Assembly (NCBI GenBank): GCA_031459715.1
Contig: JAVKIA010000007.1
Coordinates: forward strand, 1 to 64,000
Direction: 5' to 3'
Origin: Armatimonadota bacterium
GTDB lineage: Bacteria > Sysuimicrobiota > Sysuimicrobiia > Sysuimicrobiales > Humicultoraceae
DNA: 64,000 bases
Below are positions 1 through 64,000 of the stretch, piece by piece (position 1 is the first letter of the stretch; every line of letters starts with the position of its first letter). Both the position numbers and the translations under genes were made by a program. The notes under the pieces are model-generated. The model saw nothing but the letters and a program-made list of their open reading frames with translations. It was not told the origin of the DNA and searched no databases.

Positions 1-29
1 GATCCACCCGCCGCAGCAGTGCAGGGCAC

Positions 30-57
30 AAAAAAAGCGCCGGGCAACACCCGGCGC
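30..57 (-). terminator. Intrinsic terminator or attenuator
   Basis: On the minus strand a perfect 8-bp stem (GCGCCGGG / CCCGGCGC, loop TGTTG) is followed directly by seven T. No minus-strand gene lies between it and the IS to the right. It therefore ends a short transcript of about 90 nt, or attenuates a gene beyond the left edge. Confidence 0.8.
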
Positions 58-120
58 ACGCTATGCGGTTGACCCCCCTCCTATCCATGCCCGTCTCCCG
101 CGGCGTACATTCGAGGCGGA

Positions 121-150
121 ACGATATCATGGGGTCGGCCGGGATGTCAA
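121..150 (-). promoter_or_regulatory. Possible minus-strand promoter
   Basis: TTGACA is read on the minus strand at 150-145. The best -10 is TATCGT at 126-121 with an 18-bp spacer, which is a weak match. It points toward the terminator at 30-57. The -35 box abuts the target-site duplication of the IS, so the insertion fell at its upstream edge. Confidence 0.35.
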
Positions 151-166
151 GTCCACAACTGCACCG
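151..166. repeat. Target-site duplication, left copy
   Basis: The 16-bp sequence GTCCACAACTGCACCG is repeated exactly at 1700-1715 and brackets the insertion sequence. An exact duplication suggests a recent insertion. Confidence 0.9.
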
Positions 167-218
167 TGTGGACGTTCCGTGATTGTGTCACCCCTTAAGC
201 GTTCAGTGAAAATGTCAC
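167..218. repeat. Left terminal inverted repeat with two sub-repeats
   Basis: The outer box GTTCCGTGATTGTGTCAC and the inner box GTTCAGTGAAAATGTCAC are near-copies in direct orientation, so this end carries two candidate transposase-binding boxes. The inner one matches the right end perfectly. Confidence 0.75.
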
Positions 219-245
219 CCCCCTCCCAGGGCGAAGAGGGGAGGC

Positions 246-1673
246 ATGGTGACCTTGTCGCAGCAGGAGACGCAGCATCTCATGGTCCTCAATGCCCTCG
301 AACGGGGTGAGCTTACCGTGGCAGCCGCCGCTACCCTCCTGGAGTGCTCGGTCCGGCAGACCCAACGCCTGCGGGCAGCCTACCGGGCCCGTGGCCCATC
401 CGCCCTGGTCCATGGGAACCGGGGCCGCGTCTCGCCACGGCGGGTGGATGCCGCCACGCGGGCCCAAGTGGTCCAGCTCGCCCGCACCACCTACGCCCGA
501 GTGAACTTCCAGCACCTCAGCGAGCTGCTCGCTGAGCGCGAGGGCCTTGCCCTCTCTCGGCCGACGCTCCACCGCATCCTCACGGGGGCAGGCATCGCCA
601 GCCCTCGCACCCGGCGCCCCGCCAAGCACCGCCGACGGCGGGAGCGCCTCCCCCGGGCCGGGATGCTCATTCAGATGGACGCAAGCCACCACGCCTGGCT
701 CGAAGACCGCGGCCCGAAGCTCGCCCTCCACCACTCCGTCGACGACGCCACGGGTATCGTCGTCAGCGCCGTCTTCCGGGAGCAGGAGGATGCCACCGGA
801 TACCTCCTGCTCCTTCGCCAACTCACCCAGGCCTATGGGCTCCCCCTGGCGGTCTACACGGACCGCCACGGGATCTTCAAGCGCGCCCCGCTCCGCCAGC
901 GCCCGCTCACGCTCGCGGAGCAGCTCCGCGGCGGGCCGGCCCCGACCCAGGTTGGCCGCGCCCTCCAGGAGCTCGGCATCCAGTGGATCCCGGCTTCCTC
1001 CCCCCAGGCCAAGGGCCGGATCGAGCGCCAGGGTGGCACCTTCCAGGATCGCCTGGTCACCGAACTCCGCCTCGCCCGCATCTCCGCCTGCGAGGCCGCC
1101 AACGCTTTCCTCCCCAGCTTCCTCGAGCGCTACAACGCCCGCTTCGCCCAGGCCCCCGCCGAGCCGGCTCCCGCGTATCGCGCGTGGCCGGCCGACCTCG
1201 ATCCCGACACGGTCTTCTGCTTCAAGTACCTGGCCAGCGTCGCCAACGACAACACGATCGCCCTGGCGCCGCATCAGCTGCAGCTCCTGCCTGGGCCCGG
1301 AGGGCGGAGCTATGCTAAGGCCCGGGTGGAAGTGCACGAGCGCCTCGATGGGACGCTCGCGGTCTACTACCACGGCCGGCGACTCGCCGCGCGCCCGCTG
1401 GCCGTCCGTGCGGACGCATCGCCTCGTCCGCGCACGCACCGGCGCAGCCATCCACCTGCCCCGAAGGGGGGTATCGAGATCCCTCCCCCTCCCCGAGAAA
1501 CGCGTCCTGGGGGCACTGGTGAAACCGGTCGGGCTGTCAGACGGGACACGCTCGCTCCAACGGGGCACAAGTGGAAACCCGCGCCCGACCACCCGTGGAG
1601 GCTGGCTACGGCGGAGGCCAAACGACGAAAGGACCTCCGGAAGGCGGGAGTGACATTTTCACTGAACAGATAA
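246..1673 (+). CDS. ISNCY/IS1202-group DDE transposase
   Basis: This is a cut-and-paste type transposase of 475 residues. An N-terminal helix-turn-helix (about residues 15-60, with ATLLECSVRQTQRL) precedes an rve-type catalytic core. The DDE residues are visible as D145 (IQMDAS), D206 (VYTDRHGIF) and E260 (AKGRIERQ). SSPQAKGR before the glutamate is typical of this group. The basic C-terminal tail runs into the right inverted repeat and the stop at 1671-1673 lies inside it. ATG 246 follows GAGGGGAGG at short spacing. The frame is intact, so the element is probably still able to move. Confidence 0.9.
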   Translation: MVTLSQQETQHLMVLNALERGELTVAAAATLLECSVRQTQRLRAAYRARGPSALVHGNRGRVSPRRVDAATRAQVVQLARTTYARVNFQHLSELLAEREGLALSRPTLHRILTGAGIASPRTRRPAKHRRRRERLPRAGMLIQMDASHHAWLEDRGPKLALHHSVDDATGIVVSAVFREQEDATGYLLLLRQLTQAYGLPLAVYTDRHGIFKRAPLRQRPLTLAEQLRGGPAPTQVGRALQELGIQWIPASSPQAKGRIERQGGTFQDRLVTELRLARISACEAANAFLPSFLERYNARFAQAPAEPAPAYRAWPADLDPDTVFCFKYLASVANDNTIALAPHQLQLLPGPGGRSYAKARVEVHERLDGTLAVYYHGRRLAARPLAVRADASPRPRTHRRSHPPAPKGGIEIPPPPRETRPGGTGETGRAVRRDTLAPTGHKWKPAPDHPWRLATAEAKRRKDLRKAGVTFSLNR

Positions 1674-1699
1674 CCTGACAGAATCACTGAACGCCGACA
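1650..1699. repeat. Right terminal inverted repeat
   Basis: Read inward on the minus strand it begins TGTCGGCGTTCAGTGATTC and ends with the inner box GTTCAGTGAAAATGTCAC (1667-1650). The two sub-boxes are 2 bp closer together than at the left end. No convincing outward-facing promoter was seen. Confidence 0.8.
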
Positions 1700-1715
1700 G
1701 TCCACAACTGCACCG
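1700..1715. repeat. Target-site duplication, right copy
   Basis: Exact copy of 151-166. It lies just upstream of the GGGGAGGAG ribosome-binding site of the adaptor gene at 1734. Confidence 0.9.
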
Positions 1716-1733
1716 CGGGGAGGAGCTGCGCTG

Positions 1734-3134
1734 ATGCGTCGGCGGGGGCTGGTCCTGTTTGTGCTGCTGGCCGCGGCGGCCGGGGGGCTGATCTGGTCGC
1801 TGCGCCAGGTCTTCCCCCGCCCTCTGACCGAGGTGGAGGGAGCGCGAATCGGGCGGGGGCCGCTGGAGGTGATGCTGCCCGTCACGGGGATCTTCGAGAC
1901 GCGGACCCTGGAGCTGACCTTTGACCTCCCAGGCCGGCTTGCCCGCGTGGCCGTGGCGGAAGGGCAGTCTGTCTCCGCCGGCGCCCTGATCGCGACGGTG
2001 GAGGAGGACGAGCTCCTGGCGGCGGTCGACCAGGCCGAGGCCGGGCTGCGTGTGGCCGACGAGGAAGCGGCGCGGGCGGCGGCGGCAGTTGACGCCACGA
2101 AGCGGCAGGCCGAGCAGGCCCGGGCCGCCGTCCGCGCCGCCACAGCCGCGCTGGCACAGCTGCAGGCGGGCCCTCGCCCCGACGAGCTGCGGCAGGCCGA
2201 CGCTGCCGTGGAGTCCGCACGGGCTGCCCTGGAGGAGGCGCGCCGCTCCCTGGAACGGGCCCGCCGGCTCTTCCGCGATGGCGCCGTCAGTGCAGCGCAG
2301 CTGGAGGCCGCCCAGCTGCAGGCGCAGACGGCCGACGCCCGCTACCGGCAGGCCGTGGCACAGCGCGACCTGCTGCGAGCCGGCGCGCGCCCCGAGGCCC
2401 TGGCCGCAGCGGCAGCGCAGGTGCGGCAGGCGGAGGCGGCCTGGGAGGCGGCCCGTGCCAACGTCCGCCAGGCGGAGGCGGCCGCGGCCGCAGCTCGGGC
2501 CAGGGTGGCGCAGGCCCGGGCCGCCCTGCGTGCGGCCACTGTCCGGCTGGCCCGCGGGCGCCTCCGGGCACCTTTCGCCGGGACCGTCACCCGCGTCTAC
2601 CTGACCCCGGGGTCGCCCGTCGGCCCTGGAATTCCGGTGGCATCGCTGGCCGCCTCCTCCGGCTGGATCACTGCCGACGTGGACGAGGCGGACATCGGTC
2701 AGGTCCGCCTGGGCCAGACCGCCCGGATCACCGCGGACGCCTATCCGGGCAGGATATTCCACGGCAGGGTGACGCGCATCGGACAGGCCGTCGAGATCCG
2801 CCTGGGCAGCCGCGTCGTCCGCGTGCGCATCGACCTGGAGGGGTCCGCGACCATGCGCGCAGGCACCAGCGTGGACATCCGGCTGCTGCTGCGGGCGATC
2901 CCCGACGCGCTGCTGGCACCGGCGGAGGCGGTGCACGCTTCGGCGGACGACGGCAGGCCCTACGTCTTCCTGATTGAGGGCGGCCGGCTGCGCCGACGGG
3001 AGGTGCGCACCGGGGAAGGCAACGACGAGTTCATGGTCATCCAGGACGGCCTGACGGAGGGGGACCTGGTCGCGGTGGGGGAGGCGGGGCGCCTGCGCGA
3101 CGGTCAACGGGTGCGCGTCCTGGTGGTGCGTTGA
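1734..3134 (+). CDS. HlyD/MacA-type efflux adaptor (membrane fusion) protein
   Basis: Adaptor subunit of a MacAB-like ABC exporter, 466 residues. One N-terminal membrane anchor (about 5-24) is followed by a split lipoyl/barrel-sandwich domain (first half near 64-95, GRLARVAVAEGQSVSAG; second half LRAPFAGTVTRVYLTPGS). Between them is a long Ala/Arg/Glu-rich coiled coil (about 95-270), and C-terminal beta-barrel domains follow. ATG 1734 has GGGGAGGAG upstream. It overlaps the ATPase gene (TTGA). The substrate cannot be read from sequence. The IS directly upstream may have changed its expression. Confidence 0.88.
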   Translation: MRRRGLVLFVLLAAAAGGLIWSLRQVFPRPLTEVEGARIGRGPLEVMLPVTGIFETRTLELTFDLPGRLARVAVAEGQSVSAGALIATVEEDELLAAVDQAEAGLRVADEEAARAAAAVDATKRQAEQARAAVRAATAALAQLQAGPRPDELRQADAAVESARAALEEARRSLERARRLFRDGAVSAAQLEAAQLQAQTADARYRQAVAQRDLLRAGARPEALAAAAAQVRQAEAAWEAARANVRQAEAAAAAARARVAQARAALRAATVRLARGRLRAPFAGTVTRVYLTPGSPVGPGIPVASLAASSGWITADVDEADIGQVRLGQTARITADAYPGRIFHGRVTRIGQAVEIRLGSRVVRVRIDLEGSATMRAGTSVDIRLLLRAIPDALLAPAEAVHASADDGRPYVFLIEGGRLRRREVRTGEGNDEFMVIQDGLTEGDLVAVGEAGRLRDGQRVRVLVVR

Positions 3135-3871
3135 CGGTGAGCCCTGCCCCACCCGCCACACCCGTGGTGGTACTGCGCGAGGTCACCAAAGTGTACCGCA
3201 TGGGGCGGGTGCCCGTCCCCGCCCTGCAGGGCGTGAGCCTGGAGATCGCCGCGAGGGAGTTCGTGGCGGTGATGGGTCCTTCCGGCTCGGGCAAGTCCAC
3301 GCTGTTGAACCTGATCGGCTGCCTGGACCGCCCCACCTCCGGCACCTACCTCCTGCACGGCGTCGACGTCAGCCGCCTGCCCGACGACGCGCTGGCGGAG
3401 GTGCGCAACCGCCGTATCGGCTTCGTCTTTCAGACCTTCAACCTCCTGCCCCGCTACAGCGCGCTGCGCAATGTGGAGATGCCCATGGTCTACGCCGGGA
3501 TCCCCCGCGCCGAGCGACGGCGGCGGGCGCTGGCGGCGCTGGCGCAGGTGGGCCTGGTGCCGCGTGCGCACCACTCCCCCCAGGAGCTCTCCGGGGGGGA
3601 GCAGCAGCGGGTGGCCATCGCCCGGGCACTGGTGAATACGCCGGCGATCCTGCTGGCCGACGAGCCCACCGGTAACCTGGACAGCCGTTCCGGCCAGGAG
3701 ATCCTCGCCATCTTTCAGGACCTTAACGCCCGCGGCATGACCGTCGCCGTCGTCACCCACGACCCCACTGTGGCCCGGCACGCCCGCCGCATCCTGCACC
3801 TGCGCGACGGCCGCCTGGTGGGAGATGAGCCGGTCCCCGACCCGCGGCCGGGCCGCGCCGCCCTGACCTGA
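3131..3871 (+). CDS. ABC exporter ATP-binding protein (MacB/LolD family)
   Basis: Cytoplasmic ATPase of the exporter, 246 residues. Walker A is GPSGSGKS (49-56), the Q-loop is FQTFN near 101, the signature is LSGGEQQ (153-159), Walker B is ILLADEPT and the H-loop is VVTHD (H210). The motif [10 protein letters not shown] is typical of the LolD/MacB/FtsE class. The start is TTG 3131, overlapping the adaptor stop; GTG 3137 is an alternative. ATGA overlap with the permease gene indicates translational coupling. Confidence 0.92.
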
Positions 3872-5079
3872 TGGACCTGCCCGAGAGCATCGCCGTCGCC
3901 CTGGAAGCCCTGCGGGCGCACAAGCTGCGGTCCTTCCTCACCATGCTGGGCGTAATCATCGGTGTGGCCGCGGTAATCGCCCTGGTCTCTGTGGGCCAGA
4001 CCGCCCGTTCCAGCGTCGTGGGTGAGTTCACCAGCCTGGGGCCCGACCTGCTGTGGGTCCTGCCGGGGAAGGCCAAGGAGGACTCGCCCTTCCCCACCGA
4101 GGAGGCCCGCCTTACCCTCACCGCCGCCGACGCCCAGGCGATCCGCCGGGAGGCGGCGGCGGTGAGTGAGGTGGCGCCGATGCTGCAGACTTCCGTGGAG
4201 GTGAGCGGGGGCGGCCGACGCACCACCACCACGGTCATCGGCACCTCGCCCACGCTGCTGGCGGTGCGCGGCCTGGCCCTGCAGACCGGACGCTTCCTGC
4301 AGGAGGCGGACATGACCCGTCGCCGCCGGGTGGCCGTCCTGGGGCCGGCGCTGGCCCAGCGCCTCTACCGCGTGCCGCGCCAGGCGGTGGGGCGACGGCT
4401 CACCGTCAACGGGCGGGCCTTCGAGGTGGTCGGCGTCCTTCAGGCGCAGGGGAGCATCCTGGGGGTGGACCTGGACGACCGCGCCTACCTGCCGCTGCCC
4501 ACCACCCAGCAGCTCTTCGACATCACCTACGTCTCGTTCTTGTTCGTCAAGGCCAGGGATGTGGAGTCGGTCCCCCGCGCCGTGCGCGACACCCAGCGCA
4601 TCCTGCTGCGGGAGCATGGGGAGGAGGACTTCACCGTCCTCACCCAGAGCCAGCTTCTGGCCTCGCTGTCGGCCATCCTGCGCATCCTTACCATCGCCCT
4701 CTCCAGCATCGCCGCCATCTCTCTGGTGGTGGGGGGCATCGGCATCATGAACATCATGCTGGTCTCGGTGACGGAGCGGACGCGGGAGATCGGCATCCGC
4801 AAGGCCATAGGCGCCCGGCGGCTGGATATCCTCACCCAGTTCCTGGTGGAGGCGGTGGGCCTCAGCCTGGTGGGCGGCGTCCTGGGCATGGCCGTGGGCC
4901 TGGCCATCTCCTGGGGCATCTCGCTGCGCCTGCTGCACAGCGCGCCGACGCCGGCCTCGCTGCTGCCGGTGGTGGTGCTGGCCTTCAGCTTCTCCGCCCT
5001 GGTCGGGGTGGTCTTCGGGGTCTACCCCGCCTGGCGGGCGGCCAGCCTGCACCCCATCGAGGCGCTACGCTACGAGTGA
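3871..5079 (+). CDS. ABC exporter permease (MacB/FtsX family)
   Basis: Permease of the same exporter, 402 residues. The typical N-terminus ([20 protein letters not shown]) leads into TM1 (about 21-43, LTMLGVIIGVAAVIAL), a MacB-type extracytoplasmic core (about 45-265) and three C-terminal TM segments around 267-395. The MNIMLVSVTERTREIGIRKA motif follows TM2 as in MacB. With the adaptor and ATPase it makes a three-gene exporter for peptides, lipids or drugs. No outer-membrane partner gene is seen. Confidence 0.92.
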   Translation: MDLPESIAVALEALRAHKLRSFLTMLGVIIGVAAVIALVSVGQTARSSVVGEFTSLGPDLLWVLPGKAKEDSPFPTEEARLTLTAADAQAIRREAAAVSEVAPMLQTSVEVSGGGRRTTTTVIGTSPTLLAVRGLALQTGRFLQEADMTRRRRVAVLGPALAQRLYRVPRQAVGRRLTVNGRAFEVVGVLQAQGSILGVDLDDRAYLPLPTTQQLFDITYVSFLFVKARDVESVPRAVRDTQRILLREHGEEDFTVLTQSQLLASLSAILRILTIALSSIAAISLVVGGIGIMNIMLVSVTERTREIGIRKAIGARRLDILTQFLVEAVGLSLVGGVLGMAVGLAISWGISLRLLHSAPTPASLLPVVVLAFSFSALVGVVFGVYPAWRAASLHPIEALRYE

Positions 5080-5139
5080 CCGCACCATTGCCCTCTCCCG
5101 GTACAATCAAGCTGCGCGCCGGTACCCGGAGCTGACGCG

Positions 5140-6333
5140 ATGCCGCTACCCCGCCTGCGTCCTGTGGAGATGGTGCCCGTGCGGCATGATGGCCGCCACC
5201 TGATCGCCGTGCGCGATCCGGAAGGTTTCGCCGAGGAGACCATCCTCCTCTCGCCCCAGCTCTACCTGGTGGCCACCCTGCTGGACGGGCGGCGCGATGT
5301 AGTGGACGTACAGGCGGAGTACGCGCGCCGCACCGGCGGTGACCTGCTGCTCTCCTGGGATCTGCAGCGAATGGTCCAGGAGCTGGACCGCCTCAGCCTC
5401 CTGGAGACCGAGGCCTTCCAGCAGCGGCGCCGTGCGCTGGAGGAGGCCTTCCGCGCCGCGCCTCTGCGGCCGGCCTACCACGCGGGACGGGCCTACCCGG
5501 CCGACCCCGCGGCCCTGCGTCAGGCGCTTGACCGGCACCTGGCGGAGGTCAACCGGGAGGAGCTGGTCGGCTTGCTCCCGCGGGGCATCGTCGCCCCGCA
5601 CATCGACCCTTCCCGTGGAGGGTGGTGCTACGCCTGGGCGTACGCCGCGCTGACGGCGGCGCCGGTCCGCAGCGCCGTCCTCCTGGGCGTGGCCCACAGC
5701 GGGCCGCCGGAGCCGTTTGTCCTCACCCGCAAGGCCTTCCAGACGCCCCTGGGCGTCCTTCCCGTGGACGAGGCCATGGTCGCCGAGCTACAGGTGCGGA
5801 CCGGGGACCTGACCCGCTGGGAGACCGTGCACCGGAGCGAGCACTCCCTGGAGTTCCAGGTGCTCTTCCTGCAGCACGTTTTTCCGGACCGCGCTGTGCG
5901 CATCGTCCCCCTGCTCGTCTCCCACCTGGAGCGGTGGGCCGGATCCGGATCGCCCCGACAGGTGGACGAGGTGGAGCGTGTGGTCCAGGCCCTGCGCGCC
6001 CTGGTCTGGGGACGGGACGACGTGGCGGTCATTGCCGGTGTGGACTTCAGCCACGTCGGCCCGCGCTTCGGGGACGAGGATCCGGTGGGCACGGTACTGG
6101 AGGCCCGCACGTCGGTGCGCGACCGTGAGGCGCTGCAGGCCGTGGTCGGCGGAGACGCCGAGGCCTTCTGGCAGGCGGTGAGCGCAGAGGGCAACCCGCA
6201 GCGGATCGACGCGCTCTCAGCAGTGTACGTGGCCCTGCGCATCCTGGAACCCGTGCGGGGACGCCTGCTCAGGTACGGGCAGGCCCCCGACCCCACGGGC
6301 CTGGTCTCGTTCGCCAGCCTGGCCCTGCTCTAG
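5140..6333 (+). CDS. MEMO1-family protein (AmmeMemoRadiSam system protein B type)
   Basis: A 397-residue protein of the MEMO family, structurally related to non-haem iron dioxygenases; its enzymatic role is not established. Residues 1-100 form an extra N-terminal domain (LSPQLYLVATLLDGRRDV) found in some bacterial members. The MEMO core from about 110 has GIVAPHIDPSRGG, GVAHSG, SEHSLEFQVLFLQ and GVDFSHVG, which carry the usual His/Asp/Glu positions. No AMMECR1 or radical-SAM partner lies in the window. A TACAAT hexamer at 5102-5107 could be a -10 but lacks a good -35. The 3' end overlaps the convergent HD-GYP gene by 117 bp. Confidence 0.85.
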   Translation: MPLPRLRPVEMVPVRHDGRHLIAVRDPEGFAEETILLSPQLYLVATLLDGRRDVVDVQAEYARRTGGDLLLSWDLQRMVQELDRLSLLETEAFQQRRRALEEAFRAAPLRPAYHAGRAYPADPAALRQALDRHLAEVNREELVGLLPRGIVAPHIDPSRGGWCYAWAYAALTAAPVRSAVLLGVAHSGPPEPFVLTRKAFQTPLGVLPVDEAMVAELQVRTGDLTRWETVHRSEHSLEFQVLFLQHVFPDRAVRIVPLLVSHLERWAGSGSPRQVDEVERVVQALRALVWGRDDVAVIAGVDFSHVGPRFGDEDPVGTVLEARTSVRDREALQAVVGGDAEAFWQAVSAEGNPQRIDALSAVYVALRILEPVRGRLLRYGQAPDPTGLVSFASLALL

Positions 6334-7680
6334 CCCGGTTCCCTCGCCACCTCCCACCGCCGACAGGAACGCCGCTGTGGGCGGTGCCGCCAGCAGCCTC
6401 CAGTCGGGCCGCAGCCGGCGTTCCCGGATGAGCCAGCGCTCCAGGGCCTCCACCACCTGCAGGTCGAACTGGCTGCCGGCCTGGCGGTAGAGCTCGGCCA
6501 TGGCCGCCTCCCTGGAGAGCGCCGTCCGGTAGGGCCGCTCAGAGGTCATAGTGTCGTAGGCATCGCAGACGGCGAGGATGCGGGCTCCCGCCCCGATCTG
6601 CTCCGCCCGCAGCCCGTAGGGATACCCGCTCCCGTCCAGCCACTCGTGGTGCTGCAGGAGGATGGGCAGGTGGGGCTTGTACACCGAGAGGTGGCTGAGG
6701 ATCTGTCCCCCGGCCTCAACGTGGGACTGGATCTCCTGCCGCTCCTGCAGTGAGAGGCTGCCCCGCTTCAGCAACACTGCGTCACGCACGGCGATCTTGC
6801 CCACGTCGTGCACCCGGGCCACGGACTGCAGGGCCAGGGCCTGTTCCTCCGGCAGGGCCAGCTCGCGGGCCAGGGCGTAGCTCATCTCGGCGACGCGCTG
6901 GGAGTGCTTGCCGGTGGTGTGATCGCGCAGGTCCAGCACGTCGGCCAGCGCCGCCAGCATGGCTTCGGCTTCCGTGCGTAGCCGCGTGTAGCCCTGGTAG
7001 CCGGACTTGGCCATGAGGATCGCAGGCACCAGGATCACCGGGATCACCGGGTGGAGCTGCCAGAGCAGGGACATGGCGGTGCCGATGGAGATCAGCGCCA
7101 GGTTCACGCCGGCTGAGTCCCGCAGCCCCCAGACGAACATCTGGGTCAGGGGCACCCCCTGGACTCTGGCCAGCACCAGCATGAGCAGGGCCGCATTGAC
7201 CAGGTACCACATTCCCCCGGCCGCAAACCGCATGGCGGTATCTATCCATACGGGGGACAAAGCGCCTTGCAGCATCCCGGGGTGGCTGTGGCCCAGCTGG
7301 TAGGTGAGCCCGGCCGCGGCCGTGGCCAGGGCATACATCGAGCCGTTGAAGAGCACCTTGTAGTAGGGCTTGCTGGCCTGCGTGTCGGCCACGACCACCG
7401 CGGCCACAGCCAGCAGGACCGCGGCAGGCCAGCCGAAGGCGAACAGGACGAGCAGGATGATGGTGATGCTGAAGCTCTCGTCCTTGCTGGCCCGGCCCAG
7501 GGTGAACGGCACCGGCCGCATCTCGCTGAGGATGGCCACCACCAGCAGGAGCGTGTACCACAAGACCCCGGTCTCCAGGGCGGGGGGCAGGCGGACGAGC
7601 AGGGTGTGCAGCGCCCCTCCGACCACAGCCAGGCCGCCCGATGTGACCAGCAGGATGAGAGGACGCAGGCGAGGGGTCAT
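6217..7680 (-). CDS. Membrane HD-GYP c-di-GMP phosphodiesterase
   Basis: A 487-residue protein with about eight N-terminal TM helices (to about residue 230) and a cytoplasmic HD-GYP domain. HDVGK lies near 289, and HHEWLDGSGYP near 342 is the full HHExxDGxGYP signature, so c-di-GMP hydrolysis is expected. The start overlaps the DUF5317 stop (ATGA). The unit sits behind a c-di-GMP-I riboswitch. The last ~39 residues are low-complexity (Gly/Gln-rich) and are encoded antisense to the MEMO gene, so the original stop was probably lost. Confidence 0.9.
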   Translation of the reverse strand: MTPRLRPLILLVTSGGLAVVGGALHTLLVRLPPALETGVLWYTLLLVVAILSEMRPVPFTLGRASKDESFSITIILLVLFAFGWPAAVLLAVAAVVVADTQASKPYYKVLFNGSMYALATAAAGLTYQLGHSHPGMLQGALSPVWIDTAMRFAAGGMWYLVNAALLMLVLARVQGVPLTQMFVWGLRDSAGVNLALISIGTAMSLLWQLHPVIPVILVPAILMAKSGYQGYTRLRTEAEAMLAALADVLDLRDHTTGKHSQRVAEMSYALARELALPEEQALALQSVARVHDVGKIAVRDAVLLKRGSLSLQERQEIQSHVEAGGQILSHLSVYKPHLPILLQHHEWLDGSGYPYGLRAEQIGAGARILAVCDAYDTMTSERPYRTALSREAAMAELYRQAGSQFDLQVVEALERWLIRERRLRPDWRLLAAPPTAAFLSAVGGGEGTGLEQGQAGERDQARGVGGLPVPEQASPHGFQDAQGHVHC

Positions 7681-8237
7681 CGTTGCGGCAGGTCAGGCCC
7701 GCGGCCCGCCGGGTGCGTCAGGCGCTGCACCAGCCCGAAGGTGGCGACGGCGATGGCCAGGTCGCCAGCGCTCACGGCCCAGCGCCCTCCCCACCACGAG
7801 GGAACCGTGAGCACGTCCCCGAGAAACCACAGCGGGGAATCCGAACTCATCAGCACCGCATTGTTGTAGTACCCCCGCGCTGCCGCCTCGGCGGCGGCTC
7901 CGCTCGCCCCCGGGGGCACCGGCATGAAGCCCCCGTTAGCCAGGACGGCCGCAGCGTTGGCCGCTACGCCCAGGGCCATCAACCAGAGCCAGGGGGTACG
8001 CCGATTCGCCCAGATGAAGGCTCCAGCCAGGAGGTAGGACCAGCCGTGCATGAAGGCGGCGAACGCCCGTCCCGCCTCCGATGCGGCCTCGTCGGGCAGG
8101 AAGCCCACGATCTGGAGGACAACGGCTACAACCGGCAGCAGTGGTAGCCGCCAGTGCTGGCCGGCAAGCACCCACAGGCTGCCGCCGCGGGCCAGGGCGA
8201 CGGCCAGGGCCAGGGCGAGGACGAAAAGCAGGAACAT
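7677..8237 (-). CDS. DUF5317 family integral membrane protein
   Basis: A 186-residue protein with about five TM segments. The conserved block NGGFMPV...GYYNNAVLMSSDSPLWFLGDVLTVPS matches the DUF5317 family known from Gram-positive bacteria, whose function is unknown. It lies between a 32-residue membrane peptide and an HD-GYP phosphodiesterase and overlaps the latter by 4 bp. This suggests it takes part in the same c-di-GMP-linked membrane process (inference). Confidence 0.85.
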   Translation of the reverse strand: MFLLFVLALALAVALARGGSLWVLAGQHWRLPLLPVVAVVLQIVGFLPDEAASEAGRAFAAFMHGWSYLLAGAFIWANRRTPWLWLMALGVAANAAAVLANGGFMPVPPGASGAAAEAAARGYYNNAVLMSSDSPLWFLGDVLTVPSWWGGRWAVSAGDLAIAVATFGLVQRLTHPAGRGPDLPQR

Positions 8238-8348
8238 CCCGCTGCCGTCGGCGCGTCGCTGTCAGCGCCGCGGATGGACTGGGTTATGCACTCCGCCCGC
8301 CGCGGGTTGATACGGCAGCCAGCGGGCTGGAGGCGGCGCCGCCAGGCC

Positions 8349-8447
8349 TCAGTGCTCCCACTTGCCCTGAGCGCCGATCGCCACGAGCAGAGCACTCAGG
8401 GCCGCGAGGGCTACCAGCAGGTTAAGGATCTTCGCCTTCCAGCGCAT
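8349..8447 (-). CDS. Small hydrophobic membrane or secreted peptide (32 aa)
   Basis: ATG 8447 follows a near-perfect Shine-Dalgarno (AAAGGAGG) at ideal spacing. The product starts MRWKAKILNLLVALAALSAL and ends GAQGKWEH: a basic N-terminus, one hydrophobic helix and a short polar tail. It could be a single-pass microprotein or a signal-peptide-like precursor. It is the first gene after the c-di-GMP riboswitch and precedes DUF5317 by about 110 bp. The in-frame extension up to 8552 has no ribosome-binding site and runs into the riboswitch. Confidence 0.7.
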   Translation of the reverse strand: MRWKAKILNLLVALAALSALLVAIGAQGKWEH

Positions 8448-8554
8448 CCCAGCGCCTCCTTTCAGGCTCGGGTGATCGCCGCCGCGCGCATCCGCGGCCA
8501 CACCCTGCGCCCGGCGGCCGGAAGACGGCACGGCCACCGGATGATCTGCCACCC

Positions 8555-8633
8555 TCTTCGGCAGTCCGGCGGCCGTGGCCGGGTACGGCGGTAGGCCCGT
8601 GACTTTGCGACCCCGAGTTTCCCCGGGTGTGCC
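8555..8633 (-). ncRNA. Cyclic-di-GMP-I (GEMM-I) riboswitch
   Basis: Read on the minus strand: GGCACACC, a hairpin with a GAAA tetraloop (CGGGGAAACTCGG), then GGTCGCAAAGTCACGGGCCT, a P3 arm (CCGGCCACGGCCGCCGG) and ACTGCC. The order GGCAnACC - GAAA - GGnCGCAAAGYnACGGGnCUA - GCCGGnnUGCC is the GEMM-I aptamer. P1 pairs GGCA with TGCC. The 3' P1 strand can instead pair with GGCAG at 8550-8546, a possible switching helix. It stands upstream of the peptide, DUF5317 and HD-GYP genes. The switching direction and exact ligand (c-di-GMP or 3'3'-cGAMP) cannot be read here. Confidence 0.85.
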
Positions 8634-8657
8634 TTTCTCGGAGGAGCCTTCGGATCA

Positions 8658-8678
8658 GCGCCGCCCCGGGGGCGGCGC
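8658..8678 (-). terminator. GC hairpin between mpg and the riboswitch
   Basis: A near-perfect palindrome (GCGCCGCCCC / GGGGCGGCGC) lies just after the mpg stop and before the riboswitch. It lacks a U-tract, so it may slow or terminate mpg transcription weakly or act as a processing barrier. Confidence 0.35.
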
Positions 8679-8712
8679 ACCCAGATTGGCCTGTGCCCAG
8701 ATGGGGCGCGCT

Positions 8713-9375
8713 TCAGACCTCAGTCTGCGCGCGGGCGCCCCGGCCAGGAGGAGGCCGGAGGGCGTGTTTCGCAGGGACAGCCGCCCTGGAGAGGTAGCGG
8801 CTGTCCCGCAGGAAGAAGCGCCAGGGCCGCTGTGCCGCCTGCCGCACACCCACCCGCGGGCTGCGGCCGATGAGGCGACGACCGGGACGGCCCCGGGCGA
8901 TGAACAGAGGGGGACGCGTCATGTCCCGGCCGTTGTCGGCGCCGGTCACCCCCATGGCCCGGGTCAGGCGGCCGGGCCCCGCCGCCAGGCGGCGCAGGGC
9001 CGCGGGATCCCGCAGGTCGATCCCACGGCGGCGGGCCATCAGGGCGAGCCCCTCCAGGGGCTCCAGGGCGCGCAGCAGGACGGCTGCCGCCCTCCCTTCC
9101 CCTTCGGCCACCACGTTCAGGCAGAAGTGGTTCCCGTAAGTGAAGTACACATAGGCCACTCCCGGAGGACCGGCCATGATCCGGCTGCGCGGCGTCAGCC
9201 GGTAGGCGTGGCTGGCCGGGTCGTCGCGGCCCCGGTATGCCTCCACCTCTACGATCCGTCCCACCGTTCGTCCCTCCGGGGTCTGGTGCACCAGCAAGCG
9301 GCCCAGCAGGTCCCGGGCCACCGTCAGCACCGGCCGGGCGAAGAAGCGGCGGGGCAGGGGGCGCAGGGCACTCAC
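8713..9375 (-). CDS. 3-methyladenine DNA glycosylase (AAG/MPG family)
   Basis: Base-excision-repair glycosylase that removes alkylated purines, 220 residues, near the family length. ARDLLGRLLVH, IVEVEAYRGRDDPASHAYR (catalytic Glu of the VEAY motif) and GVAYVYFTYGNHFCLNVV are diagnostic. Its start overlaps the polX stop (ATGA), so two DNA-repair genes are translationally coupled. Confidence 0.93.
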   Translation of the reverse strand: MSALRPLPRRFFARPVLTVARDLLGRLLVHQTPEGRTVGRIVEVEAYRGRDDPASHAYRLTPRSRIMAGPPGVAYVYFTYGNHFCLNVVAEGEGRAAAVLLRALEPLEGLALMARRRGIDLRDPAALRRLAAGPGRLTRAMGVTGADNGRDMTRPPLFIARGRPGRRLIGRSPRVGVRQAAQRPWRFFLRDSRYLSRAAVPAKHALRPPPGRGARAQTEV

Positions 9376-11087
9376 CGCGCGCGCAGGTAGGCCAGCAGCT
9401 CCTCCAGGGGAAGGGTATTGAGGACGTGCCGCGCCTCCACCCAGCCGCGGCGGGCCGTGCCCACGCCGAACTCCATGTACCGCAGCTGGTAGCGAGTGTG
9501 GGCGTCGGTGTTGATGGCCAGCATGACCCCGCGCTCCTGGGCCATGCGGGCGTGGGTGTCCCGCAGGTCCAGCCGCTCCGGCGCGGCGTTGATCTCCAGG
9601 GCGGTCCTGGTGCGCCGCGCCGCCTCCACCAGGCGCTCCACGTCCACGCTGTAGGACTCCCGCTGCCCCAGCAGGCGGCCCGTGGGGTGGGCCACCAGGT
9701 CCACGTGGGGGTTCTCCATGGCCTTGATGATGCGCGAGGTCATCTCCGCCTCGCTCATGCGGAAGCGGGTGTGCACCGCCGCCAGCACGATGTCCAGCTC
9801 GCGCAGCACCTCGTCGGGGTAGTCCAGCGACCCGTCAGGGTGGACCTCGCACTCGGTGCCCATGAGGATGGCGATGCCCACCCGGTCGGCGATCTTCCGT
9901 ACCTGCCGGGCGTGCTCTCGCAGCTCGTCGATGGTCACGCCCCCGGCGAACTTCAGCGAGCGGGAGTGGTCGGTGATGGCAATGTACTCGTAGCCGCGCT
10001 CTCGCGCCGCCCGGGCCATGGCCTCGGCGCTGTCGGAGCCGTCGGACCAGCGGGTGTGCACCTGCAGGTCGCCGCGGATATCCCCCAGCTCCACCAGGCG
10101 AGGGAGGCGGCGCTTCTCCGCCAGCTCCACCTCGCCCTGGTCCTCCCTGATCTCCGGGGGGATCCAGGGCAGGTCCAGGGCGGCGTAGACCTCCTCCTCG
10201 GTGCGCCCGGCCACCCGCCGCTCGTCCCGCAGGCGGAAGACACCGTACTCGTTGAGCTTGTATCCGCGGCGCACCCCGCGCTCGCGTAGCTTCACATTGT
10301 GCTCCTTGCTGCCGGTAAAATACTGCAGGGCCGCCCCGAAAGACTCCGGCTTTACCACGCGCACGTCGGCCTGCACCCCGACCTCCAGGAGGACGCTGGA
10401 GCGCGTGGAGCCCCTGGCCAGCACCCGCTGCACGGCGGGCAGGGTGGTGAAGACCTCCATCACCCGGGCTGGCTGGCTGCTGGTCACCAGGAGGTCGATG
10501 TCACCGATGGTCTCCTTCATGCGGCGGATGCTGCCGGCCAGGCTGAGCGTTTTCACCTCCTTCAGCGCCCGCAGCGCCTCCTCGATCTCCTTGGCATGGG
10601 GCAACACCTGCCCCAGCGGTAGCCGCTCCTTGGTGCGGCGGATGAGCTCGATCCCCTTGAGGATGTTCTCCTCGGTCTTGGCTCCCATGCGCGGCAGCGT
10701 ACGCACCAGGCCCTGGCGGGCCGCCTGCTCCAGCTCCTCCACGGTCTTCACTCCCAGCCGCTCGTAGAGCAGGACGGCGGTCTTGGGCCCCACCTCGGGG
10801 ACGCTCATCAGCGCGGTGATGCCCTCGGGGAGAGAGGCGCGCAGCTCGTCATAGTAGCGGATGTGGCCCGTCTTCAGGAACTCCTCGATCTTCTCCGCGG
10901 TAGACTTGCCGATCCCGGGGATCTCCTGGAGCGCGCCGCGGGCGGCCACCTCCGCCACGTCCTCGGTGAGGGACTCCATGGCCCGGGCCGCCCGGCGGTA
11001 GGCGGAGATGCGGAAGACGGACTCCTCCTTGATCTCCAGCATGTCCGCGATGTCGCTGAAGATCCGGGCCAGCGCCAGGTTGCGCAT
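9372..11087 (-). CDS. polX: Family X DNA polymerase / 3'-5' exonuclease PolX
   Basis: Repair polymerase of 571 residues, the usual bacterial PolX length. The N-terminal helix-hairpin-helix region (IPGIGKSTAEKIEEFL) is followed by the palm with the metal-binding motif GSIRRMKETIGDIDLL. The C-terminal PHP domain from about residue 337 (RGDLQVHTRWSDGSD, ITDHS, GTECEV, NTDAH) supplies the manganese-dependent exonuclease. It lies downstream of cvpA and upstream of mpg; pheST-cvpA-polX is a familiar Gram-positive order. Confidence 0.95.
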   Translation of the reverse strand: MRNLALARIFSDIADMLEIKEESVFRISAYRRAARAMESLTEDVAEVAARGALQEIPGIGKSTAEKIEEFLKTGHIRYYDELRASLPEGITALMSVPEVGPKTAVLLYERLGVKTVEELEQAARQGLVRTLPRMGAKTEENILKGIELIRRTKERLPLGQVLPHAKEIEEALRALKEVKTLSLAGSIRRMKETIGDIDLLVTSSQPARVMEVFTTLPAVQRVLARGSTRSSVLLEVGVQADVRVVKPESFGAALQYFTGSKEHNVKLRERGVRRGYKLNEYGVFRLRDERRVAGRTEEEVYAALDLPWIPPEIREDQGEVELAEKRRLPRLVELGDIRGDLQVHTRWSDGSDSAEAMARAARERGYEYIAITDHSRSLKFAGGVTIDELREHARQVRKIADRVGIAILMGTECEVHPDGSLDYPDEVLRELDIVLAAVHTRFRMSEAEMTSRIIKAMENPHVDLVAHPTGRLLGQRESYSVDVERLVEAARRTRTALEINAAPERLDLRDTHARMAQERGVMLAINTDAHTRYQLRYMEFGVGTARRGWVEARHVLNTLPLEELLAYLRAR

Positions 11088-11092
11088 GGCGG

Positions 11093-11584
11093 CTAGATGC
11101 GTCGGTCGGGACCGATGGGCGGCAGCGTCGGGATGCGCTGCATCACCCGCCGCTGCCCCTCCAGGATGGGCCTGCCCAGGCGGGAGGCGTTAATGTCGCG
11201 GATGAGCGCCTCCCTCGCCGGCGTGGCCGCCAGGAACCCCAGGATGACCATGGCGCCGGCCAACCCCCGGGCGGCGCCGAAGAGGGCGCCGGCGACCTGC
11301 GCCTCCACCTTGGGCCGCTTGCCCCCCAGGAAGGCGTTGGCGATCAGGCTGAATATCACGTAGAAACCCACCAGGATCAAGCCGAAGGCGATGGTGCGCG
11401 CCCACGCCGGCTCCAGGGGAAGCGACTCCACGCCCGGACCATAGTAGGGCAGCAGGAGGATGGTCACTGACCATGCGGCCGCGATGACCACGATCCCCAC
11501 CAGGGCCGCTCCCCAGCCACGGAGCACCCCCTGCCACACGGTATAGACCAGGATGCCAATGACAAGAAAGTCCACCCAGCTCAC
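11093..11584 (-). CDS. cvpA: CvpA family membrane protein
   Basis: A 163-residue protein with four predicted TM helices and the family pattern WVDFLVIGILVYTVWQGVLRGW at the N-terminus and GALFGAARGLAGAMVI later. The family was named for colicin V production; its molecular role is unclear. It is placed between pheT and polX, as in many Firmicutes. Confidence 0.85.
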   Translation of the reverse strand: MSWVDFLVIGILVYTVWQGVLRGWGAALVGIVVIAAAWSVTILLLPYYGPGVESLPLEPAWARTIAFGLILVGFYVIFSLIANAFLGGKRPKVEAQVAGALFGAARGLAGAMVILGFLAATPAREALIRDINASRLGRPILEGQRRVMQRIPTLPPIGPDRRI

Positions 11585-11631
11585 GATATGTTCTCTCTTC
11601 GCGTCGACCTCCGCGCCACCCTGCCCCGCAG

Positions 11632-13701
11632 CTAGCCGCGCGGGGTAGCCCCCAGCTTCTCCCGCAGCGCGGCCTGAATGCGCCCCAGGGCACCGTCGGC
11701 CTCCGCCGCGGTCAGGGTGCGGTCGGCGGCGCGAAAGCGCAGGCTATAGGCCAGGCTGCGCTGCCCGGGGGGCGCCTGCGGCCCCGTGTAGACGTCGAAG
11801 AGCTCCGCGCTTTCCAGCAGGGGCCCCCCGGACGCGTGGATCACCCGCAGCACCTCGGCCTGCGGCACGTCCGCCGGGACGAAGATGGCCAGGTCCCGAT
11901 CCACGGAGGGGTGACGCGGCAGGGGGTCGAAGCGCGGGCGGGGAGCGGCACGGCGCAGCAGTTCCTCCAGGTCAACCTCCGCCGCGTAGACGCGGCCGCT
12001 CAGCCCGAAGCGTTCGGCCACCTCGGGGTGCAGCTCTCCGAACAGCCCCGCCTCCGCCCCGTCCGCCAGCAGCCGCGCGCCGCGCCCGGGGTGCAGCCAG
12101 GGCGCGGCTGCGGGCTCCGCCTGCAGGGAGAGGCGCAGGACAGCGCCCAGCTCCTCCAGCAGACCCTTCAGGTGAAAGAAGGTGACCTCCACAGCCGCCG
12201 GCGGCAGGTTCCACCCCCGCGCCAAGCGCCCGTGCATGGCCACGGCCAGGGCACGTCGCTCCTCCACCCGGCCGGCTGTGGCACCCACCCCCGGCCGGAA
12301 GATACGCCCGATCTCAAAGAGGTGGACGTCCTCCACCCGGCGGCTGAGGTTTACCCGCAGCACCTCCAGCAGGCCGGGAAGGAGCATCGCCCGCAGGTGG
12401 GTGTGGTCCGCCAGCAGTGGGTTCTGCAGCGGCACCAAACCTTCCCGGAGATCGTCCGCGCCCACCCCCAGGCGCTGGTAGACCTCCGGGCTGACCAGGG
12501 AGAGGGTTATGGCCTCTACGAAGCCGGCGCGGACCAGCAGATCCCGGACGCGCGCTTCGGCCTGCAGCGAGGGCGCCACGCTGCCCGCCTGCACCACCTC
12601 CCGCGGCATCGCCTCCGGAATGCGGTCGTAGCCGTAGTGCCGCGCCACCTCCTCGATCAGGTCCTCCTCCCGCTCCAGATCAACCCGCCCCACCGGAGCG
12701 GTCACCACCAGGTGCGACGCCCGACGCACCACCCGGCAGCCCAGGCGCCGGAGGATGGCCAGCACCGTCGCCTGCGGCACTTCCACGCCCAGCACCCGAG
12801 CGATCCGCGGCAGGCGCAGGGTGATGGTGGTGGGCGGGGCGGGGTGCGGGTAGACGTCAACGGCTCCGGTCAGCACCCGGCCGCCGGCCACCTCGGCGAT
12901 TAGGCCCGCGGCCCGGCGCGCCGCCCGCAGCACCCCCCGCGGGTCCAGGCCCCGTTCGAACCGGGCGCTGGACTCGGTGCGCAGACCCAGCCGCCGGGCG
13001 GTGCGGCGCACCTGCGCGGGGTGAAAGACCGCCGCCTCCAGGAGCACCCGGGTGGTGGCGGCACCGATCTCGGTGTCGGCGCCGCCCATCACTCCGGCGA
13101 TGGCCACAGGGCGGGCCGAATCGGTGATGACCAGCACCTGCGGATCCAGGGGGCGGTCCACTCCGTCCAGGGTGACCAGGCGCTCCCCCGGATGTGCCCG
13201 CCGTACCAAAATCCGCGGCCCCGCCAGGCGGTCCAGGTCGAAGGCGTGCAGAGGCTGCCCCTGCTCCAGCATCACGTAGTTGGTCACGTCCACCACGTTG
13301 TTGATGCTGCGGATGCCCGCGGCCTCCAGGCGGCGTACCATCCAGGGCGGGGAGGCGCCCACGCGCACGCCGCTGATCACGTGAGCCGTGTAGCGGGGAC
13401 ACCCCTGCACGTCCTCCACGGCCACATCCACCACTGTCGCCGCCGGGGTGGCGCTGCGCCGCAGGGTGATCCGGGGAAGGGTGAGCTCCCGCTCCCAGGC
13501 GGCGGCAATCTCGCGGGCCACCCCAAGCACGCTGAGCAGGTCCGGCCGGTTGCTGGCCACCTCCAGGTCCAGGACGGCTTCCTCTCCCACCCACTGCACC
13601 GGCTCGTGGCCGAATCCCAGCATGGCCAGGCGGTCGCGCAGGGCCTCCGGCTCCTCGGGCAGTGGGACGAACTCGCGCAGCCAGGACAGCGGGACGCGCA
13701 T
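11632..13701 (-). CDS. pheT: Phenylalanine-tRNA ligase beta subunit, short form
   Basis: Beta chain of the alpha2-beta2 PheRS, 689 residues. ATG 13701 begins MRVPLSWLREFVPLPEEPEA. The B3/4 editing domain (INNVVDVTNYVMLEQGQPLHAFD), B5, the catalytic-like core and a C-terminal anticodon-binding FDX-ACB domain (HPSVDRDLAIFVPADVPQAE) are present. It is about 100 residues shorter than usual: after GFGHEPVQWV the chain goes straight to VLDLEVASNRPDLLS, so the EMAP-II-like tRNA-binding insert is missing. The longer open frame to 13839 overlaps pheS and is not homologous. Confidence 0.94.
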   Translation of the reverse strand: MRVPLSWLREFVPLPEEPEALRDRLAMLGFGHEPVQWVGEEAVLDLEVASNRPDLLSVLGVAREIAAAWERELTLPRITLRRSATPAATVVDVAVEDVQGCPRYTAHVISGVRVGASPPWMVRRLEAAGIRSINNVVDVTNYVMLEQGQPLHAFDLDRLAGPRILVRRAHPGERLVTLDGVDRPLDPQVLVITDSARPVAIAGVMGGADTEIGAATTRVLLEAAVFHPAQVRRTARRLGLRTESSARFERGLDPRGVLRAARRAAGLIAEVAGGRVLTGAVDVYPHPAPPTTITLRLPRIARVLGVEVPQATVLAILRRLGCRVVRRASHLVVTAPVGRVDLEREEDLIEEVARHYGYDRIPEAMPREVVQAGSVAPSLQAEARVRDLLVRAGFVEAITLSLVSPEVYQRLGVGADDLREGLVPLQNPLLADHTHLRAMLLPGLLEVLRVNLSRRVEDVHLFEIGRIFRPGVGATAGRVEERRALAVAMHGRLARGWNLPPAAVEVTFFHLKGLLEELGAVLRLSLQAEPAAAPWLHPGRGARLLADGAEAGLFGELHPEVAERFGLSGRVYAAEVDLEELLRRAAPRPRFDPLPRHPSVDRDLAIFVPADVPQAEVLRVIHASGGPLLESAELFDVYTGPQAPPGQRSLAYSLRFRAADRTLTAAEADGALGRIQAALREKLGATPRG

Positions 13702-13711
13702 GGGTCTCTCC

Positions 13712-14695
13712 TCAGAACTGCCGCAGCAGGCGCAGGTCGTTCTCCCAGAACATGCGGATGTCCGGGATCCCGTAGCGGGCCATGACCACGCGGTCGCCAA
13801 ACCCACCGAAGGCGAAGGCGGTGTAGCGCTCCGGGTCAATCCCGGCCATCTCCAGGACGCGGGGGTGGAACATGCCGCAGCCCCCCAGCTCCAGCCACCC
13901 TCCGTTGAACCACACCGCCACCTCTGCGCTGGGCTCGGTGAAGGGGAAGTAGGAGGGCTGGAAGCGCACGCGCGCCTCGGGCCCGAACATGGCCCTGGCG
14001 AAGGTGATGAGCACCCCCTTGAGGTCGGCGAAGGTGATCCCCTCCCCCACCATGAAGCCGTCCACCTGGTGGAAGACGGGCATGTGGGTGGCGTCCACCA
14101 CGTCGCGCCGGTAGCAGCGGCCGGCGGTGAGGATGCGCATGGGCGGGCGGCGCTCCCGCATGACGCGCACGTCCACCACGGTAGTGTGGGTACGCAGCAG
14201 CAGGTCCTCGCCGATGTAGAAGGTGTCCATGCTGTCGCGCGCAGGGTGGTCGGGGGGGATGTTCAGCCGCTCGAAGTTGAATTCGTCGCTCTCCACCTCG
14301 CTGCCGTCGACCAGCTCGAACCCCATGCGCACGAAGATCTCCTGCACCTCCTCCAGGGTGCGCGAGAGGATGTGCCGCCGCCCCAGGTGGCGCCGCCACC
14401 CTGGCAGCGTCACGTCCAGCCGCTCCCCCGCCAGCCGCGCCTCCCGGGCTAAGGCGGCCAGGAGAGCTGCGCGGCGGCGGAACGCCTCTTCGACCCGTGC
14501 GCGCACCGCGTTCAGCGCCCGGCCGGTCGCCGGCCGCGCTTCCTGCGGCAACTGCGGCAGCCGGTCGAAGAGGGTGGCCAGCCGCCCTCTCCGGCCCAGG
14601 TAGGTGCGGCGTACCTCCTCCAGCGCCTCCGTGGTGGCTGCGGCGGCGATCTGTCGTTCCGCCTCCATCGCCAGTTGCTCGATCTCCTCACGCAT
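13712..14695 (-). CDS. pheS: Phenylalanine-tRNA ligase alpha subunit
   Basis: Catalytic subunit that charges tRNA-Phe, 327 residues. The N-terminal coiled coil (about 1-90) is followed by the class II core: RHILSRTLEEVQEIF, motif 2 with GRCYRRDVVDATHMPVFHQV, and motif 3 with DIRMFWENDLRLLRQF. ATG 14695 lies 12 bases from the T-box terminator hairpin, with GGAGG upstream. It is 10 bp from pheT. Expression should rise when tRNA-Phe is uncharged (T-box). Confidence 0.95.
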   Translation of the reverse strand: MREEIEQLAMEAERQIAAAATTEALEEVRRTYLGRRGRLATLFDRLPQLPQEARPATGRALNAVRARVEEAFRRRAALLAALAREARLAGERLDVTLPGWRRHLGRRHILSRTLEEVQEIFVRMGFELVDGSEVESDEFNFERLNIPPDHPARDSMDTFYIGEDLLLRTHTTVVDVRVMRERRPPMRILTAGRCYRRDVVDATHMPVFHQVDGFMVGEGITFADLKGVLITFARAMFGPEARVRFQPSYFPFTEPSAEVAVWFNGGWLELGGCGMFHPRVLEMAGIDPERYTAFAFGGFGDRVVMARYGIPDIRMFWENDLRLLRQF

Positions 14696-14706
14696 AGCCT
14701 ACCTCC

Positions 14707-14742
14707 AAAAGCAACGCGCTTCCGTCTCTGGGACGGAAGCGC
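14707..14742 (-). terminator. T-box regulated intrinsic terminator
   Basis: An 11-bp stem (GCGCTTCCGTC / GACGGAAGCGC) is followed by GTTGCTTTT on the minus strand, directly before pheS. It competes with the antiterminator formed by the T-box sequence. Confidence 0.88.
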
Positions 14743-14975
14743 CTCCTTCCGCGGTACCACCCGGCTTCCCGGCCCTTGAGGAGACCGGGCGCTCTGCGCT
14801 CCCGGTCACGGTGGAGCATCCGGCAGGACTACGCACGGCAGCGCCGGCAGGCGCAGCCGCTTCACCCCGCGGCTTGGGAGTGAACTTCCGGCCGGTCCGC
14901 GCCGCGGGACCTGGCACTGCCCCCCCTGGAGCGGTCCCGCTCTCTGCGGTGCAGCCGGCCGTACTCTCTCCCGCA
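14707..14975 (-). ncRNA. T-box leader, tRNA-Phe sensing
   Basis: The hallmark T-box sequence GGGTGGTACCGCGG is present (14763-14750, minus) just before the terminator. The 5' part has the stem I GA motif GGGAGAGAGTACGG (14962-14949). The 3' side of stem I carries GGAAGTTCACTCC, so the likely specifier is UUC (14884-14882), matching Phe. The 389-bp gap 14696-15084 is mostly this leader. No clear promoter was found above it. Confidence 0.88.
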
Positions 14976-15084
14976 TCGCCCCGCGGCCCGGTCGGCCGCG
15001 CTGGCTCAGTTCAACGACAGCCTGCTGACAGACGCCCCCCGCCCCGACCGCAGTAGGCCAGGTAGGCCCAGACAGACCTGGCCG

Positions 15085-15900
15085 TCACGCCGGAGCAGGC
15101 CGGCGAAGATTGCCGCCAGTATACACCGGCCGGCCCGCCTCGTACAACACAAGCGCCGCCGCCACCGCCGCATTCAGCGACTCGGCCCGCCCTAGGATGG
15201 GGATGCGCACCACGGCCGCAGCCACCCGGCGCACCGCCGCGCTCACCCCCTCGGCCTCGTGCCCCACGGCAATAGCCAGGGGACGGCGGTAGTCCGCCTC
15301 TCGGAAGTCCACCGGCCCGGCGGGGTCGGTGGCCAGAAGGCGGATTCCCCGGCGCAGGAGGTCAGACAGCCTCTCCAGGGACCATTCCACCACTGGCAGG
15401 TGAAAGAGCGAGCCCATACTGGCGCGCACCGCCTTCGGGTTGTAGGGATCGACCGTCCCGGGCAGCAACACCACGCCCGAGGCGCCGGCGGCGTCCGCCG
15501 TGCGGATCATTGTCCCCAGGTTCCCCGGGTCCTGCACCCGGTCCGCCACCAGCAGGAGCAGGTCCGGCCGCCCTAACAGCGGTTCCAGAGGCAGGGCCTG
15601 ACGGCGCACCACCGCCACCACACCCTGAGGTGTCTCTACCTCGCTCACCGCCGCCAGGACGTGAGGGGCCACCTCCACCACGGGGATGCCGCGGCTGCGC
15701 GCCGCATGGAGCAGCGCGGCCAGGCGCGGGTTGGCCGGGTCCGGGGTGGCCAGGAGGCGCTCCAGCGGCGCCTCCGCGCGCAGCGCCTCCTCCACCAGGC
15801 GCACCCCGTCCGCCAGGAAGCGCCCGGTGGTCTCCCGCTCCCTGCGCTGGTGCAGCTGACGCAGGCGCCGCACCAGGGGATTCTTCGTCGAGGTGATCAG
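15085..15900 (-). CDS. SpoU/TrmH-family RNA 2'-O-methyltransferase
   Basis: AdoMet-dependent 2'-O-ribose methyltransferase of rRNA or tRNA. The substrate-binding domain (residues ~1-90) precedes the knotted SPOUT domain: DRVQDPGNLGTMIRTADAAGASGVV (motif 1), GSLFHLPVVE, AIAVGHEAEGVS (motif 2) and IPILGRAESLNAAVAAALVLYEAGR (motif 3). The conserved N-terminus ITSTKNPLVRRLR lies upstream of the first ordinary start (GTG 15873). CTG 15900, with GGAGAG before it and overlapping the trkA stop, is therefore the probable start (inference). Site specificity is unknown. Confidence 0.9.
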   Translation of the reverse strand: MITSTKNPLVRRLRQLHQRRERETTGRFLADGVRLVEEALRAEAPLERLLATPDPANPRLAALLHAARSRGIPVVEVAPHVLAAVSEVETPQGVVAVVRRQALPLEPLLGRPDLLLLVADRVQDPGNLGTMIRTADAAGASGVVLLPGTVDPYNPKAVRASMGSLFHLPVVEWSLERLSDLLRRGIRLLATDPAGPVDFREADYRRPLAIAVGHEAEGVSAAVRRVAAAVVRIPILGRAESLNAAVAAALVLYEAGRPVYTGGNLRRPAPA

Positions 15901-16547
15901 ATGGCGCTCTCCAGGCGGTGCAGCTGTCGGTTTTCTCCCACCACCACCAGGACGTCGCCGCGCTGCAGGCGCACGTCGCTGGAGGGGGAGATGAGCAGCT
16001 GGCTGTCCCGCAGGATGAGCAGGACATTCACCCCGAACTTGGCCCGCAGCTCCAGCTCCCCCAGGGTGCGGCCGTCCAGCCGCTCGGGCACTCGCACCTC
16101 GTCGATGGTGTACTGAGGGGAGAGCTCCAGGTACTCCAGGACGCTGGGCGAGGCCAGGCTGTGGGCCACGCGCACCCCCATGTCCCGCTCGGGGAAGACC
16201 ACAGCATCGGCGCCGACCTTCTCCAGGACCTTCCCCTGCCGCTCGTCGACGGCCTTGGCCACCACCTTCTTCACCCCCAGGTCCTTGAGGAGCATGGTGG
16301 TGAGGATGGACTCCTGGATGTCCACCCCGATGGCCACCACCACAGCGTCGAAGTTGGTGATGCCCACCGCGCGCAGGGCGTCGGGGTCGGTGGTGTCGAT
16401 CTGCACCGCGTGGGTGACATGGTCGGCGACCGCCCGCAGGGCCTCCTCGTCCTTGTCCATGGCCAGGACATTGTGCCCCAGGTCGTAGAGGGTGCGGGCC
16501 ACGCTGCTGCCAAACCGCCCCAGTCCGATGACCGCAAACTCGCCCAT
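15897..16547 (-). CDS. trkA: Potassium uptake regulatory subunit TrkA/KtrA
   Basis: A 216-residue RCK protein that gates the TrkH/KtrB channel. The N-terminal Rossmann fold has GLGRFGSSVA and an acidic residue after the second strand (AMDKDEE), so NAD(H)/ATP binding is expected. The C-terminal RCK_C domain (about 135-216) may bind c-di-AMP or nucleotide. A single RCK pair is the KtrA size, half of E. coli TrkA. It follows trkH with a 77-bp gap that holds its ribosome-binding site. Confidence 0.92.
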   Translation of the reverse strand: MGEFAVIGLGRFGSSVARTLYDLGHNVLAMDKDEEALRAVADHVTHAVQIDTTDPDALRAVGITNFDAVVVAIGVDIQESILTTMLLKDLGVKKVVAKAVDERQGKVLEKVGADAVVFPERDMGVRVAHSLASPSVLEYLELSPQYTIDEVRVPERLDGRTLGELELRAKFGVNVLLILRDSQLLISPSSDVRLQRGDVLVVVGENRQLHRLESAI

Positions 16548-16624
16548 CTCTCGCTGAGGCCGGGCCTCAGCTCACCTCCTTTGCCTGCCGGATGCGCCCC
16601 CCGGCATTGCGGCGTTTGGCCATC

Positions 16625-17980
16625 TCACCCCACATAGATCGCCTTCTCCGGGTACCGGAAGTGGGGGATCGCCTGCCGCCGGGTCAGGCCGAAGGCCAGG
16701 GTCAGAAGACCCACCCGGCCCGTGTATGCCGTGACGACGATAATCAGCCTGCCCAGGGCGCTCAGAGAGGGGGTGATCCCCGTGGACAGCCCCACCGTGC
16801 CAAAGGCGGAGACCACCTCAAACGCCGCCGGCAGCATGGCCAGCCCCTCGGAGAGCGCCAGGGCCACGGACATTACCACGACGAAGGCCACGCCCAGCAG
16901 GACAATGGTGACGGCCTTATAGATGACCACCGGCGGGAACCTGCGCTGGAACAGCCCCGGGTCGGGATGGCCGTGCAGCTGGGCCAGGATCACCGCCAGC
17001 GGCGCTACGAAGGTGGTGGTCTTGACCCCCCCGCCGGTGCCGCCCGGGGAGGCGCCGATGAACATCAGGACCACCAGCAGCATCAGCGTGGCCTCGCGCA
17101 TCTGCCCGATGCTCACCGTACTGAAACCCGCGGTGCGTGGGGTGATGCTCTGGAAGAGGGCGGCCAGCACCTTGGCCGGCCAGCTCAGGGGACCCAGCGT
17201 CCCCGGGTTGGCGAACTCCAGGAGGAAGACCCCTGCACTGCCGGCAGCGATCAGCCCCACCGTGGCGGACAGCACCACCCGCGTGTGCAGGGTGAAGTGC
17301 CGCCGCCCCTCCCGCAGGTTGGTCAGGACGCCGAACCCCAGGCCGCCCAGGACCACCAGCGCCATCACCGTCAGGTTCACCGGAAGATCGGTGGCGTAGC
17401 GGGTTAGGCTGGCGAAGTTGCCCATGACGTCGAAGCCGGCGTTGTTGAAGGCGGAGACGGCGTGAAAGACTCCCCAGTAGACCCCGCGGACCAGCCCCAC
17501 CTCGGGCACCCATCGCAACGCCAGCAGCAGCGCCCCCGCTCCCTCAATGGCCAGGGTCACCCGGATGATCGTCCGGGTGAAGCGGACGATCCCGCCCAGG
17601 CTGTAGAGGTTGTAGCTCTGCGCCAGGGCCATCCGCTCGCGCAGCCCGATGCGCCGCCCCACCAGCAGCGCCAGGAGCATGGCCGTGGTCATGTAGCCAA
17701 AGCCGCCGACCTGGATGAGCAGGAGGATGACCAGCTGGCCGAAGAGGGACCAGTGAGTCCCCGTGTCCACCACCACCAGGCCGGTGACGCAGGTGGCCGA
17801 GGTGGCGGTGAAGAGCGCGTCCAGGAACGGGGTAGGGCGGCCGTCTGCGGCTGCCACAGGCAGGGAGAGGAGGACGGCTCCGACGACGATGACCGAGGCA
17901 AAGCCCAGGAGGATGGTCTGGGCGGGGGAGAGCGCGGCGCGAGGTGCAACGCGCCGCAGAGCTACGGAGGCGCGTGCCAT
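16625..17980 (-). CDS. trkH: Potassium uptake channel subunit TrkH/KtrB
   Basis: A 451-residue K+ translocating subunit. The four pore loops can be picked out: TSATCVTGLVVVDTGTHWS, VSAFNNAGFDVMGNFASL, SITPRTAGFSTVSIGQM and VSAFGTVGLSTGITPSLS, each with the filter glycine. TM helices surround them. It partners with the adjacent trkA and starts 12 bp after rplT, probably as part of the infC transcript. Confidence 0.93.
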   Translation of the reverse strand: MARASVALRRVAPRAALSPAQTILLGFASVIVVGAVLLSLPVAAADGRPTPFLDALFTATSATCVTGLVVVDTGTHWSLFGQLVILLLIQVGGFGYMTTAMLLALLVGRRIGLRERMALAQSYNLYSLGGIVRFTRTIIRVTLAIEGAGALLLALRWVPEVGLVRGVYWGVFHAVSAFNNAGFDVMGNFASLTRYATDLPVNLTVMALVVLGGLGFGVLTNLREGRRHFTLHTRVVLSATVGLIAAGSAGVFLLEFANPGTLGPLSWPAKVLAALFQSITPRTAGFSTVSIGQMREATLMLLVVLMFIGASPGGTGGGVKTTTFVAPLAVILAQLHGHPDPGLFQRRFPPVVIYKAVTIVLLGVAFVVVMSVALALSEGLAMLPAAFEVVSAFGTVGLSTGITPSLSALGRLIIVVTAYTGRVGLLTLAFGLTRRQAIPHFRYPEKAIYVG

Positions 17981-17992
17981 CGGCTCGGGGTG

Positions 17993-18352
17993 CTAGCGGC
18001 CCAGGCTGCCCTTCGCCTGCTCCACCAGGGCGTCGAAGGCGGCCGGGTCCTCGACGGCCAGATCGGCCAGGGTCCGCCGGTTCACCCTGATCCCCGCCTT
18101 GCGCAGTCCGGCGATCAGCCGGCTGTAGGGTAATCCACTGTTGCGGGCCGCGGCGTTGATGCGGGTGATCCACAGCCGGCGGAACTGCCGCTTGCGCAGG
18201 CGGCGGTCCCGGTAGGCGCTGGCCAGCGCCCGGAGCACGTACTGGTTGGCCAGCTTGAACCAGCGGGACTTAGCACCGTAGAAGCCTTTGGCCAGCCGCA
18301 GGATCTTCCTGTGCCGGCGGCGCGACACCACGCCCCTTTTGACCCTTGCCAT
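17993..18352 (-). CDS. rplT: 50S ribosomal protein L20
   Basis: A 119-residue basic protein of the large subunit, required early in 50S assembly. [45 protein letters not shown] and [15 protein letters not shown] are family hallmarks. It is the third gene of infC-rpmI-rplT. In many bacteria L20 represses this operon through its leader. Confidence 0.97.
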
Positions 18353-18400
18353 AGGCGCTCACTCCCGGCCTGCCCGGCCATCTGCGCCCGCCCTGCGGGA

Positions 18401-18595
18401 TCAGGGCAGAAGCCGGGCGATCTTGGGCACGTCCGCCGGATGCACCTCCACGCGGCGCCGCAGCGAGCGCCGCCGCTTCGGCCGCTTCTTCACCATCAGG
18501 TGACCGCCCTGCTGCCGGCCGCGGACAAGCTTCCCGCTGCCGGTGCGGCTCATGCGTTTGGCCGTGCCCTGATGCGTCTTTGCCCGCTTGCTCAC
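18401..18595 (-). CDS. rpmI: 50S ribosomal protein L35
   Basis: A 64-residue protein with GTG start at 18595 (VSKRAKTHQGTAKRMSRTG), overlapping the infC stop. The basic tail KKRPKRRRSLRRR is typical; the usual N-terminal KxKTxxxxxKR pattern is recognisable. The longer open frame to 18781 lies within infC and is not real. Confidence 0.93.
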   Translation of the reverse strand: MSKRAKTHQGTAKRMSRTGSGKLVRGRQQGGHLMVKKRPKRRRSLRRRVEVHPADVPKIARLLP

Positions 18596-19140
18596 CGTAC
18601 ACCGTCCGTCCGCTGGGCCGCGGGCGCCTCGCGCCGTCGCGGCGCCAGCACCATGATCATGTTGCGTCCCTCCAGGCGCGGCGGATTCTCCACCACCCCC
18701 ACGTCGGCCACCGCCTGCGCCAGCCGCGCCAGCAGTGCCTCCCCCACCTTGGGGTAGGCCATCTGCCGGCCGCGGAACCACAGGGCCACGCGCACCTTGT
18801 GTCCATTCCGGAGAAAGCCGTATACCGCCCCCGCCTTCACCCGGAAGTCATGCTCCCCGATGTTTGGGCTGAGGCGCATCCCCTTGAGGTCCCCCCCGCG
18901 CTGCTTGCGGTGGGCCTGCCGGTCCCGCTTGGCCTGCTCGTACTTGTACCGCCCGTAGTCCATGATCTTCACCACGGGCGGCTGCGCCGTGGGCGCTACC
19001 TCCACCAGGTCCAGCTGCGCTTCCTGCGCCCGCTGCAGCGCCGCCGCGAACGGCAGGATGCCCAGCTGCTCACCGTTGGGCCCGATCACCCGCACCTCCC
19101 GGGCGCGGATGCGGTCGTTGATCCGTGGCTCTCTACTGAT
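18592..19140 (-). CDS. infC: Translation initiation factor IF-3 (ATC start)
   Basis: IF-3, 182 residues, prevents premature subunit joining and proofreads start codons. The conserved N-terminus SREPRINDRIRAREVRVIG begins at ATC 19140, with GAGGGGG seven bases upstream. An in-frame TGA lies just before it and no ATG/GTG/TTG occurs until GTG 19095, which would cut off the conserved start. An AUU/AUC-type start allows IF-3 to repress its own synthesis, as known for E. coli infC. MDYGRYKYEQAKR and GRNMIMVLAP are diagnostic. Confidence 0.93.
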   Translation of the reverse strand: MSREPRINDRIRAREVRVIGPNGEQLGILPFAAALQRAQEAQLDLVEVAPTAQPPVVKIMDYGRYKYEQAKRDRQAHRKQRGGDLKGMRLSPNIGEHDFRVKAGAVYGFLRNGHKVRVALWFRGRQMAYPKVGEALLARLAQAVADVGVVENPPRLEGRNMIMVLAPRRREAPAAQRTDGVR

Positions 19141-19166
19141 GGCGTCGCCCCCTCAGTACCCTCCGC

Positions 19167-19198
19167 AAAAGGGTGAAGGGATGGTCTGGCCATCCCTT
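19167..19198 (-). terminator. Attenuator-like hairpin in the infC leader
   Basis: A 9-bp perfect stem (AAGGGATGG / CCATCCCTT, loop CCAGA) is followed five bases later by TTTT on the minus strand. It lies between the infC promoter and start, so it is a candidate attenuator in an autoregulated leader (L20-leader type). The displaced U-tract makes strong termination uncertain. Confidence 0.55.
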
Positions 19199-19286
19199 CT
19201 GTCTGGTGCCGTAGTGACCCCGGCAGCACCGCCCCGGGGTGAGAAGCGGACGGCTTCTACTTCGTCCCATATGAAGACCGGGGGCG

Positions 19287-19315
19287 AGTATAGCACCGGG
19301 AGGCAGGGCGGTCAA
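19287..19315 (-). promoter_or_regulatory. sigma70-type promoter of the infC operon
   Basis: TTGACC (19315-19310) and TATACT (19292-19287) with a 17-bp spacer on the minus strand. It is followed by a leader of about 140 nt before infC. Confidence 0.85.
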
Positions 19316-20379
<1,064 letters not shown>

Positions 20380-20383
<4 letters not shown>

Positions 20384-20679
20384 CCCTCCTCCCCTCCCCC
20401 ACCGCGGGAGACCTGGAAGAGGGAGATGCCGCGTCCGGCGATGGACGAGGAGATGTACGCCAGGAGGAAAAGGAGCAGCCACTTGGCGATGGCCAGCAGG
20501 AAGGTGTCGGTGATCTTGGCGCTCTGCGCCCCGGCGGCGGTCTGGCTGAGCAGCCCCGCCTGCACCAGCTCTACGAAGCCGCGGTAGAAGGTGAAGACCA
20601 GCAGGGCGATGCCCAGGGCAAAGACCAGCAGCCCCAGCCACTTCCCTGCGGGATCGGGTGGGTCGCGGCGTGCCACCAT
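20380..20679 (-). CDS. Small two-TM membrane protein, unknown
   Basis: A 99-residue protein not recognised. Two hydrophobic helices (about 13-32, [20 protein letters not shown], and about 62-80, [14 protein letters not shown]) flank a short outside loop, and there is a Gly-rich C-terminus. ATG 20679 follows GAGGTTT. It is coupled to ltaE by an ATGA overlap and lies 46 bp after mtnP. Confidence 0.75.
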
Positions 20680-20725
20680 GGTCAAACCTCCTCTCCGTGC
20701 CTGCGCGCTTCCCTGGCCGCGAACC

Positions 20726-21523
20726 TCACACCCGCGCCTGCTGCAGCGCGCTGGCACAGACGCAGGTCCGCTGGGGGGGAACCGCCGGGATCACCTGCAG
20801 GACCAGCTCCCGCAGGCGGACCAGGTTCTCCCGGAATATGCGTACGACCTCCGCTGCCGTCACGGGCGCGACCGAGGGGTCCCCCTCCACGCCCACGTCG
20901 TAGTCAGTGATCAGGGAGATGTTCACGTAACAGATCTCCCGCTCCCGGGCCAGGGCGCACTCCGGGTACTGGGTCATGTTCACCACCTCCCACCCCTGGG
21001 CCCGGAACCAGCGGCTCTCCGCGCGGGTGGAGAAGCGGGGGCCCTGGACCACCACCACCGTCCCCCGGTCGTGGAGCGGCAGGTCCATACGGTGTCCGAC
21101 CTCTAACACCACCCGGCGCAGGGTAGGACAGTAGGGGTCGGCCATGGACAGGTGCGTGGTGACCGGCCCGTCGTAGAAGGTGTCGGCGCGGCCGCGGGTG
21201 CGGTCCACGTACTGGTCGCAGATGACGAAGTCCCCCGGGCGGATGTGCGGCTGGAGGCTGCCGGCGGCGCAGGGGCCAAGGATGCGGCGCACACCCAGGT
21301 GCTCCATGGCCGCGATGTTGGCCCTGTAGTTGATCCGGTGCGGCGGGATCTCGTGCCGCCGCCCGTGCCGCGGCAGAAAGGCCACGCGCCGCCCGCCCAC
21401 CTCTCCCAGGGTGATGGGGGCGCTGGGCGGTCCGTAGGGTGTCTGCAGCGTCACCTCCTCCGCATCCGCCAGCAGCTCGTAGAACCCTGAACCGCCGAAG
21501 ACGCCGATCTCGGCCTCAGGCAT
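20726..21523 (-). CDS. mtnP: S-methyl-5'-thioadenosine phosphorylase family
   Basis: Phosphorolysis of methylthioadenosine (from polyamine synthesis or AdoMet radical reactions) to adenine and methylthioribose-1-phosphate, 265 residues. IGVFGGSGFYELL, FLPRHGRRHEIPPHRINYRA, QGPRFSTRAESRWFR, NMTQYPECALARE and SLITDYDVG are family motifs. ATG 21523 with GGAGGAG is preferred over GTG 21535. Inosine- versus adenosine-specific forms cannot be separated with certainty; TDYD favours adenine-type. Confidence 0.9.
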   Translation of the reverse strand: MPEAEIGVFGGSGFYELLADAEEVTLQTPYGPPSAPITLGEVGGRRVAFLPRHGRRHEIPPHRINYRANIAAMEHLGVRRILGPCAAGSLQPHIRPGDFVICDQYVDRTRGRADTFYDGPVTTHLSMADPYCPTLRRVVLEVGHRMDLPLHDRGTVVVVQGPRFSTRAESRWFRAQGWEVVNMTQYPECALAREREICYVNISLITDYDVGVEGDPSVAPVTAAEVVRIFRENLVRLRELVLQVIPAVPPQRTCVCASALQQARV

Positions 21524-21538
21524 GCGCTCCTCCACAGA

Positions 21539-22318
21539 TCAGTTCCGGCGGACGTCTTCTTCGGCGGCAGCGGGCGCACCGCCTGCCGCCTGCGCGGCAA
21601 TTGCCGGGAGGATCCTCCCCGCTGCTCCCCGCAGCACCACCGCCGCCTCCGCGTCGAAGGGGGTGGGCTCGCGGTTGACGATGATGAGCTGACCACCCTG
21701 CTCCAGGACGATCCGCGGCAGGAAGGCCGCGGGGGTCACCTGCAGCGAGGAGCCCACCACCAGCAGCACATCGGCCTCCCGACAGAGCTGCTCCGCCTGG
21801 GCGAAGACCTCCGGCGGCAGCAGCTCCTCGAAGAGCACCACGTCGGGCTTCAGCGGCGACGCGCACCTAGGGCAGCGGGGCAGGGTACCCGCGTCCAGCG
21901 CCTCCTCCACCACGGCGATGTCGGTACGCCAGCCGCATCTGGGGCAGGAGGCGTGGCGCAGGCTGCCGTGGATCTCCAGCACGCGCCTCGAGCCCGCGGC
22001 CTGGTGCAGGCCGTCCACGTTCTGCGTGATGACCGCCCGCAGCAGCCCGACCCGCTCCAGATGGGCCAGGGCCTGGTGCGCCGGGTTGGGCCGTGCCCGC
22101 CGCAGCAGGGAGAGCCGCCTCCGGTAGAAGGCGTAGAACTCCTCCGGCCGGCGGCGGAACGCCGTCAGGCTGGCCACCCGCAGCGGATCCACATCCGCCC
22201 ACAGCCCGCCCGGCGAGCGGAAGTCCGGCAGCCCGGACTCCGTGCTCACCCCCGCTCCGGTGAGGGCCACCGCCGTGCGCGCCCGGCGCAGCAGAGCGGC
22301 GGCCCGGGCCACGCTCAC
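21539..22318 (-). CDS. Sirtuin NAD-dependent protein deacylase
   Basis: CobB/Sir2-type deacylase of about 259 residues. TGAGVSTESGLPDFRSPGGLW, ITQNVDGLHQAAGS and the catalytic His in EIHGSLRHASCPRC are visible. Two CxxC pairs (CPRCGW and CPRCAS) bind zinc, and GSSLQVTPAAFLP, IIVNREPTPFD complete the NAD site. The start is GTG 22318 overlapping the LarA-like stop (GTGA), or GTG 22312. Location in this operon suggests control of acylation of metabolic enzymes (inference). Confidence 0.92.
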   Translation of the reverse strand: MSVARAAALLRRARTAVALTGAGVSTESGLPDFRSPGGLWADVDPLRVASLTAFRRRPEEFYAFYRRRLSLLRRARPNPAHQALAHLERVGLLRAVITQNVDGLHQAAGSRRVLEIHGSLRHASCPRCGWRTDIAVVEEALDAGTLPRCPRCASPLKPDVVLFEELLPPEVFAQAEQLCREADVLLVVGSSLQVTPAAFLPRIVLEQGGQLIIVNREPTPFDAEAAVVLRGAAGRILPAIAAQAAGGAPAAAEEDVRRN

Positions 22319-23607
22319 CTCAGGTGCACCAGGTCCCCCTCCGCGGTAAACTTCCAGGAGCGGGGAGGGCCGATGGTCACCCCGGGGCGGCCGGCCAGTG
22401 CGGGGGTCAGGCTCTCCGACACCCACAGCCGCTCCAGGTGCAGGGTATTGGGGATGAGCACCAGGCGCGCCTTTTCGGGACGCGGCAGGTCCAGGGAGCC
22501 CAGGGCCGCCTGGATGGCCGTCCTGTCGCTGGGAGCCACTAGCGGCAGGAAGACCCGTTCCAGGAAGGTGCTGGTGATGGCGTTGAGGTAGGTGGCGGCA
22601 AAGTCGATGGCCTCCGCCAGCTGTGCAGTCACCACATCTGCCAGGCCCACCCCCTGGGCGTTCCCGGCGGAGGCTGGCGAGAGGCGCAGGGCCACGATGC
22701 GGTGGAAGCGCGGGGACGGTGGGTCGGGGATGGTGGGGTGGCGCCACCGCCCGATGATGTTGGGGTCCATCCCCGTGCCGCTGTAGTTCTTCCCCATCTC
22801 CCTAACGACCAGCACGTCGGCCTCCTCCACCGGCAGCCGGGGCATCCACTCCTGCGCCTGCCGGTAGAGCAGCGGCTCGCGCCGCGGGATCTCGGCAGGC
22901 GGCAAGACCTCTACAGCGGCGGTCTCGTCATAAGCGTTCTCCAGCATGGCCACCCCGGCAACGACACGCCCCGACTCCAGCAGCGCGCCCGCCACCTCCT
23001 CGATACACCGGGCGATCCCCGCAGCACCCTGGCGGTGCGCCTGGGCGGCCCCCGGAGCCTTGCCCAGGCCGATAGCCAGCATCTTCAGCAGCCCGCTTCC
23101 GAAACGGTCGATGAAGGCGGTGTGGGGCTTGATCCGGTTGAGCACGATGACGCCGTGACACTCTGCGGCGCGGCGGTCCAGGTAGACGGTGTAGCCCCCG
23201 GGAGTCCGCCCCAGCTCCACCACCTCCATGGAGCTGATCACGGGAGCGCCCAGCGCCTGTGCCGTGATCCCCAGATGGGTCAGTACCCGGAGCTGCCCTT
23301 CGGCCGTCCCCCCTCCGTGGCTACCCATGGCGGCAAGGACCACCGGCTCGGCCCCCGCGTCCCGGATGGCCTGCACCGCGCCCTGCAGGGCCGGGACGAT
23401 GTCGCGGATCCCCCGGCTGCCAGCGGTGACCGCAATGCGACGGCCGCGGAGCGCAGCCATCAGCGGGCGGAGCCCCTCGCGCACTGCCTCGGCCACGTCG
23501 GCCAGGCGCGGCCGGGGAAAAGTCTGCTCGACCTCCACCAGCGGAGGAAGGGCGACCTCAGCTCCCGGCAGGGTCTGGGGCAGGCGGAGCTCAAAACGCA
23601 CGCTCAA
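22315..23607 (-). CDS. Nickel-dependent lactate racemase family protein (LarA-like)
   Basis: A 430-residue member of the LarA superfamily, which uses the nickel-pincer cofactor to epimerise or racemise 2-hydroxy acids. GSRGIRD, AAMGSHGGGTAEGQ, LNRIKPHTAF and GLLKMLAIGLGK carry the His/Lys positions expected of the active site. No larB/larC/larE cofactor genes are in the window. TTG 23607 overlaps the alcohol dehydrogenase stop. The substrate is unknown and need not be lactate. Confidence 0.82.
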   Translation of the reverse strand: MSVRFELRLPQTLPGAEVALPPLVEVEQTFPRPRLADVAEAVREGLRPLMAALRGRRIAVTAGSRGIRDIVPALQGAVQAIRDAGAEPVVLAAMGSHGGGTAEGQLRVLTHLGITAQALGAPVISSMEVVELGRTPGGYTVYLDRRAAECHGVIVLNRIKPHTAFIDRFGSGLLKMLAIGLGKAPGAAQAHRQGAAGIARCIEEVAGALLESGRVVAGVAMLENAYDETAAVEVLPPAEIPRREPLLYRQAQEWMPRLPVEEADVLVVREMGKNYSGTGMDPNIIGRWRHPTIPDPPSPRFHRIVALRLSPASAGNAQGVGLADVVTAQLAEAIDFAATYLNAITSTFLERVFLPLVAPSDRTAIQAALGSLDLPRPEKARLVLIPNTLHLERLWVSESLTPALAGRPGVTIGPPRSWKFTAEGDLVHLR

Positions 23608-24751
23608 AGAGATGCACGAGGTCCTCGGTCCGGGTCAGCCGCGGGTTCACCAGGACGTTGCCGCTCTTCATGGCGTCCTCGGCCAGGGCCGGGATGGCGT
23701 CACGGGGAACCCCCAGGTCGCGCAGCCGCTCCGGAATGCCCACGTCTGCGGCCAGGCGGCGCACGGCCTGCACCGCTACCTCCGCCGCTCGCCGGGGCGG
23801 CAGGCCGGCTGTCGGTTCGCCCAGCGCCTCGGCAATCCGCGGGTAGGTTTCCATGCCGGCGATGAGATTCCACTCCATGACGTAGGGCAACAGCACGGCG
23901 TTGGCCACACCGTGAGGCACGTCGAACCGTGCTCCCAGGGGATGGGACATGGCGTGTACGTTGCCCAGCCGGGTGCGGGTGAAGGCCAGGGCAGCCATGG
24001 TGCTGGCCAGAAGCATGTGGTAGCGGGCCTCCAGGTGCTGCCCGGTGGCGTAGGCGGTGCGCAGGTGACGGCCGACCAGGCGGATGGCTTCCAGGGCCAG
24101 GGTCTTGGCCAGGGGGTTGGTCGCCGTGTTCACGTAGCACTCGATGCCGTGGGTCAGCGCGTCCATGCCCGTGGCTGCGGTCAGAGCCTGCGGCAGCGAC
24201 AGGGTCAGCGCGGGGTCGCACACCGCGGCCGCGGGCACCAGGTAGGAACTGCCCACGGTGAGTTTGAACGGCCGCGCCCGGTCGGTGATCACGGCGAACT
24301 GCGTCACCTCGCTGCCGGTGCCGGCGGTGGTGGGAACGCAGATCACCGGAACGATGGGTCCGGGGACTTTACCCATCCCCTCATAGTCCAGGACACTGCC
24401 CCCATGGGTCGCCAGTACGGCCGCCATTTTCGCCACGTCCATGGCGCTGCCCCCGCCGCAGGCGACCAGGCAGTCACACCCACCGCGGCGGTAGGCGGCG
24501 ACCGCCCGATCGACGGTCTCGATGCTGGGGTTTGGCTCCACCTGGGAGAAGGTTTCCACCGACGTCACCGCCGGGGCGATCCCGTCCAGCACCTGCTTCA
24601 GGATGCCGGCGGCGGCAACCCCCGGGTCACTGACGACCAGTGGCCGGCTCCCCAGCGGGGCGACGGCCTGCCCCAACCGGCTGACCGAGCCTACGCCGAA
24701 GGTGATACTGGTCGGGGCCTGGAACGTGAAGGTATCGGTCAAGGCGTGCAT
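23591..24751 (-). CDS. Iron-containing (group III) alcohol dehydrogenase
   Basis: NAD(P)-dependent, metal-dependent alcohol dehydrogenase of 386 residues. The nucleotide-binding GGGSAMDVAK, PTTAGTGSEVTQFAVI, the metal ligands in GMDALTHGIECYV and MSHPLGARFDVPHGVANAVLLP are all present. ATG 24751 follows a G-rich site. It is the first gene of the operon with LarA-like, sirtuin, MTA phosphorylase and threonine aldolase genes. It could reduce acetaldehyde or glycolaldehyde (inference). Confidence 0.92.
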   Translation of the reverse strand: MHALTDTFTFQAPTSITFGVGSVSRLGQAVAPLGSRPLVVSDPGVAAAGILKQVLDGIAPAVTSVETFSQVEPNPSIETVDRAVAAYRRGGCDCLVACGGGSAMDVAKMAAVLATHGGSVLDYEGMGKVPGPIVPVICVPTTAGTGSEVTQFAVITDRARPFKLTVGSSYLVPAAAVCDPALTLSLPQALTAATGMDALTHGIECYVNTATNPLAKTLALEAIRLVGRHLRTAYATGQHLEARYHMLLASTMAALAFTRTRLGNVHAMSHPLGARFDVPHGVANAVLLPYVMEWNLIAGMETYPRIAEALGEPTAGLPPRRAAEVAVQAVRRLAADVGIPERLRDLGVPRDAIPALAEDAMKSGNVLVNPRLTRTEDLVHLFERAF

Positions 24752-24870
24752 TCCGTCCCCCCCGCCGCGACCTGTCAGGATGAGTTCGCCGGACCCGGGG
24801 AATGGCCTGCCACCCGCCGAGGAACCGGTCGTACGGCGGTCCGGGGGAGCACCCGATAACCGATAGCCAG

Positions 24871-25398
24871 ATGGGAGGAGCACAGACGGCGCTCGTGGCC
24901 TGCCTCTTCGACATCGATGGCACTCTGGCCGACACCGGGGCCGCCATCCGGGAGGCAATCGTCCAGGTCCTCCGGGAAGAGGGCATCAGGCCCACGTGGG
25001 AGGAGATCAGGTCCGGGTGGACGCTGGCCGGCCTGGAGGCGCGCGGCATCGCCCTGGGCGTGGTCACCTCCAAGCGGCGCACCGCGGCCCTGTGCACCCT
25101 GCGCACGCTGGGCCTGGAGCGGCACTTTCCCGTGGTGGTCTGCGAGGAGGATGCACCAGTGTCCAAGCCCGATCCCGCCCCCCGGCTCCTGGCCGCAGAG
25201 CGGCAGGGGGTGCCTCCGGCACTGAGTGTGATGGTCGGTGACGGAGGAGTGGACGTATCTGCCGGCAAAGCTGCGGGGATGCGGACATCCGGCGCGCTGT
25301 GGGGGACGGTGGCGCCGGAACTGCTGCGGGCGGCCGGGCCGGACTGGCTGCCGCAGACCCCAAGCGAACTGCTTTCGATCTTCCCGGGACGGGAGTAG
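24871..25398 (+). CDS. HAD-superfamily phosphatase-like protein without cap domain
   Basis: A 175-residue protein resembling PpaX/Gph phosphatases. Motif I is CLFDIDGTLADTG, motif II VVTSKRRT, motif III SKPDPAP and motif IV VMVGDGGVDVSAGKAAGM, so the catalytic set is intact. About 50 residues of the helical cap expected between WEEIRSGWT and LAGLEARGI are missing, in frame. The start is uncertain: ATG 24871 has no clear ribosome site, and a GTG about 20 residues on follows GGGAGGAG. It is divergent from the alcohol dehydrogenase. Confidence 0.75.
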   Translation: MGGAQTALVACLFDIDGTLADTGAAIREAIVQVLREEGIRPTWEEIRSGWTLAGLEARGIALGVVTSKRRTAALCTLRTLGLERHFPVVVCEEDAPVSKPDPAPRLLAAERQGVPPALSVMVGDGGVDVSAGKAAGMRTSGALWGTVAPELLRAAGPDWLPQTPSELLSIFPGRE

Positions 25399-25469
25399 GC
25401 AGACGGAACCGCCCCGCGTCCATTCCGGCCGGGCGGGACTTCTGCAGTCGTCACGGCTCTGCACCGCCG

Positions 25470-25485
25470 GCGCAACTCGGCCCGG
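25470..25485. terminator. GC palindrome between convergent genes
   Basis: The perfect palindrome CTCGGCCCGGGCCGAG lies between the HAD gene (+) and the triple-VWA gene (-). It has no U-tract on either strand and may be a weak bidirectional terminator. Confidence 0.35.
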
Positions 25486-25496
25486 GCCGAGCCGCG

Positions 25497-28400
25497 TCAA
25501 CGCCGCTCCTTGGATCTGTCGGACTCCTGGAGCTGACGCAGGCGGGCGATGTAGAGACGGGCCGCCCGCTCCATGTCCTCGCTGGCCTCCGGCTGGCCCC
25601 GTGCCAGAAGCCACTGGTCGGCCGCCTCGTACTCGCGGTCCGCATCCCCCGGAGGCGGAGGCGCCTGGCGCAGCCATGCCAGTACCGCGGCCACGCCTCG
25701 CCCCCCCACCTCGCGGATAACCGGGAGGCGACGCAGCGTCACTTCGGCCAGGAAGAGCCCCAGGGCCGCTCCCGCCAGGGGAGGCCAGGCCGGCACGCGC
25801 CGCTTCCCGCCGCCAGATGGCGGCGCCAGGATCTCGGCGGGAGTAGCAACCACTCGCGCCCCCGCCGCCTCCACCAGACGGGAGAGGACGCCGCCGCCGG
25901 CTCCGGGGGCGGCCAGCTCGGGCGGGGAGGAGACAGCAACAGGGGTTCGCCCGACGCCCACCAGGCGTCCCTGCCTCCGCGCCTCCACCGTGACCAGGTA
26001 TCCTCCCGGTCCCTCCACCATCAGACGGCCCTCGTATCGTCCCGGCGCGGTCTGCTCCAGTGAGGCGGGCGCCCCACGGCCGACGACCTGCGCCCGCGCC
26101 TCCAGGTCGGTGAGCAGGGTGCCGGCGCGGTCTCGGGCGTCCAGCACTACGTGCACCACATCCCCCTCCACCTGCGCCTGCACCTCGAGCTCCCCGGAGG
26201 GAGGGGCCACCGCCCAGCGCACCAGGCGCGACCAGAAGATGGCAACGTCAGGCCAGGAGAGCCAGCGGGCAGCCCAGCGCGGGCGCGCGTCCGAGGTAAA
26301 GGCCACGACACGGCCCAGCCCGAACTGCCAGGAGGCCAGAAGGGGATCCTGCTGCGGGGTCAGGGCATGCAGCGTCGCCGAGGGTTTGGGCGCCGTGGCC
26401 ACATAGCCTCCCAGCGGCGGCGGGGCCAGGCCACGCAGCAGCGGCGAGGCGGGCGAGATCAGCGGGCGGAACTGCTCTTCGATCAGGTAGGCACGCGTGG
26501 CCAGGACCGCCTCGGCGGTGACAATCTGGGGGATGGTATAGAGGTCGCGGGTGAAGTAGTAGCGGCCCCTTCCCCACGCCGCCAGGTCCCGCATGAACTC
26601 CTGGTCGGCGTCATTGCCGACGGCCACGCTGGAGAGGGTGATCTTCTCCCGCGCCATCCGTGCGACCAGCCGCTGGAAATCGCCCGGGTCGGTCTGCCCG
26701 TCAGAGAGGACAATGACGTGCTTGACCTTGGCCTGAACCTGCCGTAGCACCTGCTCCGCTTCCAGCAGCGCCGGATAGAGGTTGGTCCCGCCGCCGGCGG
26801 TGATCCGCGAGACCTGGCCCAGGATCTGCTCCCGCTGTCGTGCCTCCGTGGGCCGCGCCAGCCAGTGCGGGGCCTGGTCGAAGGCAACCACGCCGATCAG
26901 GTCGCGGTCACCCAGCAGGTCGATGACCGACTGCGCCGCCTCCTTCGCCAGCTCCACCTTGGCGATCTCGGGACCGAAGCTGCCCATGCTCCCGGAGGCG
27001 TCGATCACCAGCACCACGGCCACTGAGGGGATGGCCACTCGATGGCGCACATCCATAGATAGGGGAAGGGTCGCTTCCAGGTCGGTGGCGGCGTACCCAC
27101 CGGGGCCGAAGGTGTGCGGGCCGCCTGCGACCACCAGTCCGCCGCCCAGGACAGAGACGTACTCCCGCAGGGCGCGCATCTGCGCCGGGGAGAGCACCGT
27201 CGCCGGGACATCGTCCAGGACCACCACAGGAGTGCCGGCGTAGGCCGCCGCGTCCGCCGGCAGCGCCTCGGGGAGGGTCTCCCGCACCTCCAGGCCCTGC
27301 GCGCGCAGCCACCGCAGCAACGGACCGGGCTCGCGGGCGGCGTAGACAACTGCCGGGACGCCCACCACCTGGACGACGGCGAAGCCCCGGTTGTTCTCCA
27401 CCAGGTCGTCGGGCGCGACCTCCAGGCGCGCCTCGTAGATAAGCGCGCCCGGGTCCGCCGCCTGCTGGGGGACCCGGAGCAGGCTCCGGCCCGGCGGAAG
27501 GCGCACCACCTCCTGCCATACCTGGCGCCCGCCGAGGAAGAGGCGGAAGACGCCCGAGGCCGGTTCGGACGTCTCGACCCAGACCCGCACCTCGAACCGC
27601 TCGCCCGACCGCACTTCTGCCGGGGTCTGCAGTGTGTCGATGCGTGCGTCCACCGCCGCGCCGGCACCCAGGGGAACGACCGCCACGTCCACCCCTGCAG
27701 TGGCGGCCAGCGCCGCCGCCTCGGAGGCGCTGCCAGCGGTGTCCCGGCCGTCGCTCATCAAAACGATGCGGCGCGCCCCGGAGGGAGGCAGCAGGCCCAG
27801 CGCGGTGCGGATGGCCGCCCCGATGTCGGTGCGGTGCCCCGGTGGCCTGGCCCCCGGAGCCAGCCGGGGGAGGTCGGTCAGGCCCTCGGCGATGGTGGCT
27901 TCCGCGCCGAAGATGACGAGGCCGAAACGGTGCCCCGGTCCTCGCTCGGCCACCGCCGTGCGCGCCAGGTCCAGCGCCCGCTGCCGCTCGGCCACGGGGA
28001 CGCTGTCGGAGAGGTCGAGGGCGAAGACCACGGCTAGGTCTGCGCCACCGCGGGCGATCTCCAGCCCGGCCAGGGCCAAAAGGAGTAGCCCCAGCGCCAG
28101 TAGCCGCAACACGGGGAGCTCGTGCCGCAGGGGTGGGCGACGCCGCGGCCAGGGAGGCCGGGACCGCAGCCAGAGGACCCCCTCGGCCAGCAGGACACCC
28201 AGGGCAAGCAGCAGCAGGACCCACCACAGCTCCTGCTGACGGACTTCCCCGTCAGCCGCCTGACCCAGGGAAGGCCCCACCTGGCGCAGGTCCGACTCCT
28301 GCGGAGGCGCGACTACGGCGATCGGCTGCTCCCGGGACCCGGTGCGCAGTACATACACTCCGGCGCGGTCCAGCCTGGGCAGGGCCAGGACGCCGCCGCG

Positions 28401-29915
28401 CGCCATCACGGGCAGCACCCGGCCCGAGGGGTCCACCAGTGAGGCCGGGGCAGCGGCAGCCGGCAGCACGGCCGTCGTCCCCGCCTCTACGGTGGGCAGC
28501 GGAGCCAGCCACTCCAGGATGTTGGCCATGAGGATGGGAAACGCCGGATGGGCAGGCAGGTCGGAGCGGAGCAGGTCGAAAGGTAGCAGCACCACCCGCA
28601 GCTCGGGCCGCTCCAGGACCCAGAGCAGGGGCACGCTCCCCTCCGCCAGCACCGTCCCGCCCCGCGGCCGAAGGGTGAGGGCTTCTTCGGTCCGGATACC
28701 GGTCAGGTCCGCCATCCGCAGGAGTGGGTGCGTGGGGACGGTGCGCAGGACGGAGACACCGGGGGTGGGGGCCTCCACATCCAGCGGCAGCGTCTCCGGC
28801 ACGCTGCCCGCGATCAGGTAGCGGCCCGGCGGCAGGGTCCGCACGTCCACGCGGTCGAGGACCACTACATCGTAGGCCGGCCAGGCCGCGGGGTCGGGGC
28901 GAGCGGCGCGCCCGACGGCACGCACAGGCAGCACCTGCAGCGCGGCCTCCAGGAAGGGGTTCCCGGGGGAGACCAGGAGTACCCGCGGTAGGGCCGCCCG
29001 GCCCACCACAACTTCTCCCCGGTCGTCGGCAGGGAGGACGTCTCTGGCCTCCAGGCGCACGCGGGCCACCCCTTCTCCCCGCACCGGCCATACCCGTACC
29101 GCCACCTCCCCGGCGGGGACGAGCAGCGGGGCTGTGTTTTCTGTGCCGTCCGGCCAGGCCACGTGCACGGTGGTACGCCGGTCGGTGCTGCCGAAATTCC
29201 GCACCGCGGTCAGGAGCACCGGGCGACCCGTGCCGCTGGTGCTGGCTGCCATCCGTACCAGCGCCAGGTTCTCCGAGGGGCGACCAAAGGTGCGGTAGGT
29301 CACCCGCGGCAGGCGGGGACCGGGAGTGTCGGTGTAGACCACTACCTGCGGTGCGCGGCCGCGCAGGCGCTGCGCCACCGCCGCACGTACGGCGGCCTCC
29401 AGGTCGCAGCGCCCGTCCCCCGGGGCCAGCCGGAGGATGGCGCGGCGCACCATCGCCGGATCCGCGGTGAAGTCCAGGACCACGCGCGGCGCTGCACCCG
29501 CCTCCAGCACCATCACCGGCAGGCCCGCGGCGCCCTCCACCAGCCGCAGCGCGGCCTGCCGTGCCGCGGCGAAGCGGCCGAGCGGCTCCCGTTCCCCGGC
29601 GTCATACGCCTGCATGCTGCGCGAGGTGTCGAAAACGAGAACCAGCGCATCCCCGGCGACGCCGGGGATGGACACCACCGGGCGGGCCAGGGCCAGGGCC
29701 AGCAGGGTCACCGCCAGCAGCTGCAGCAAAAGCAGCAGGCTGCGCTCCAGACGGCGCACGGGCAGGCGCACCACCAGGTCCCGGGTGGTGCGTTCCCACA
29801 GCAGGGTGCTGCTCACGGTGTGCGGCACGCGACGCGCCCGCAGCATGTGCAGCAGGATGATCAACGGCAGCGCCAGGAGCAGCCAGAGGGCCTGCGGCAC
29901 GGCGAAGGCCGGCAT
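25497..29915 (-). CDS. Giant fused BatA-like / triple von Willebrand A protein
   Basis: A 1472-residue membrane protein that joins parts usually encoded by two or three genes. Order: two TM helices (about 8-25 and 57-78, BatA N-terminal type), VWA 1 with DTSRS at 96-100, a region near 280-540 of unknown fold, two TM helices (~565-620), VWA 2 with DLSDS near 633, a GATase-like domain (ALREYVSVLGGGLVVAGGP, ~910-945), VWA 3 with DASGSMGSF near 970, an Ig-like/extracytoplasmic region and a last TM (~1375). Only VWA 3 has a perfect MIDAS motif. It is the last gene of the MoxR/DUF58 operon and its start overlaps the DUF58 stop. Confidence 0.87.
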   Translation of the reverse strand: MPAFAVPQALWLLLALPLIILLHMLRARRVPHTVSSTLLWERTTRDLVVRLPVRRLERSLLLLLQLLAVTLLALALARPVVSIPGVAGDALVLVFDTSRSMQAYDAGEREPLGRFAAARQAALRLVEGAAGLPVMVLEAGAAPRVVLDFTADPAMVRRAILRLAPGDGRCDLEAAVRAAVAQRLRGRAPQVVVYTDTPGPRLPRVTYRTFGRPSENLALVRMAASTSGTGRPVLLTAVRNFGSTDRRTTVHVAWPDGTENTAPLLVPAGEVAVRVWPVRGEGVARVRLEARDVLPADDRGEVVVGRAALPRVLLVSPGNPFLEAALQVLPVRAVGRAARPDPAAWPAYDVVVLDRVDVRTLPPGRYLIAGSVPETLPLDVEAPTPGVSVLRTVPTHPLLRMADLTGIRTEEALTLRPRGGTVLAEGSVPLLWVLERPELRVVLLPFDLLRSDLPAHPAFPILMANILEWLAPLPTVEAGTTAVLPAAAAPASLVDPSGRVLPVMARGGVLALPRLDRAGVYVLRTGSREQPIAVVAPPQESDLRQVGPSLGQAADGEVRQQELWWVLLLLALGVLLAEGVLWLRSRPPWPRRRPPLRHELPVLRLLALGLLLLALAGLEIARGGADLAVVFALDLSDSVPVAERQRALDLARTAVAERGPGHRFGLVIFGAEATIAEGLTDLPRLAPGARPPGHRTDIGAAIRTALGLLPPSGARRIVLMSDGRDTAGSASEAAALAATAGVDVAVVPLGAGAAVDARIDTLQTPAEVRSGERFEVRVWVETSEPASGVFRLFLGGRQVWQEVVRLPPGRSLLRVPQQAADPGALIYEARLEVAPDDLVENNRGFAVVQVVGVPAVVYAAREPGPLLRWLRAQGLEVRETLPEALPADAAAYAGTPVVVLDDVPATVLSPAQMRALREYVSVLGGGLVVAGGPHTFGPGGYAATDLEATLPLSMDVRHRVAIPSVAVVLVIDASGSMGSFGPEIAKVELAKEAAQSVIDLLGDRDLIGVVAFDQAPHWLARPTEARQREQILGQVSRITAGGGTNLYPALLEAEQVLRQVQAKVKHVIVLSDGQTDPGDFQRLVARMAREKITLSSVAVGNDADQEFMRDLAAWGRGRYYFTRDLYTIPQIVTAEAVLATRAYLIEEQFRPLISPASPLLRGLAPPPLGGYVATAPKPSATLHALTPQQDPLLASWQFGLGRVVAFTSDARPRWAARWLSWPDVAIFWSRLVRWAVAPPSGELEVQAQVEGDVVHVVLDARDRAGTLLTDLEARAQVVGRGAPASLEQTAPGRYEGRLMVEGPGGYLVTVEARRQGRLVGVGRTPVAVSSPPELAAPGAGGGVLSRLVEAAGARVVATPAEILAPPSGGGKRRVPAWPPLAGAALGLFLAEVTLRRLPVIREVGGRGVAAVLAWLRQAPPPPGDADREYEAADQWLLARGQPEASEDMERAARLYIARLRQLQESDRSKERR

Positions 29916-30811
29916 CAGGTGATCAACCCTCCCACCCGCAGGTAGCGCAGGATCAGGTCTGCCAGGGGAACGGCGGTGGTGGCCCGCAGGTAGTCGATGC
30001 CGTGGCGCAGGCAGAACTGCTCCAGACCGGAGAGGTAGCGGTCGCGGGCGCGGGCGAACGCCCTCAGGGCGGCGCCGTCAGCGGTCACCTCTACGGCCCG
30101 TCCGGTCTCGCAGTCGATCAGGCGCAGCTCTCCGGCCAGCGGCGGGGCCAGGTCCTCCTCGCTGAGGATGTGCAGAACGAACAGGTCGAAGTGGCGGGCG
30201 CGGGCCAGCTTCAACCCCTCCTCGACGCCTTCCGCCATCAGCAGGTCGGAGAGCAGAACCAGCAGGCCCCGTCGTCGCGTCTGGTGCACGTACTCGCGCA
30301 TCACCGCCGCCAGGTCGCTGCCCCCGCCCGGCTCCAGCCCGCTGAGGAAGCGGAAGAGCTGGAAGGTCTGGGAGCGGCCGCGGGCCGGGCCGAAGGCGTC
30401 CCCAACCTGGCGGTCGAAGGCCGCCGCGCTCACCCGGTCCATGTTCACCAGGCCGATGGTGCCGATGGCCGCCGCCACCTGGGCCGCGTAGCGCAGCTTG
30501 GACGGAGCGGCAGGACCGGGAGGAAACCCCATGGACCTGGACCGATCCACCAGCAGGTGCACGTTGATCTCCTCCTCCTCGCTGAACAGCTTGACGAAGA
30601 GGCGGTCCAGGCGGGAGAAGATATTCCAGTCGACGTAGCGATAGTCGTCGCCGGGCTGGTAGCCGCGGTAGTCCGCGAACTCGACCCCCCGCCCCAGGGT
30701 GGCGGAGCGCCGCTCTCCTCGCATCCCGCTGCGCACGATGCGGCGGGTGCGCAGGCTGAGGGTTTCCAGCCGGCTGAGGAAATGGGGGTCGAGCAGCAGC
30801 GGCTCACTCAC
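29915..30811 (-). CDS. DUF58 domain protein (VWA-like)
   Basis: A 298-residue cytoplasmic protein typical of MoxR operons. RGMRGERRSATLGRGVEFADYRGYQPGDDYRYVDWNIFSRLDR shows the DUF58 core, and HLLVDRSRSMGF is a VWA-like metal site. Such proteins are thought to act with MoxR ATPases in assembling or inserting metal or protein complexes at the membrane. ATGA overlap with moxR and TGATG overlap with the VWA fusion gene show tight coupling. Confidence 0.9.
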   Translation of the reverse strand: MSEPLLLDPHFLSRLETLSLRTRRIVRSGMRGERRSATLGRGVEFADYRGYQPGDDYRYVDWNIFSRLDRLFVKLFSEEEEINVHLLVDRSRSMGFPPGPAAPSKLRYAAQVAAAIGTIGLVNMDRVSAAAFDRQVGDAFGPARGRSQTFQLFRFLSGLEPGGGSDLAAVMREYVHQTRRRGLLVLLSDLLMAEGVEEGLKLARARHFDLFVLHILSEEDLAPPLAGELRLIDCETGRAVEVTADGAALRAFARARDRYLSGLEQFCLRHGIDYLRATTAVPLADLILRYLRVGGLIT

Positions 30812-31794
30812 CGGCGCACCCGCACCAGCTCCGGAGTTTCCTCCAGCACGTTGCGCACCACGTCATCGGGGTCAATCCCCTCCGCCTCCCCCTCGAAGTT
30901 GAGGATGATCCGGTGACGCAGTGCCGGCAGGGCTACGGCGCGCAGATCCTCGAAGGCCACGTTGGCCCGCTCCTGCAACAGGGCCCGCACCTTGGCCGCC
31001 AGCAGCAGCGCCAGCGCCCCGCGCGGGCTGGCGCCGTAGCGTACGAAGCGCCTGGCCTGGGAGGCCGCCCCCTCGGCCTCGGGGTGCGTGGCCCGGATGA
31101 GGCGGGCCACATAGTCCTTGACGTGCGTGGCCACCGCCACCTCCCGGGCCAGAGCCTGCATGGCCAGGATGGTGGCGCCAGAGGCCACCGGCTGCACCGC
31201 CGGCAGCTGCGGCCCGGTGGTGCGTTCCATGATCTTCACCAGGTCGTCCAGCGCGGGAAAGGGGAGGCGCAGCTTGAACAGGAACCGGTCCACCTGCGCC
31301 TCGGGCAGCGGGTAGGTCCCCTCCATCTCGATGGGGTTCTGCGTGGCCAGGACGAAGAAGGGCTCTTCCAGCGGGTAGTGCACCCCTACCGCGGTCACCG
31401 CGTGCTCCTGCATCGCCTCCAGCAGCGCGGACTGGGTCTTGGGCGTGGCCCGGTTGATCTCATCGGCCAGGACGATCTGCGAGAAGATGGGGCCGCGCTG
31501 GAACTCGAAGAAGCGCCGGCCCGCCTCGTCCTGCATGACCACGTTGGTCCCGATGATGTCCGCAGGCATCAGGTCCGGTGTGAACTGGATGCGGGAATAG
31601 CGCAGGTCCAGGGCCTGGGCCAGCGTCTTCACCAGCAGAGTCTTCCCCAGGCCGGGCACGCCCTCCAGCAGCACGTGCCCTCCGGCGATGAGTGCCGTCA
31701 GCACCTCCTCGATCAGCGTCTCGTAGCCGACGATCACCTTCTGGATTTCGGCCTTCAGCCGGCGAAAGGCCTGCCGGAACTCCTGAGGATCCAC
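30808..31794 (-). CDS. MoxR-family AAA+ ATPase
   Basis: Chaperone-like ATPase of 328 residues. Walker A EGVPGLGKT, Walker B VLADEINRATPKTQSALLEAMQE, sensor 1 LATQNPIE, EGTYPLPEAQVDRF, and the C-terminal helical lid with GASPRGALALLLAAK are all standard. It is expected to remodel a client together with the adjacent DUF58/VWA proteins. It starts 12 bp after the upstream coiled-coil gene. Confidence 0.93.
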   Translation of the reverse strand: MDPQEFRQAFRRLKAEIQKVIVGYETLIEEVLTALIAGGHVLLEGVPGLGKTLLVKTLAQALDLRYSRIQFTPDLMPADIIGTNVVMQDEAGRRFFEFQRGPIFSQIVLADEINRATPKTQSALLEAMQEHAVTAVGVHYPLEEPFFVLATQNPIEMEGTYPLPEAQVDRFLFKLRLPFPALDDLVKIMERTTGPQLPAVQPVASGATILAMQALAREVAVATHVKDYVARLIRATHPEAEGAASQARRFVRYGASPRGALALLLAAKVRALLQERANVAFEDLRAVALPALRHRIILNFEGEAEGIDPDDVVRNVLEETPELVRVRR

Positions 31795-31805
31795 CTTCGT
31801 CCCCC

Positions 31806-33356
31806 CTAGCGCCGCTCGGCCAGCAGGAGGAAGTAGCGCCGCACCACCTCGCGCAACCCGGCGGGAATGCGCGCCGCCGCCATGGCCTCATCCGCCCGGC
31901 GTGCCGCCTGCGGAGAGAGGCGCAGCAGTGGCGCGCGGACGGGCACCTTCCGTCCGGGGCCGAGGAGTTCCGCGGTCTGCAGCTGCCCCTCGCCCTCCTG
32001 CCCGACCACGCGCGAGCGCTCTCCAGGGGCATCCAGCCGCGGCGTCTGGGGCCCGAGTTTCTTCCCCAACGTCCCCTGTCCGGGCGCGGACCCCTCATTG
32101 GGTCCCTGGGGCGGGGGCGCGAGGGCGGTCGCCTCCTCCTGCTCCTGCAGGCGGCGTGCGGTCGGGCCAGCCGGTGGGGTCTGCACCGGGGTCTGCTGCG
32201 CCTCCTCGGCCGGCTCCGGCCCGGCGCCCTGGGCGATGCGCAGGGCAGACCGCTCCAGCTCCTGCTCCGCCATCTGCAGCACCGATTCATCCGCCATCAG
32301 CGCCCGCAGCGCGTCCATCTGCGCGATGGCCTCCGCCAGCGCCCGCTGGCCTGCGGCGGCATCTCCCGCCTCGGTCTGGCGGCGCGCCTCCTCCAGCGCC
32401 TGGCGGGCCTGCGCCGGCAGTTGTGCCTCCGCAGAGCGGGCAAGCTCTCCCAGCCGCTGCAGGAGGTCCTCCCGCCCTTCCCCCTCCGGCATCTGGCTCA
32501 GCCGCGCCGCCAGCTCCCGCAGCTCCCGAATCGTCTGCTCCAGGGTGGCTCCCGGCCGGAACAGCGACTGGGGGGGCGCCCCCGGGGTCTGGGAGGTGAT
32601 GGCCTCACCGATCCGCTGGCCGACCTGGCGACGTGTCGCCTCCAGCCGCCGCTCCAGCGCGGCGATGCGGGCGAGGGCGCCGCGCCGATCCAGGCGCTGC
32701 CGCAGGAGTTGCTGGGCCAGGTCATGCACCTCGGGGGCTATACGACGGGCCTGCGGCGCCCGCTCGGCGCGGGCGCGCTGCTCCAGCTGCCCCGCCACCC
32801 GCTGCAGCCACCGTCCCTCTTGCCTGATCCGCACGGCCGTCTCCCGCGCCGGGGTGGCCGGAAGGGTGAATCCGGGGAGGAAGCCCGCGGCCAGCGCGGC
32901 CAGGCCCACGGCCAGGAGGGCGCGGCGCGTTCCGGCGGGCCAGCCCAGCCGCAGCCGCAGTCCGGGAAGCGCGTCCCGCGCCCGCGCCGCCGCGTCGCGC
33001 ATGACTTCCCCGGTCAGCGCGGTGGGGCGCAGGCGACCCGTGGCCAGCTCGAACGCGGTGCTCAACCTCTCCCGCAGGCGTAGCTCGGCGTCGGCGACCT
33101 GTGCGGCGGGCAGCAGGCCCCCCGCCGGGAGGAAGCCGCGCAGCAGGGCGGCCAGCAGGGAGGCGGCCAGCCCACCCACCAGGATGAGCAACGGCGGCAG
33201 AGGAAGCGGGACCACCAGGCCGGCCAGCGTCCAGACCAGGGAGACGGCGGCGGCGAGGGTCATCCCCCGGACCGCCCAGGCCCGCGCCCGGCTCCAGGCC
33301 AGGGCGCGGGCGGCGCGGTGAAGCAGGCGCAGGAGGTCGCGCGGCAGCGGTGTCAT
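31806..33356 (-). CDS. Membrane-anchored coiled-coil protein of the MoxR operon
   Basis: A 516-residue protein not assigned to a named family; it somewhat resembles DUF4175-type proteins. There are three hydrophobic segments (about 30-48, 50-72 and 140-165), followed by long Arg/Glu/Gln/Ala-rich helices (about 180-390) predicted as coiled coil. A Pro/Gln/Gly linker and a short C-terminal helical region (LREVVRRYFLLLAERR) follow. ATG 33356 overlaps the upstream permease stop (ATGA). The longer frame to 33761 is antisense-like and not used. Confidence 0.75.
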   Translation of the reverse strand: MTPLPRDLLRLLHRAARALAWSRARAWAVRGMTLAAAVSLVWTLAGLVVPLPLPPLLILVGGLAASLLAALLRGFLPAGGLLPAAQVADAELRLRERLSTAFELATGRLRPTALTGEVMRDAAARARDALPGLRLRLGWPAGTRRALLAVGLAALAAGFLPGFTLPATPARETAVRIRQEGRWLQRVAGQLEQRARAERAPQARRIAPEVHDLAQQLLRQRLDRRGALARIAALERRLEATRRQVGQRIGEAITSQTPGAPPQSLFRPGATLEQTIRELRELAARLSQMPEGEGREDLLQRLGELARSAEAQLPAQARQALEEARRQTEAGDAAAGQRALAEAIAQMDALRALMADESVLQMAEQELERSALRIAQGAGPEPAEEAQQTPVQTPPAGPTARRLQEQEEATALAPPPQGPNEGSAPGQGTLGKKLGPQTPRLDAPGERSRVVGQEGEGQLQTAELLGPGRKVPVRAPLLRLSPQAARRADEAMAAARIPAGLREVVRRYFLLLAERR

Positions 33357-34072
33357 GGGGCCCCCGCCTTGCGCACGCTCCCGACCGTCCTGGCTGCCAG
33401 GCCCGCTGCTGCGGCGGCACCCGCTGCATAGGGCAGCAGCGCCAGTGGCCAGTGCGGCAGACCGCGATGCGCGGCCCCAAGCAGCCACACCGGACTGAGC
33501 ACGGCGAGCGGCTCCGTCAGCCAGCGGGTGGCCAGGAACAGGAGAAGGAGGATCACCCAGTGCACCACCGTGCGCGCCAGATCCGAGGAAACCGCCGCGG
33601 TCAACCAGGCTCCTGCCGCCGCGGGCAACAACGCTACCGGCACCATCGCCACCATCGCCCGGCCCAGAGCCAAGACCGCCTCCAGTTGAGGTGGGGCAAC
33701 CAGCGCCCACAGCGGCACCGAGACGGCCACCAGCCCGCCCGCCGTCAGAGCGGAGGTCCACAGCTTCCCCAGGGCGATGGTCCGTGGGGAAAACGAGGTC
33801 AGCGCCAGGTCCAGGATCTGCTTCTCTCCCTGCACCCCGATCTCACCTACGGCCAGCGCGGAGGTCAGGTACACCACGCAGACCAGCTGCAGGACGAGCC
33901 CGACCTGCAGCACCTGGCCGGGTGCCATCCCCGCCAGCCGGCCGCCCTCCGGAGGCAGGGAGACCAGGACGAAGAGGCCAAGGGCGGCCAGGTAGACGCG
34001 AAGCGCCCAGAGGATCTTCGGGGAGGCGAGGCGCCACCGGAGGTCGCCGCGGGTGACAGGGTTAAAGGTCAC
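33353..34072 (-). CDS. ABC-2 type permease-like membrane protein
   Basis: A 239-residue protein with about six TM helices. The N-terminus (VTFNPVTRGDLRWRLASPKI) and the GEIGVQGEKQILDLALTSFSPRTIALGKLW motif match ABC-2 transporter permeases of the NatB/CcmB-like kind. No ATPase gene is adjacent; an ATPase elsewhere may serve it. GTG 34072 overlaps the upstream stop by 4 bp. Confidence 0.75.
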   Translation of the reverse strand: MTFNPVTRGDLRWRLASPKILWALRVYLAALGLFVLVSLPPEGGRLAGMAPGQVLQVGLVLQLVCVVYLTSALAVGEIGVQGEKQILDLALTSFSPRTIALGKLWTSALTAGGLVAVSVPLWALVAPPQLEAVLALGRAMVAMVPVALLPAAAGAWLTAAVSSDLARTVVHWVILLLLFLATRWLTEPLAVLSPVWLLGAAHRGLPHWPLALLPYAAGAAAAAGLAARTVGSVRKAGAP

Positions 34073-35877
34073 GGGACGCTCTCTGCCCGGCTGAGAGGGA
34101 CGACGAGGAGCAGCGGGGCCGCCGCACGTCCGGGCCGCCGCAGGAGGCCGCGGTCGTCGTCCAGCCACGCCACCAGGTACACGGTTGGGCTGAGTATAGC
34201 ATCGCTGCGCAGCCGGCTGAAAGTCCAGGCCCGCAGGCGGGCGTGGAGGTCCCGCCCACCGTCCGCCGGCGGCTCGCGCCAGCGCAGGGGGGAGAGGAGC
34301 GCGCGGACTTCCGGGTCCGGAGGCGGCACGGGCTGGATGCGGCCGCCCAGGAAAACCACGGGGTCGCGCAGGCGACGGCCGCTGCGGTTCTCAAACTGAA
34401 CCTCCACTCCCTCCGCGCCCTCCCGGTAGGACCCGCGGGCCGGCAGCGGAACCAGTGCGGCCGCATGCACTGGCAGCACCTGAGCCGTCCCCTCAAATCG
34501 TACCATCTGGTCCAGCAGCAGGCTCGTCTCGGCGCCCGCCAGCGGTCGGGCCAGCACCTCTGGCTCCGCGCGCAGGGAGAAGGTGCCCCGTCGCGGCAGG
34601 AGCACCCGTCCCACCGACTCCACCAGAGCCGCCTGTCGGTCCGGCAGCGCCAGCGCCACTGCTCCCTGCACGAAGGCAACGGCGGAGCGGCGCGCTGCCA
34701 GGTTCAGGACGGACATCACCACCGTTATCCCCAGCAGCAGCACCGCGGCCAGGAGCCTGCCGGCCCTGCCTCCCTGCAGCCAGCGCAGGAGGGTGCCAAG
34801 AAGGGCCAGGTACAGGACCAGCACCAGAACCACCATCCCCTGCTGCCAGCGGGTGGCGCCCGCACGGTCCGGCAGCACCGCCAGGAGGGAGCGGGCCTCC
34901 ACAAAAGCCGGAGGCCGCGGGGCCCGCAGCAGGCGCATCCAGGCGGCGGCCTCCTCCGGCGGCAGGTAAGAGCGGAAAGGGTCGAAGGGGAGCACGGTAA
35001 CCCGGCCCCGGCCCCACCCATAAACCGTTTCCGGCGCGCCGGGAAAGGCCGGGGGCAGCGTCGCGGCGGCGAGAAACGGCCGCAGCGACGGGTGTGCCGC
35101 CAGCTCTGCCGGAGAGGCGGCGATGAGCACCCTTCCGCCGCTGGCCACCCACCCGGCCAGCGCCTCCACCTGCGCGGGTACCAGCCGGTGGTCCGCCAGG
35201 TCGCGGATGACCACGGCGGCGACTCCCTCGTAGAGCTGCCAGCGCGCCGGCAGATCTTCCTCACCGATGTAGGCAACCCGCAGGCGACCGCCCGGGTCCA
35301 GCAGGTGCTGCAGGCTCACCGGCCGGGCGGTGAGCGCCAGCACCACCGCGTCCGCCAGTCGCCCCGGAGGGATGGCCACCTGCCATGATGCGCTGACCGC
35401 CTCCTGCTCCAGGAGGCGAACGGTGATGGGCGCGCGCGGATCACGCACCACCGCCGGCACGGTCACGCGAAGAGGAACGCCGGGCAGGAGGTGCACCGGC
35501 ACCCGGACGCGCTCCCGGCTGGCCGGGCGCAGCCGCTCCGTCACCACCTCTACCTGTCCGGAGATCTCGCGATCGCTGCGCAGGCGCAGCGCCACCGGGA
35601 TCCAGACGTCTGGGACGACGTAGCCTCCGTAGCCGACGCGGATGTCGGCGCCGATCCCAAAGGGAGCTCCGGGAAGCTGTCCCGCCGCGGCAGATCGGTA
35701 GGCGCTGCCACCCAGCAGCACGAGCGCCGCCGGCAGGGCCAGACAGATCCCGCGCAGGCGGCCGGCCCGCGGCGGGGTGGACCGTGCGTCAGGTGGTGGA
35801 GGAGTCGCCCGAGCCGCCGGGCCTCCTGGTTTCGCCCGCGGTAGCCTTGCCCTCTGCGGTCGTGCCGGGTCCATCAC
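34069..35877 (-). CDS. Large membrane protein of the MoxR operon, function unknown
   Basis: A 602-residue frame. A signal/TM segment (about 42-62, ICLALPAALVLLGGSA) leads to a mainly extracytoplasmic beta-rich region; VEALAGWVASGGRVLIAASP (~240) resembles the GATase-like fold of DUF4350-type proteins. Two TM helices (~350-395) and a C-terminal region follow. The first 30 residues overlap fmdB by 89 bp and look low-complexity. The true start may be nearer the signal segment (a CTG start is possible), as no ATG/GTG/TTG occurs just before it. Confidence 0.7.
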   Translation of the reverse strand: MMDPARPQRARLPRAKPGGPAARATPPPPDARSTPPRAGRLRGICLALPAALVLLGGSAYRSAAAGQLPGAPFGIGADIRVGYGGYVVPDVWIPVALRLRSDREISGQVEVVTERLRPASRERVRVPVHLLPGVPLRVTVPAVVRDPRAPITVRLLEQEAVSASWQVAIPPGRLADAVVLALTARPVSLQHLLDPGGRLRVAYIGEEDLPARWQLYEGVAAVVIRDLADHRLVPAQVEALAGWVASGGRVLIAASPAELAAHPSLRPFLAAATLPPAFPGAPETVYGWGRGRVTVLPFDPFRSYLPPEEAAAWMRLLRAPRPPAFVEARSLLAVLPDRAGATRWQQGMVVLVLVLYLALLGTLLRWLQGGRAGRLLAAVLLLGITVVMSVLNLAARRSAVAFVQGAVALALPDRQAALVESVGRVLLPRRGTFSLRAEPEVLARPLAGAETSLLLDQMVRFEGTAQVLPVHAAALVPLPARGSYREGAEGVEVQFENRSGRRLRDPVVFLGGRIQPVPPPDPEVRALLSPLRWREPPADGGRDLHARLRAWTFSRLRSDAILSPTVYLVAWLDDDRGLLRRPGRAAAPLLLVVPLSRAESVP

Positions 35878-36061
35878 TACCGCCGGGGCGGCGGTAGTCG
35901 GTCACGTGGAACCCTGGCCCCTTGAAGATGAGGCCGACCGAGCTGTAGACCTTGCGCGTGGGGCTGCCGCAGACTGGACAGCTCGGCGGCTCGGCGCCCA
36001 CGGGCTGATGTAGGTCGAACTGGTGACCGTGCGCAATGCATCGGTACTCGTAGATCGGCAT
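35789..36061 (-). CDS. FmdB-family zinc-ribbon protein
   Basis: A 90-residue protein: MPIYEYRCIAHGHQFDLHQP, then CPVCG, and KVYSSVGLIFKGPGFHVTDYR, the typical FmdB pattern. The first CxxC is reduced: only one Cys (CIAHGH) remains, with His possibly replacing the other ligand. The C-terminal tail is Gly/Ser/Thr-rich. A clear promoter lies 46 bp upstream, and fmdB heads the MoxR/VWA transcript. Confidence 0.88.
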   Translation of the reverse strand: MPIYEYRCIAHGHQFDLHQPVGAEPPSCPVCGSPTRKVYSSVGLIFKGPGFHVTDYRRPGGSDGPGTTAEGKATAGETRRPGGSGDSSTT

Positions 36062-36107
36062 GGCAACCGCACTCCAGCAGGTCGGACATCGACCGGTAAC
36101 CTTTTAT

Positions 36108-36137
36108 CTATTATGGACGTACCCGCCGGCCTGTCAA
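36108..36137 (-). promoter_or_regulatory. sigma70-type promoter before fmdB
   Basis: TTGACA (36137-36132) and TAATAG (36113-36108) with an 18-bp spacer on the minus strand. It probably drives fmdB and the six overlapping genes down to 25497. Confidence 0.8.
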
Positions 36138-36148
36138 TTTGCCCCGAG

Positions 36149-37282
36149 CTAGCGTCGTTCCAGGCGGATGACCCACACCGGCCCGGTGTAGCTGCCGCTG
36201 TTGCTGCCGTAGGCCAGGTGGCGGCCGTCTCCCGACCAGCGCACCACCAGGGGCAGACCGGGGTCGGGAAACTCCGCGCGGAACTCCGCGGCGCGCACCC
36301 GGCCGCCGCCGTCCACATCGGCCAGCCAGATCTCGCCGCGTGCCTCATCGAGCACGCGGGCGTAGGCCACCTTGTCGGACGTCGGCGCCCAGGCCAGGCC
36401 GGTGATCCGTCCAGCCTCCGGGCTGAGACGGCGCGGCGCCCCGCGGCCGTCGGCGCGCGCCGCCCAGGCGTGCAGGACGGAGGATGCCGCGGGGTCGGCG
36501 GCGGCGAAGGCAATGCGCACGCCGTCGGGAGCAAGCTGCGGCCAGAAGATCCGGGGGAAGGGCTGGGGGAGCACTCGCCGGTCCGGGTAGCGGATGCGCC
36601 AGCGCAGCAGGCGACTGACGCCGCCCCCTTCGGGGCCCAGCCCGATGAAGAGGAAGAGGCTGTCCGGAAACCACTGCAGCGCCTCCACCGCCAGGCCCTG
36701 CGGGATCTCCCCACCCGGTCCCAGACCGGGCAGGACCTGACGACGCATCCGCCCGTCGGCGCTGATCAGCCACACCTCGCTGCGCCCCGGGCCCTCCCCC
36801 ACCCGCGCCGCTACCGCCAGCTCGTCGCTGCCCGGCGCCCACGCCAGGTGCGTGGCCAGCACCGCACCCTCCCCCGGCAGGACGAGGCGTCGCCGCGTTC
36901 CCCTCTCAGGGTGAACCACGAAGACCTGGCCGCGGTCGATGTAGGCCAGCAGGCCTGTGGGCCGGGACCAGGCCACCTGGGTGGCCACCCCCACGGCGGT
37001 GACCTTGCGCTCCTTCCCCTGGAGGGAGACGATCCACAGCCCCCGCCCGTCGGCGTAAGCCAGCGCCCGCCCGTCAGGCGACCAGGCGGCCGGGCTGAGC
37101 GCCGCCCGGTCGGTGAGACGCACTGGCGGGCCAATGCGCAGCAGGGCCACGCTCACCGGAGCCGGGCCGCGGCGCACCTGGCAGGCCACCAGCAGCAGCG
37201 CCGCCAGTCCCGCGGCCAGCGCCGCACGCCATGCGCCGCCGCGCCGCTCAGACGACGGGGTAGCGCCCTTCGGCCAGCTCAC
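36149..37282 (-). CDS. Lipoprotein with TolB/PD40-like beta-propeller
   Basis: A 377-residue protein with a lipoprotein signal (about 16-35, ending LLLVACQV, lipobox Cys near 34). It then has repeated PD40/WD40-like strands: AAWSPDGRALAYADGRGLW, THLAWAPGSDELAVAA, QLAPDGVRIAFAA, LAWAPTSDKVAYA and VRWSGDGRHLAYGS. It is predicted to sit on the outer face of the membrane as a binding scaffold. The GTG 37282 start overlaps metK by 35 bp. Confidence 0.83.
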   Translation of the reverse strand: MSWPKGATPSSERRGGAWRAALAAGLAALLLVACQVRRGPAPVSVALLRIGPPVRLTDRAALSPAAWSPDGRALAYADGRGLWIVSLQGKERKVTAVGVATQVAWSRPTGLLAYIDRGQVFVVHPERGTRRRLVLPGEGAVLATHLAWAPGSDELAVAARVGEGPGRSEVWLISADGRMRRQVLPGLGPGGEIPQGLAVEALQWFPDSLFLFIGLGPEGGGVSRLLRWRIRYPDRRVLPQPFPRIFWPQLAPDGVRIAFAAADPAASSVLHAWAARADGRGAPRRLSPEAGRITGLAWAPTSDKVAYARVLDEARGEIWLADVDGGGRVRAAEFRAEFPDPGLPLVVRWSGDGRHLAYGSNSGSYTGPVWVIRLERR

Positions 37283-38450
37283 GGGTCAGGAAGGTGATGT
37301 TGGCCAGCTCCCGCTCCAGGATCTCCAGGGTCCGTCGCCGCAGCACGCTCTTGCGCGCACCCCGTGCCGGAATGATCTGCGCCGCGGCGATCTTGGGCCT
37401 GTCGATGGGCGCGCCGATCTGGCTTAGCATCCACACGTAAACCTCCCGCACCCCGGGGACCTCCTCGTAGATGCGCGCCGCCACCTGGTGGGTCATGATG
37501 GTGTAAATCTTCCCCACGTGCGAGACGGGGTTCTTCCCCGCAGCCGCCTCGGTGCCCATGGGCCGGTTCAGGGCGATCACGCCGTTGACCTTGTTGCCCC
37601 GGCCGATCTGCCCGGAGTCGCCGCTCTCCGCGGAGGTTCCGGTGACGGTGAGGTAGACCCCGCCCAGCCCCCGGCCGGGCCGGTCCAGGGTGTTGATATC
37701 CAGGGTGATGTTGTCAAAGGTGGACTGCTGCAGGACGAAGTCGTGCACGGCGTCGTGCATCTCCTTCTTGCGGCGGAAGTATGTGGCCTCGTCGGGGATG
37801 AAGCGGTCGACGAAGGCTACCGCCGCTGTCAAGTTCAGCTCCCGCCCCTGGCGGAACCCCATGATCTTGATGTCCTCCCCCGCTTCGGGGAAGTCTTCCT
37901 TGAAGGTGCGGGAGTTCATCAACTGCTCCACGCGGCGGACGATTTCCTCGGTCTGGGTCAGGGGCGCGTAGCCCACCGCCGCCGAGGTGTCGTTGGCGCA
38001 AGGGGTCTCCCGCTGGAAGATGTCCACCAGCTCGGGGGAGCCCGGCTTGATCTGCACGTCGTAGATCACATCGCGCTCGGGGTCCACAAAGCGCAGGTGC
38101 TCCCGGAACCAGACCCTGGCCGTGTTGATGGCGATCTCCTCGACCGGGACGCGCTCGCCGTTCACCACGGCCGTGGCCCGGTCACCAAAGATCAGGCGCA
38201 TGGGCTCGGTGACCCGCCCCCCGCCGAAGGCCACATCGGCGGCCCCGGCCACCAGCAGCGCCTTGTCGATGTTGTGGTGCAGGATGGACCCGAACCGCTG
38301 CAGGTACTCCCGGCTCAGGGCGATGGAGACCCGCTCCATGATGGCGTCGCAGATGGAGTCCGGATGGCCGACCCCTTTGCGCTCCACGATTTCCACCTCG
38401 TGCTCGGAGACCGGCTTCCCGCTGAGAAACTCCACGCTGGTGCTGCCCAC
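37248..38450 (-). CDS. S-adenosylmethionine synthetase, archaeal type
   Basis: Makes AdoMet from methionine and ATP; 400 residues. VEFLSGKPVSEHEVEIVERKGVGHPDSICD, NTARVWFREHLR, GRELNLTAAVAFVDRF and RGNKVNGVIALNRPMGTEAAAGKNPVSHVGK are from the archaeal MAT family, which is only distantly related to bacterial MetK. GTG 38450 is the start; the open frame to 38822 lies over mgtC. It is found in a few deep bacterial lineages and was presumably acquired by transfer (inference). Confidence 0.93.
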   Translation of the reverse strand: MGSTSVEFLSGKPVSEHEVEIVERKGVGHPDSICDAIMERVSIALSREYLQRFGSILHHNIDKALLVAGAADVAFGGGRVTEPMRLIFGDRATAVVNGERVPVEEIAINTARVWFREHLRFVDPERDVIYDVQIKPGSPELVDIFQRETPCANDTSAAVGYAPLTQTEEIVRRVEQLMNSRTFKEDFPEAGEDIKIMGFRQGRELNLTAAVAFVDRFIPDEATYFRRKKEMHDAVHDFVLQQSTFDNITLDINTLDRPGRGLGGVYLTVTGTSAESGDSGQIGRGNKVNGVIALNRPMGTEAAAGKNPVSHVGKIYTIMTHQVAARIYEEVPGVREVYVWMLSQIGAPIDRPKIAAAQIIPARGARKSVLRRRTLEILERELANITFLTRELAEGRYPVV

Positions 38451-38461
38451 GGCGGTTCCCC

Positions 38462-39127
38462 CTACTCCTTCCAGCGCACCTGCACCACCCCGTCCACATC
38501 GCTCAACGCCACCAGCACGTCGTCGCGGGAGAGGCGGGCGGGTAGGCGGACGGCCAGCGAGATGTGCACGTGCTCGTCCAGGCGTTCGGACATCTCCACG
38601 TTCTCGATGTTCACGTTGTGCGCCCCCAGCACCGTGCCGATCTTCCCCAGCTGCCCCGGACGGTCCACCAGCAGCAGCTCCACGGTGGCCAGACCGCGGC
38701 GGGGCAGGTGGCGCTCCAGGGCCTTGAACGGGATGAGGATGATCACCACCAGCGCCGTGGCCACCACCGCTCCCAGGTAGAAACCGGCGCCCACGGCCGT
38801 GCCGATGGCCGCAGAGGTCCACAGGGTGGCCGCCGTGGTCAGGCCGGTCACGGTGACGCCGCTGCGCCAGATGGTCCCCGCGCCCAGGAAGCCGATGCCC
38901 ACCACAATGTTGCTGGCGATGCGCGCCGGGTCGGCGCCGGAGCCGAAGAACCCCTCCTTGGAGATGAGGGTGAACAGCGCCGCCCCCAGGGTGACCAGCG
39001 TGTGCGTGCGCAGGCCCGCCGGCTTCTCCACGCTCTCCCGCTCCAGGCCGATGAGCGCGCCTAGGACCAGCGCCAGGACCAGGCGCACCAGGATCTCCAC
39101 GATGCCAGCGGCGGCGAAGTCTGTCAC
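38462..39127 (-). CDS. MgtC/SapB family membrane protein
   Basis: A 221-residue protein. The MgtC domain (about 1-140) has LIGLERESVEKPAGLRTHTLV and GIGFLGAGTIWRSG; about four TM helices. The C-terminal cytoplasmic ACT-like domain (about 150-221, LLLVDRPGQLGKIGTVLGAHNVNIENV) may sense a small ligand. Linked to growth at low magnesium and ATP synthase control in other bacteria. GTG 39127 overlaps the ispG stop (GTGA). Confidence 0.9.
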   Translation of the reverse strand: MTDFAAAGIVEILVRLVLALVLGALIGLERESVEKPAGLRTHTLVTLGAALFTLISKEGFFGSGADPARIASNIVVGIGFLGAGTIWRSGVTVTGLTTAATLWTSAAIGTAVGAGFYLGAVVATALVVIILIPFKALERHLPRRGLATVELLLVDRPGQLGKIGTVLGAHNVNIENVEMSERLDEHVHISLAVRLPARLSRDDVLVALSDVDGVVQVRWKE

Positions 39128-40230
39128 GGATCCGCCTCCTCCCCGTACTTCTCCCGGGCGACGGCGGCCACGTGCTCCATCAGCGCGTCCACCAGCCGCT
39201 CCTCCGGCAGGCTGGCCACGATGCGGCCGTCGCGGAAGAGCAGTCCCATCCCCCGACCGCAGGCGATGCCCAGGTCGGCCAGACGGGCCTCCCCCGGGCC
39301 GTTGACGGCGCAGCCCATCACCGCCACCTTCACCGGCGATCGGATCTGCGCCAGGCGCCGCTCCACCTCCTGGGCGATGGCAATGATGTCCACCTCCGCC
39401 CGGCCGCAGGAGGGACAGGCCACCAGCTGGACGCCGCGCTGGCGCAGGCCCAGGCTGGAGAGAATCTGGTAAGCCACCCGCACCTCCTCCACCGGGTCCG
39501 CCGCCAGGGAGACGCGGATGGTGTCGCCGATGCCCCGGGCCAGGATGGCGCCGATGCCCACGGCGGACTTCACCGTCCCCGGCCCCAGCGTCCCCGCCTC
39601 GGTGATGCCCACGTGCAGCGGATAGCGCACGCGAGTGCTGAGCAGGGTGTAGGCGGCGATGGCCATGGGCACCTCGGAGGCTTTCACGGAGATGACCAGG
39701 TCGGTGAAGCCCAGGTCCTCCAGCACCCTGACGTCCTCCAGGGCACTCTCCACCAGGGCTTCCGCGGTGGGGCCGAAGTGGCGCAGCGTGGCCTTGGAGA
39801 GCGATCCGATGTTGGCCCCGATGCGGATAGGCACGCCCCGCTCCTGGGCGGCGCGGGCCACGAGACGCGTCCGCTCCCGGCTGCCGATATTCCCCGGGTT
39901 GAGCCGCAGTTTGTGCACACCCGCCTCCAGGGCCAGTAGCGCCAGACGGTAGTCGAAGTGGATGTCGGCGACGACAGGCGTGGGGCTGCGCGGCACGATC
40001 TCCCGCAGGGCGGCCGCCGCCTCCCGGTCGGGCACCGCCAGGCGGACGATCTCGCACCCTTCCGCCGCCAGCTGGTAGATCTGGGCCAGCGTGGCGCCCA
40101 CATCGCGCGTGTCGCTAGTGGTCATGGACTGGACGGCGATGGGGGCGCCGCCGCCGATGGTCACCCGGCCCACGCGGACCGGCCGGGTCTCGGTGCGCAG
40201 GGTCACTGCGCGCGCCGGGGTCTCGATCAT
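39124..40230 (-). CDS. ispG: 4-hydroxy-3-methylbut-2-enyl diphosphate synthase
   Basis: Penultimate step of the MEP isoprenoid pathway, a [4Fe-4S] enzyme; 368 residues, the short bacterial form. IGGGAPIAVQSMTTSDTRD opens the TIM barrel. VADIHFDYRLALLA and LRLNPGNIG follow. The cluster cysteines are in VACPSCGRAEVDI and MGCAVNGPGEARLADLGIACG. Its start overlaps the rseP stop. It shares the operon with dxr. Confidence 0.95.
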   Translation of the reverse strand: MIETPARAVTLRTETRPVRVGRVTIGGGAPIAVQSMTTSDTRDVGATLAQIYQLAAEGCEIVRLAVPDREAAAALREIVPRSPTPVVADIHFDYRLALLALEAGVHKLRLNPGNIGSRERTRLVARAAQERGVPIRIGANIGSLSKATLRHFGPTAEALVESALEDVRVLEDLGFTDLVISVKASEVPMAIAAYTLLSTRVRYPLHVGITEAGTLGPGTVKSAVGIGAILARGIGDTIRVSLAADPVEEVRVAYQILSSLGLRQRGVQLVACPSCGRAEVDIIAIAQEVERRLAQIRSPVKVAVMGCAVNGPGEARLADLGIACGRGMGLLFRDGRIVASLPEERLVDALMEHVAAVAREKYGEEADP

Positions 40231-41312
40231 CGCTGGATGTCCTGCACCGTCAAGAATATCAGCAGGAGGAATAGGAGGACAAAGCCCACCAGGTGGACGT
40301 AGCCTTCGCGGCGCGGGTCCACCGGACGGCGCCGCACTGCCTCCACCAGGAGGAAGGCGAAGCGCCCCCCGTCCAGCGCCGGAATGGGAATCAGGTTGAA
40401 CAGGCCGATGATGATGGAGAGCGACGCCGCCACATAAAAGAAGTTCTCCCCCCCGCTGCGTCCGGCCTCGACCAGCGCCCGGCCCGCCGCTACCGGGCCG
40501 CCCAGGTGGCGCAGCAGCGTCCCCTCACGCACCAGGTTCCTGATGGCCCCGACGAAGCCGACAGCGAACTCCCCCGTGCGCTGCACCCCCCAGGCCAGCG
40601 CGGCCGGGGGGCTGTAGCGCCGGCGGACGATCTCCGGAGCAAACCCGATGAGCCCGATGCGGCGCGCCGCATCCAGCCGGGGGGTGACCGTCACGTCGAA
40701 GCGCCGCCCCTGCCGTTCCACCGTGAGGACGAGCTGTCGCCCCGGACTGCGGTGGATGGTCTCCACCACCTCCTGCCCGCTGGGCGTGGGCCGGCCGTTG
40801 ATGGCCACGATGGCGTCCCCCGGCGCCAGCCCCACCTGTGTCGCCGGGCAGGGGGCGGGCGGAGCGGCGCCCTGGGGCTGGCCGCAGATGGGTACCAGCA
40901 TGCCGACGCGGTTGGTGATCCCTGTAGGAACCCCGAAGGTGGCGGCGATCACCGCCAGGAGCACGGCCGCCAGCGCCAGGTTCATCAGCGGTCCGGCGGC
41001 AACGATGGCCATGCGCACCCCCACCGGCTGCGCCCGGAAGGAGCCCTCCCCGGGCTCCTCCTCGGCGAAGTCTTCTCCGGCCATGCGCACATACCCGCCG
41101 AAGGGTATCAGGTTGACCGCGTAAGTGGTCTGGCCTCGCTGCGTGGCGAAGAGCCGCGGGCCGAAGCCCAGGGCGAAGGTGTGGATGACCACGCCCGCGC
41201 GCTTCGCCACCAGGAAGTGACCCAGCTCGTGGACCAGGATCATGGCCCCAAACGCCACGATGGTGACCAGCAGCCATCCGCCGCTGGAGAGCGCTGCGGG
41301 CAGGTCGGTCAT
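40227..41312 (-). CDS. rseP: Site-2 (RseP/RIP) zinc metalloprotease
   Basis: Intramembrane protease of 361 residues that cleaves anti-sigma factors or signal-peptide remnants. HELGHFLVAKRAGV holds the HExxH zinc site in TM1. One PDZ domain (about 125-210, GLAPGDAIVAINGRPTPSGQEV) follows, and NLIPIPALDGGRF carries the second active-site motif (LDG). It lies between dxr and ispG, the usual position in Gram-positive bacteria. Confidence 0.94.
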   Translation of the reverse strand: MTDLPAALSSGGWLLVTIVAFGAMILVHELGHFLVAKRAGVVIHTFALGFGPRLFATQRGQTTYAVNLIPFGGYVRMAGEDFAEEEPGEGSFRAQPVGVRMAIVAAGPLMNLALAAVLLAVIAATFGVPTGITNRVGMLVPICGQPQGAAPPAPCPATQVGLAPGDAIVAINGRPTPSGQEVVETIHRSPGRQLVLTVERQGRRFDVTVTPRLDAARRIGLIGFAPEIVRRRYSPPAALAWGVQRTGEFAVGFVGAIRNLVREGTLLRHLGGPVAAGRALVEAGRSGGENFFYVAASLSIIIGLFNLIPIPALDGGRFAFLLVEAVRRRPVDPRREGYVHLVGFVLLFLLLIFLTVQDIQR

Positions 41313-42469
41313 CTACGCACCTCGGCCCCAAAGCGGGTGACGGTCTCCCGCGCCCAGGCGTCGGCGGCAAGCACATCCTCCAGCGTGGGGTCGGCGACCA
41401 CGCGGTGGGCATCCAGTGTGCGGCGCAGCAGCCGGGGGATCTCGCCGAAGGAGATGCGCCGCTCCAGGAACAGGCGCACCACCACCTCGTTGGCCGCATT
41501 AACCACCGCCGGGGCCGTTCCCCCGGCCTGCAGCGCCTCCCGGGCCAGGGCCAGGCAAGGATAGCGCTCCGGCGGGGGTGGCGTAAAGGTCATGGTCACG
41601 CCCCCTCCCCGCTCCCAGGCCAGTGGGCGCAGGGGAGAGGAGCGCCGCTCGGGAAAGGTCAGGGCCAGCTGGATGGGCAGCCGCATGTCCGGCGCGGCGA
41701 TCTGCGCCAGCACCGACCCATCCACCAGCTCCACCATCCCGTGCACCAGGCTCTGCGGGTGGATGACCACATCGATCCGCTCTGGCGGCAGGTCGAACAG
41801 CCAGCGGGCCTCGATGACCTCCAGGCCCTTGTTCATCAGCGTAGCCGAGTCCACCGTTACCTTCGGGCCCATCTTCCAGGTGGGGTGGGCCAGCGCTTCC
41901 TCCGGCGTGGCCTCGCCCAGCGTCTCCAGCGGCCGGTGCAGGAACGGTCCGCCGGACGCGGTGAGGATGATGCGCCGCACCGCTTCCCGCGACACCCCCT
42001 GCAGGCACTGGAAGATGGCGCTGTGCTCGCTGTCTACCGGCAGCAGCGCCGCCCCGCGCGCCCGTGCCTGCGCCATCACCAGGCTACCGCCGGCCACCAG
42101 GGCCTCCTTGGTGGCCAGGGCGACGTCCTTCCCCGCGCGCAGCGCGGCCAGCGTGGGGACCAGACCGGCAATGCCCACCACCGCCACCAGCACCATGTCC
42201 GCCGCGGGGTGGGCGGCCAGCTCGGCGATGGCCTCCGGCCCTGCCAGCAGCGCCGTTCCCGCGGGCAGCAGGCCGCGCAGGCGGTGGGCCGAGGCGACAT
42301 CCTCCACAGCCACAGCCTGGGGACGGTAGCGCGCCACCTGCGCCGCCAGACCCTCCACGTTGCGCCGCGCGGCCAGCCCTACCACCTGGACGTCGCCCAG
42401 GTGGTCGACGACCTCCAGGGTGGCCCGCCCGATGGACCCGGTGGATCCCAGCAGGACCAGCCGTCTCAC
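41309..42469 (-). CDS. dxr: 1-deoxy-D-xylulose 5-phosphate reductoisomerase
   Basis: Second step of the MEP pathway, converting DXP to MEP with NADPH; 386 residues. RLVLLGSTGSIGRATLEVV is the nucleotide-binding site; ATKEALVAGG, LPVDSEHSAIFQCLQG, LTASGGPF, NKGLEVIEARWLFDL and HPQSLVHGMVE form the active site. GTG 42469 overlaps the cdsA stop (GTGA). The frame beyond it is not homologous. Confidence 0.95.
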   Translation of the reverse strand: MRRLVLLGSTGSIGRATLEVVDHLGDVQVVGLAARRNVEGLAAQVARYRPQAVAVEDVASAHRLRGLLPAGTALLAGPEAIAELAAHPAADMVLVAVVGIAGLVPTLAALRAGKDVALATKEALVAGGSLVMAQARARGAALLPVDSEHSAIFQCLQGVSREAVRRIILTASGGPFLHRPLETLGEATPEEALAHPTWKMGPKVTVDSATLMNKGLEVIEARWLFDLPPERIDVVIHPQSLVHGMVELVDGSVLAQIAAPDMRLPIQLALTFPERRSSPLRPLAWERGGGVTMTFTPPPPERYPCLALAREALQAGGTAPAVVNAANEVVVRLFLERRISFGEIPRLLRRTLDAHRVVADPTLEDVLAADAWARETVTRFGAEVRR

Positions 42470-43281
42470 CGCAGCACCGAGACCAGCAGCGCGTAGACGA
42501 CGGGGGCGACGAAGAGCATGGCGTCGAAGCGGTCCAGGACCCCGCCGTGCCCCGGCAGCAGTGCGCCGCTGTCCTTTAGGCCGGCCGCCCGCTTCAGCGC
42601 CGACTCGGCCAGGTCTCCCAGCAGCCCCACCGTCCCCGCGAGCGCGCCCACCGCTGCCGCCGTAATGAGGGGAAGCCCGGCCAGAGCAGCCGTTACCAGC
42701 GCCGCGGCCACACCGCCCAGCTCGCCGCTTGCTGCACCCTCCCAGGTCTTCGCCGGACTGATGGCCGGGGCCAGGGGGTGGCGGCCCAGGGCCCGTCCGC
42801 CAAAGTAGGCCGCAGAGTCGGCCACCCACACCGAGACCACTACCAGGAGCGTCCAGGCCAGCCCTCCGGGCAGGCGGCGGAGCAGGTCCAGGGCGGCAAA
42901 GAGGGAAAGGTACACCGGGCCAAGCAGAGTGATCCCGGCGTTGGCCGCAGCCTGCGGCCGGCCCGCCGGGAGAATCTGCGCGGCCAGGGCCGCTCCTGCC
43001 AGCCCGGCCCCCGCTCCCGACAGCAGCTGGGGCCGGAAGACCGCGCAGCCGTAAAGCAGCAGCGTCCCACCCAGGACGAGCGACGCCGCCGGAGCCAGCC
43101 CGGATGCCCGGGCCAGACCGATCCATTCCCGGGCCCCCAAGAGGGCCAGAGCCACAAGCAGCGCGGTCCAGGCCCAGCCGCCCAGGTAGAGCGGAAGCAG
43201 AACCAGGGGGATGCCCAGGGCGACCGTGAGCGCTCGGCGCGCGGTCCCGCCAGCGGCCACCGGCCGGACCTCAACCATCAT
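42466..43281 (-). CDS. cdsA: Phosphatidate cytidylyltransferase
   Basis: Makes CDP-diacylglycerol for phospholipid synthesis; 271 residues with about eight TM helices. The signature near the C-terminus is split as usual: SPAKTWEGAASGELGGV and LGDLAESALKRAAGLKDSGALLPGHGGVLDRFD. ATG 43281 or 43278 overlaps the uppS stop. Confidence 0.93.
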   Translation of the reverse strand: MMVEVRPVAAGGTARRALTVALGIPLVLLPLYLGGWAWTALLVALALLGAREWIGLARASGLAPAASLVLGGTLLLYGCAVFRPQLLSGAGAGLAGAALAAQILPAGRPQAAANAGITLLGPVYLSLFAALDLLRRLPGGLAWTLLVVVSVWVADSAAYFGGRALGRHPLAPAISPAKTWEGAASGELGGVAAALVTAALAGLPLITAAAVGALAGTVGLLGDLAESALKRAAGLKDSGALLPGHGGVLDRFDAMLFVAPVVYALLVSVLR

Positions 43282-44023
43282 CGAGGCCTCCGAAACGACG
43301 CTGCCGCTGCTGGTAGGCCGCCACCGCCGCATAGAAATCGGCCACGGAGAAGTCGGGCCAGTAGATGTCGCAGAAGTACAGCTCCGTGTAGGCGATCTGC
43401 CAGAGGAGGAAGTTGCTGATCCGCTGCTCCCCTCCCGTGCGGATGAGCAGGTCGGGTTCGGGCAGCCCCTCGGTGTAGAGATAGCGGGCAAAGCGGGCAT
43501 CGTCGATGGCCTCCGGAGACAGCAACCCGTTGGCCACCTCCCTCGCCAGGCGGCGCACCGCATGCAGAAGCTCGGCCCGTCCGCCGTAGTTCAGGGCGAA
43601 GTTCAGCACCAGGCGGTCGTTTCCCCGGGTGCGGGCCACGACCTCGCGCAGCGGCGCGGCCACCTGCGGCGGCAGCCGGTCCAGGTCGCCGGAGATGCGC
43701 AGGCGGATGCCGTGCCGCATGAGCTCCTCCGCCTCGGCAACCACGGACTCCTGCAGCAGCTCCATCAACCCGGCCACCTCATCGCTGGGGCGCCGCCAGT
43801 TCTCCGTGGAGAAGGCATACAGGGTGAGGTAGCCAATGCCCAGGTCGCGGCAGGCCTCCAGCGTCCGCCGCACCGCCTCCCGCCCGGCGCGGTGCCCCTC
43901 CAGACGCGGCAGGCCGCGCTCCCTGGCCCAGCGGCCGTTGCCATCCATGATAATGGCCACGTGTCGGGGGACGCGGGTGAGGTCGATCTCCGGGAGCGCG
44001 GGGGGGCGCTCAGGTGCCTTCAT
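43271..44023 (-). CDS. uppS: Undecaprenyl diphosphate synthase (cis-prenyltransferase)
   Basis: Builds the C55 lipid carrier for peptidoglycan; 250 residues. HVAIIMDGNGRWARERGLPRLEGHRAG is the diphosphate site with the catalytic Asp; LTLYAFSTENWRR, LNFALNYGGRAEL and DLLIRTGGEQRISNFLLWQIAYTELYF are conserved. It uses isoprenoid units from the MEP genes in the same operon. Its start overlaps the PASTA gene. Confidence 0.95.
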   Translation of the reverse strand: MKAPERPPALPEIDLTRVPRHVAIIMDGNGRWARERGLPRLEGHRAGREAVRRTLEACRDLGIGYLTLYAFSTENWRRPSDEVAGLMELLQESVVAEAEELMRHGIRLRISGDLDRLPPQVAAPLREVVARTRGNDRLVLNFALNYGGRAELLHAVRRLAREVANGLLSPEAIDDARFARYLYTEGLPEPDLLIRTGGEQRISNFLLWQIAYTELYFCDIYWPDFSVADFYAAVAAYQQRQRRFGGLDDG

Positions 44024-44259
44024 GGAGGCGGGGCCGGTGGGGGAGCAATACGCTCGTACCGCTCGTGGGTCACCACCAGCCGCACCCGGCCGCCCGCCTC
44101 CTGCTCGCGGATCACGCGCAGCGGGCCCTGCCCGACTACCCGCCCAGGAGGGCGGGTCTCGGTGATGTCGACCTCGTAGCCAGCAGCGGCGAGCTGCGCC
44201 TGCGCCTCCTGCAGGGGCAGGGCCAGCACGTCCGGCGCGGCGGGGGCCTGCGCGCTCAC
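44020..44259 (-). CDS. Small stand-alone PASTA-domain protein
   Basis: A 79-residue soluble protein with one PASTA-like repeat: PDVLALPLQEAQAQLAAAGY, then VVGQGPLRVIREQEAGGRVRLVVTHE. It has no signal peptide or TM segment. PASTA repeats normally occur outside the cell on PknB kinases or PBPs and bind muropeptides or beta-lactams. It overlaps both frr and uppS by 4 bp, so it is translationally coupled to ribosome recycling and lipid-carrier synthesis. Confidence 0.72.
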   Translation of the reverse strand: MSAQAPAAPDVLALPLQEAQAQLAAAGYEVDITETRPPGRVVGQGPLRVIREQEAGGRVRLVVTHERYERIAPPPAPPP

Positions 44260-44813
44260 AGCTCCATAATCTCCCGTTCCTTGGCAGCCAGCGCCTTGTC
44301 CACGGCGGTGATGAACTCGTCGGTCAGGCTCTGCAGCTCCTCCAGGGCGCGCCGGGCGTCGTCCTCGGACACCTCGCCTTCGTCCTCCAGCTCCTCGATC
44401 ATCTCTTTGGCCTCACGGCGGATGTTGCGCACGGCCACGCGCCCTTCCTCGGCATGCCGCCGGACCACCTTGACCAGATCGCGGCGACGCTCCTCCGTTA
44501 GCGTGGGGATAGGGATGCGGATGACGACGCCGTCGCTGCTGGGTACCAGACCCAGCTCGCTCTTGAGGATGGCCCGCTCCACGTCCTTGACGATCTTCTT
44601 GTCCCAGGGGGCCACCAGCAGCAGGCGCGGCTCCGGCACCGTGATCGTGGCCAGCTGGTTCACCGGCGTGGGCACCCCGTAGTAGTCCACCTTGATCTGC
44701 TCCAGCAGGGCGGGGTTGGCCCGTCCGGTGCGGATGGCGGCGAACTCGCGCCGCGTGGCCTCCAGTGCCTTCTGCATCCTGGTGCGTGCGTCCTTGATGA
44801 CGTCCTCGATCAT
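44256..44813 (-). CDS. frr: Ribosome recycling factor
   Basis: A 185-residue factor that splits post-termination ribosomes with EF-G. ALEATRREFAAIRTGRANPALLEQIKVDYYG is the hallmark; VVIRIPIPTLTEERRRDLVK and the C-terminal coiled coil follow. ATG 44813 is chosen because homology begins there; the upstream frame is Gly-rich and lies in the pyrH-frr gap. It is part of rpsB-tsf-pyrH-frr. Confidence 0.96.
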   Translation of the reverse strand: MIEDVIKDARTRMQKALEATRREFAAIRTGRANPALLEQIKVDYYGVPTPVNQLATITVPEPRLLLVAPWDKKIVKDVERAILKSELGLVPSSDGVVIRIPIPTLTEERRRDLVKVVRRHAEEGRVAVRNIRREAKEMIEELEDEGEVSEDDARRALEELQSLTDEFITAVDKALAAKEREIMEL

Positions 44814-44907
44814 GTGTTCCGCCTGCGCCGCACCGCCCACATCCCCGGGGCTCCCCGCAACGGCCACACCCCCGGCAGCGCCCCACCCGCCGGTTGGCCC
44901 GGCACCC

Positions 44908-45642
44908 TCACCGCCGGCCTCCCACCAGCGTGCCGATGGGCTCCCCCAGCACGGCACGCTTCAGGTTGCCGGGCTGGGTGATATCGAAGACCACGATGTC
45001 CAGGTGGTTGTCCTTGCACAGGGCCACCGCTGTGGCGTCCATGACCTTCAGGTCACGATTGAGCAGGTCCATGTAGTCCAGGTGACGGAACATTACGGCG
45101 TCGGGATGGCGGTGCGGGTCCTTGTCGTAAACCCCGGAGACCCCACGCTTGGCCATAAGCAGGGCATCCGCCTCCACCTCGATGGCGCGCAGCGCCGCCG
45201 CGGTGTCCGTGGTGAAGTACGGACTGCCGGTACCGCCGGCGAAGATAACCACCCGGCCCTTCTCCAGGTGACGGATGGCGCGGCGGCGGATGAAGGGTTC
45301 CGCCACCTGCCGCATCTCCACCGCCGTGAGCACCCGGGTGACCAGACCCTCCGCCTCCATGACGTCCTGCAGGGCCAGGGCATTGATCACCGTGGCCAGC
45401 ATGCCCATGGTGTGCCCGGTGACCTCGTGGATCCCCAGGCGGCGGCTCACCTCCTCGCCGCGGACGAAGTTGCCGCCGCCGACCACGATGGCCACCTGTA
45501 CTCCCTGGGCGGTGACCTCCTTGACCTCCTGGGCCACCAGACGCAACACCGCAGCGTCCAGCGAGGCCGCGCCTCCACCCGCCAGGGCCTCTCCACTGAG
45601 CTTTAGGAGGACGCGTCGGTAGTCCGACCTCTGCGCGCTCAT
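44908..45642 (-). CDS. pyrH: UMP kinase
   Basis: Bacterial UMP kinase, 244 residues, a hexameric enzyme of the amino-acid-kinase fold. RVLLKLSGEALAGGG, VGGGNFVRGEEV, GMLATVINALALQD, GGTGSPYFTTDTAAALRAIE and AKRGVSGVYDKDPHRHPDA are standard. ATG 45642 follows GGGGGGAGGGG. It is 11 bp after tsf. Confidence 0.96.
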   Translation of the reverse strand: MSAQRSDYRRVLLKLSGEALAGGGAASLDAAVLRLVAQEVKEVTAQGVQVAIVVGGGNFVRGEEVSRRLGIHEVTGHTMGMLATVINALALQDVMEAEGLVTRVLTAVEMRQVAEPFIRRRAIRHLEKGRVVIFAGGTGSPYFTTDTAAALRAIEVEADALLMAKRGVSGVYDKDPHRHPDAVMFRHLDYMDLLNRDLKVMDATAVALCKDNHLDIVVFDITQPGNLKRAVLGEPIGTLVGGRR

Positions 45643-45653
45643 CCCTCCCCCCG

Positions 45654-46175
45654 CTACTCCCCCACCCGGAACCGGGCAAAGCGGCGCACCTGGATGTTCT
45701 CTCCCACCTTGGCCACCGTCTCCCGGATGAGGTCCTGCACGCTGCGCCCGGCGTCCCGGATGTACGGCTGCTCCAGCAGCACCCACTCCTTGACCCGCGG
45801 GTCGTCCCGCTCTGCCTCCGGCACCTCCTCCCGGGAGAGGTAGCGTGGATCTGTGGCCGCCACCTGCATGGCCAGCTCCCGGGCCAGGCGGCGGAAGTCC
45901 TCGGTGCGGGCGACGAAGTCGGTCTCGCAGTTCAACTCGATGAGCGCACCCAGCCGGCCGCCGGCGTGGATGTACGCCTCCACCACTCCTTCCGACGTCT
46001 CGCGACCGGCGCGCCTGGCCGCAGCGGCCAGGCCCCGGGCGCGGAGCACCGCGGCGGCGCGTTCCAGGTCTCCCCCGCTCTCCTCCAGGGCACGGCGACA
46101 GTCCAGAACGCCCGCACCGGTGCGGGCTCGCAGCTCGCGCACCTGCGCCACGGTGATCCCGGGAGAACCGCTCAC
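45654..46175 (-). CDS. tsf: Elongation factor Ts (short form)
   Basis: Guanine exchange factor for EF-Tu; 173 residues, shorter than the ~200 (Thermus-type) or ~290 forms. The UBA domain ([32 protein letters not shown]) and the core motif [19 protein letters not shown] are present; one core subdomain is retained. The GTG start overlaps the rpsB stop. Confidence 0.94.
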
Positions 46176-46987
46176 ACCTCCTCCTCCACTTCCACGGGGA
46201 AAATCTCCCCGATGGCTTCCTCCAGCGACTCCGGCACCCCTTCCTCGACCTCCGCAGGGACGGGGACTGCCTCCCGCTCCTCCTCCGTCACCTCCAGCTT
46301 GCGCCGCTCCTCCAGGCCCTCCAGCGCGGCATTGGCGATGCGGTTGGTGATCAGGCGCACCGCGCGGATGGCGTCGTCGTTGCCGGGAATGGGGTAGTCC
46401 ACCTCGTCGGGGTCGGAGTTGGTGTCGACGATGGCCACCAGGGGGATGCCCAGCTTGCGCGCCTCGGCTACGGCGATATGCTCCTTGCGCGTGTCCACCA
46501 CGTAGACGGCGGCAGGCAGATGGTTCATGGTCTTGATGCCGCCGAGGAACTTCTCCAGCTTGGCGTACTCCTCACTGATGCGGGTCTGCTCGCGCTTGGG
46601 CAGGACGTCAAAGAGCCCCCGGGCGCGCATGTCCTCGATCTCCCGCAGGCGCTCGATGCGCCGGCGAATGGTCTGGAAGTTGGTGAGCATCCCCCCCAGC
46701 CAGCGCTGGTTCACGTAGGGCTGGCCGGCGCGGGTGGCTTCCTCCCGGATGGCGTCCTGGGCCTGCTTCTTGGTCCCCACGAAGAGGACCTCGCCGCCCT
46801 CGGCTACCGTCTGACGGACGAAGCGGTAGGCCTCCTCGATCAGCGGCACCGACTTCTGCAGGTCGATGATGTGGATACCGTTGCGCTGGGTGAAGATGAA
46901 GCGGGCCATCTTGGGATTCCAGCGGCGGGTCTGATGGCCGAAGTGCACCCCCGCCTCCAGCAGTTGCTTCATGGTCACGACCGGCAC
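46172..46987 (-). CDS. rpsB: 30S ribosomal protein S2
   Basis: A 271-residue S2. [67 protein letters not shown] and [29 protein letters not shown] are diagnostic. The C-terminus has an acidic Glu/Val/Pro extension. GTG 46987 follows GGGGAGG; ATG five codons later is possible. A promoter lies at 47188-47159. Confidence 0.96.
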
Positions 46988-47158
46988 GTTATGCCTCCCC
47001 TGTGGTTATCCCTCCGCCACCTTCCTCCGCTGCGCGACCCACAGCGGGCACCCGCGCCACCGTCAGGCGACGTGCAGATTGGCCCCGCCGGGCGGCAAAG
47101 AGGGGGGCAAGGCCACGCCTTCCCCCCTGCACTCCGGCGGAACCGCTGAGTCGGCGTG
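46988..47158 (-). promoter_or_regulatory. Long rpsB 5' leader
   Basis: About 165 nt lie between the promoter and the rpsB start. It contains a strong G-run/C-run pair (GGGGGGAAGGCGTGGCCTTG then CCCCCC) and GCCGCCCGGCGGGGCC, which can form stable hairpins. It is a candidate S2-responsive leader; I recognise no known family. Confidence 0.4.
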
Positions 47159-47188
47159 AGTATAACACAGGGCCGAAAGCCTGTTCAA
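47159..47188 (-). promoter_or_regulatory. sigma70-type promoter of rpsB-tsf-pyrH-frr
   Basis: TTGAAC (47188-47183) and TATACT (47164-47159) with an 18-bp spacer on the minus strand, followed by a leader of about 165 nt before rpsB. Confidence 0.75.
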
Positions 47189-47241
47189 ATGCGGGTCGAA
47201 CTCTCCTGCGCTCAACCGGCCTGCGGGATGGGAGCGGCCAT

Positions 47242-49368
47242 TCAGCTGGCGGTGACGGGCTCGGGGGCCTTGGGGGCCTCGGTGTAGCCGCACCCGGTGT
47301 TGAGGCACTTAAGGTGCGTACCGCGGCGGCCACGCTTTTCCACCAGTACGCCGCCGTCGCGCGGGCATCGTCTGTGGGTGGGCCGGTCCCAGGAGACGAA
47401 GGTACAGGTGGGGTAGTTGGCGCAGCCGTAGAAGATGCGGCCCCGCTTGCTGCGCCGCTGCACGATCTCTCCGCCATCCAGGGGGCAGGGGACGCCGATG
47501 CCCAGAGGGCGCGTGTAGCGGCACCCCGGAAAGCCGGAGCAGGCGATGAACTCACCGAAGCGGCCGTGCTTGCGCACCAGGGGCCGGCCGCACTCCGGGC
47601 AGGCCTCTCCGGTCTCCACCTCGGGGAACTCCACTTCCACGATGCGCTTCTCCGCTCGCTGCAGGTCGCGCTCGAACGGGGCGTAGAACTCCCTCACCAC
47701 CTTGACCCAGTCGCGCCGCCCCTCGGCGATCTCGTCCAGCTCCTCCTCCATCTGGGCGGTGAAGTTCAGGTCGACGATGTCGGGGAAGTGTTCCACCAGC
47801 AGGTCCGTCACCAGCATGCCCAGATCGGTGGGCTGGAGGCGCCGCTCCACCACGTGCACGTAGCCACGTGACTTGATGGTCTCCAGCGTGGGCGCGTAGG
47901 TGCTGGGGCGGCCGATGCCCAGCTCCTCCAGCGCGCGCACCAGGGAGGCCTCGGTGTAGCGCGGGGGCGGCTGGGTGAAGTGCTGCCCGGGCTGGACCGC
48001 CAGCAGGCGGAGAGGCTGGGCCGCGGCCAGGGCGGGCAGCCACCCTTCCCCGTTCTCCTCCCCGTTCTCCGCCGCCTCACGGTAAAGCGCCAGGAAGCCG
48101 GGGAAGCGCACGCGCGCGCCGGTGGCGCGGAAGAGAAACGGCCCGCCACCGATGTCCACCACCAGGGTGTCGATGACCGCGGAAGCCATCTGGCTGGCCA
48201 CGAAGCGCTTCCAGATCAGCTCGTAGAGACGGAACTGGTCCCAGCGCAGGTGGGGTTTCACCTGCGCCGGAGTGCGGGACGTGGCCGTGGGGCGGATGGC
48301 CTCGTGGGCGTCCTGCGCGCTGCGCCGGGAGCGGTACTGCCGGGGGCGGGGCGGCAGGTAACTGGCGCCGAAGGTACGGCGGATGTACTCGCGCGCCTCC
48401 TGCTGGGCGGCCGGGGCCACCCGCACCGAGTCGGTGCGCATGTAGGTGATCAGCCCGACCGTCCCCTCCTTGCCCAGATCGATGCCCTCGTAGAGCTGCT
48501 GCGCCAGGCGCATGGTGCGCGACGCGGTAAATCCCAGGCGGCGGTTGGCCTCCTGCTGCAACGTGCTGGTGGTGAATGGCGGTGAGGGATGGCGCTGCCG
48601 TTCCCCGGGACGGACCTCCAGCACGTGGTAGGACTGGCGGCGGATCTCCTCCACCAGGGGGGTGGCCTCGGCCTCGCTGCGGATGACGTGGACGCGTTCC
48701 TCCTGCGGGCTGCCAAACCTGGTTCCGTCGCGGCTGACCAGCCGGGCGGTGAAGGCGGCGTCGAGCCCCTCGGGGGTGAAGCGACCGTCCACCGTCCAGT
48801 ATTCCTCCGGCACAAAGCGGGCGATCTCCCGCTCCCGATCCACCACCAGGCGCACGGCTACCGACTGCACGCGCCCGGCGGAGAGGCCGCCGCGGACCTT
48901 GCGCCACAGCAGCGGGCTGAGCTTGTAGCCGAAGAGCCGGTCCAGGATGCGCCGCGCCTGCTGCGCGTTGACCAGTTTCCGGTCGATCTCCCGCGGGCTG
49001 GCCAGCGCCCGCTGCAGCGCCTCCCTGGTCACCTCGTGGAACTCGATGCGCCGGATGGCCCCGTTCACAGGACGGAGGACCTCCTGCAGGTGCCAGGAGA
49101 TGGCCTCCCCCTCGCGGTCGGGGTCGGTGGCCATATAGACGGCCTCCGCCTTCTTCGCCGCTTCCCGCAGCGCCTTCAGGATCGCTCCCTTTCCCTTGAT
49201 GACGATGTACTTGGGGGCAAAATCCTGCTGCACGTCCACGCCCAGCTGGCTCTTGGGCAGGTCCTTGATGTGCCCCATGGATGCAGCCACGTCGTAGCTA
49301 CGGGAGAGGAGCTTGCGCAGCGTCCGCGCCTTGGTTGGCGATTCCACGACCACCAGGGATTTAGCCAT
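47242..49368 (-). CDS. topA: DNA topoisomerase I
   Basis: Type IA topoisomerase, 708 residues. The TOPRIM domain has SLVVVESPTKART and YMATDPDREGEAISW. LSAGRVQSVAVRLVVDRE and the catalytic tyrosine in GLITYMRTDSVRV follow, then GIGRPSTYAPTLETIKSRGYV. Three C-terminal zinc ribbons are present (CPECGRP...CSGFPGC, CPLDGGE...CANYPTC, CPRDGGV...CLNTGC); the last two have lost one Cys in the first pair. dprA lies immediately upstream, 6 bp away. Confidence 0.96.
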   Translation of the reverse strand: MAKSLVVVESPTKARTLRKLLSRSYDVAASMGHIKDLPKSQLGVDVQQDFAPKYIVIKGKGAILKALREAAKKAEAVYMATDPDREGEAISWHLQEVLRPVNGAIRRIEFHEVTREALQRALASPREIDRKLVNAQQARRILDRLFGYKLSPLLWRKVRGGLSAGRVQSVAVRLVVDREREIARFVPEEYWTVDGRFTPEGLDAAFTARLVSRDGTRFGSPQEERVHVIRSEAEATPLVEEIRRQSYHVLEVRPGERQRHPSPPFTTSTLQQEANRRLGFTASRTMRLAQQLYEGIDLGKEGTVGLITYMRTDSVRVAPAAQQEAREYIRRTFGASYLPPRPRQYRSRRSAQDAHEAIRPTATSRTPAQVKPHLRWDQFRLYELIWKRFVASQMASAVIDTLVVDIGGGPFLFRATGARVRFPGFLALYREAAENGEENGEGWLPALAAAQPLRLLAVQPGQHFTQPPPRYTEASLVRALEELGIGRPSTYAPTLETIKSRGYVHVVERRLQPTDLGMLVTDLLVEHFPDIVDLNFTAQMEEELDEIAEGRRDWVKVVREFYAPFERDLQRAEKRIVEVEFPEVETGEACPECGRPLVRKHGRFGEFIACSGFPGCRYTRPLGIGVPCPLDGGEIVQRRSKRGRIFYGCANYPTCTFVSWDRPTHRRCPRDGGVLVEKRGRRGTHLKCLNTGCGYTEAPKAPEPVTAS

Positions 49369-49374
49369 TTCCCC

Positions 49375-50331
49375 TCAGCACCTCGACGGCCACGCTCCAC
49401 GAGGAGGCGGGCCAGGAGGGAGAACGCGTAGGAACTGTTTCCCCGGATACTGCCGCACCAGTCCCTGCAGCTCCAGGTCCAGCAGCACCGCCGCCACCTG
49501 AGAGGGTGACAGCCCGGTGCAGGCAGCCACCTGGTCAATGTGCACAGGTTCCCCGGCCAGGGCTGCCCAGACCAGGGCCGCGGGGCCCGGCGGGATCGAT
49601 GGGCCAGCCCCGCCCGCAACGGGGGACGTGCGCAGTGGGAGGCCCAACACGCCCAGCACGTCCTCGGCGGTCTCCACCAGGGCCGCACCGTCGCGGATCA
49701 GCCCGTTGGGCGCCCGGCTTAAGGGGTTGAGCACCCCTCCGGGCACCGCCATGACCTCCCGCCCGTACCGCAGGGCGTGGGCCACGGTGCTCAACGTGCC
49801 GCTGCGCTCGTCCCCTTCCACCACCACCACACCCAGGGCCAGCCCGGCGATGATCCGGTTCCGTCGCGGGAAGTGCCCCCGCCGTGGAGGCGTTCCCGGT
49901 GGGAACTCGCTGATCACGCAGCCTCTGGCCACGATGGCCTGCAGCAGCGCCCCGTGTTCCGGCGGGTAGACCACGTCCGGGCCACACCCCAGCACGGCGA
50001 CCGTGCGTCCGCCCGCCTGCAGCGCGGCCCGGTGGGCCACCGCGTCGATGCCCCGGGCCAGGCCGCTGACTACCGTCACCCCGTGCCAGGCCAGCCCTGC
50101 GGCCAGCCGCTCCGCCACCGCCCGCCCCGCAGGCGTGGCACGGCGCGAGCCGACGACGGCCACCGCCACCTCGTCGGCACGCAGCTCGCCGCGGACGAAG
50201 ATGAGAGGCGGCGGATCATCAGTCCGCCGCAGCAGCCCCGGATACTGCGGTGACGTCAGGAGAACCGTCTCCATGGTTGCGCCGGCGTCACCCCGGGTCA
50301 CGCCACTCCCTACACTAGCACAACGTGTCAA
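49375..50331 (-). CDS. dprA: DNA processing protein DprA (short)
   Basis: Loads RecA onto incoming single-stranded DNA in transformation. VVGSRRATPAGRAVAE, VSGLARGIDAVAHRAAL, VLGCGPDVVYPPEH, EFPPGTPPRRGHFPRRNRIIAGLA and GDERSGTLSTVAHAL form the Rossmann core. A winged helix (VHIDQVAACTGLSPSQVAAVLLDLELQG) ends it. The N-terminal SAM/HhH domain is missing. The start is TTG 50331, overlapping the yifB stop, or ATG 50274 where similarity begins. Confidence 0.92.
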   Translation of the reverse strand: MTRCASVGSGVTRGDAGATMETVLLTSPQYPGLLRRTDDPPPLIFVRGELRADEVAVAVVGSRRATPAGRAVAERLAAGLAWHGVTVVSGLARGIDAVAHRAALQAGGRTVAVLGCGPDVVYPPEHGALLQAIVARGCVISEFPPGTPPRRGHFPRRNRIIAGLALGVVVVEGDERSGTLSTVAHALRYGREVMAVPGGVLNPLSRAPNGLIRDGAALVETAEDVLGVLGLPLRTSPVAGGAGPSIPPGPAALVWAALAGEPVHIDQVAACTGLSPSQVAAVLLDLELQGLVRQYPGKQFLRVLPPGPPPRGAWPSRC

Positions 50332-51881
50332 GGCGCCCCGGCGGAGGCGGGCTGCACCGGATGAGCTATGGGACGGTCAAGGGCCCGGTACTGGATCGCC
50401 TCGGCGACGTGCGCTGGCCCGATCTCCTCCGCGCCCTCCAGGTCGGCGATGGTGCGGGCCACGCGCAGGATGCGGTCATAGGCGCGGGCGCTGAGGTGCA
50501 GTCGTTCCAGTGCGTGGCGCAGCAGCGCCGCGGCCCGGTCCTCCAGCGCGCAATAACGGCGCAGGTGGCGGCCGGCCAGGAGTGCATTGCACCCTACGCG
50601 GGTGCGGGGAAAGCGCTCCCGCTGTCGCGCGCGGGCCGCCACCACCTGCTCCCGCAGCGCCGCCGAGGGCTCCCCCACTGGTGCCCCCGCCACCTCCGCG
50701 GGGGAAAGCCGCGGCACTTCCACGTGCAGGTCGAACCGGTCCAGCAGCGGGCCGGAGATGCGGCTGCGGTAGCGCTGCAGCTGCGCCGGGGTGCAGGCGC
50801 AGATGCGCTGCGGGTCGCCGAAGTGCCCGCAGGGACAGGGGTTCATGGCGGCCGCCAGCATGAAGCGCGCCGGGAGAACCACCGTGGCCTGCACGCGGGC
50901 GATGGTGACCGTACCCTCCTCCAGCGGCTGGCGCAGCACCTCCAGCACGTCGCGGTGGAACTCCGCAAGCTCGTCCAGGAAGAGGACGCCGTGATGCGCC
51001 AGGGTGATCTCTCCGGGGCGGGGAACCGAACCGCCGCCCACCAGGGCGTTGCGGCTGGCGCTGTGGTGCGGGGCGCGGAACGGGCGCAGGCGCAACAGAC
51101 CGGACCCCGGGGGGACCAGGCCGGCCACGCTGTGGATCTTGGTCACCTCCAGGGCCTCCTGGTCGTCCAGCGGCGGCAGGATCGTGGGAAGGCGCCGGGC
51201 CAGCATGGTTTTCCCGCCGCCCGGCGGGCCTATCAGCAGCACGTGGTGGCCTCCGGCGGCGGCCACCAGCAGGGCGCGCTTGGCATGGGACTGACCCTTC
51301 ACCTCCGCGAAGTCTACCTGGTCGCGGAGGTCGGGCGACGCCGCCGGTGGCCCGACCCCCCGGGGCGGGCGCGCGCCCTCCACCACCTGCACCGCCTCCA
51401 CCAGGCTGCTCACGGGAACAACCGCAGGCCCGGCCACCGCCGCGGCTTCGGCGGCATTGTCCTGCGGGACCAGGAGACACCGCGCGCCCAGGTCCCGCGC
51501 CAGGAGAGCGACCGCCAGAACTCCCGGCACTGACCGTACCCGGCCATCCAGGGCCAGCTCCCCCACCACCACAGCTCCCTCCAGCGCACCGCGCTGGAGC
51601 TGCCCGGTGGCCAGCAGCAGCCCCAGGGCGATGGGCAGGTCGTAGGCCGCCCCCTCCTTGCGCACATCGGCAGGTGCCAGGTTCACCAGGATGCGCCGCG
51701 GGGGCACCTCGCGGTGCGAGTTCTTCACCGCGGCCCGTACGCGCTCTTTGGCATCCTGCTCGCTGCTGTCGGCCAGCCCGGCAATGGCGAAGGCGGGCAG
51801 TCCGGAGGATACGTCGACCTCCACGTCTACCGGGATCGCATCGACCCCCACCAGAGCGGCGCTCTGCACCCGTGCCAGCAT
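50328..51881 (-). CDS. YifB/ComM Mg-chelatase-like AAA+ ATPase
   Basis: A 517-residue helicase-like ATPase; ComM homologues promote branch migration in natural transformation. The N-terminal Lon-like domain (VDVEVDVSSGLPAFAIAGLADSS) is followed by the AAA+ core: IGPPGGGKTMLARRLP (Walker A), FLDELAEFHRDVLEVLRQPLE (Walker B) and MNPCPCGHFGDPQRICACTP with cysteines. The C-terminal Mg_chelatase_C domain has LSARAYDRILRVARTIADLEG. It is paired with dprA, suggesting competence. Confidence 0.94.
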   Translation of the reverse strand: MLARVQSAALVGVDAIPVDVEVDVSSGLPAFAIAGLADSSEQDAKERVRAAVKNSHREVPPRRILVNLAPADVRKEGAAYDLPIALGLLLATGQLQRGALEGAVVVGELALDGRVRSVPGVLAVALLARDLGARCLLVPQDNAAEAAAVAGPAVVPVSSLVEAVQVVEGARPPRGVGPPAASPDLRDQVDFAEVKGQSHAKRALLVAAAGGHHVLLIGPPGGGKTMLARRLPTILPPLDDQEALEVTKIHSVAGLVPPGSGLLRLRPFRAPHHSASRNALVGGGSVPRPGEITLAHHGVLFLDELAEFHRDVLEVLRQPLEEGTVTIARVQATVVLPARFMLAAAMNPCPCGHFGDPQRICACTPAQLQRYRSRISGPLLDRFDLHVEVPRLSPAEVAGAPVGEPSAALREQVVAARARQRERFPRTRVGCNALLAGRHLRRYCALEDRAAALLRHALERLHLSARAYDRILRVARTIADLEGAEEIGPAHVAEAIQYRALDRPIAHPVQPASAGAP

Positions 51882-52024
51882 CTCTCCCGCTGATATCGGC
51901 CGGAGGCAGGCAGCTTTTCGGAGGAATGCTGCCGGCGGCAGCGAAAGCTAGTCATGCCGCAGGCAACGAGTCCTCCATGCCACAGGGAGGATTCTTCGTG
52001 GTGTTAACAGGGAGGGAGCAATCC

Positions 52025-52636
52025 ATGCGCAGTACTCGTCGCAAGGTAGCCCTGTGGGCGTTTCTGGTGACAGGCGCGCTGAGCCTGGCTTCGCCGGTGG
52101 CCTCCGGTGCACCAGCCAACCTCACCTGGAAGGGCGACCCGCAGGCGGTGGCCGAGGTGCAGGCTGCCTTCCAGAAGTTCGCCGCTGCCCGGACGTGGCG
52201 GGCGCGCATGACCTCCGGCGACAGCACCACCACTACGGCGTTCGTGGCCCCTGACCGTTTTCACATGACCATCGTCCAGGGCAAGGAGACCACGGAGATG
52301 TTCCTTGTCGGCCGGGAGGTGTGGATGAAGTCCGGTGGCACCTGCCAGAAACTGCCCGCGGCCCCTCCGGTGAAGACCCCCAAAGAGATGATCGAGCACG
52401 GCGGCGCAGCGACGACCATCACCGTGACCAGAGCCGGCCGGGAGGCCGTCGGGGGGACCCCCACGCAGACCTACCTGCTGACGGTAGAGAGCCGTGGCAC
52501 CACGGCGCGGCAAAAGCTCTATGTGGCCACGACCAGCGGGCTGCCCCGCCGCCTGGAGATCCAGGAGACACCGCCGGCGACCATCGACTACTTCGACTTC
52601 GGCGCGTCCATTACCATCAACAGCCCGCCCTGCTGA
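52025..52636 (+). CDS. Secreted protein, possibly LolA-like fold
   Basis: A 203-residue protein with a signal peptide (about 1-30; cleavage likely after ASGA). The mature part (AEVQAAFQKFAAARTWRAR, FVAPDRFHMTI, TEMFLVGREVWMKSGGTCQKL, YLLTVESRGTTARQKLYV) has the alternating strands seen in LolA/LppX-type lipid-binding proteins, but I cannot name a family. ATG 52025 follows GGGAGGGA at 8 nt. It is convergent with the HAD gene, only 11 bp between stops. Confidence 0.75.
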   Translation: MRSTRRKVALWAFLVTGALSLASPVASGAPANLTWKGDPQAVAEVQAAFQKFAAARTWRARMTSGDSTTTTAFVAPDRFHMTIVQGKETTEMFLVGREVWMKSGGTCQKLPAAPPVKTPKEMIEHGGAATTITVTRAGREAVGGTPTQTYLLTVESRGTTARQKLYVATTSGLPRRLEIQETPPATIDYFDFGASITINSPPC

Positions 52637-52647
52637 GGGTTATCTGG

Positions 52648-53331
52648 CTACTCCATCGCCCGCAGCACCGCCTCCAGCTGGAAGAGGGATGTAACCCTAG
52701 GGCCGCTCCAGGCGGACTCCTGCGGCTCGTCGTCGGCGCGCCGCAACCAGACGCCGCGCATGCCCACCGCCAGCGCCGGCAGCAGGTCCCGGGCCACGTG
52801 GTCGCCCACGACCACCATATTGCCGGGGGGCACGCCGGCCACCCGGCGCACAGCCTGGTAAAAGGCCGGATCGGGCTTGGCCACTCCCACCTCGGCGGAG
52901 ACCACCACGAAGGCAAAGAGGTCGGCCAGCCCTGCGCGGCGCAGCTTCCTGCGCTGCACCGCACCGATTCCGTTGGTGGCCACGCCCAGACGGTAGTCTG
53001 CCGCCAGCGCGCGCAGCGCCTCTGCGTCCTCATAGGGGACGAGCAGCTCGTCCACGTAGCCGACGTAGCGCTGGTAGAGGCGCGCCGCCTCCCCCTCGTC
53101 CACACCCAGATCAGCGGCGACCGCCGCGGTTGCTTCCCGCGTCACCGCCTCCAGGTCGAGCCGGCCCGTCCAGATGTCGTCGGCGCGCCCGTACCAGACG
53201 CGCCGCACAGCGTGCGCGAACGCTTCCCGGTCGAGGGGCTCGGTGGCGGCCAGGCGCTGCACAGCTCCGCGCACAGCCGCCTGCCAGCGCACCAGCGTGT
53301 CGTCCAGGTCGAAGACGACGACTCCGGGCAT
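52648..53331 (-). CDS. HAD-superfamily hydrolase
   Basis: A 227-residue phosphatase-like enzyme with helical cap. Motif I is FDLDDTLVRW, motif II GVATNGIG, motif III KPDPAFY and motif IV VVVGDHVARDL. It resembles YjjG-type nucleotide or small-phosphate phosphatases; the substrate is unknown. ATG 53331 is preferred over an upstream ATG at 53358, because homology starts at MPGVVVFDLDDTL. Confidence 0.88.
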   Translation of the reverse strand: MPGVVVFDLDDTLVRWQAAVRGAVQRLAATEPLDREAFAHAVRRVWYGRADDIWTGRLDLEAVTREATAAVAADLGVDEGEAARLYQRYVGYVDELLVPYEDAEALRALAADYRLGVATNGIGAVQRRKLRRAGLADLFAFVVVSAEVGVAKPDPAFYQAVRRVAGVPPGNMVVVGDHVARDLLPALAVGMRGVWLRRADDEPQESAWSGPRVTSLFQLEAVLRAME

Positions 53332-53456
53332 GACAGGACCTCTTGCGGGCATCTGCATGGAGCTTCTCCACTCCGCCTGCCAGCCCTTGCCACACCAAGA
53401 CTAGCTCCAGGCGGCCGTGGGCACACCAGAGATGGGATCGGGCGGGGAGGAGGGTT

Positions 53457-54572
53457 GTGGACGCCACGACCTCTGGAACGGAAGGCCGCGCGCTTGGGGC
53501 GCAGGCGCGCCCCGAGATCGCCTTCCTGCTGCTGGATGGCCTGCGCCGCACCCGACCCGGCGCCCCCACGGAGACGGTCCTCTGTGCCCTGGGCCTGTCG
53601 CCCGAAGGGACGCCCTACCCGCTAGCCCTGCGGGTGGCCCCCCGGGAGGACGAGCGGGCCTGGCGGGCGGTGCTGCGGGACCTGCGGGCCGATGGCATCG
53701 GGCCCGAGCTGCGGCTGATATGCTGCGACGGGCACCCGGCTCTGGTCAAGGCCATACACGCCTTCTACCCCGAGATCCCCCTGCAGATCAGCGTCGCCCA
53801 CAGGCTGCTGGCACTGAGCCGCAAGGTCGACCCGCGCTGGCGCGCCACCTGTCTGGCCGAGGCGCGGCGGATCTTTGCGGCGCCACACCGCTCCGCGGCA
53901 GTGGCTCTCTTTCGCGAGTGGCACGCCCGCTGGCTGCGCCAGGGCCAGTTCGCCGTGCGCAGCCTGGAGGCGGACCTGGCGTCGTGCCTGGCCTTCTACC
54001 GGTTTCCGTCCCACCTGTGGAGCCGGATCCGCACGGCCAACCTGGTGGAGCGGGTGTTTCGGGAAGCCCGGCGCCAGGCCCTCCCGGCGCTCCCGGCTGC
54101 GGACGAGGAGGAAGGCGCCGATGTCGCCGGACCCGTCGCGGGCGAGGGCCCTCCCCCAGGCGAGGGCTCGCCTCTCTGGAGCGACCGCCTGACCTCCGCC
54201 TCCGCCCACTGGGACGCCATGCCCGGGCCGGCCCCATCCGCCGCCCCTGCCGCCGGGATGGAGCTAGTCGCAGCGTTGCTTCCCGCGCCTCCTGCGGCCC
54301 CACCTCTGCGGGAAGCCCCTCCTGGCCCGCCCCTGGAAGCTTCCCTCCCTGCAGAGCCGCCAAAAGGGGAGGGGCAGGCGCATGCCTCGGAACGAGCCGA
54401 GGATTCGGCCACCGCGCCCGGCGAACCCGAGGCCTCCCACCTCTTCGCCGACGAGGGATTCGCGCAGTGGTTGCAGGCCGAGGAGAGACGGCGAATGCTA
54501 GTGAGGGTGGCTGCACTGGCAACCTCGGCCGCCGGCCTGATCAGCGGTCTCCTCTTATCCCTGGCCCGGTAG
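53457..54572 (+). CDS. Membrane-anchored IS256-type transposase-derived protein
   Basis: A 371-residue protein. Residues ~20-210 match the IS256/Mutator catalytic domain: D27 (AFLLLDGLRRTR), D91 (LICCDGHPALVKAI), H115 and E198 (IRTANLVERVFREARR), plus FYRFPSHLWSRIRT. The usual N-terminal ~150 residues (DNA-binding part) are absent, and the CxxH motif reads SVAH. A Pro/Ala/Glu-rich linker (~215-325) and a C-terminal TM helix (~347-369, VAALATSAAGLISGLLLSL) are additions. GTG 53457 has a strong GGGGAGGAGGG site. I see no inverted repeats. This suggests a domesticated gene with all three acidic residues kept. Confidence 0.72.
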   Translation: MDATTSGTEGRALGAQARPEIAFLLLDGLRRTRPGAPTETVLCALGLSPEGTPYPLALRVAPREDERAWRAVLRDLRADGIGPELRLICCDGHPALVKAIHAFYPEIPLQISVAHRLLALSRKVDPRWRATCLAEARRIFAAPHRSAAVALFREWHARWLRQGQFAVRSLEADLASCLAFYRFPSHLWSRIRTANLVERVFREARRQALPALPAADEEEGADVAGPVAGEGPPPGEGSPLWSDRLTSASAHWDAMPGPAPSAAPAAGMELVAALLPAPPAAPPLREAPPGPPLEASLPAEPPKGEGQAHASERAEDSATAPGEPEASHLFADEGFAQWLQAEERRRMLVRVAALATSAAGLISGLLLSLAR

Positions 54573-54661
54573 CATCTCTGCCCGGTATAAGGCCCGTATG
54601 CGGCGGATCGGGCAAAGCGTGAAGACAGAGGACTCGCCCGGATGTGACAGGCTGATCCGTC

Positions 54662-55033
54662 TCACCAGGCCTCTTCAGCGAAGGCATCCCGCAGCAGCGC
54701 CACGCGGACCCGTCCCGGGGCCACCGTCAGGCTGACCACGTCGAACCGACAGGCCCGCTCCGTCAGCCCATGCACGGCCAGGAAGTAGCGCGCCAGGCGG
54801 AGCAGGCGGCGGCGCTTGCCCGGCCCCACCGCCTCCGCCGCGCTCCCCGCTTTAGACCCCCGACGCGTCTTCACCTCCACGAAGACCACCACGTCACCCT
54901 CCTCGGCCACCAGGTCCAGCTCCCCCAGCGGGCAGCGGTAGTTGCGGGCGAGGATACGCCACCCACGGCGGCGCAGAACCTCCGCCGCCACCTCCTCTCC
55001 CCGCCGTCCCAGCGCCCGCCGCGCCCGGGTCAC
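54662..55033 (-). CDS. YraN/UPF0102 endonuclease-fold protein
   Basis: A 123-residue protein with the Holliday-junction-resolvase-like nuclease fold: LGRRGEEVAAEVLRRRGWRILARNYRCPLGELDLVAEEGDVVVFVEVKTRRG shows the E, D and ExK metal-site residues. The biological role is unsettled. It is the last gene of the ylxM-ffh-rplS-lepB-rnhB operon, its usual neighbourhood. Confidence 0.92.
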   Translation of the reverse strand: MTRARRALGRRGEEVAAEVLRRRGWRILARNYRCPLGELDLVAEEGDVVVFVEVKTRRGSKAGSAAEAVGPGKRRRLLRLARYFLAVHGLTERACRFDVVSLTVAPGRVRVALLRDAFAEEAW

Positions 55034-55102
55034 AGCAGGAAGATCGACCGGCCAACCGGCCGGTTCCGGGGGGTGCCGGGGGAAGCAGGGTGGGGGAGAT
55101 GA

Positions 55103-55759
55103 TCAGGTCGGAGAATCGAACAGGGCCTGCTGCCAGAACCGCAGCGGCAGGAAGGAGCGGCGGTGCGCCGGGGAGCAGCCGTAGCGGCGGAGGGCTGCCA
55201 GGTGCGCCGGTGTGGCGTAGCCCTTATGTCGGGCAAAACCGAACTGAGGGTATCGAGCGTCCAGGTCGCACATCACCCGGTCACGGGTCACCTTGGCCAC
55301 GATGGAGGCGGCGGCGATAACGGCGCAGCGGGCATCGCCGCCCACGATGGCCACCTGCGCAAGGTCCAGGTCCACGCGGTAGCGGCCGTCGACCAGCAGG
55401 AGGTCGGGACGGGGACTAAGCTGCGTCACGGCGCGGCGCCAGGCCAGGCGGGTCGCCTGCAGCACGTTCAGCCGGTCGATCTCAGCGGGGGTAGCCAGGC
55501 CGATGCCCACACGCGCGCCGCTGGCCAGGATGGCTTCGAAGAGCCGCCCTCGCTCCCGGGGCGAAAGGGCCTTGGAATCGTCGAGCCCGGGCAGCGCCGC
55601 CTCCTCCGGCAGCATTACCGCCGCGGCCACCACCGGACCCGCCAGCGGACCGACGCCCGCCTCGTCCACCCCGGCGATGTGCGTGTAGCCCTGGGCGCGC
55701 CACGCGCGCTCCAGGGCCAGGAGGTCCTCCAGGCGCTGCCGCTCCCGTTGCAGCCTCAG
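55103..55759 (-). CDS. rnhB: Ribonuclease HII with altered GRG motif
   Basis: Removes ribonucleotides from DNA. GVDEAG, LLVDGRYR, ASIVAKVTRDRVM, YPQFGFARHKGYATPAHLAALRRYG and SPAHRRSF mark the family. The GRG triplet that reads the RNA-DNA junction is GVG here (Val codon at 55654-55652). No ATG/GTG/TTG lies between the lepB stop and the core. GTG 55888 would overlap lepB by 109 bp, so CTG 55759 or CTG 55732 (after GGGAG) is the likelier start. Order lepB-rnhB-yraN is standard. Confidence 0.88.
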   Translation of the reverse strand: MRLQRERQRLEDLLALERAWRAQGYTHIAGVDEAGVGPLAGPVVAAAVMLPEEAALPGLDDSKALSPRERGRLFEAILASGARVGIGLATPAEIDRLNVLQATRLAWRRAVTQLSPRPDLLLVDGRYRVDLDLAQVAIVGGDARCAVIAAASIVAKVTRDRVMCDLDARYPQFGFARHKGYATPAHLAALRRYGCSPAHRRSFLPLRFWQQALFDSPT

Positions 55760-55779
55760 GTGGGCCTGCGGCGGGGCAT

Positions 55780-56424
55780 CTAGTGCACCAGCCCCGCGCG
55801 CTGCGGCGGCCAGTAGATGAGGAGGGCCTTGCCCACCACGTTCTGCACCGGGACGAACCCGAAGAAGCGGCTGTCTTCGCTGTTGCACCGGTTATCCCCC
55901 AGGACGAAGTACTGCCCCGCAGGCACGCGCTTCGGCCCGTAGCTGCTGGTGCAGGCGCGCTCACCGCCCGGCAGCGGCGTCGGATAGAGCTCGCTCAAGG
56001 GTTTCCCGTTAATCAGCACCAGACCCTCCCGCAGCTCCACGGTCTCACCGGGGAGGGCCACCACCCGCTTGACGAAGTCGCGGGTCGGGCTGAGGGGAAA
56101 GCGAAACACGACAATATCGCCGCGGCGGATGGGGCCCAGGCGGTAGGAGAACTTGCCCACCAGGATGCGGTCCCCCACCCGCAGCGTCGGCTCCATGGAG
56201 CCGGAGGGGATGTAGAAGGCCTGCACGACGAAGGTGATGATGACCAGGCTGAGGACGGCGGCAAAGATACTGGCGTCGAGGGTCTCCAGGACGGAGCGGC
56301 GCCAGCCGGGTGGCAGCAGCCCCTGGCGGGAGACCAGGAGGCGCACCGCCAGCAGCCCGGCCCCCAGCAGGAGGATCAGGGTGGGGATGGTAAGCGGCGG
56401 ACGACTGAACGAGTCCAGTGCCAT
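55780..56424 (-). CDS. lepB: Signal peptidase I
   Basis: Type I leader peptidase, 214 residues. Two hydrophobic segments (about 11-31 and 48-72) anchor it; the catalytic Ser is in IPSGSMEPTLRVGDR and the catalytic Lys in FPLSPTRDFVKRVVALPGETVE. YFVLGDNRCNSEDSRFFGFV is box E. It cleaves signal peptides of exported proteins delivered through the SRP route coded in the same operon. Confidence 0.95.
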   Translation of the reverse strand: MALDSFSRPPLTIPTLILLLGAGLLAVRLLVSRQGLLPPGWRRSVLETLDASIFAAVLSLVIITFVVQAFYIPSGSMEPTLRVGDRILVGKFSYRLGPIRRGDIVVFRFPLSPTRDFVKRVVALPGETVELREGLVLINGKPLSELYPTPLPGGERACTSSYGPKRVPAGQYFVLGDNRCNSEDSRFFGFVPVQNVVGKALLIYWPPQRAGLVH

Positions 56425-56495
56425 GGAGCTTCAGGCCCCGTCCGTCAGGTGGGCAACCGCAACGGGAGCGAGGTGTGCTGTGGGGAGACCAGAGA

Positions 56496-56837
56496 TTACC
56501 GCTGCTCCTTGATCCGGGCCGCCTTGCCCACCTTCCCCCGCAGGAAGTAGAGCTTGGCCCGTCGCGCCTTGCCCCGCCGCACCAGGTCGATCCGCTCCAC
56601 TCGCGGGGAGTGCAGGGGGAAGGTACGCTCCACCCCAATGCCGTGGCTCACCCGCCGCACGGTGAAGGTCTCCCGACGGCCGCCCCCCTTGCGGGCGATG
56701 ACCACGCCCTCGAACGCCTGCACGCGCTCCCGGCCGCCCTCGCTGACCTTGATGTGTACCCGCACCGTGTCCCCGGGCGCAAACGTCGGCACCTCGGCCC
56801 GCAACCCTTCCCGGTCTACCGTGGCCAGCCTGTCCAT
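56496..56837 (-). CDS. rplS: 50S ribosomal protein L19
   Basis: A 113-residue L19. [62 protein letters not shown] is close to the family consensus, and [25 protein letters not shown] ends it. It follows trmD with a 37-bp gap containing a hairpin and a TATAAT hexamer. Confidence 0.97.
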
Positions 56838-56855
56838 CAGTCCTCACCCTTCGCT

Positions 56856-56879
56856 GCACGTCACCGACGTGCCATTATA
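56856..56879 (-). promoter_or_regulatory. rplS leader hairpin and possible internal -10
   Basis: A 7-bp perfect stem (GCACGTC / GACGTGC, loop GGT) at 56872-56856 lies just before rplS. TATAAT at 56879-56874 spans the trmD stop, but there is no good -35 at 17 bp. It could be an L19-related leader element. Confidence 0.35.
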
Positions 56880-57609
56880 CCTCTTCCCGATCGATCTCCT
56901 CCAACAGGCGGCGGTACTCTTCGGACAGCGCCGCCCACTGCAGAAGGTCGGGACGGCGGCTCCGCGTCCGCCGCAGCTGTTCCTTGCGCCGCCAGCGGCG
57001 GATCGCCTCGTGGTGCCCCGAGAGCAGGACCTGCGGGACCCGCATGCCGCGGAACTCCGGGGGGCGGGTGTAGTGAGGGAAGTCCAGCAGGCCGGCGCTG
57101 AAGGACTCCTCGGCCACCGACTGCTGGTCGCCCACCACGCCGGGGACCAGCCGGGCCAGCCCTTCCACGATGACCATCGCCGGCAGCTCCCCCCCGGAGA
57201 GGACGTAGTCGCCGATAGAGACTTCCTCCGCGCCCAACCCCTCCACCACCCGCTCGTCCACCCCTTCGTAGCGTCCGCAGAGGATGACCACCTGCGGGGC
57301 ACGGGCCAGCTCCGCCAGCAGGGCCTGAGTCAGCAGCCGCCCCTGGGGCGACGGCAGGAGGATGCGCGGCGTCTCCCCGCTCTGGCGGCGGATAGCCTCC
57401 ACCGCCGCGTAGAATGGCTCCACCTTCATTACCATCCCCGGGCCGCCCCCGTAAGGGACGTCGTCCACCTGCCGATGGCGGTCCGTGGTGAAGTCCCGCA
57501 GGTCGTGCACGTAGACCTGCAGCAGACCCCGCTCCCGCGCCCGTCCCACCACCCCCACCTGCAGGGGGGTGAAGGCCTGGGGAAAGATGGTGACGATATC
57601 GATGCGCAC
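56875..57609 (-). CDS. trmD: tRNA (guanine-37-N1) methyltransferase
   Basis: Methylates G37 next to the anticodon, preventing +1 frameshifts; 244 residues, SPOUT knot. MRIDIVTIFPQAFTPL, DDVPYGGGPGMVMKVEPF, SPQGRLLTQALLAELA, CGRYEGVDERV, SIGDYVLSGGELPAMV and LDFPHYTRPPEFRGMRVPQVLLSG are diagnostic. GTG 57609 follows GGGGAG. Rim/Trm/L19 order is conserved. Confidence 0.96.
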   Translation of the reverse strand: MRIDIVTIFPQAFTPLQVGVVGRARERGLLQVYVHDLRDFTTDRHRQVDDVPYGGGPGMVMKVEPFYAAVEAIRRQSGETPRILLPSPQGRLLTQALLAELARAPQVVILCGRYEGVDERVVEGLGAEEVSIGDYVLSGGELPAMVIVEGLARLVPGVVGDQQSVAEESFSAGLLDFPHYTRPPEFRGMRVPQVLLSGHHEAIRRWRRKEQLRRTRSRRPDLLQWAALSEEYRRLLEEIDREEV

Positions 57610-57688
57610 CGTCTACTCCCCGGAAACTCGCGGCCGCGAATTCCTGGTGACCCCGCAACGCAGTAGGTGGAAGTTCCCGGCCATGGAC

Positions 57689-58216
57689 CTACAGCAGCCC
57701 CTCCGGGAGGACCACCACCATTTCGCCCCGCTCCAGGTCCACCGCACGCACCACCTCCCGCGTCGCCGGGACGAACACCTCCCCCGCCTCCCCGGCCACG
57801 CGGTACACGTCATGCGCCGCGGTGCGCAGCACCTCGGTCACCGTACCCAGCACCTCGCCGGATGGGGTGCGCACGCGCAGCCCCAGCACCTCCACCAGGT
57901 AGTAGCTGTCCTGGGGCAGCGGCACGCGCTCCTCCCAGGGCACGGCCACGGCCCACCCCTGCAGCGCACGCGCCGCCTCCAGATCGTCCACCCCGGCCAG
58001 CTTCAGCAGGACCACCTCTCCCTGGTGTCGCACCGCCTCCACCGCCGCCTCTCGCGCGGTCGCTTCCCGCTGGTCCAGCAGCAGCACGCGCCGCAGGCGG
58101 GCAAACCGCTGGGGGAAGTCGGTCTCAGGGCGAACCTTGACCTCGCCGCGCACTCCATGCGGCCGGGTGATCCGGCCGATGATCAGCCTCGTCGGCGGGG
58201 CTGTCCCGGCCGGCAT
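57689..58216 (-). CDS. rimM: 16S rRNA processing protein RimM
   Basis: Assembly factor that binds S19 and helps mature the 30S head; 175 residues. N-terminal RimM barrel (IIGRITRPHGVRGEVKVRPETDFPQRF, LLKLAGVDDLEAARALQGWAV) and C-terminal PRC barrel (YYLVEVLGLRVRTPSGEVLGTVTEVLRTAAHDVYRV, VVRAVDLERGEMVVVLPEGLL). Confidence 0.94.
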   Translation of the reverse strand: MPAGTAPPTRLIIGRITRPHGVRGEVKVRPETDFPQRFARLRRVLLLDQREATAREAAVEAVRHQGEVVLLKLAGVDDLEAARALQGWAVAVPWEERVPLPQDSYYLVEVLGLRVRTPSGEVLGTVTEVLRTAAHDVYRVAGEAGEVFVPATREVVRAVDLERGEMVVVLPEGLL

Positions 58217-58222
58217 CTGGGA

Positions 58223-58627
58223 TCACTCCTCCCGCACCTCGATGACGATGCCGTCCTTGACCACGATCTCCGTACGTCCCAGCTTCTGGAAGAGGTTGTC
58301 CCCCACCCGGATCTCGGTGAAGCTCTCCACCGTCCCCTGGGGGTACTCCGAGTTCAGCTGGAGCCCCTCCACCTCGCGCAACCGGGCCTGCAGCTCGGCG
58401 CGGGTGGCTTCCTGCCGCGCCCGCTCCAGCTCCAGCTGCTGCCGGATGGCCCGGGACTGGGGAGTGATCTGCCGCTCCAGCTCCGTGCGCCGGATCTGGG
58501 TGTCGATCTGGGCGATCAGCTCCTCCACCCGCGCCAGCGCCGACTGCAGCTCCTGGGTGTAGAGGCGCTTGAAGCTCTCCGTGACGATAGCCTTGATGAC
58601 GACCGGACGCGAGATGGTGATGGCCAT
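58223..58627 (-). CDS. YlqD family protein
   Basis: A 134-residue protein whose function is unknown. A short beta N-terminus (MAITISRPVVIKAIVTESFK) leads to a central charged coiled coil (about 25-90) and a C-terminal beta domain (FTEIRVGDNLFQKLGRTEIVVKDGIVIEV). YlqD is placed between the KH protein and rimM in Firmicutes, as here. ATG 58627 follows GGAGGAG; the longer frame to 58669 overlaps the KH gene. Confidence 0.88.
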   Translation of the reverse strand: MAITISRPVVIKAIVTESFKRLYTQELQSALARVEELIAQIDTQIRRTELERQITPQSRAIRQQLELERARQEATRAELQARLREVEGLQLNSEYPQGTVESFTEIRVGDNLFQKLGRTEIVVKDGIVIEVREE

Positions 58628-58658
58628 GCTTCCTGCTCCTCCGGGTGGTCTCTTTTCC

Positions 58659-58889
58659 CTAGCGGGCAATCTCCACGGTGACCCGCTGCCCGGCCCGCAG
58701 CGCGGCAGCCCTGACCACGGTGCGCAGCGCCCGGGCGACGCGGCCCTGCCGGCCGATCACCTTGCCCACATCCTCGGGGGCCACGCGCAGCTCCAGGCGC
58801 AGGCCGCGCTCGTCCTGCCGCACATGCACCTCTACCGCCTCGGGATGGTTGACCAGCTCCCGGGCGATGAACTCCACCAGGGCCTTCAC
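58659..58889 (-). CDS. khpA: KH-domain RNA-binding protein (KhpA/YlqC)
   Basis: A 76-residue KH protein that binds RNA, usually with KhpB; linked to cell-wall growth control in Gram-positives. VEFIARELVNHPEAVEVHV and the GxxG loop in VAPEDVGKVIGRQGRVARALRTVV are clear. GTG 58889 overlaps the rpsP stop (GTGA). The longer frame to 58994 lies inside rpsP. Confidence 0.93.
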   Translation of the reverse strand: MKALVEFIARELVNHPEAVEVHVRQDERGLRLELRVAPEDVGKVIGRQGRVARALRTVVRAAALRAGQRVTVEIAR

Positions 58890-59167
58890 GTCCGCGCGGG
58901 GGCCTTCTTCCGGTCCGTCCACTTCTGCCACACTCCGCTGCGCTGCAACAGCACCCGAGCGGCATCGGACGGGCGGGCGCCCTTGCGCAGCCACTCTATG
59001 GCCCGGGCCTCGTCCACCTTGATGGTGGAGGGATCGGTGGTGGGATTGTAGAACCCGATGGCCTCAATGTACTTGCCGCTGCGCGGCGCACGCGAGTCGG
59101 CCACCACCAGGCGGTAAAATGGCTTGTGCTTTCCCCCCAGGCGCATCAAACGGATCTTTACGGCCAT
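58886..59167 (-). CDS. rpsP: 30S ribosomal protein S16
   Basis: A 93-residue S16. MAVKIRLMRLGGKHKPFYRLVVADSRAPRSGKYIEAIGFYNP and IEWLRKGARPSDAARVLLQRSGVW are nearly consensus. The start overlaps the ffh stop by 10 bp and the stop overlaps khpA. Confidence 0.97.
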   Translation of the reverse strand: MAVKIRLMRLGGKHKPFYRLVVADSRAPRSGKYIEAIGFYNPTTDPSTIKVDEARAIEWLRKGARPSDAARVLLQRSGVWQKWTDRKKAPART

Positions 59168-60492
59168 GTCCAGCCTCCCCGGGGAAGGCGTCTAGCGCGC
59201 CTCCCCATGGCTTCTGCCTGCTTGACCAGCTGCCGGGCTTCCTCGAACTGTCGCAGCAACCGGTTCACCTCCTGCACCGTCACCCCCGAGCCCCGGGCGA
59301 TGCGGCGCCGTCGGCTGGCGTTGATCACCGCCGGGTTGCGCCGCTCCTCCGGGGTCATGGAGTTGATCATGGCTTCGACGCGCGCCAGTTGCCGCTCGTC
59401 GACAGCCGCCTGGGCGCGCAGCCGCCCCAGACCGGGAATCAGCTCCAGGAGCTGGTCCACAGGGCCCATGGTGCGCAGCTGGCGCAACTGCTCCAGAAAA
59501 TCCGAAAGCGTCCACTCGCCGCGGCGCAGCTTGCGCTCCAGCGCCTCTGCCGCCTCGGCGGTCATGGCCTCCTGGGCCTTCTCGACGAGGGTGAGGATGT
59601 CGCCCATGCCCAGGATGCGGGCAGCCATGCGCTCCGGATGGAACGGCTCCAGGGCTTCCACCCGCTCACCCACGCCGGCGAAAAGGATGGGCCGGCCGGT
59701 GACCGCCACCACCGAGAGCGCCGCCCCGCCGCGGGCGTCGCCGTCCAGCTTGGTCAGGATCAACCCGTCTATGCCCACCTGTGTCGCGAACTGCTCAGCC
59801 ATGGTCACCGCGTCCTGACCGGTCATGGCGTCCAGGGTCAAAAGGACCTGGGCAGGCTGCACGGCGGCGCGCATCCGGGACAGCTCCTCCATCAACTCCC
59901 GGTCCAGGTGGAGGCGGCCGGCGGAGTCGATGATGACCACGTCGTGTCCGGCACGTCCCGCCTCCTGCAGTGCCCCCTGGGCCACGGCCACCGGGTCGAC
60001 GGCTCCCATTTGAGTGAAGGTGGGCACCCCGGCCTGCCTGCCCACCACCTCCAGCTGGGCCACCGCTGCCGGGCGGCGCAGGTCGGTGGCCACCAGCAGA
60101 GGATGGCGGCCCCGCCGCTTTAGGTGGTGGGCCAGCTTGGCCGCGGTGGTGGTCTTGCCCGTGCCGTGCAGGCCCACCAGCATAAACACCGAAGGCGGCC
60201 TGGGGGCAAAGCGCAGCTCCCGCTGCGACCCGCCCAGCAGGCGGGTCAGCTCCTCGTGGACGATCTTGACCACCTGCTGGGCCGGGGAGAGGCTCTTCCA
60301 GATCTCCTGGCCCACCGCCCGCTGCCGCACGCTGGCCACGAAGTCGCGGGCCACGGCGAAGTGCACGTCCGCCTCCAGGAGGGCCAGCCGCACCTCGCGC
60401 AGCACGGCGTCCACGTCCTCCGCCTTGAGGTACCCGCGGCCGCTGAGGCGCCGAAAGATCTCCCCCAGCCGGGCCTGCAGCGTCTCAAACAT
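59158..60492 (-). CDS. ffh: Signal recognition particle protein Ffh (SRP54)
   Basis: SRP GTPase, 444 residues. The N domain (MFETLQARLGEIFRRLSGRG) is followed by the G domain: VGLHGTGKTTTAAKLA, DLRRPAAVAQLE, IIDSAGRLHLDREL, LTKLDGDARGGAALSV and FAGVGERVEALEPFHPERMA. The C-terminal M domain (MTPEERRNPAVINASRRRRIARGSGVTVQEVN) binds SRP RNA and signal peptides but has fewer Met than usual. It starts 8 bp inside the methyltransferase gene. The open frame upstream of ATG 60492 is not homologous. Confidence 0.96.
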   Translation of the reverse strand: MFETLQARLGEIFRRLSGRGYLKAEDVDAVLREVRLALLEADVHFAVARDFVASVRQRAVGQEIWKSLSPAQQVVKIVHEELTRLLGGSQRELRFAPRPPSVFMLVGLHGTGKTTTAAKLAHHLKRRGRHPLLVATDLRRPAAVAQLEVVGRQAGVPTFTQMGAVDPVAVAQGALQEAGRAGHDVVIIDSAGRLHLDRELMEELSRMRAAVQPAQVLLTLDAMTGQDAVTMAEQFATQVGIDGLILTKLDGDARGGAALSVVAVTGRPILFAGVGERVEALEPFHPERMAARILGMGDILTLVEKAQEAMTAEAAEALERKLRRGEWTLSDFLEQLRQLRTMGPVDQLLELIPGLGRLRAQAAVDERQLARVEAMINSMTPEERRNPAVINASRRRRIARGSGVTVQEVNRLLRQFEEARQLVKQAEAMGRRARRLPRGGWTWP

Positions 60493-61096
60493 CGGACCGC
60501 TCCCGGATGGCCTCGTACACGCGGAAGCCTCCGCCCCTGGCCACCTCCCGCACGTTGCCGAAGAGCGCGCCCACGTAACGCGCCAGGGTGCGCGCCCCCT
60601 GTGCTGTGCGAGCCACGAAGCGCAGGCGCCCCCCCGGCCGCAGCACCGCGTGCGCGCCGGCAACCAGGCGCAGCACTGCGGCCCGTCCGGCGCGGATCGG
60701 CGGGTTGGTCAGGACCAGGTCGAAGGCGATGCCGCGCACCGGCTCCACCCCGTCCCCCTGGTGCACCGTAACGTTATCCACCCGGTTGCGCGCAGCGTTC
60801 TCCCGCGCCAGGTCGGCGGCCCGTGCATTGATGTCCACCAGGTGAGCGTGGCCCCCTGGGGCCAGGGTGGCTGCCACCAGACCGATCACCCCGTAGCCGC
60901 ACCCCAGGTCGAGGACCACGTCGTCCGGCCGCACCTCCATGGTCTCGACCAGCAGCCGGGTGCCGCGATCCACCCCGCGACCGGCGAAGACGGCACGGTC
61001 GGTGAGGAGGCGGAAGGTCCGCCCCCGCAGGGTGACGGCGACCTCACGCAGCCGGTGGCCCACCTGCGGCGCCGGGCTAAAGTAGTGGACGCTCAC
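60485..61096 (-). CDS. RsmC-like class I methyltransferase
   Basis: A 203-residue AdoMet-dependent methyltransferase. VLDLGCGYGVIGLVAATLAPGGHAHLVDINARA is motif I-II, and DLVLTNPPIRAG is the NPP(Y/F)-type motif of N-methyltransferases acting on guanine or adenine. It is the size of the single-domain RsmC/YbxB form. GTG 61096 overlaps the ylxM stop (GTGA), which supports both calls. An rRNA target is likely given neighbours; not proved. Confidence 0.88.
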   Translation of the reverse strand: MSVHYFSPAPQVGHRLREVAVTLRGRTFRLLTDRAVFAGRGVDRGTRLLVETMEVRPDDVVLDLGCGYGVIGLVAATLAPGGHAHLVDINARAADLARENAARNRVDNVTVHQGDGVEPVRGIAFDLVLTNPPIRAGRAAVLRLVAGAHAVLRPGGRLRFVARTAQGARTLARYVGALFGNVREVARGGGFRVYEAIRERSDV

Positions 61097-61344
61097 CGCA
61101 GGGCTCCGAAGCGGCGCCGCACCAGGCCCAGGTGCCGCTCCAGGCGCCGCAGCTCCCCCACCGCGCGCTGCAGGCTGTCGTACACTGCTTGGCGGGTGAT
61201 CCGCAACCGCTGGGCGATCTCGCCCAGCGAGAGGTCGTCGTGGTAGTAGAGGCGCATCAGCCGCTGCTGCCTGGAGGTGAGCAGCCCGCCGTAGACATCG
61301 AAGAGGCGATTGATGTGCAGCCGATCTCCCAGCCGGTCGTCCAG
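61093..61344 (-). CDS. ylxM: YlxM (UPF0122) SRP-associated HTH protein, CTG start
   Basis: An 83-residue protein seen only when non-standard starts are allowed. The product contains NRLFDVYGGLLTSRQQRLMR, then YYHDDLSLGEIAQRLRITRQ and AVYDSLQRAVGELRRLE, the UPF0122 pattern with a sigma-region-4-like HTH. No ATG/GTG/TTG lies between an in-frame TGA and the conserved region; CTG 61344 has AGGTGA six bases upstream. YlxM normally precedes ffh and modulates SRP GTPase activity. It heads the operon behind a strong promoter. Confidence 0.85.
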   Translation of the reverse strand: MDDRLGDRLHINRLFDVYGGLLTSRQQRLMRLYYHDDLSLGEIAQRLRITRQAVYDSLQRAVGELRRLERHLGLVRRRFGALR

Positions 61345-61378
61345 CGCCGATCACCTGTGAAGTGATTTGCCTTTACGC

Positions 61379-61407
61379 AGTCTAGCGCCGGACGGGACCG
61401 CGGTCAA
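61379..61407 (-). promoter_or_regulatory. sigma70-type promoter of the ylxM-ffh-rplS operon
   Basis: TTGACC (61407-61402) and TAGACT (61384-61379) with a 17-bp spacer on the minus strand, about 35 bp before the ylxM start. It probably drives all twelve genes down to yraN. Confidence 0.82.
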
Positions 61408-61566
61408 ATCCGCTTCGCCTACTCGGCCGGGACCCCTGGTCAGCCCTGTGCCAGGTGATGCCCAGAACTGAGCCCTGCCTTTGCACGTGCGATCACACCC
61501 AAAGGTGGCAGGGCACGGCTGTAGAAGGCTACCCCGACCGCATGACGGTCAGGGGGAGGTGCACCT

Positions 61567-61917
61567 GTGCGCACGGCGTTGCTGGTGAACGGTGTGTGGG
61601 TCGTGCTGGCAGGCATCGCTCTGTTCTTCCCATCCATCGGTGCCGCCCTATTTGCCTATCCGACCAAGGACCCCGCCGTGACCTCCGGCTGGGGGAGCGC
61701 GCTCATCGTGATCGGTACGCTGGCCCTTCTGGCGTCCCAGGACGTGGAGCGGTACGGCCGCCTGGCCTGGGTCTTCGTGGGAGGCCTGGTGCTCGCGGCG
61801 GTGGACCTCCTCTATTTCTGGCTCACCGGCGCCTACACAGCACGCACGGCCCTGCCACCTACAGTCATCAATCTGGTGCTAGCCGTCTGGATCTGGACTT
61901 CTCGCCCACGAGCATAG
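61567..61917 (+). CDS. Small four-TM membrane protein, unknown
   Basis: A 116-residue protein with four hydrophobic helices (about 7-30, 40-58, 66-88 and 96-112) and short loops; no family recognised with certainty. GTG 61567 has GGGGGAGG upstream. A small hairpin (GACCG / CGGTC, about 61536-61550) sits just before that site and could mask it. The promoter is not evident. It is convergent with ftsY. The 125-bp gap to ftsY holds a weak GC hairpin only. Confidence 0.7.
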   Translation: MRTALLVNGVWVVLAGIALFFPSIGAALFAYPTKDPAVTSGWGSALIVIGTLALLASQDVERYGRLAWVFVGGLVLAAVDLLYFWLTGAYTARTALPPTVINLVLAVWIWTSRPRA

Positions 61918-62042
61918 GAGGGGTCGAGAGCACCGCGTCCCCCACAGACCGGATCCCCGATCGCCCGCGAGGACGAGGAAGCGGGCGGCCGTAGCGTTCG
62001 GCGATACCGGGCTACGCCCGCCGGAGGTTGCGCGCCCGTACG

Positions 62043-62948
62043 CTAGCGGGGCAGGAGGGCATCGACGAAGGTCTCGGGGTCGAACGGGGCGAGGTCGTTC
62101 AGGCCCTCCCCAATCCCCACGAACTTCACCGGGAGCTTGAGTTCGCGGCTGACGGCCAGCACGATGCCCCCTTTCGCCGTGCCGTCCAGCTTGGTCAGGA
62201 CGATTCCGGTGACCTCGACCGCCTGGTGAAAGAGCCGGGCCTGGCTCAGGGCATTCTGCCCCGTGGAGGCGTCCAGCACCAGCAGCCGCTCCACCGTCGG
62301 GGGACCGTCCCGGGCGACGATCCGGTTCAGCTTGCGCAACTCCTCCATCAGGTTGACCCTGGTGTGCAGGCGGCCCGCGGTGTCCACGACCAGTACGTCC
62401 ATCCCCCGCGCCCGCATGGCCGCCAGCCCGTCGAAAACCACGGCACCGGGATCGCCCCCCGGCTGGTGAGCCACCAGGTCCACCCCCACGCGGCGCGCCC
62501 AGATGGCCAGCTGGTCGATCCCCGCGGCGCGAAAGGTGTCGGCCGCAGCCAGCAGGACCCGGCGCCCCTGGCTCTGCAGCCGGTGCGCCAGCTTGGCGAT
62601 GGTGGTGGTCTTGCCGCTGCCGTTGACGCCCAGGATCAGGACGACCGCGGGGGCGGGATCCAGGCGAAGGGGAACCGCCGGGCCGAGTAACTCCAGAAGG
62701 ATGCGTCGCAGCGCCGCGCGCACGGCAGCGGGCGTGCGCAGCCCGCGCTCCTGCCGCAGCCGTCCGGTCACCTCCGCCGCCGTGGCCACGCCCACGTCGG
62801 CGCGTATCAGCGCCTCCTGCAGCGCGCTTATGGAGGCCTCGCCAGGGGCGCGGCCCACCAGCGCCTCCAGGCCCGCGCCCAGCTGCTCCCGCGTCCGGGC
62901 CAGCCCTTCCCGCAGTCGTTGCACCCACGAGCGCGCTTCGTACGCCAT
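62043..62948 (-). CDS. ftsY: Signal recognition particle receptor FtsY
   Basis: SRP receptor GTPase, 301 residues, without the long acidic A domain. The N domain ([21 protein letters not shown]) leads to the G domain: [63 protein letters not shown] and [29 protein letters not shown] 62948 follows GGGGA. It partners with Ffh of the neighbouring operon and follows smc, as in Firmicutes, but with a secreted-protein gene inserted on the other strand. Confidence 0.95.
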
Positions 62949-63058
62949 GATCCCCGGGGACCAGTCTAGTCCCTGTCTGCCCGCCGGAGAAACAGGGTAT
63001 AGTGGATTCAACTCAGGGGAGGCCCACGGTGGCCCGATGGGCGCACCCGGGTGGAGGG

Positions 63059-63577
63059 ATGAGCGTCATGCGTACCGTCGTCGCCATCGTGGCCGGCGCG
63101 CTCCTGGCGCTGGGGAGCGCGTCCTGGATCGCCGCACAGCCAGCACCACCGACCGCGATCGTCCCGGGCCGGGCGGTAGGTCCGTTCCGCGTGGGGATGC
63201 CGGTGGAGGAGGCACGCTCCATGATGGAGCAGTTCGGCCGGGTGGAGCCCCTGGAGGCGGAAGAGGCCCGCGGCTTCTGCAACCCCGAGCCCAACGCCGG
63301 CGTCTGCATCCTCGACCGGTATCGGCGCGTCGGTCTGGACACCCCCGGGCTCGTAGGTATGATCGTCACCGACGATCCGCGCTTCGTCACCGAACCGGGA
63401 GGCCACAAGGCCGGCGCCCCGCTGCTGGACTTCCTGCGCACCTTCGGCATTTACACGGCAAGCGCGGGCCCCGACCCCACAGAGGTGCGCTGGGATCCGC
63501 AGGGGCTGGTGGTCTTCGTCAGCACGAACCAGTCCGGCCTGGCCGCGGTCGCCATCGGCGTCTTCAGCGCGCGCTGA
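63059..63577 (+). CDS. Secreted protein, unknown
   Basis: A 172-residue protein with a signal peptide (about 4-27, TVVAIVAGALLALGSASWIAA). The mature part begins VGPFRVGMPVEEARSMMEQF, a pattern like short outside domains of envelope proteins, and has two Cys (GFCNPE and GVCILD) that could form a disulfide. I do not recognise the family. ATG 63059 or 63068 follows GGTGGAGGG. TATAGT at 62998-63003 may be a -10; the -35 is weak. It lies between ftsY and smc on the opposite strand. Confidence 0.72.
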   Translation: MSVMRTVVAIVAGALLALGSASWIAAQPAPPTAIVPGRAVGPFRVGMPVEEARSMMEQFGRVEPLEAEEARGFCNPEPNAGVCILDRYRRVGLDTPGLVGMIVTDDPRFVTEPGGHKAGAPLLDFLRTFGIYTASAGPDPTEVRWDPQGLVVFVSTNQSGLAAVAIGVFSAR

Positions 63578-63595
63578 GATTCCCCGGACGTGCTC

Positions 63596-64000
63596 CTAGC
63601 GGGCGGCCCGCGCCGGCTCCACGGAGCGGCGCTCCACCTGCGGCTCGCCCAGGCGCACCGAGAGGATCGAGGACACGCCAGGCTCCTGCATGGTCACCCC
63701 GTAGAGGACATCCGCCGCCTCCATCGTCCCCTTGTTGTGGGTGACGATGATGATCTGCGTGCTCTGGGCCAGCTCCCGCAGCAGCGTGGTGAAGCGCCGC
63801 GTGTTGGCGTCGTCCAGAGCCGCCTCCACTTCGTCAAAGACGCAGAAGGGGCTGGGGTGGACGCGCAGCATGGCAAAGAGCAGCGCCAGCGCCACCAGCA
63901 CCCGCTCCCCCCCGGAGAGGGCCGCCAGCGACCGCGGCGGCTTGCCCGGCAGGCGGACCACCACCTCCAGCCCGGGATCCTCCCCGGGAGCCTCCTGCAC
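63596..64000 (-). CDS. smc: Chromosome segregation protein SMC, C-terminal part
   Basis: The last 134 residues of SMC; the gene continues beyond the right edge. [19 protein letters not shown] is the ABC signature and [19 protein letters not shown] the Walker B with D-loop; [48 protein letters not shown] completes the head. SMC-FtsY order matches Gram-positive bacteria. Confidence 0.95.

Follow-up and report, generated by a model that had tools for sequence, protein, structure and literature searches.

Within the window (64,000 nucleotides of contig JAVKIA010000007.1, from an Armatimonadota bacterium), one gene encodes a 371-residue protein in which the catalytic domain of an IS256-type transposase, stripped of its companion domains, is joined through a disordered linker to a C-terminal transmembrane (TM) helix. 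The gene is kept by purifying selection as a host gene, and its product is very probably a domesticated, tail-anchored host protein. Its ancestor was an IS256/Mutator-type transposase, domesticated apparently a single time within one family of the uncultured phylum Sysuimicrobiota (CSP1-3), for which chemoautotrophic enrichments have been reported (PMC11604079). As for what the protein does, the reading adopted here, as slightly more likely than not, is that of a tail-anchored, probably TM-dimerised protein that faces the cytosol and binds nucleic acid. Taken separately, the proposal that nucleic-acid binding at the membrane is its job stands at about even chances, and that catalysis forms part of this job is doubtful.

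Gene layout and the transposase-derived domain

The frame opens with a GTG codon at 53457, directly preceded by a ribosome-binding site, and ends exactly at 54572 on the plus strand (Table 1), in agreement with an earlier note on this DNA. That note had placed the start just before the first catalytic Asp, and the protein does begin some 22 residues ahead of the first beta strand; in two relatives (G001 and G006) a purine-rich site likewise accompanies a start codon that lies a short distance 5' of this strand.

Table 1. Features of the gene and its convergent neighbour (positions in the window)
Feature	Position	Strand	Basis
Complete gene for the 371-aa protein (RNase H domain of IS256 origin, linker, TM tail)	53457..54572	+	ORF, Pfam/NCBIfam, orthologue alignment
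Ribosome-binding site GGAGGAGGG, directly upstream of the GTG start	53446..53454	+	sequence
Catalytic domain (residues 22-207), RNase H-like, including a helical insertion	53520..54077	+	Pfam/NCBIfam, AF2, Foldseek
Catalytic-position Asp27 codon	53535..53537	+	invariant in 5 orthologues and 15/15 IS256-type proteins
Catalytic-position Asp91 codon	53727..53729	+	orthologue and IS256-type alignments
Ser112 codon, replacing the CxxH Cys; His115 kept	53790..53792	+	alignments; motif role PMC7780238
Catalytic-position Glu198 codon	54048..54050	+	orthologue and IS256-type alignments
Disordered Pro/Ala/Glu linker, residues 208-331	54078..54449	+	composition, charge, low pLDDT
C-terminal helix, residues 333-370, with TM segment ~351-369	54453..54566	+	AF2 helix, hydropathy
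GLxxG motif of the tail, here GLISG (G360-G364)	54534..54548	+	both Gly invariant in 5 orthologues
yraN (UPF0102), convergent neighbour marking the syntenic locus; outside the protein	54662..55033	-	gene-order comparison

Residues 38-207 match the Pfam family Transposase_mut (PF00872; E 1.5e-26), covering positions 180-348 of its 379-position profile. The NCBIfam IS256 model NF033543 takes in residues 23-207 (E 2e-34) at 119.1 bits, which is below the equivalog cut-off of that model (150 bits). The region is an RNase H-like DDE domain of the Transposase_mut type that carries D, D and E; the three residues named in the earlier note (D27, D91 and E198) fall on the triad that 15 IS256-type transposases share without exception. 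In the ISCth4 transposase, the DDE residues are D175, D241 and E348 (PMC7780238). The structure prediction proposed in the note returned an RNase H-like fold, with ISCth4 as the closest solved structure: a Foldseek search gave its chains, and nothing else in the PDB, at E values under 0.001 (6xg8, E 1.8e-10), and it was also the nearest entry in a sequence search of the PDB (E 6.5e-13). The AF2 model (mean pLDDT 61.5, with ten-residue blocks at 73-93 over residues 21-110 and at 57-82 over residues 111-210) places strands at 23-31, 39-47 and 53-61, followed by a helix, a strand, a helical insertion and the helix that bears the Glu (193-207), then a disordered stretch (209-331) and the C-terminal helix (333-370).

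What has been lost can be read against the same structure. In ISCth4, residues 1-165 form the N-terminal dimerisation, DNA-binding and HTH domains, while the catalytic domain comprises residues 165-261 and 325-407 (PMC7780238). The alignment with the window protein spans ISCth4 residues 194-362, and the protein has no equivalent of the residues that precede about 165 or follow about 362. Only the catalytic part of an IS256 transposase is therefore present, with the dimerisation, DNA-binding and HTH domains gone; the loss of the N-terminal DNA-binding part, as previously noted, is borne out by Pfam and NCBIfam coverage, by the ISCth4 alignment and by the AF2 model. Two further changes can be added to the earlier description: the end of the catalytic domain (the equivalent of ISCth4 363-407) is missing as well, and Ser112 stands where the CxxH motif has its Cys, with His115 retained. 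The corresponding ISCth4 residues, C262 and H265, have been described as important for catalysis (PMC7780238). The window protein accordingly lacks the C/DxxH motif of the insertion domain, and the Cys is likewise Ser in four of five orthologues (the window protein included). Positions conserved in 15/15 IS256-type proteins are changed at R79 and G95. The core carries a net charge of +5 to +12, close to the +13 to +16 of IS256 cores.

Beyond the core, composition, charge and hydropathy agree with the Pro/Ala/Glu linker that the note had described and with its TM helix at the C-terminus. The linker contains 30 Ala, 25 Pro and 14 Glu, carries a net charge of -15, and ranges from 120 to 189 residues in length among the orthologues. 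The best 19-residue hydropathy window scores 1.93, at residue 351, against values of at most 1.18 elsewhere in the protein, and the C-terminal helix is its only strongly hydrophobic segment. In all five orthologues hydropathy predicts a single C-terminal TM helix, with few residues beyond it and no other TM segment. The ‘GLxxG’ tail sits at the very C-terminus of each (segment hydropathy 1.9-3.1), with G360, L361 and G364 invariant and with positive charges on its N side. A promiscuous TM tail module was considered and rejected, the tail convincingly matching only its own orthologues in the genomes of the family.

Orthologues, locus and selection

A search of related genomes for the same N-truncated, TM-tailed layout, as the earlier note had suggested, recovered it intact in a congener (G001) and in three further genomes of the same family (G004, G006 and G007), at 44-58% identity to the window protein. 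Five species and four genera (three beyond the window's own) thus share the truncated domain, the linker and the tail, and the D27/D91/E198 triad is present in every one. Four of the five genes lie at the same place, tail-to-tail with yraN (in the genome of the window, G001, G006 and G004, representing three genera); in G007 the gene sits elsewhere, and yraN and yifB are found about 15 kb apart on another contig. Two minor features of the surrounding genes may be recorded. In G004, yifB is split into two overlapping frames (G004:C11:22383-23922; L098, L099), the result of a frameshift or an assembly error; and in the window a small gene for a probable exported protein, with a signal-peptide-like start, lies between yifB and a HAD-type hydrolase gene (52025-52636, plus strand).

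Five other genomes of the family (four of genus g2 and one, 78% complete, of genus g3) yielded no such gene, and in other families of the phylum the matches were only to ordinary IS256-type transposases, or there were none. Among 386 genomes, a five-sequence profile found no further protein matching through the tail. Over all the genomes searched (43 from the phylum, plus the 386 relatives), the one exception was a fusion protein in G005 (described below), picked up with a seven-sequence profile; a search of contigs returned the congener only. A phage origin and a link to a defence system were both rejected: no relative was seen among viral contigs with the patterns used, and no PADLOC model matched.

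The dN/dS estimates proposed in the note (Nei-Gojobori with Jukes-Cantor correction; rough values, since dS is high and the method simple) place the core well below 1, at 0.21-0.39 among the five orthologues, as expected under purifying selection. Against the congener the core gives 0.22 and the gene as a whole 0.38; the neighbouring trmD has 0.22, the ftsY-like gene 0.21 and yraN 0.31. In a phylogenetic tree, all of the domesticated proteins form one clade (ultrafast bootstrap 100), separated from IS256 by a branch of 0.85. Invariant columns make up 81 of the 190 in the core (43%), the triad included, 23 of the 34 columns that are strongly conserved in IS256 survive, and conservation of the triad is not enriched over the invariant background; its retention in five members is therefore not, by itself, statistically telling.

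Possible roles at the membrane

Under the preferred reading, that of a membrane-tethered nucleic-acid-binding protein, tail anchoring would leave the N-terminus in the cytosol and the C-terminus at the outer face. The GLxxG helix might pair two copies of the protein, replacing the dimerisation domain that was lost, and the linker could allow the two basic RNase H-like domains to reach nucleic acid beside the membrane. On the cytoplasmic side of the membrane, the protein would then bind DNA or an RNA/DNA structure, which it may nick or trim, and it would do so with no sequence-specific recognition of transposon ends. No neighbour is common to all members, and so gene order offers no genetic context for a role in DNA. 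A role in DNA uptake or processing, which the earlier note had guessed at from the nearby dprA and yifB, is unsupported, because the neighbours of the members differ: the G007 gene and all of the paralogues are located elsewhere, beside unrelated genes.

The note had spoken of a DDE ‘enzyme’ held at the membrane. The triad and the TM tail are present in five of five orthologues; certain catalytic activity is unsupported, given the loss of the CxxH Cys and of the domain end. A membrane-tethered and still active nuclease, in which D27, D91 and E198 nick or hydrolyse DNA or a branched intermediate, is rather unlikely. It would account for the retention of the full triad together with E64, W69 and H115 in all five members across four genera, and the model of the RNase H-like fold is a confident one near the first two Asp residues. 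However, the substitution of the Cys in four of the five, the absence of the ISCth4 363-407 equivalent, the changes at R79 and G95 and a triad whose conservation is not enriched over that of core columns in general all count against it. A fuller version, in which a self-pairing TM tail tethers an active IS256-derived nuclease to the inner membrane and the host uses this enzyme for processing or holding DNA, while inactive paralogues have taken on other roles (including a RodZ_C fusion), is improbable as a whole.

Three divergent paralogues that lack the full triad bear on a different possibility. In L002 (G000:C18:21866-22654, minus strand; from the genome of the window), the second D is Ser and the E is Arg, and there is no TM tail; its codon-position GC pattern is that of a real gene. 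In L025, from G004, the E is Ala; this gene is truncated by the end of a contig and lies beside dnaG. In L007 (G005:C1:1833378-1834727, minus strand) the first D is lost and the E is Arg, and beyond a TM helix the protein continues into RodZ_C (PF13464, E 5e-16). RodZ_C is the periplasmic part of RodZ. Its location beyond the TM helix of L007 would put the transposase-like domain of that protein in the cytosol, which fits the topology (N-terminus in, C-terminus out) proposed for the family; the charges beside the TM helices of other members also suggest a cytosolic transposase-like domain. Neither RodZ_C nor an HTH domain was matched in the window protein or in the four orthologues, RodZ_C being confined to L007. 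G005 also has a separate, ordinary RodZ, with which L007 shares RodZ_C and nothing else. A RodZ origin of the tail was rejected, the RodZ TM segments of these genomes being unlike the GLxxG tail.

On the strength of such proteins, the transposase fold might have no nucleic-acid role at all, and might instead serve as a protein-binding or scaffold module at the membrane, perhaps for the envelope or cell-shape machinery. L007 speaks for this idea, as it has neither the first D nor the E, is joined to RodZ_C by way of a TM helix and occurs in a genome with an ordinary RodZ as well; so do the two other paralogues that have lost catalytic residues and kept the sequence signature of the domain. Nevertheless, just one genome has the RodZ_C fusion, none of the five orthologues carries an extracytoplasmic domain, and the core has retained its basic charge; a scaffold is therefore considered unlikely for the window protein.

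Known systems and mobility

Domesticated transposases are known mostly from eukaryotes, with few documented in bacteria. The plant proteins FAR1/FHY3 and MUSTANG are domesticated MULE transposases, exapted from the same superfamily of origin; unlike the window protein, they are nuclear, with DNA-binding parts and no membrane anchor. Compared to the IS256/Mutator transposases themselves (PF00872; ISCth4 TnpA, PDB 6xg8, 6xgw and 6xgx), the window protein shares the RNase H-like fold, the helical insertion, the DDE triad and the His of CxxH, but it is without the dimerisation, N-terminal DNA-binding and HTH domains, is cut after the Glu helix, has Ser for Cys in CxxH and has gained a linker and TM tail, while its gene is single-copy, at a stable locus and free of terminal inverted repeats. 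RodZ offers a parallel in layout (a cytosolic N-terminal domain, a linker and a single TM helix, with RodZ_C itself shared by the G005 homologue), whereas the window protein has no HTH_25, the five orthologues have no RodZ_C, and ordinary RodZ is separate. The bacterial TnpA-REP/RAYT proteins, described as the first prokaryotic domesticated transposase, are likewise kept by their host as domesticated genes; in contrast, they are tyrosine (HUH-type) enzymes tied to REP sequences, of unrelated fold, and no TM tail is described for them (PMC8266576). A full-text phrase search, over an incomplete body of literature, returned no paper on a membrane-anchored transposase. Domesticated transposases as such are already known; the membrane-anchored variant, as judged from sequence, appears new as far as that literature reaches. 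The family illustrates how an IS256 catalytic domain, relieved of end recognition and supplied with a membrane tail, can be kept over long evolutionary time, and makes a compact case in which to study the reuse of a transposase fold at the membrane.

The earlier note, having seen no terminal repeats, held that presence only here, frame decay in relatives, or nearby full-length copies with inverted repeats would mark a dying insertion sequence. Instead, the gene is found in five species, and its relatives are intact. No terminal inverted repeats of the window ORF scored above shuffled flanks (a 17-nt, 82% pair at 53427-53443 and 54564-54580, which flanks the ORF, did no better than these), and no flanking repeat pair exceeded chance in the relatives. 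The comparison of copy number with true IS256 elements found no intact full-length IS256 in the same genome and no near-identical second copy; the other PF00872 matches there are a 42% identical, divergent paralogue and two remnants (G000:C3:82613-83359, with an internal TAG, and G000:C63:5408-5629).

These observations also bear on the two weakest alternatives. A self-limiting inhibitor of IS256 transposition, acting as a dominant-negative partner of the full-length transposase, would suit the shared family of origin, and a catalytic domain without end-binding domains could conceivably poison complexes; it is nonetheless highly improbable, as the protein has no dimerisation domain with which to join a transposase, no intact full-length IS256 was seen in the gene-bearing genomes (G008 has one, and lacks the gene), and membrane tethering would have no obvious purpose. 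The note's own alternative, degenerate IS256 debris in which a cut transposase reads by chance into GC-rich DNA encoding a hydrophobic stretch, is rejected as scarcely credible, for although such remnants exist in this genome and chance long ORFs are frequent at the GC content of the window, five intact copies share the same truncation, linker and GLxxG tail, the tail has a dN/dS of 0.18-0.38 among the three closest orthologues, the locus is stable and without above-chance terminal repeats, and the frame has been kept despite deep divergence.

A probable trace of the locus was also encountered in G005, where a small decayed stretch (G005:C1:530670-534155; L037, L026, L086, L100 and L104) contains pieces of yraN (74%), of this gene (70%) and of yifB (77-82%). 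These pieces are nearer to the genus of the window than are G005's own copies of yraN and yifB, and the stretch resembles a piece of this locus that was gained by horizontal transfer and has decayed.
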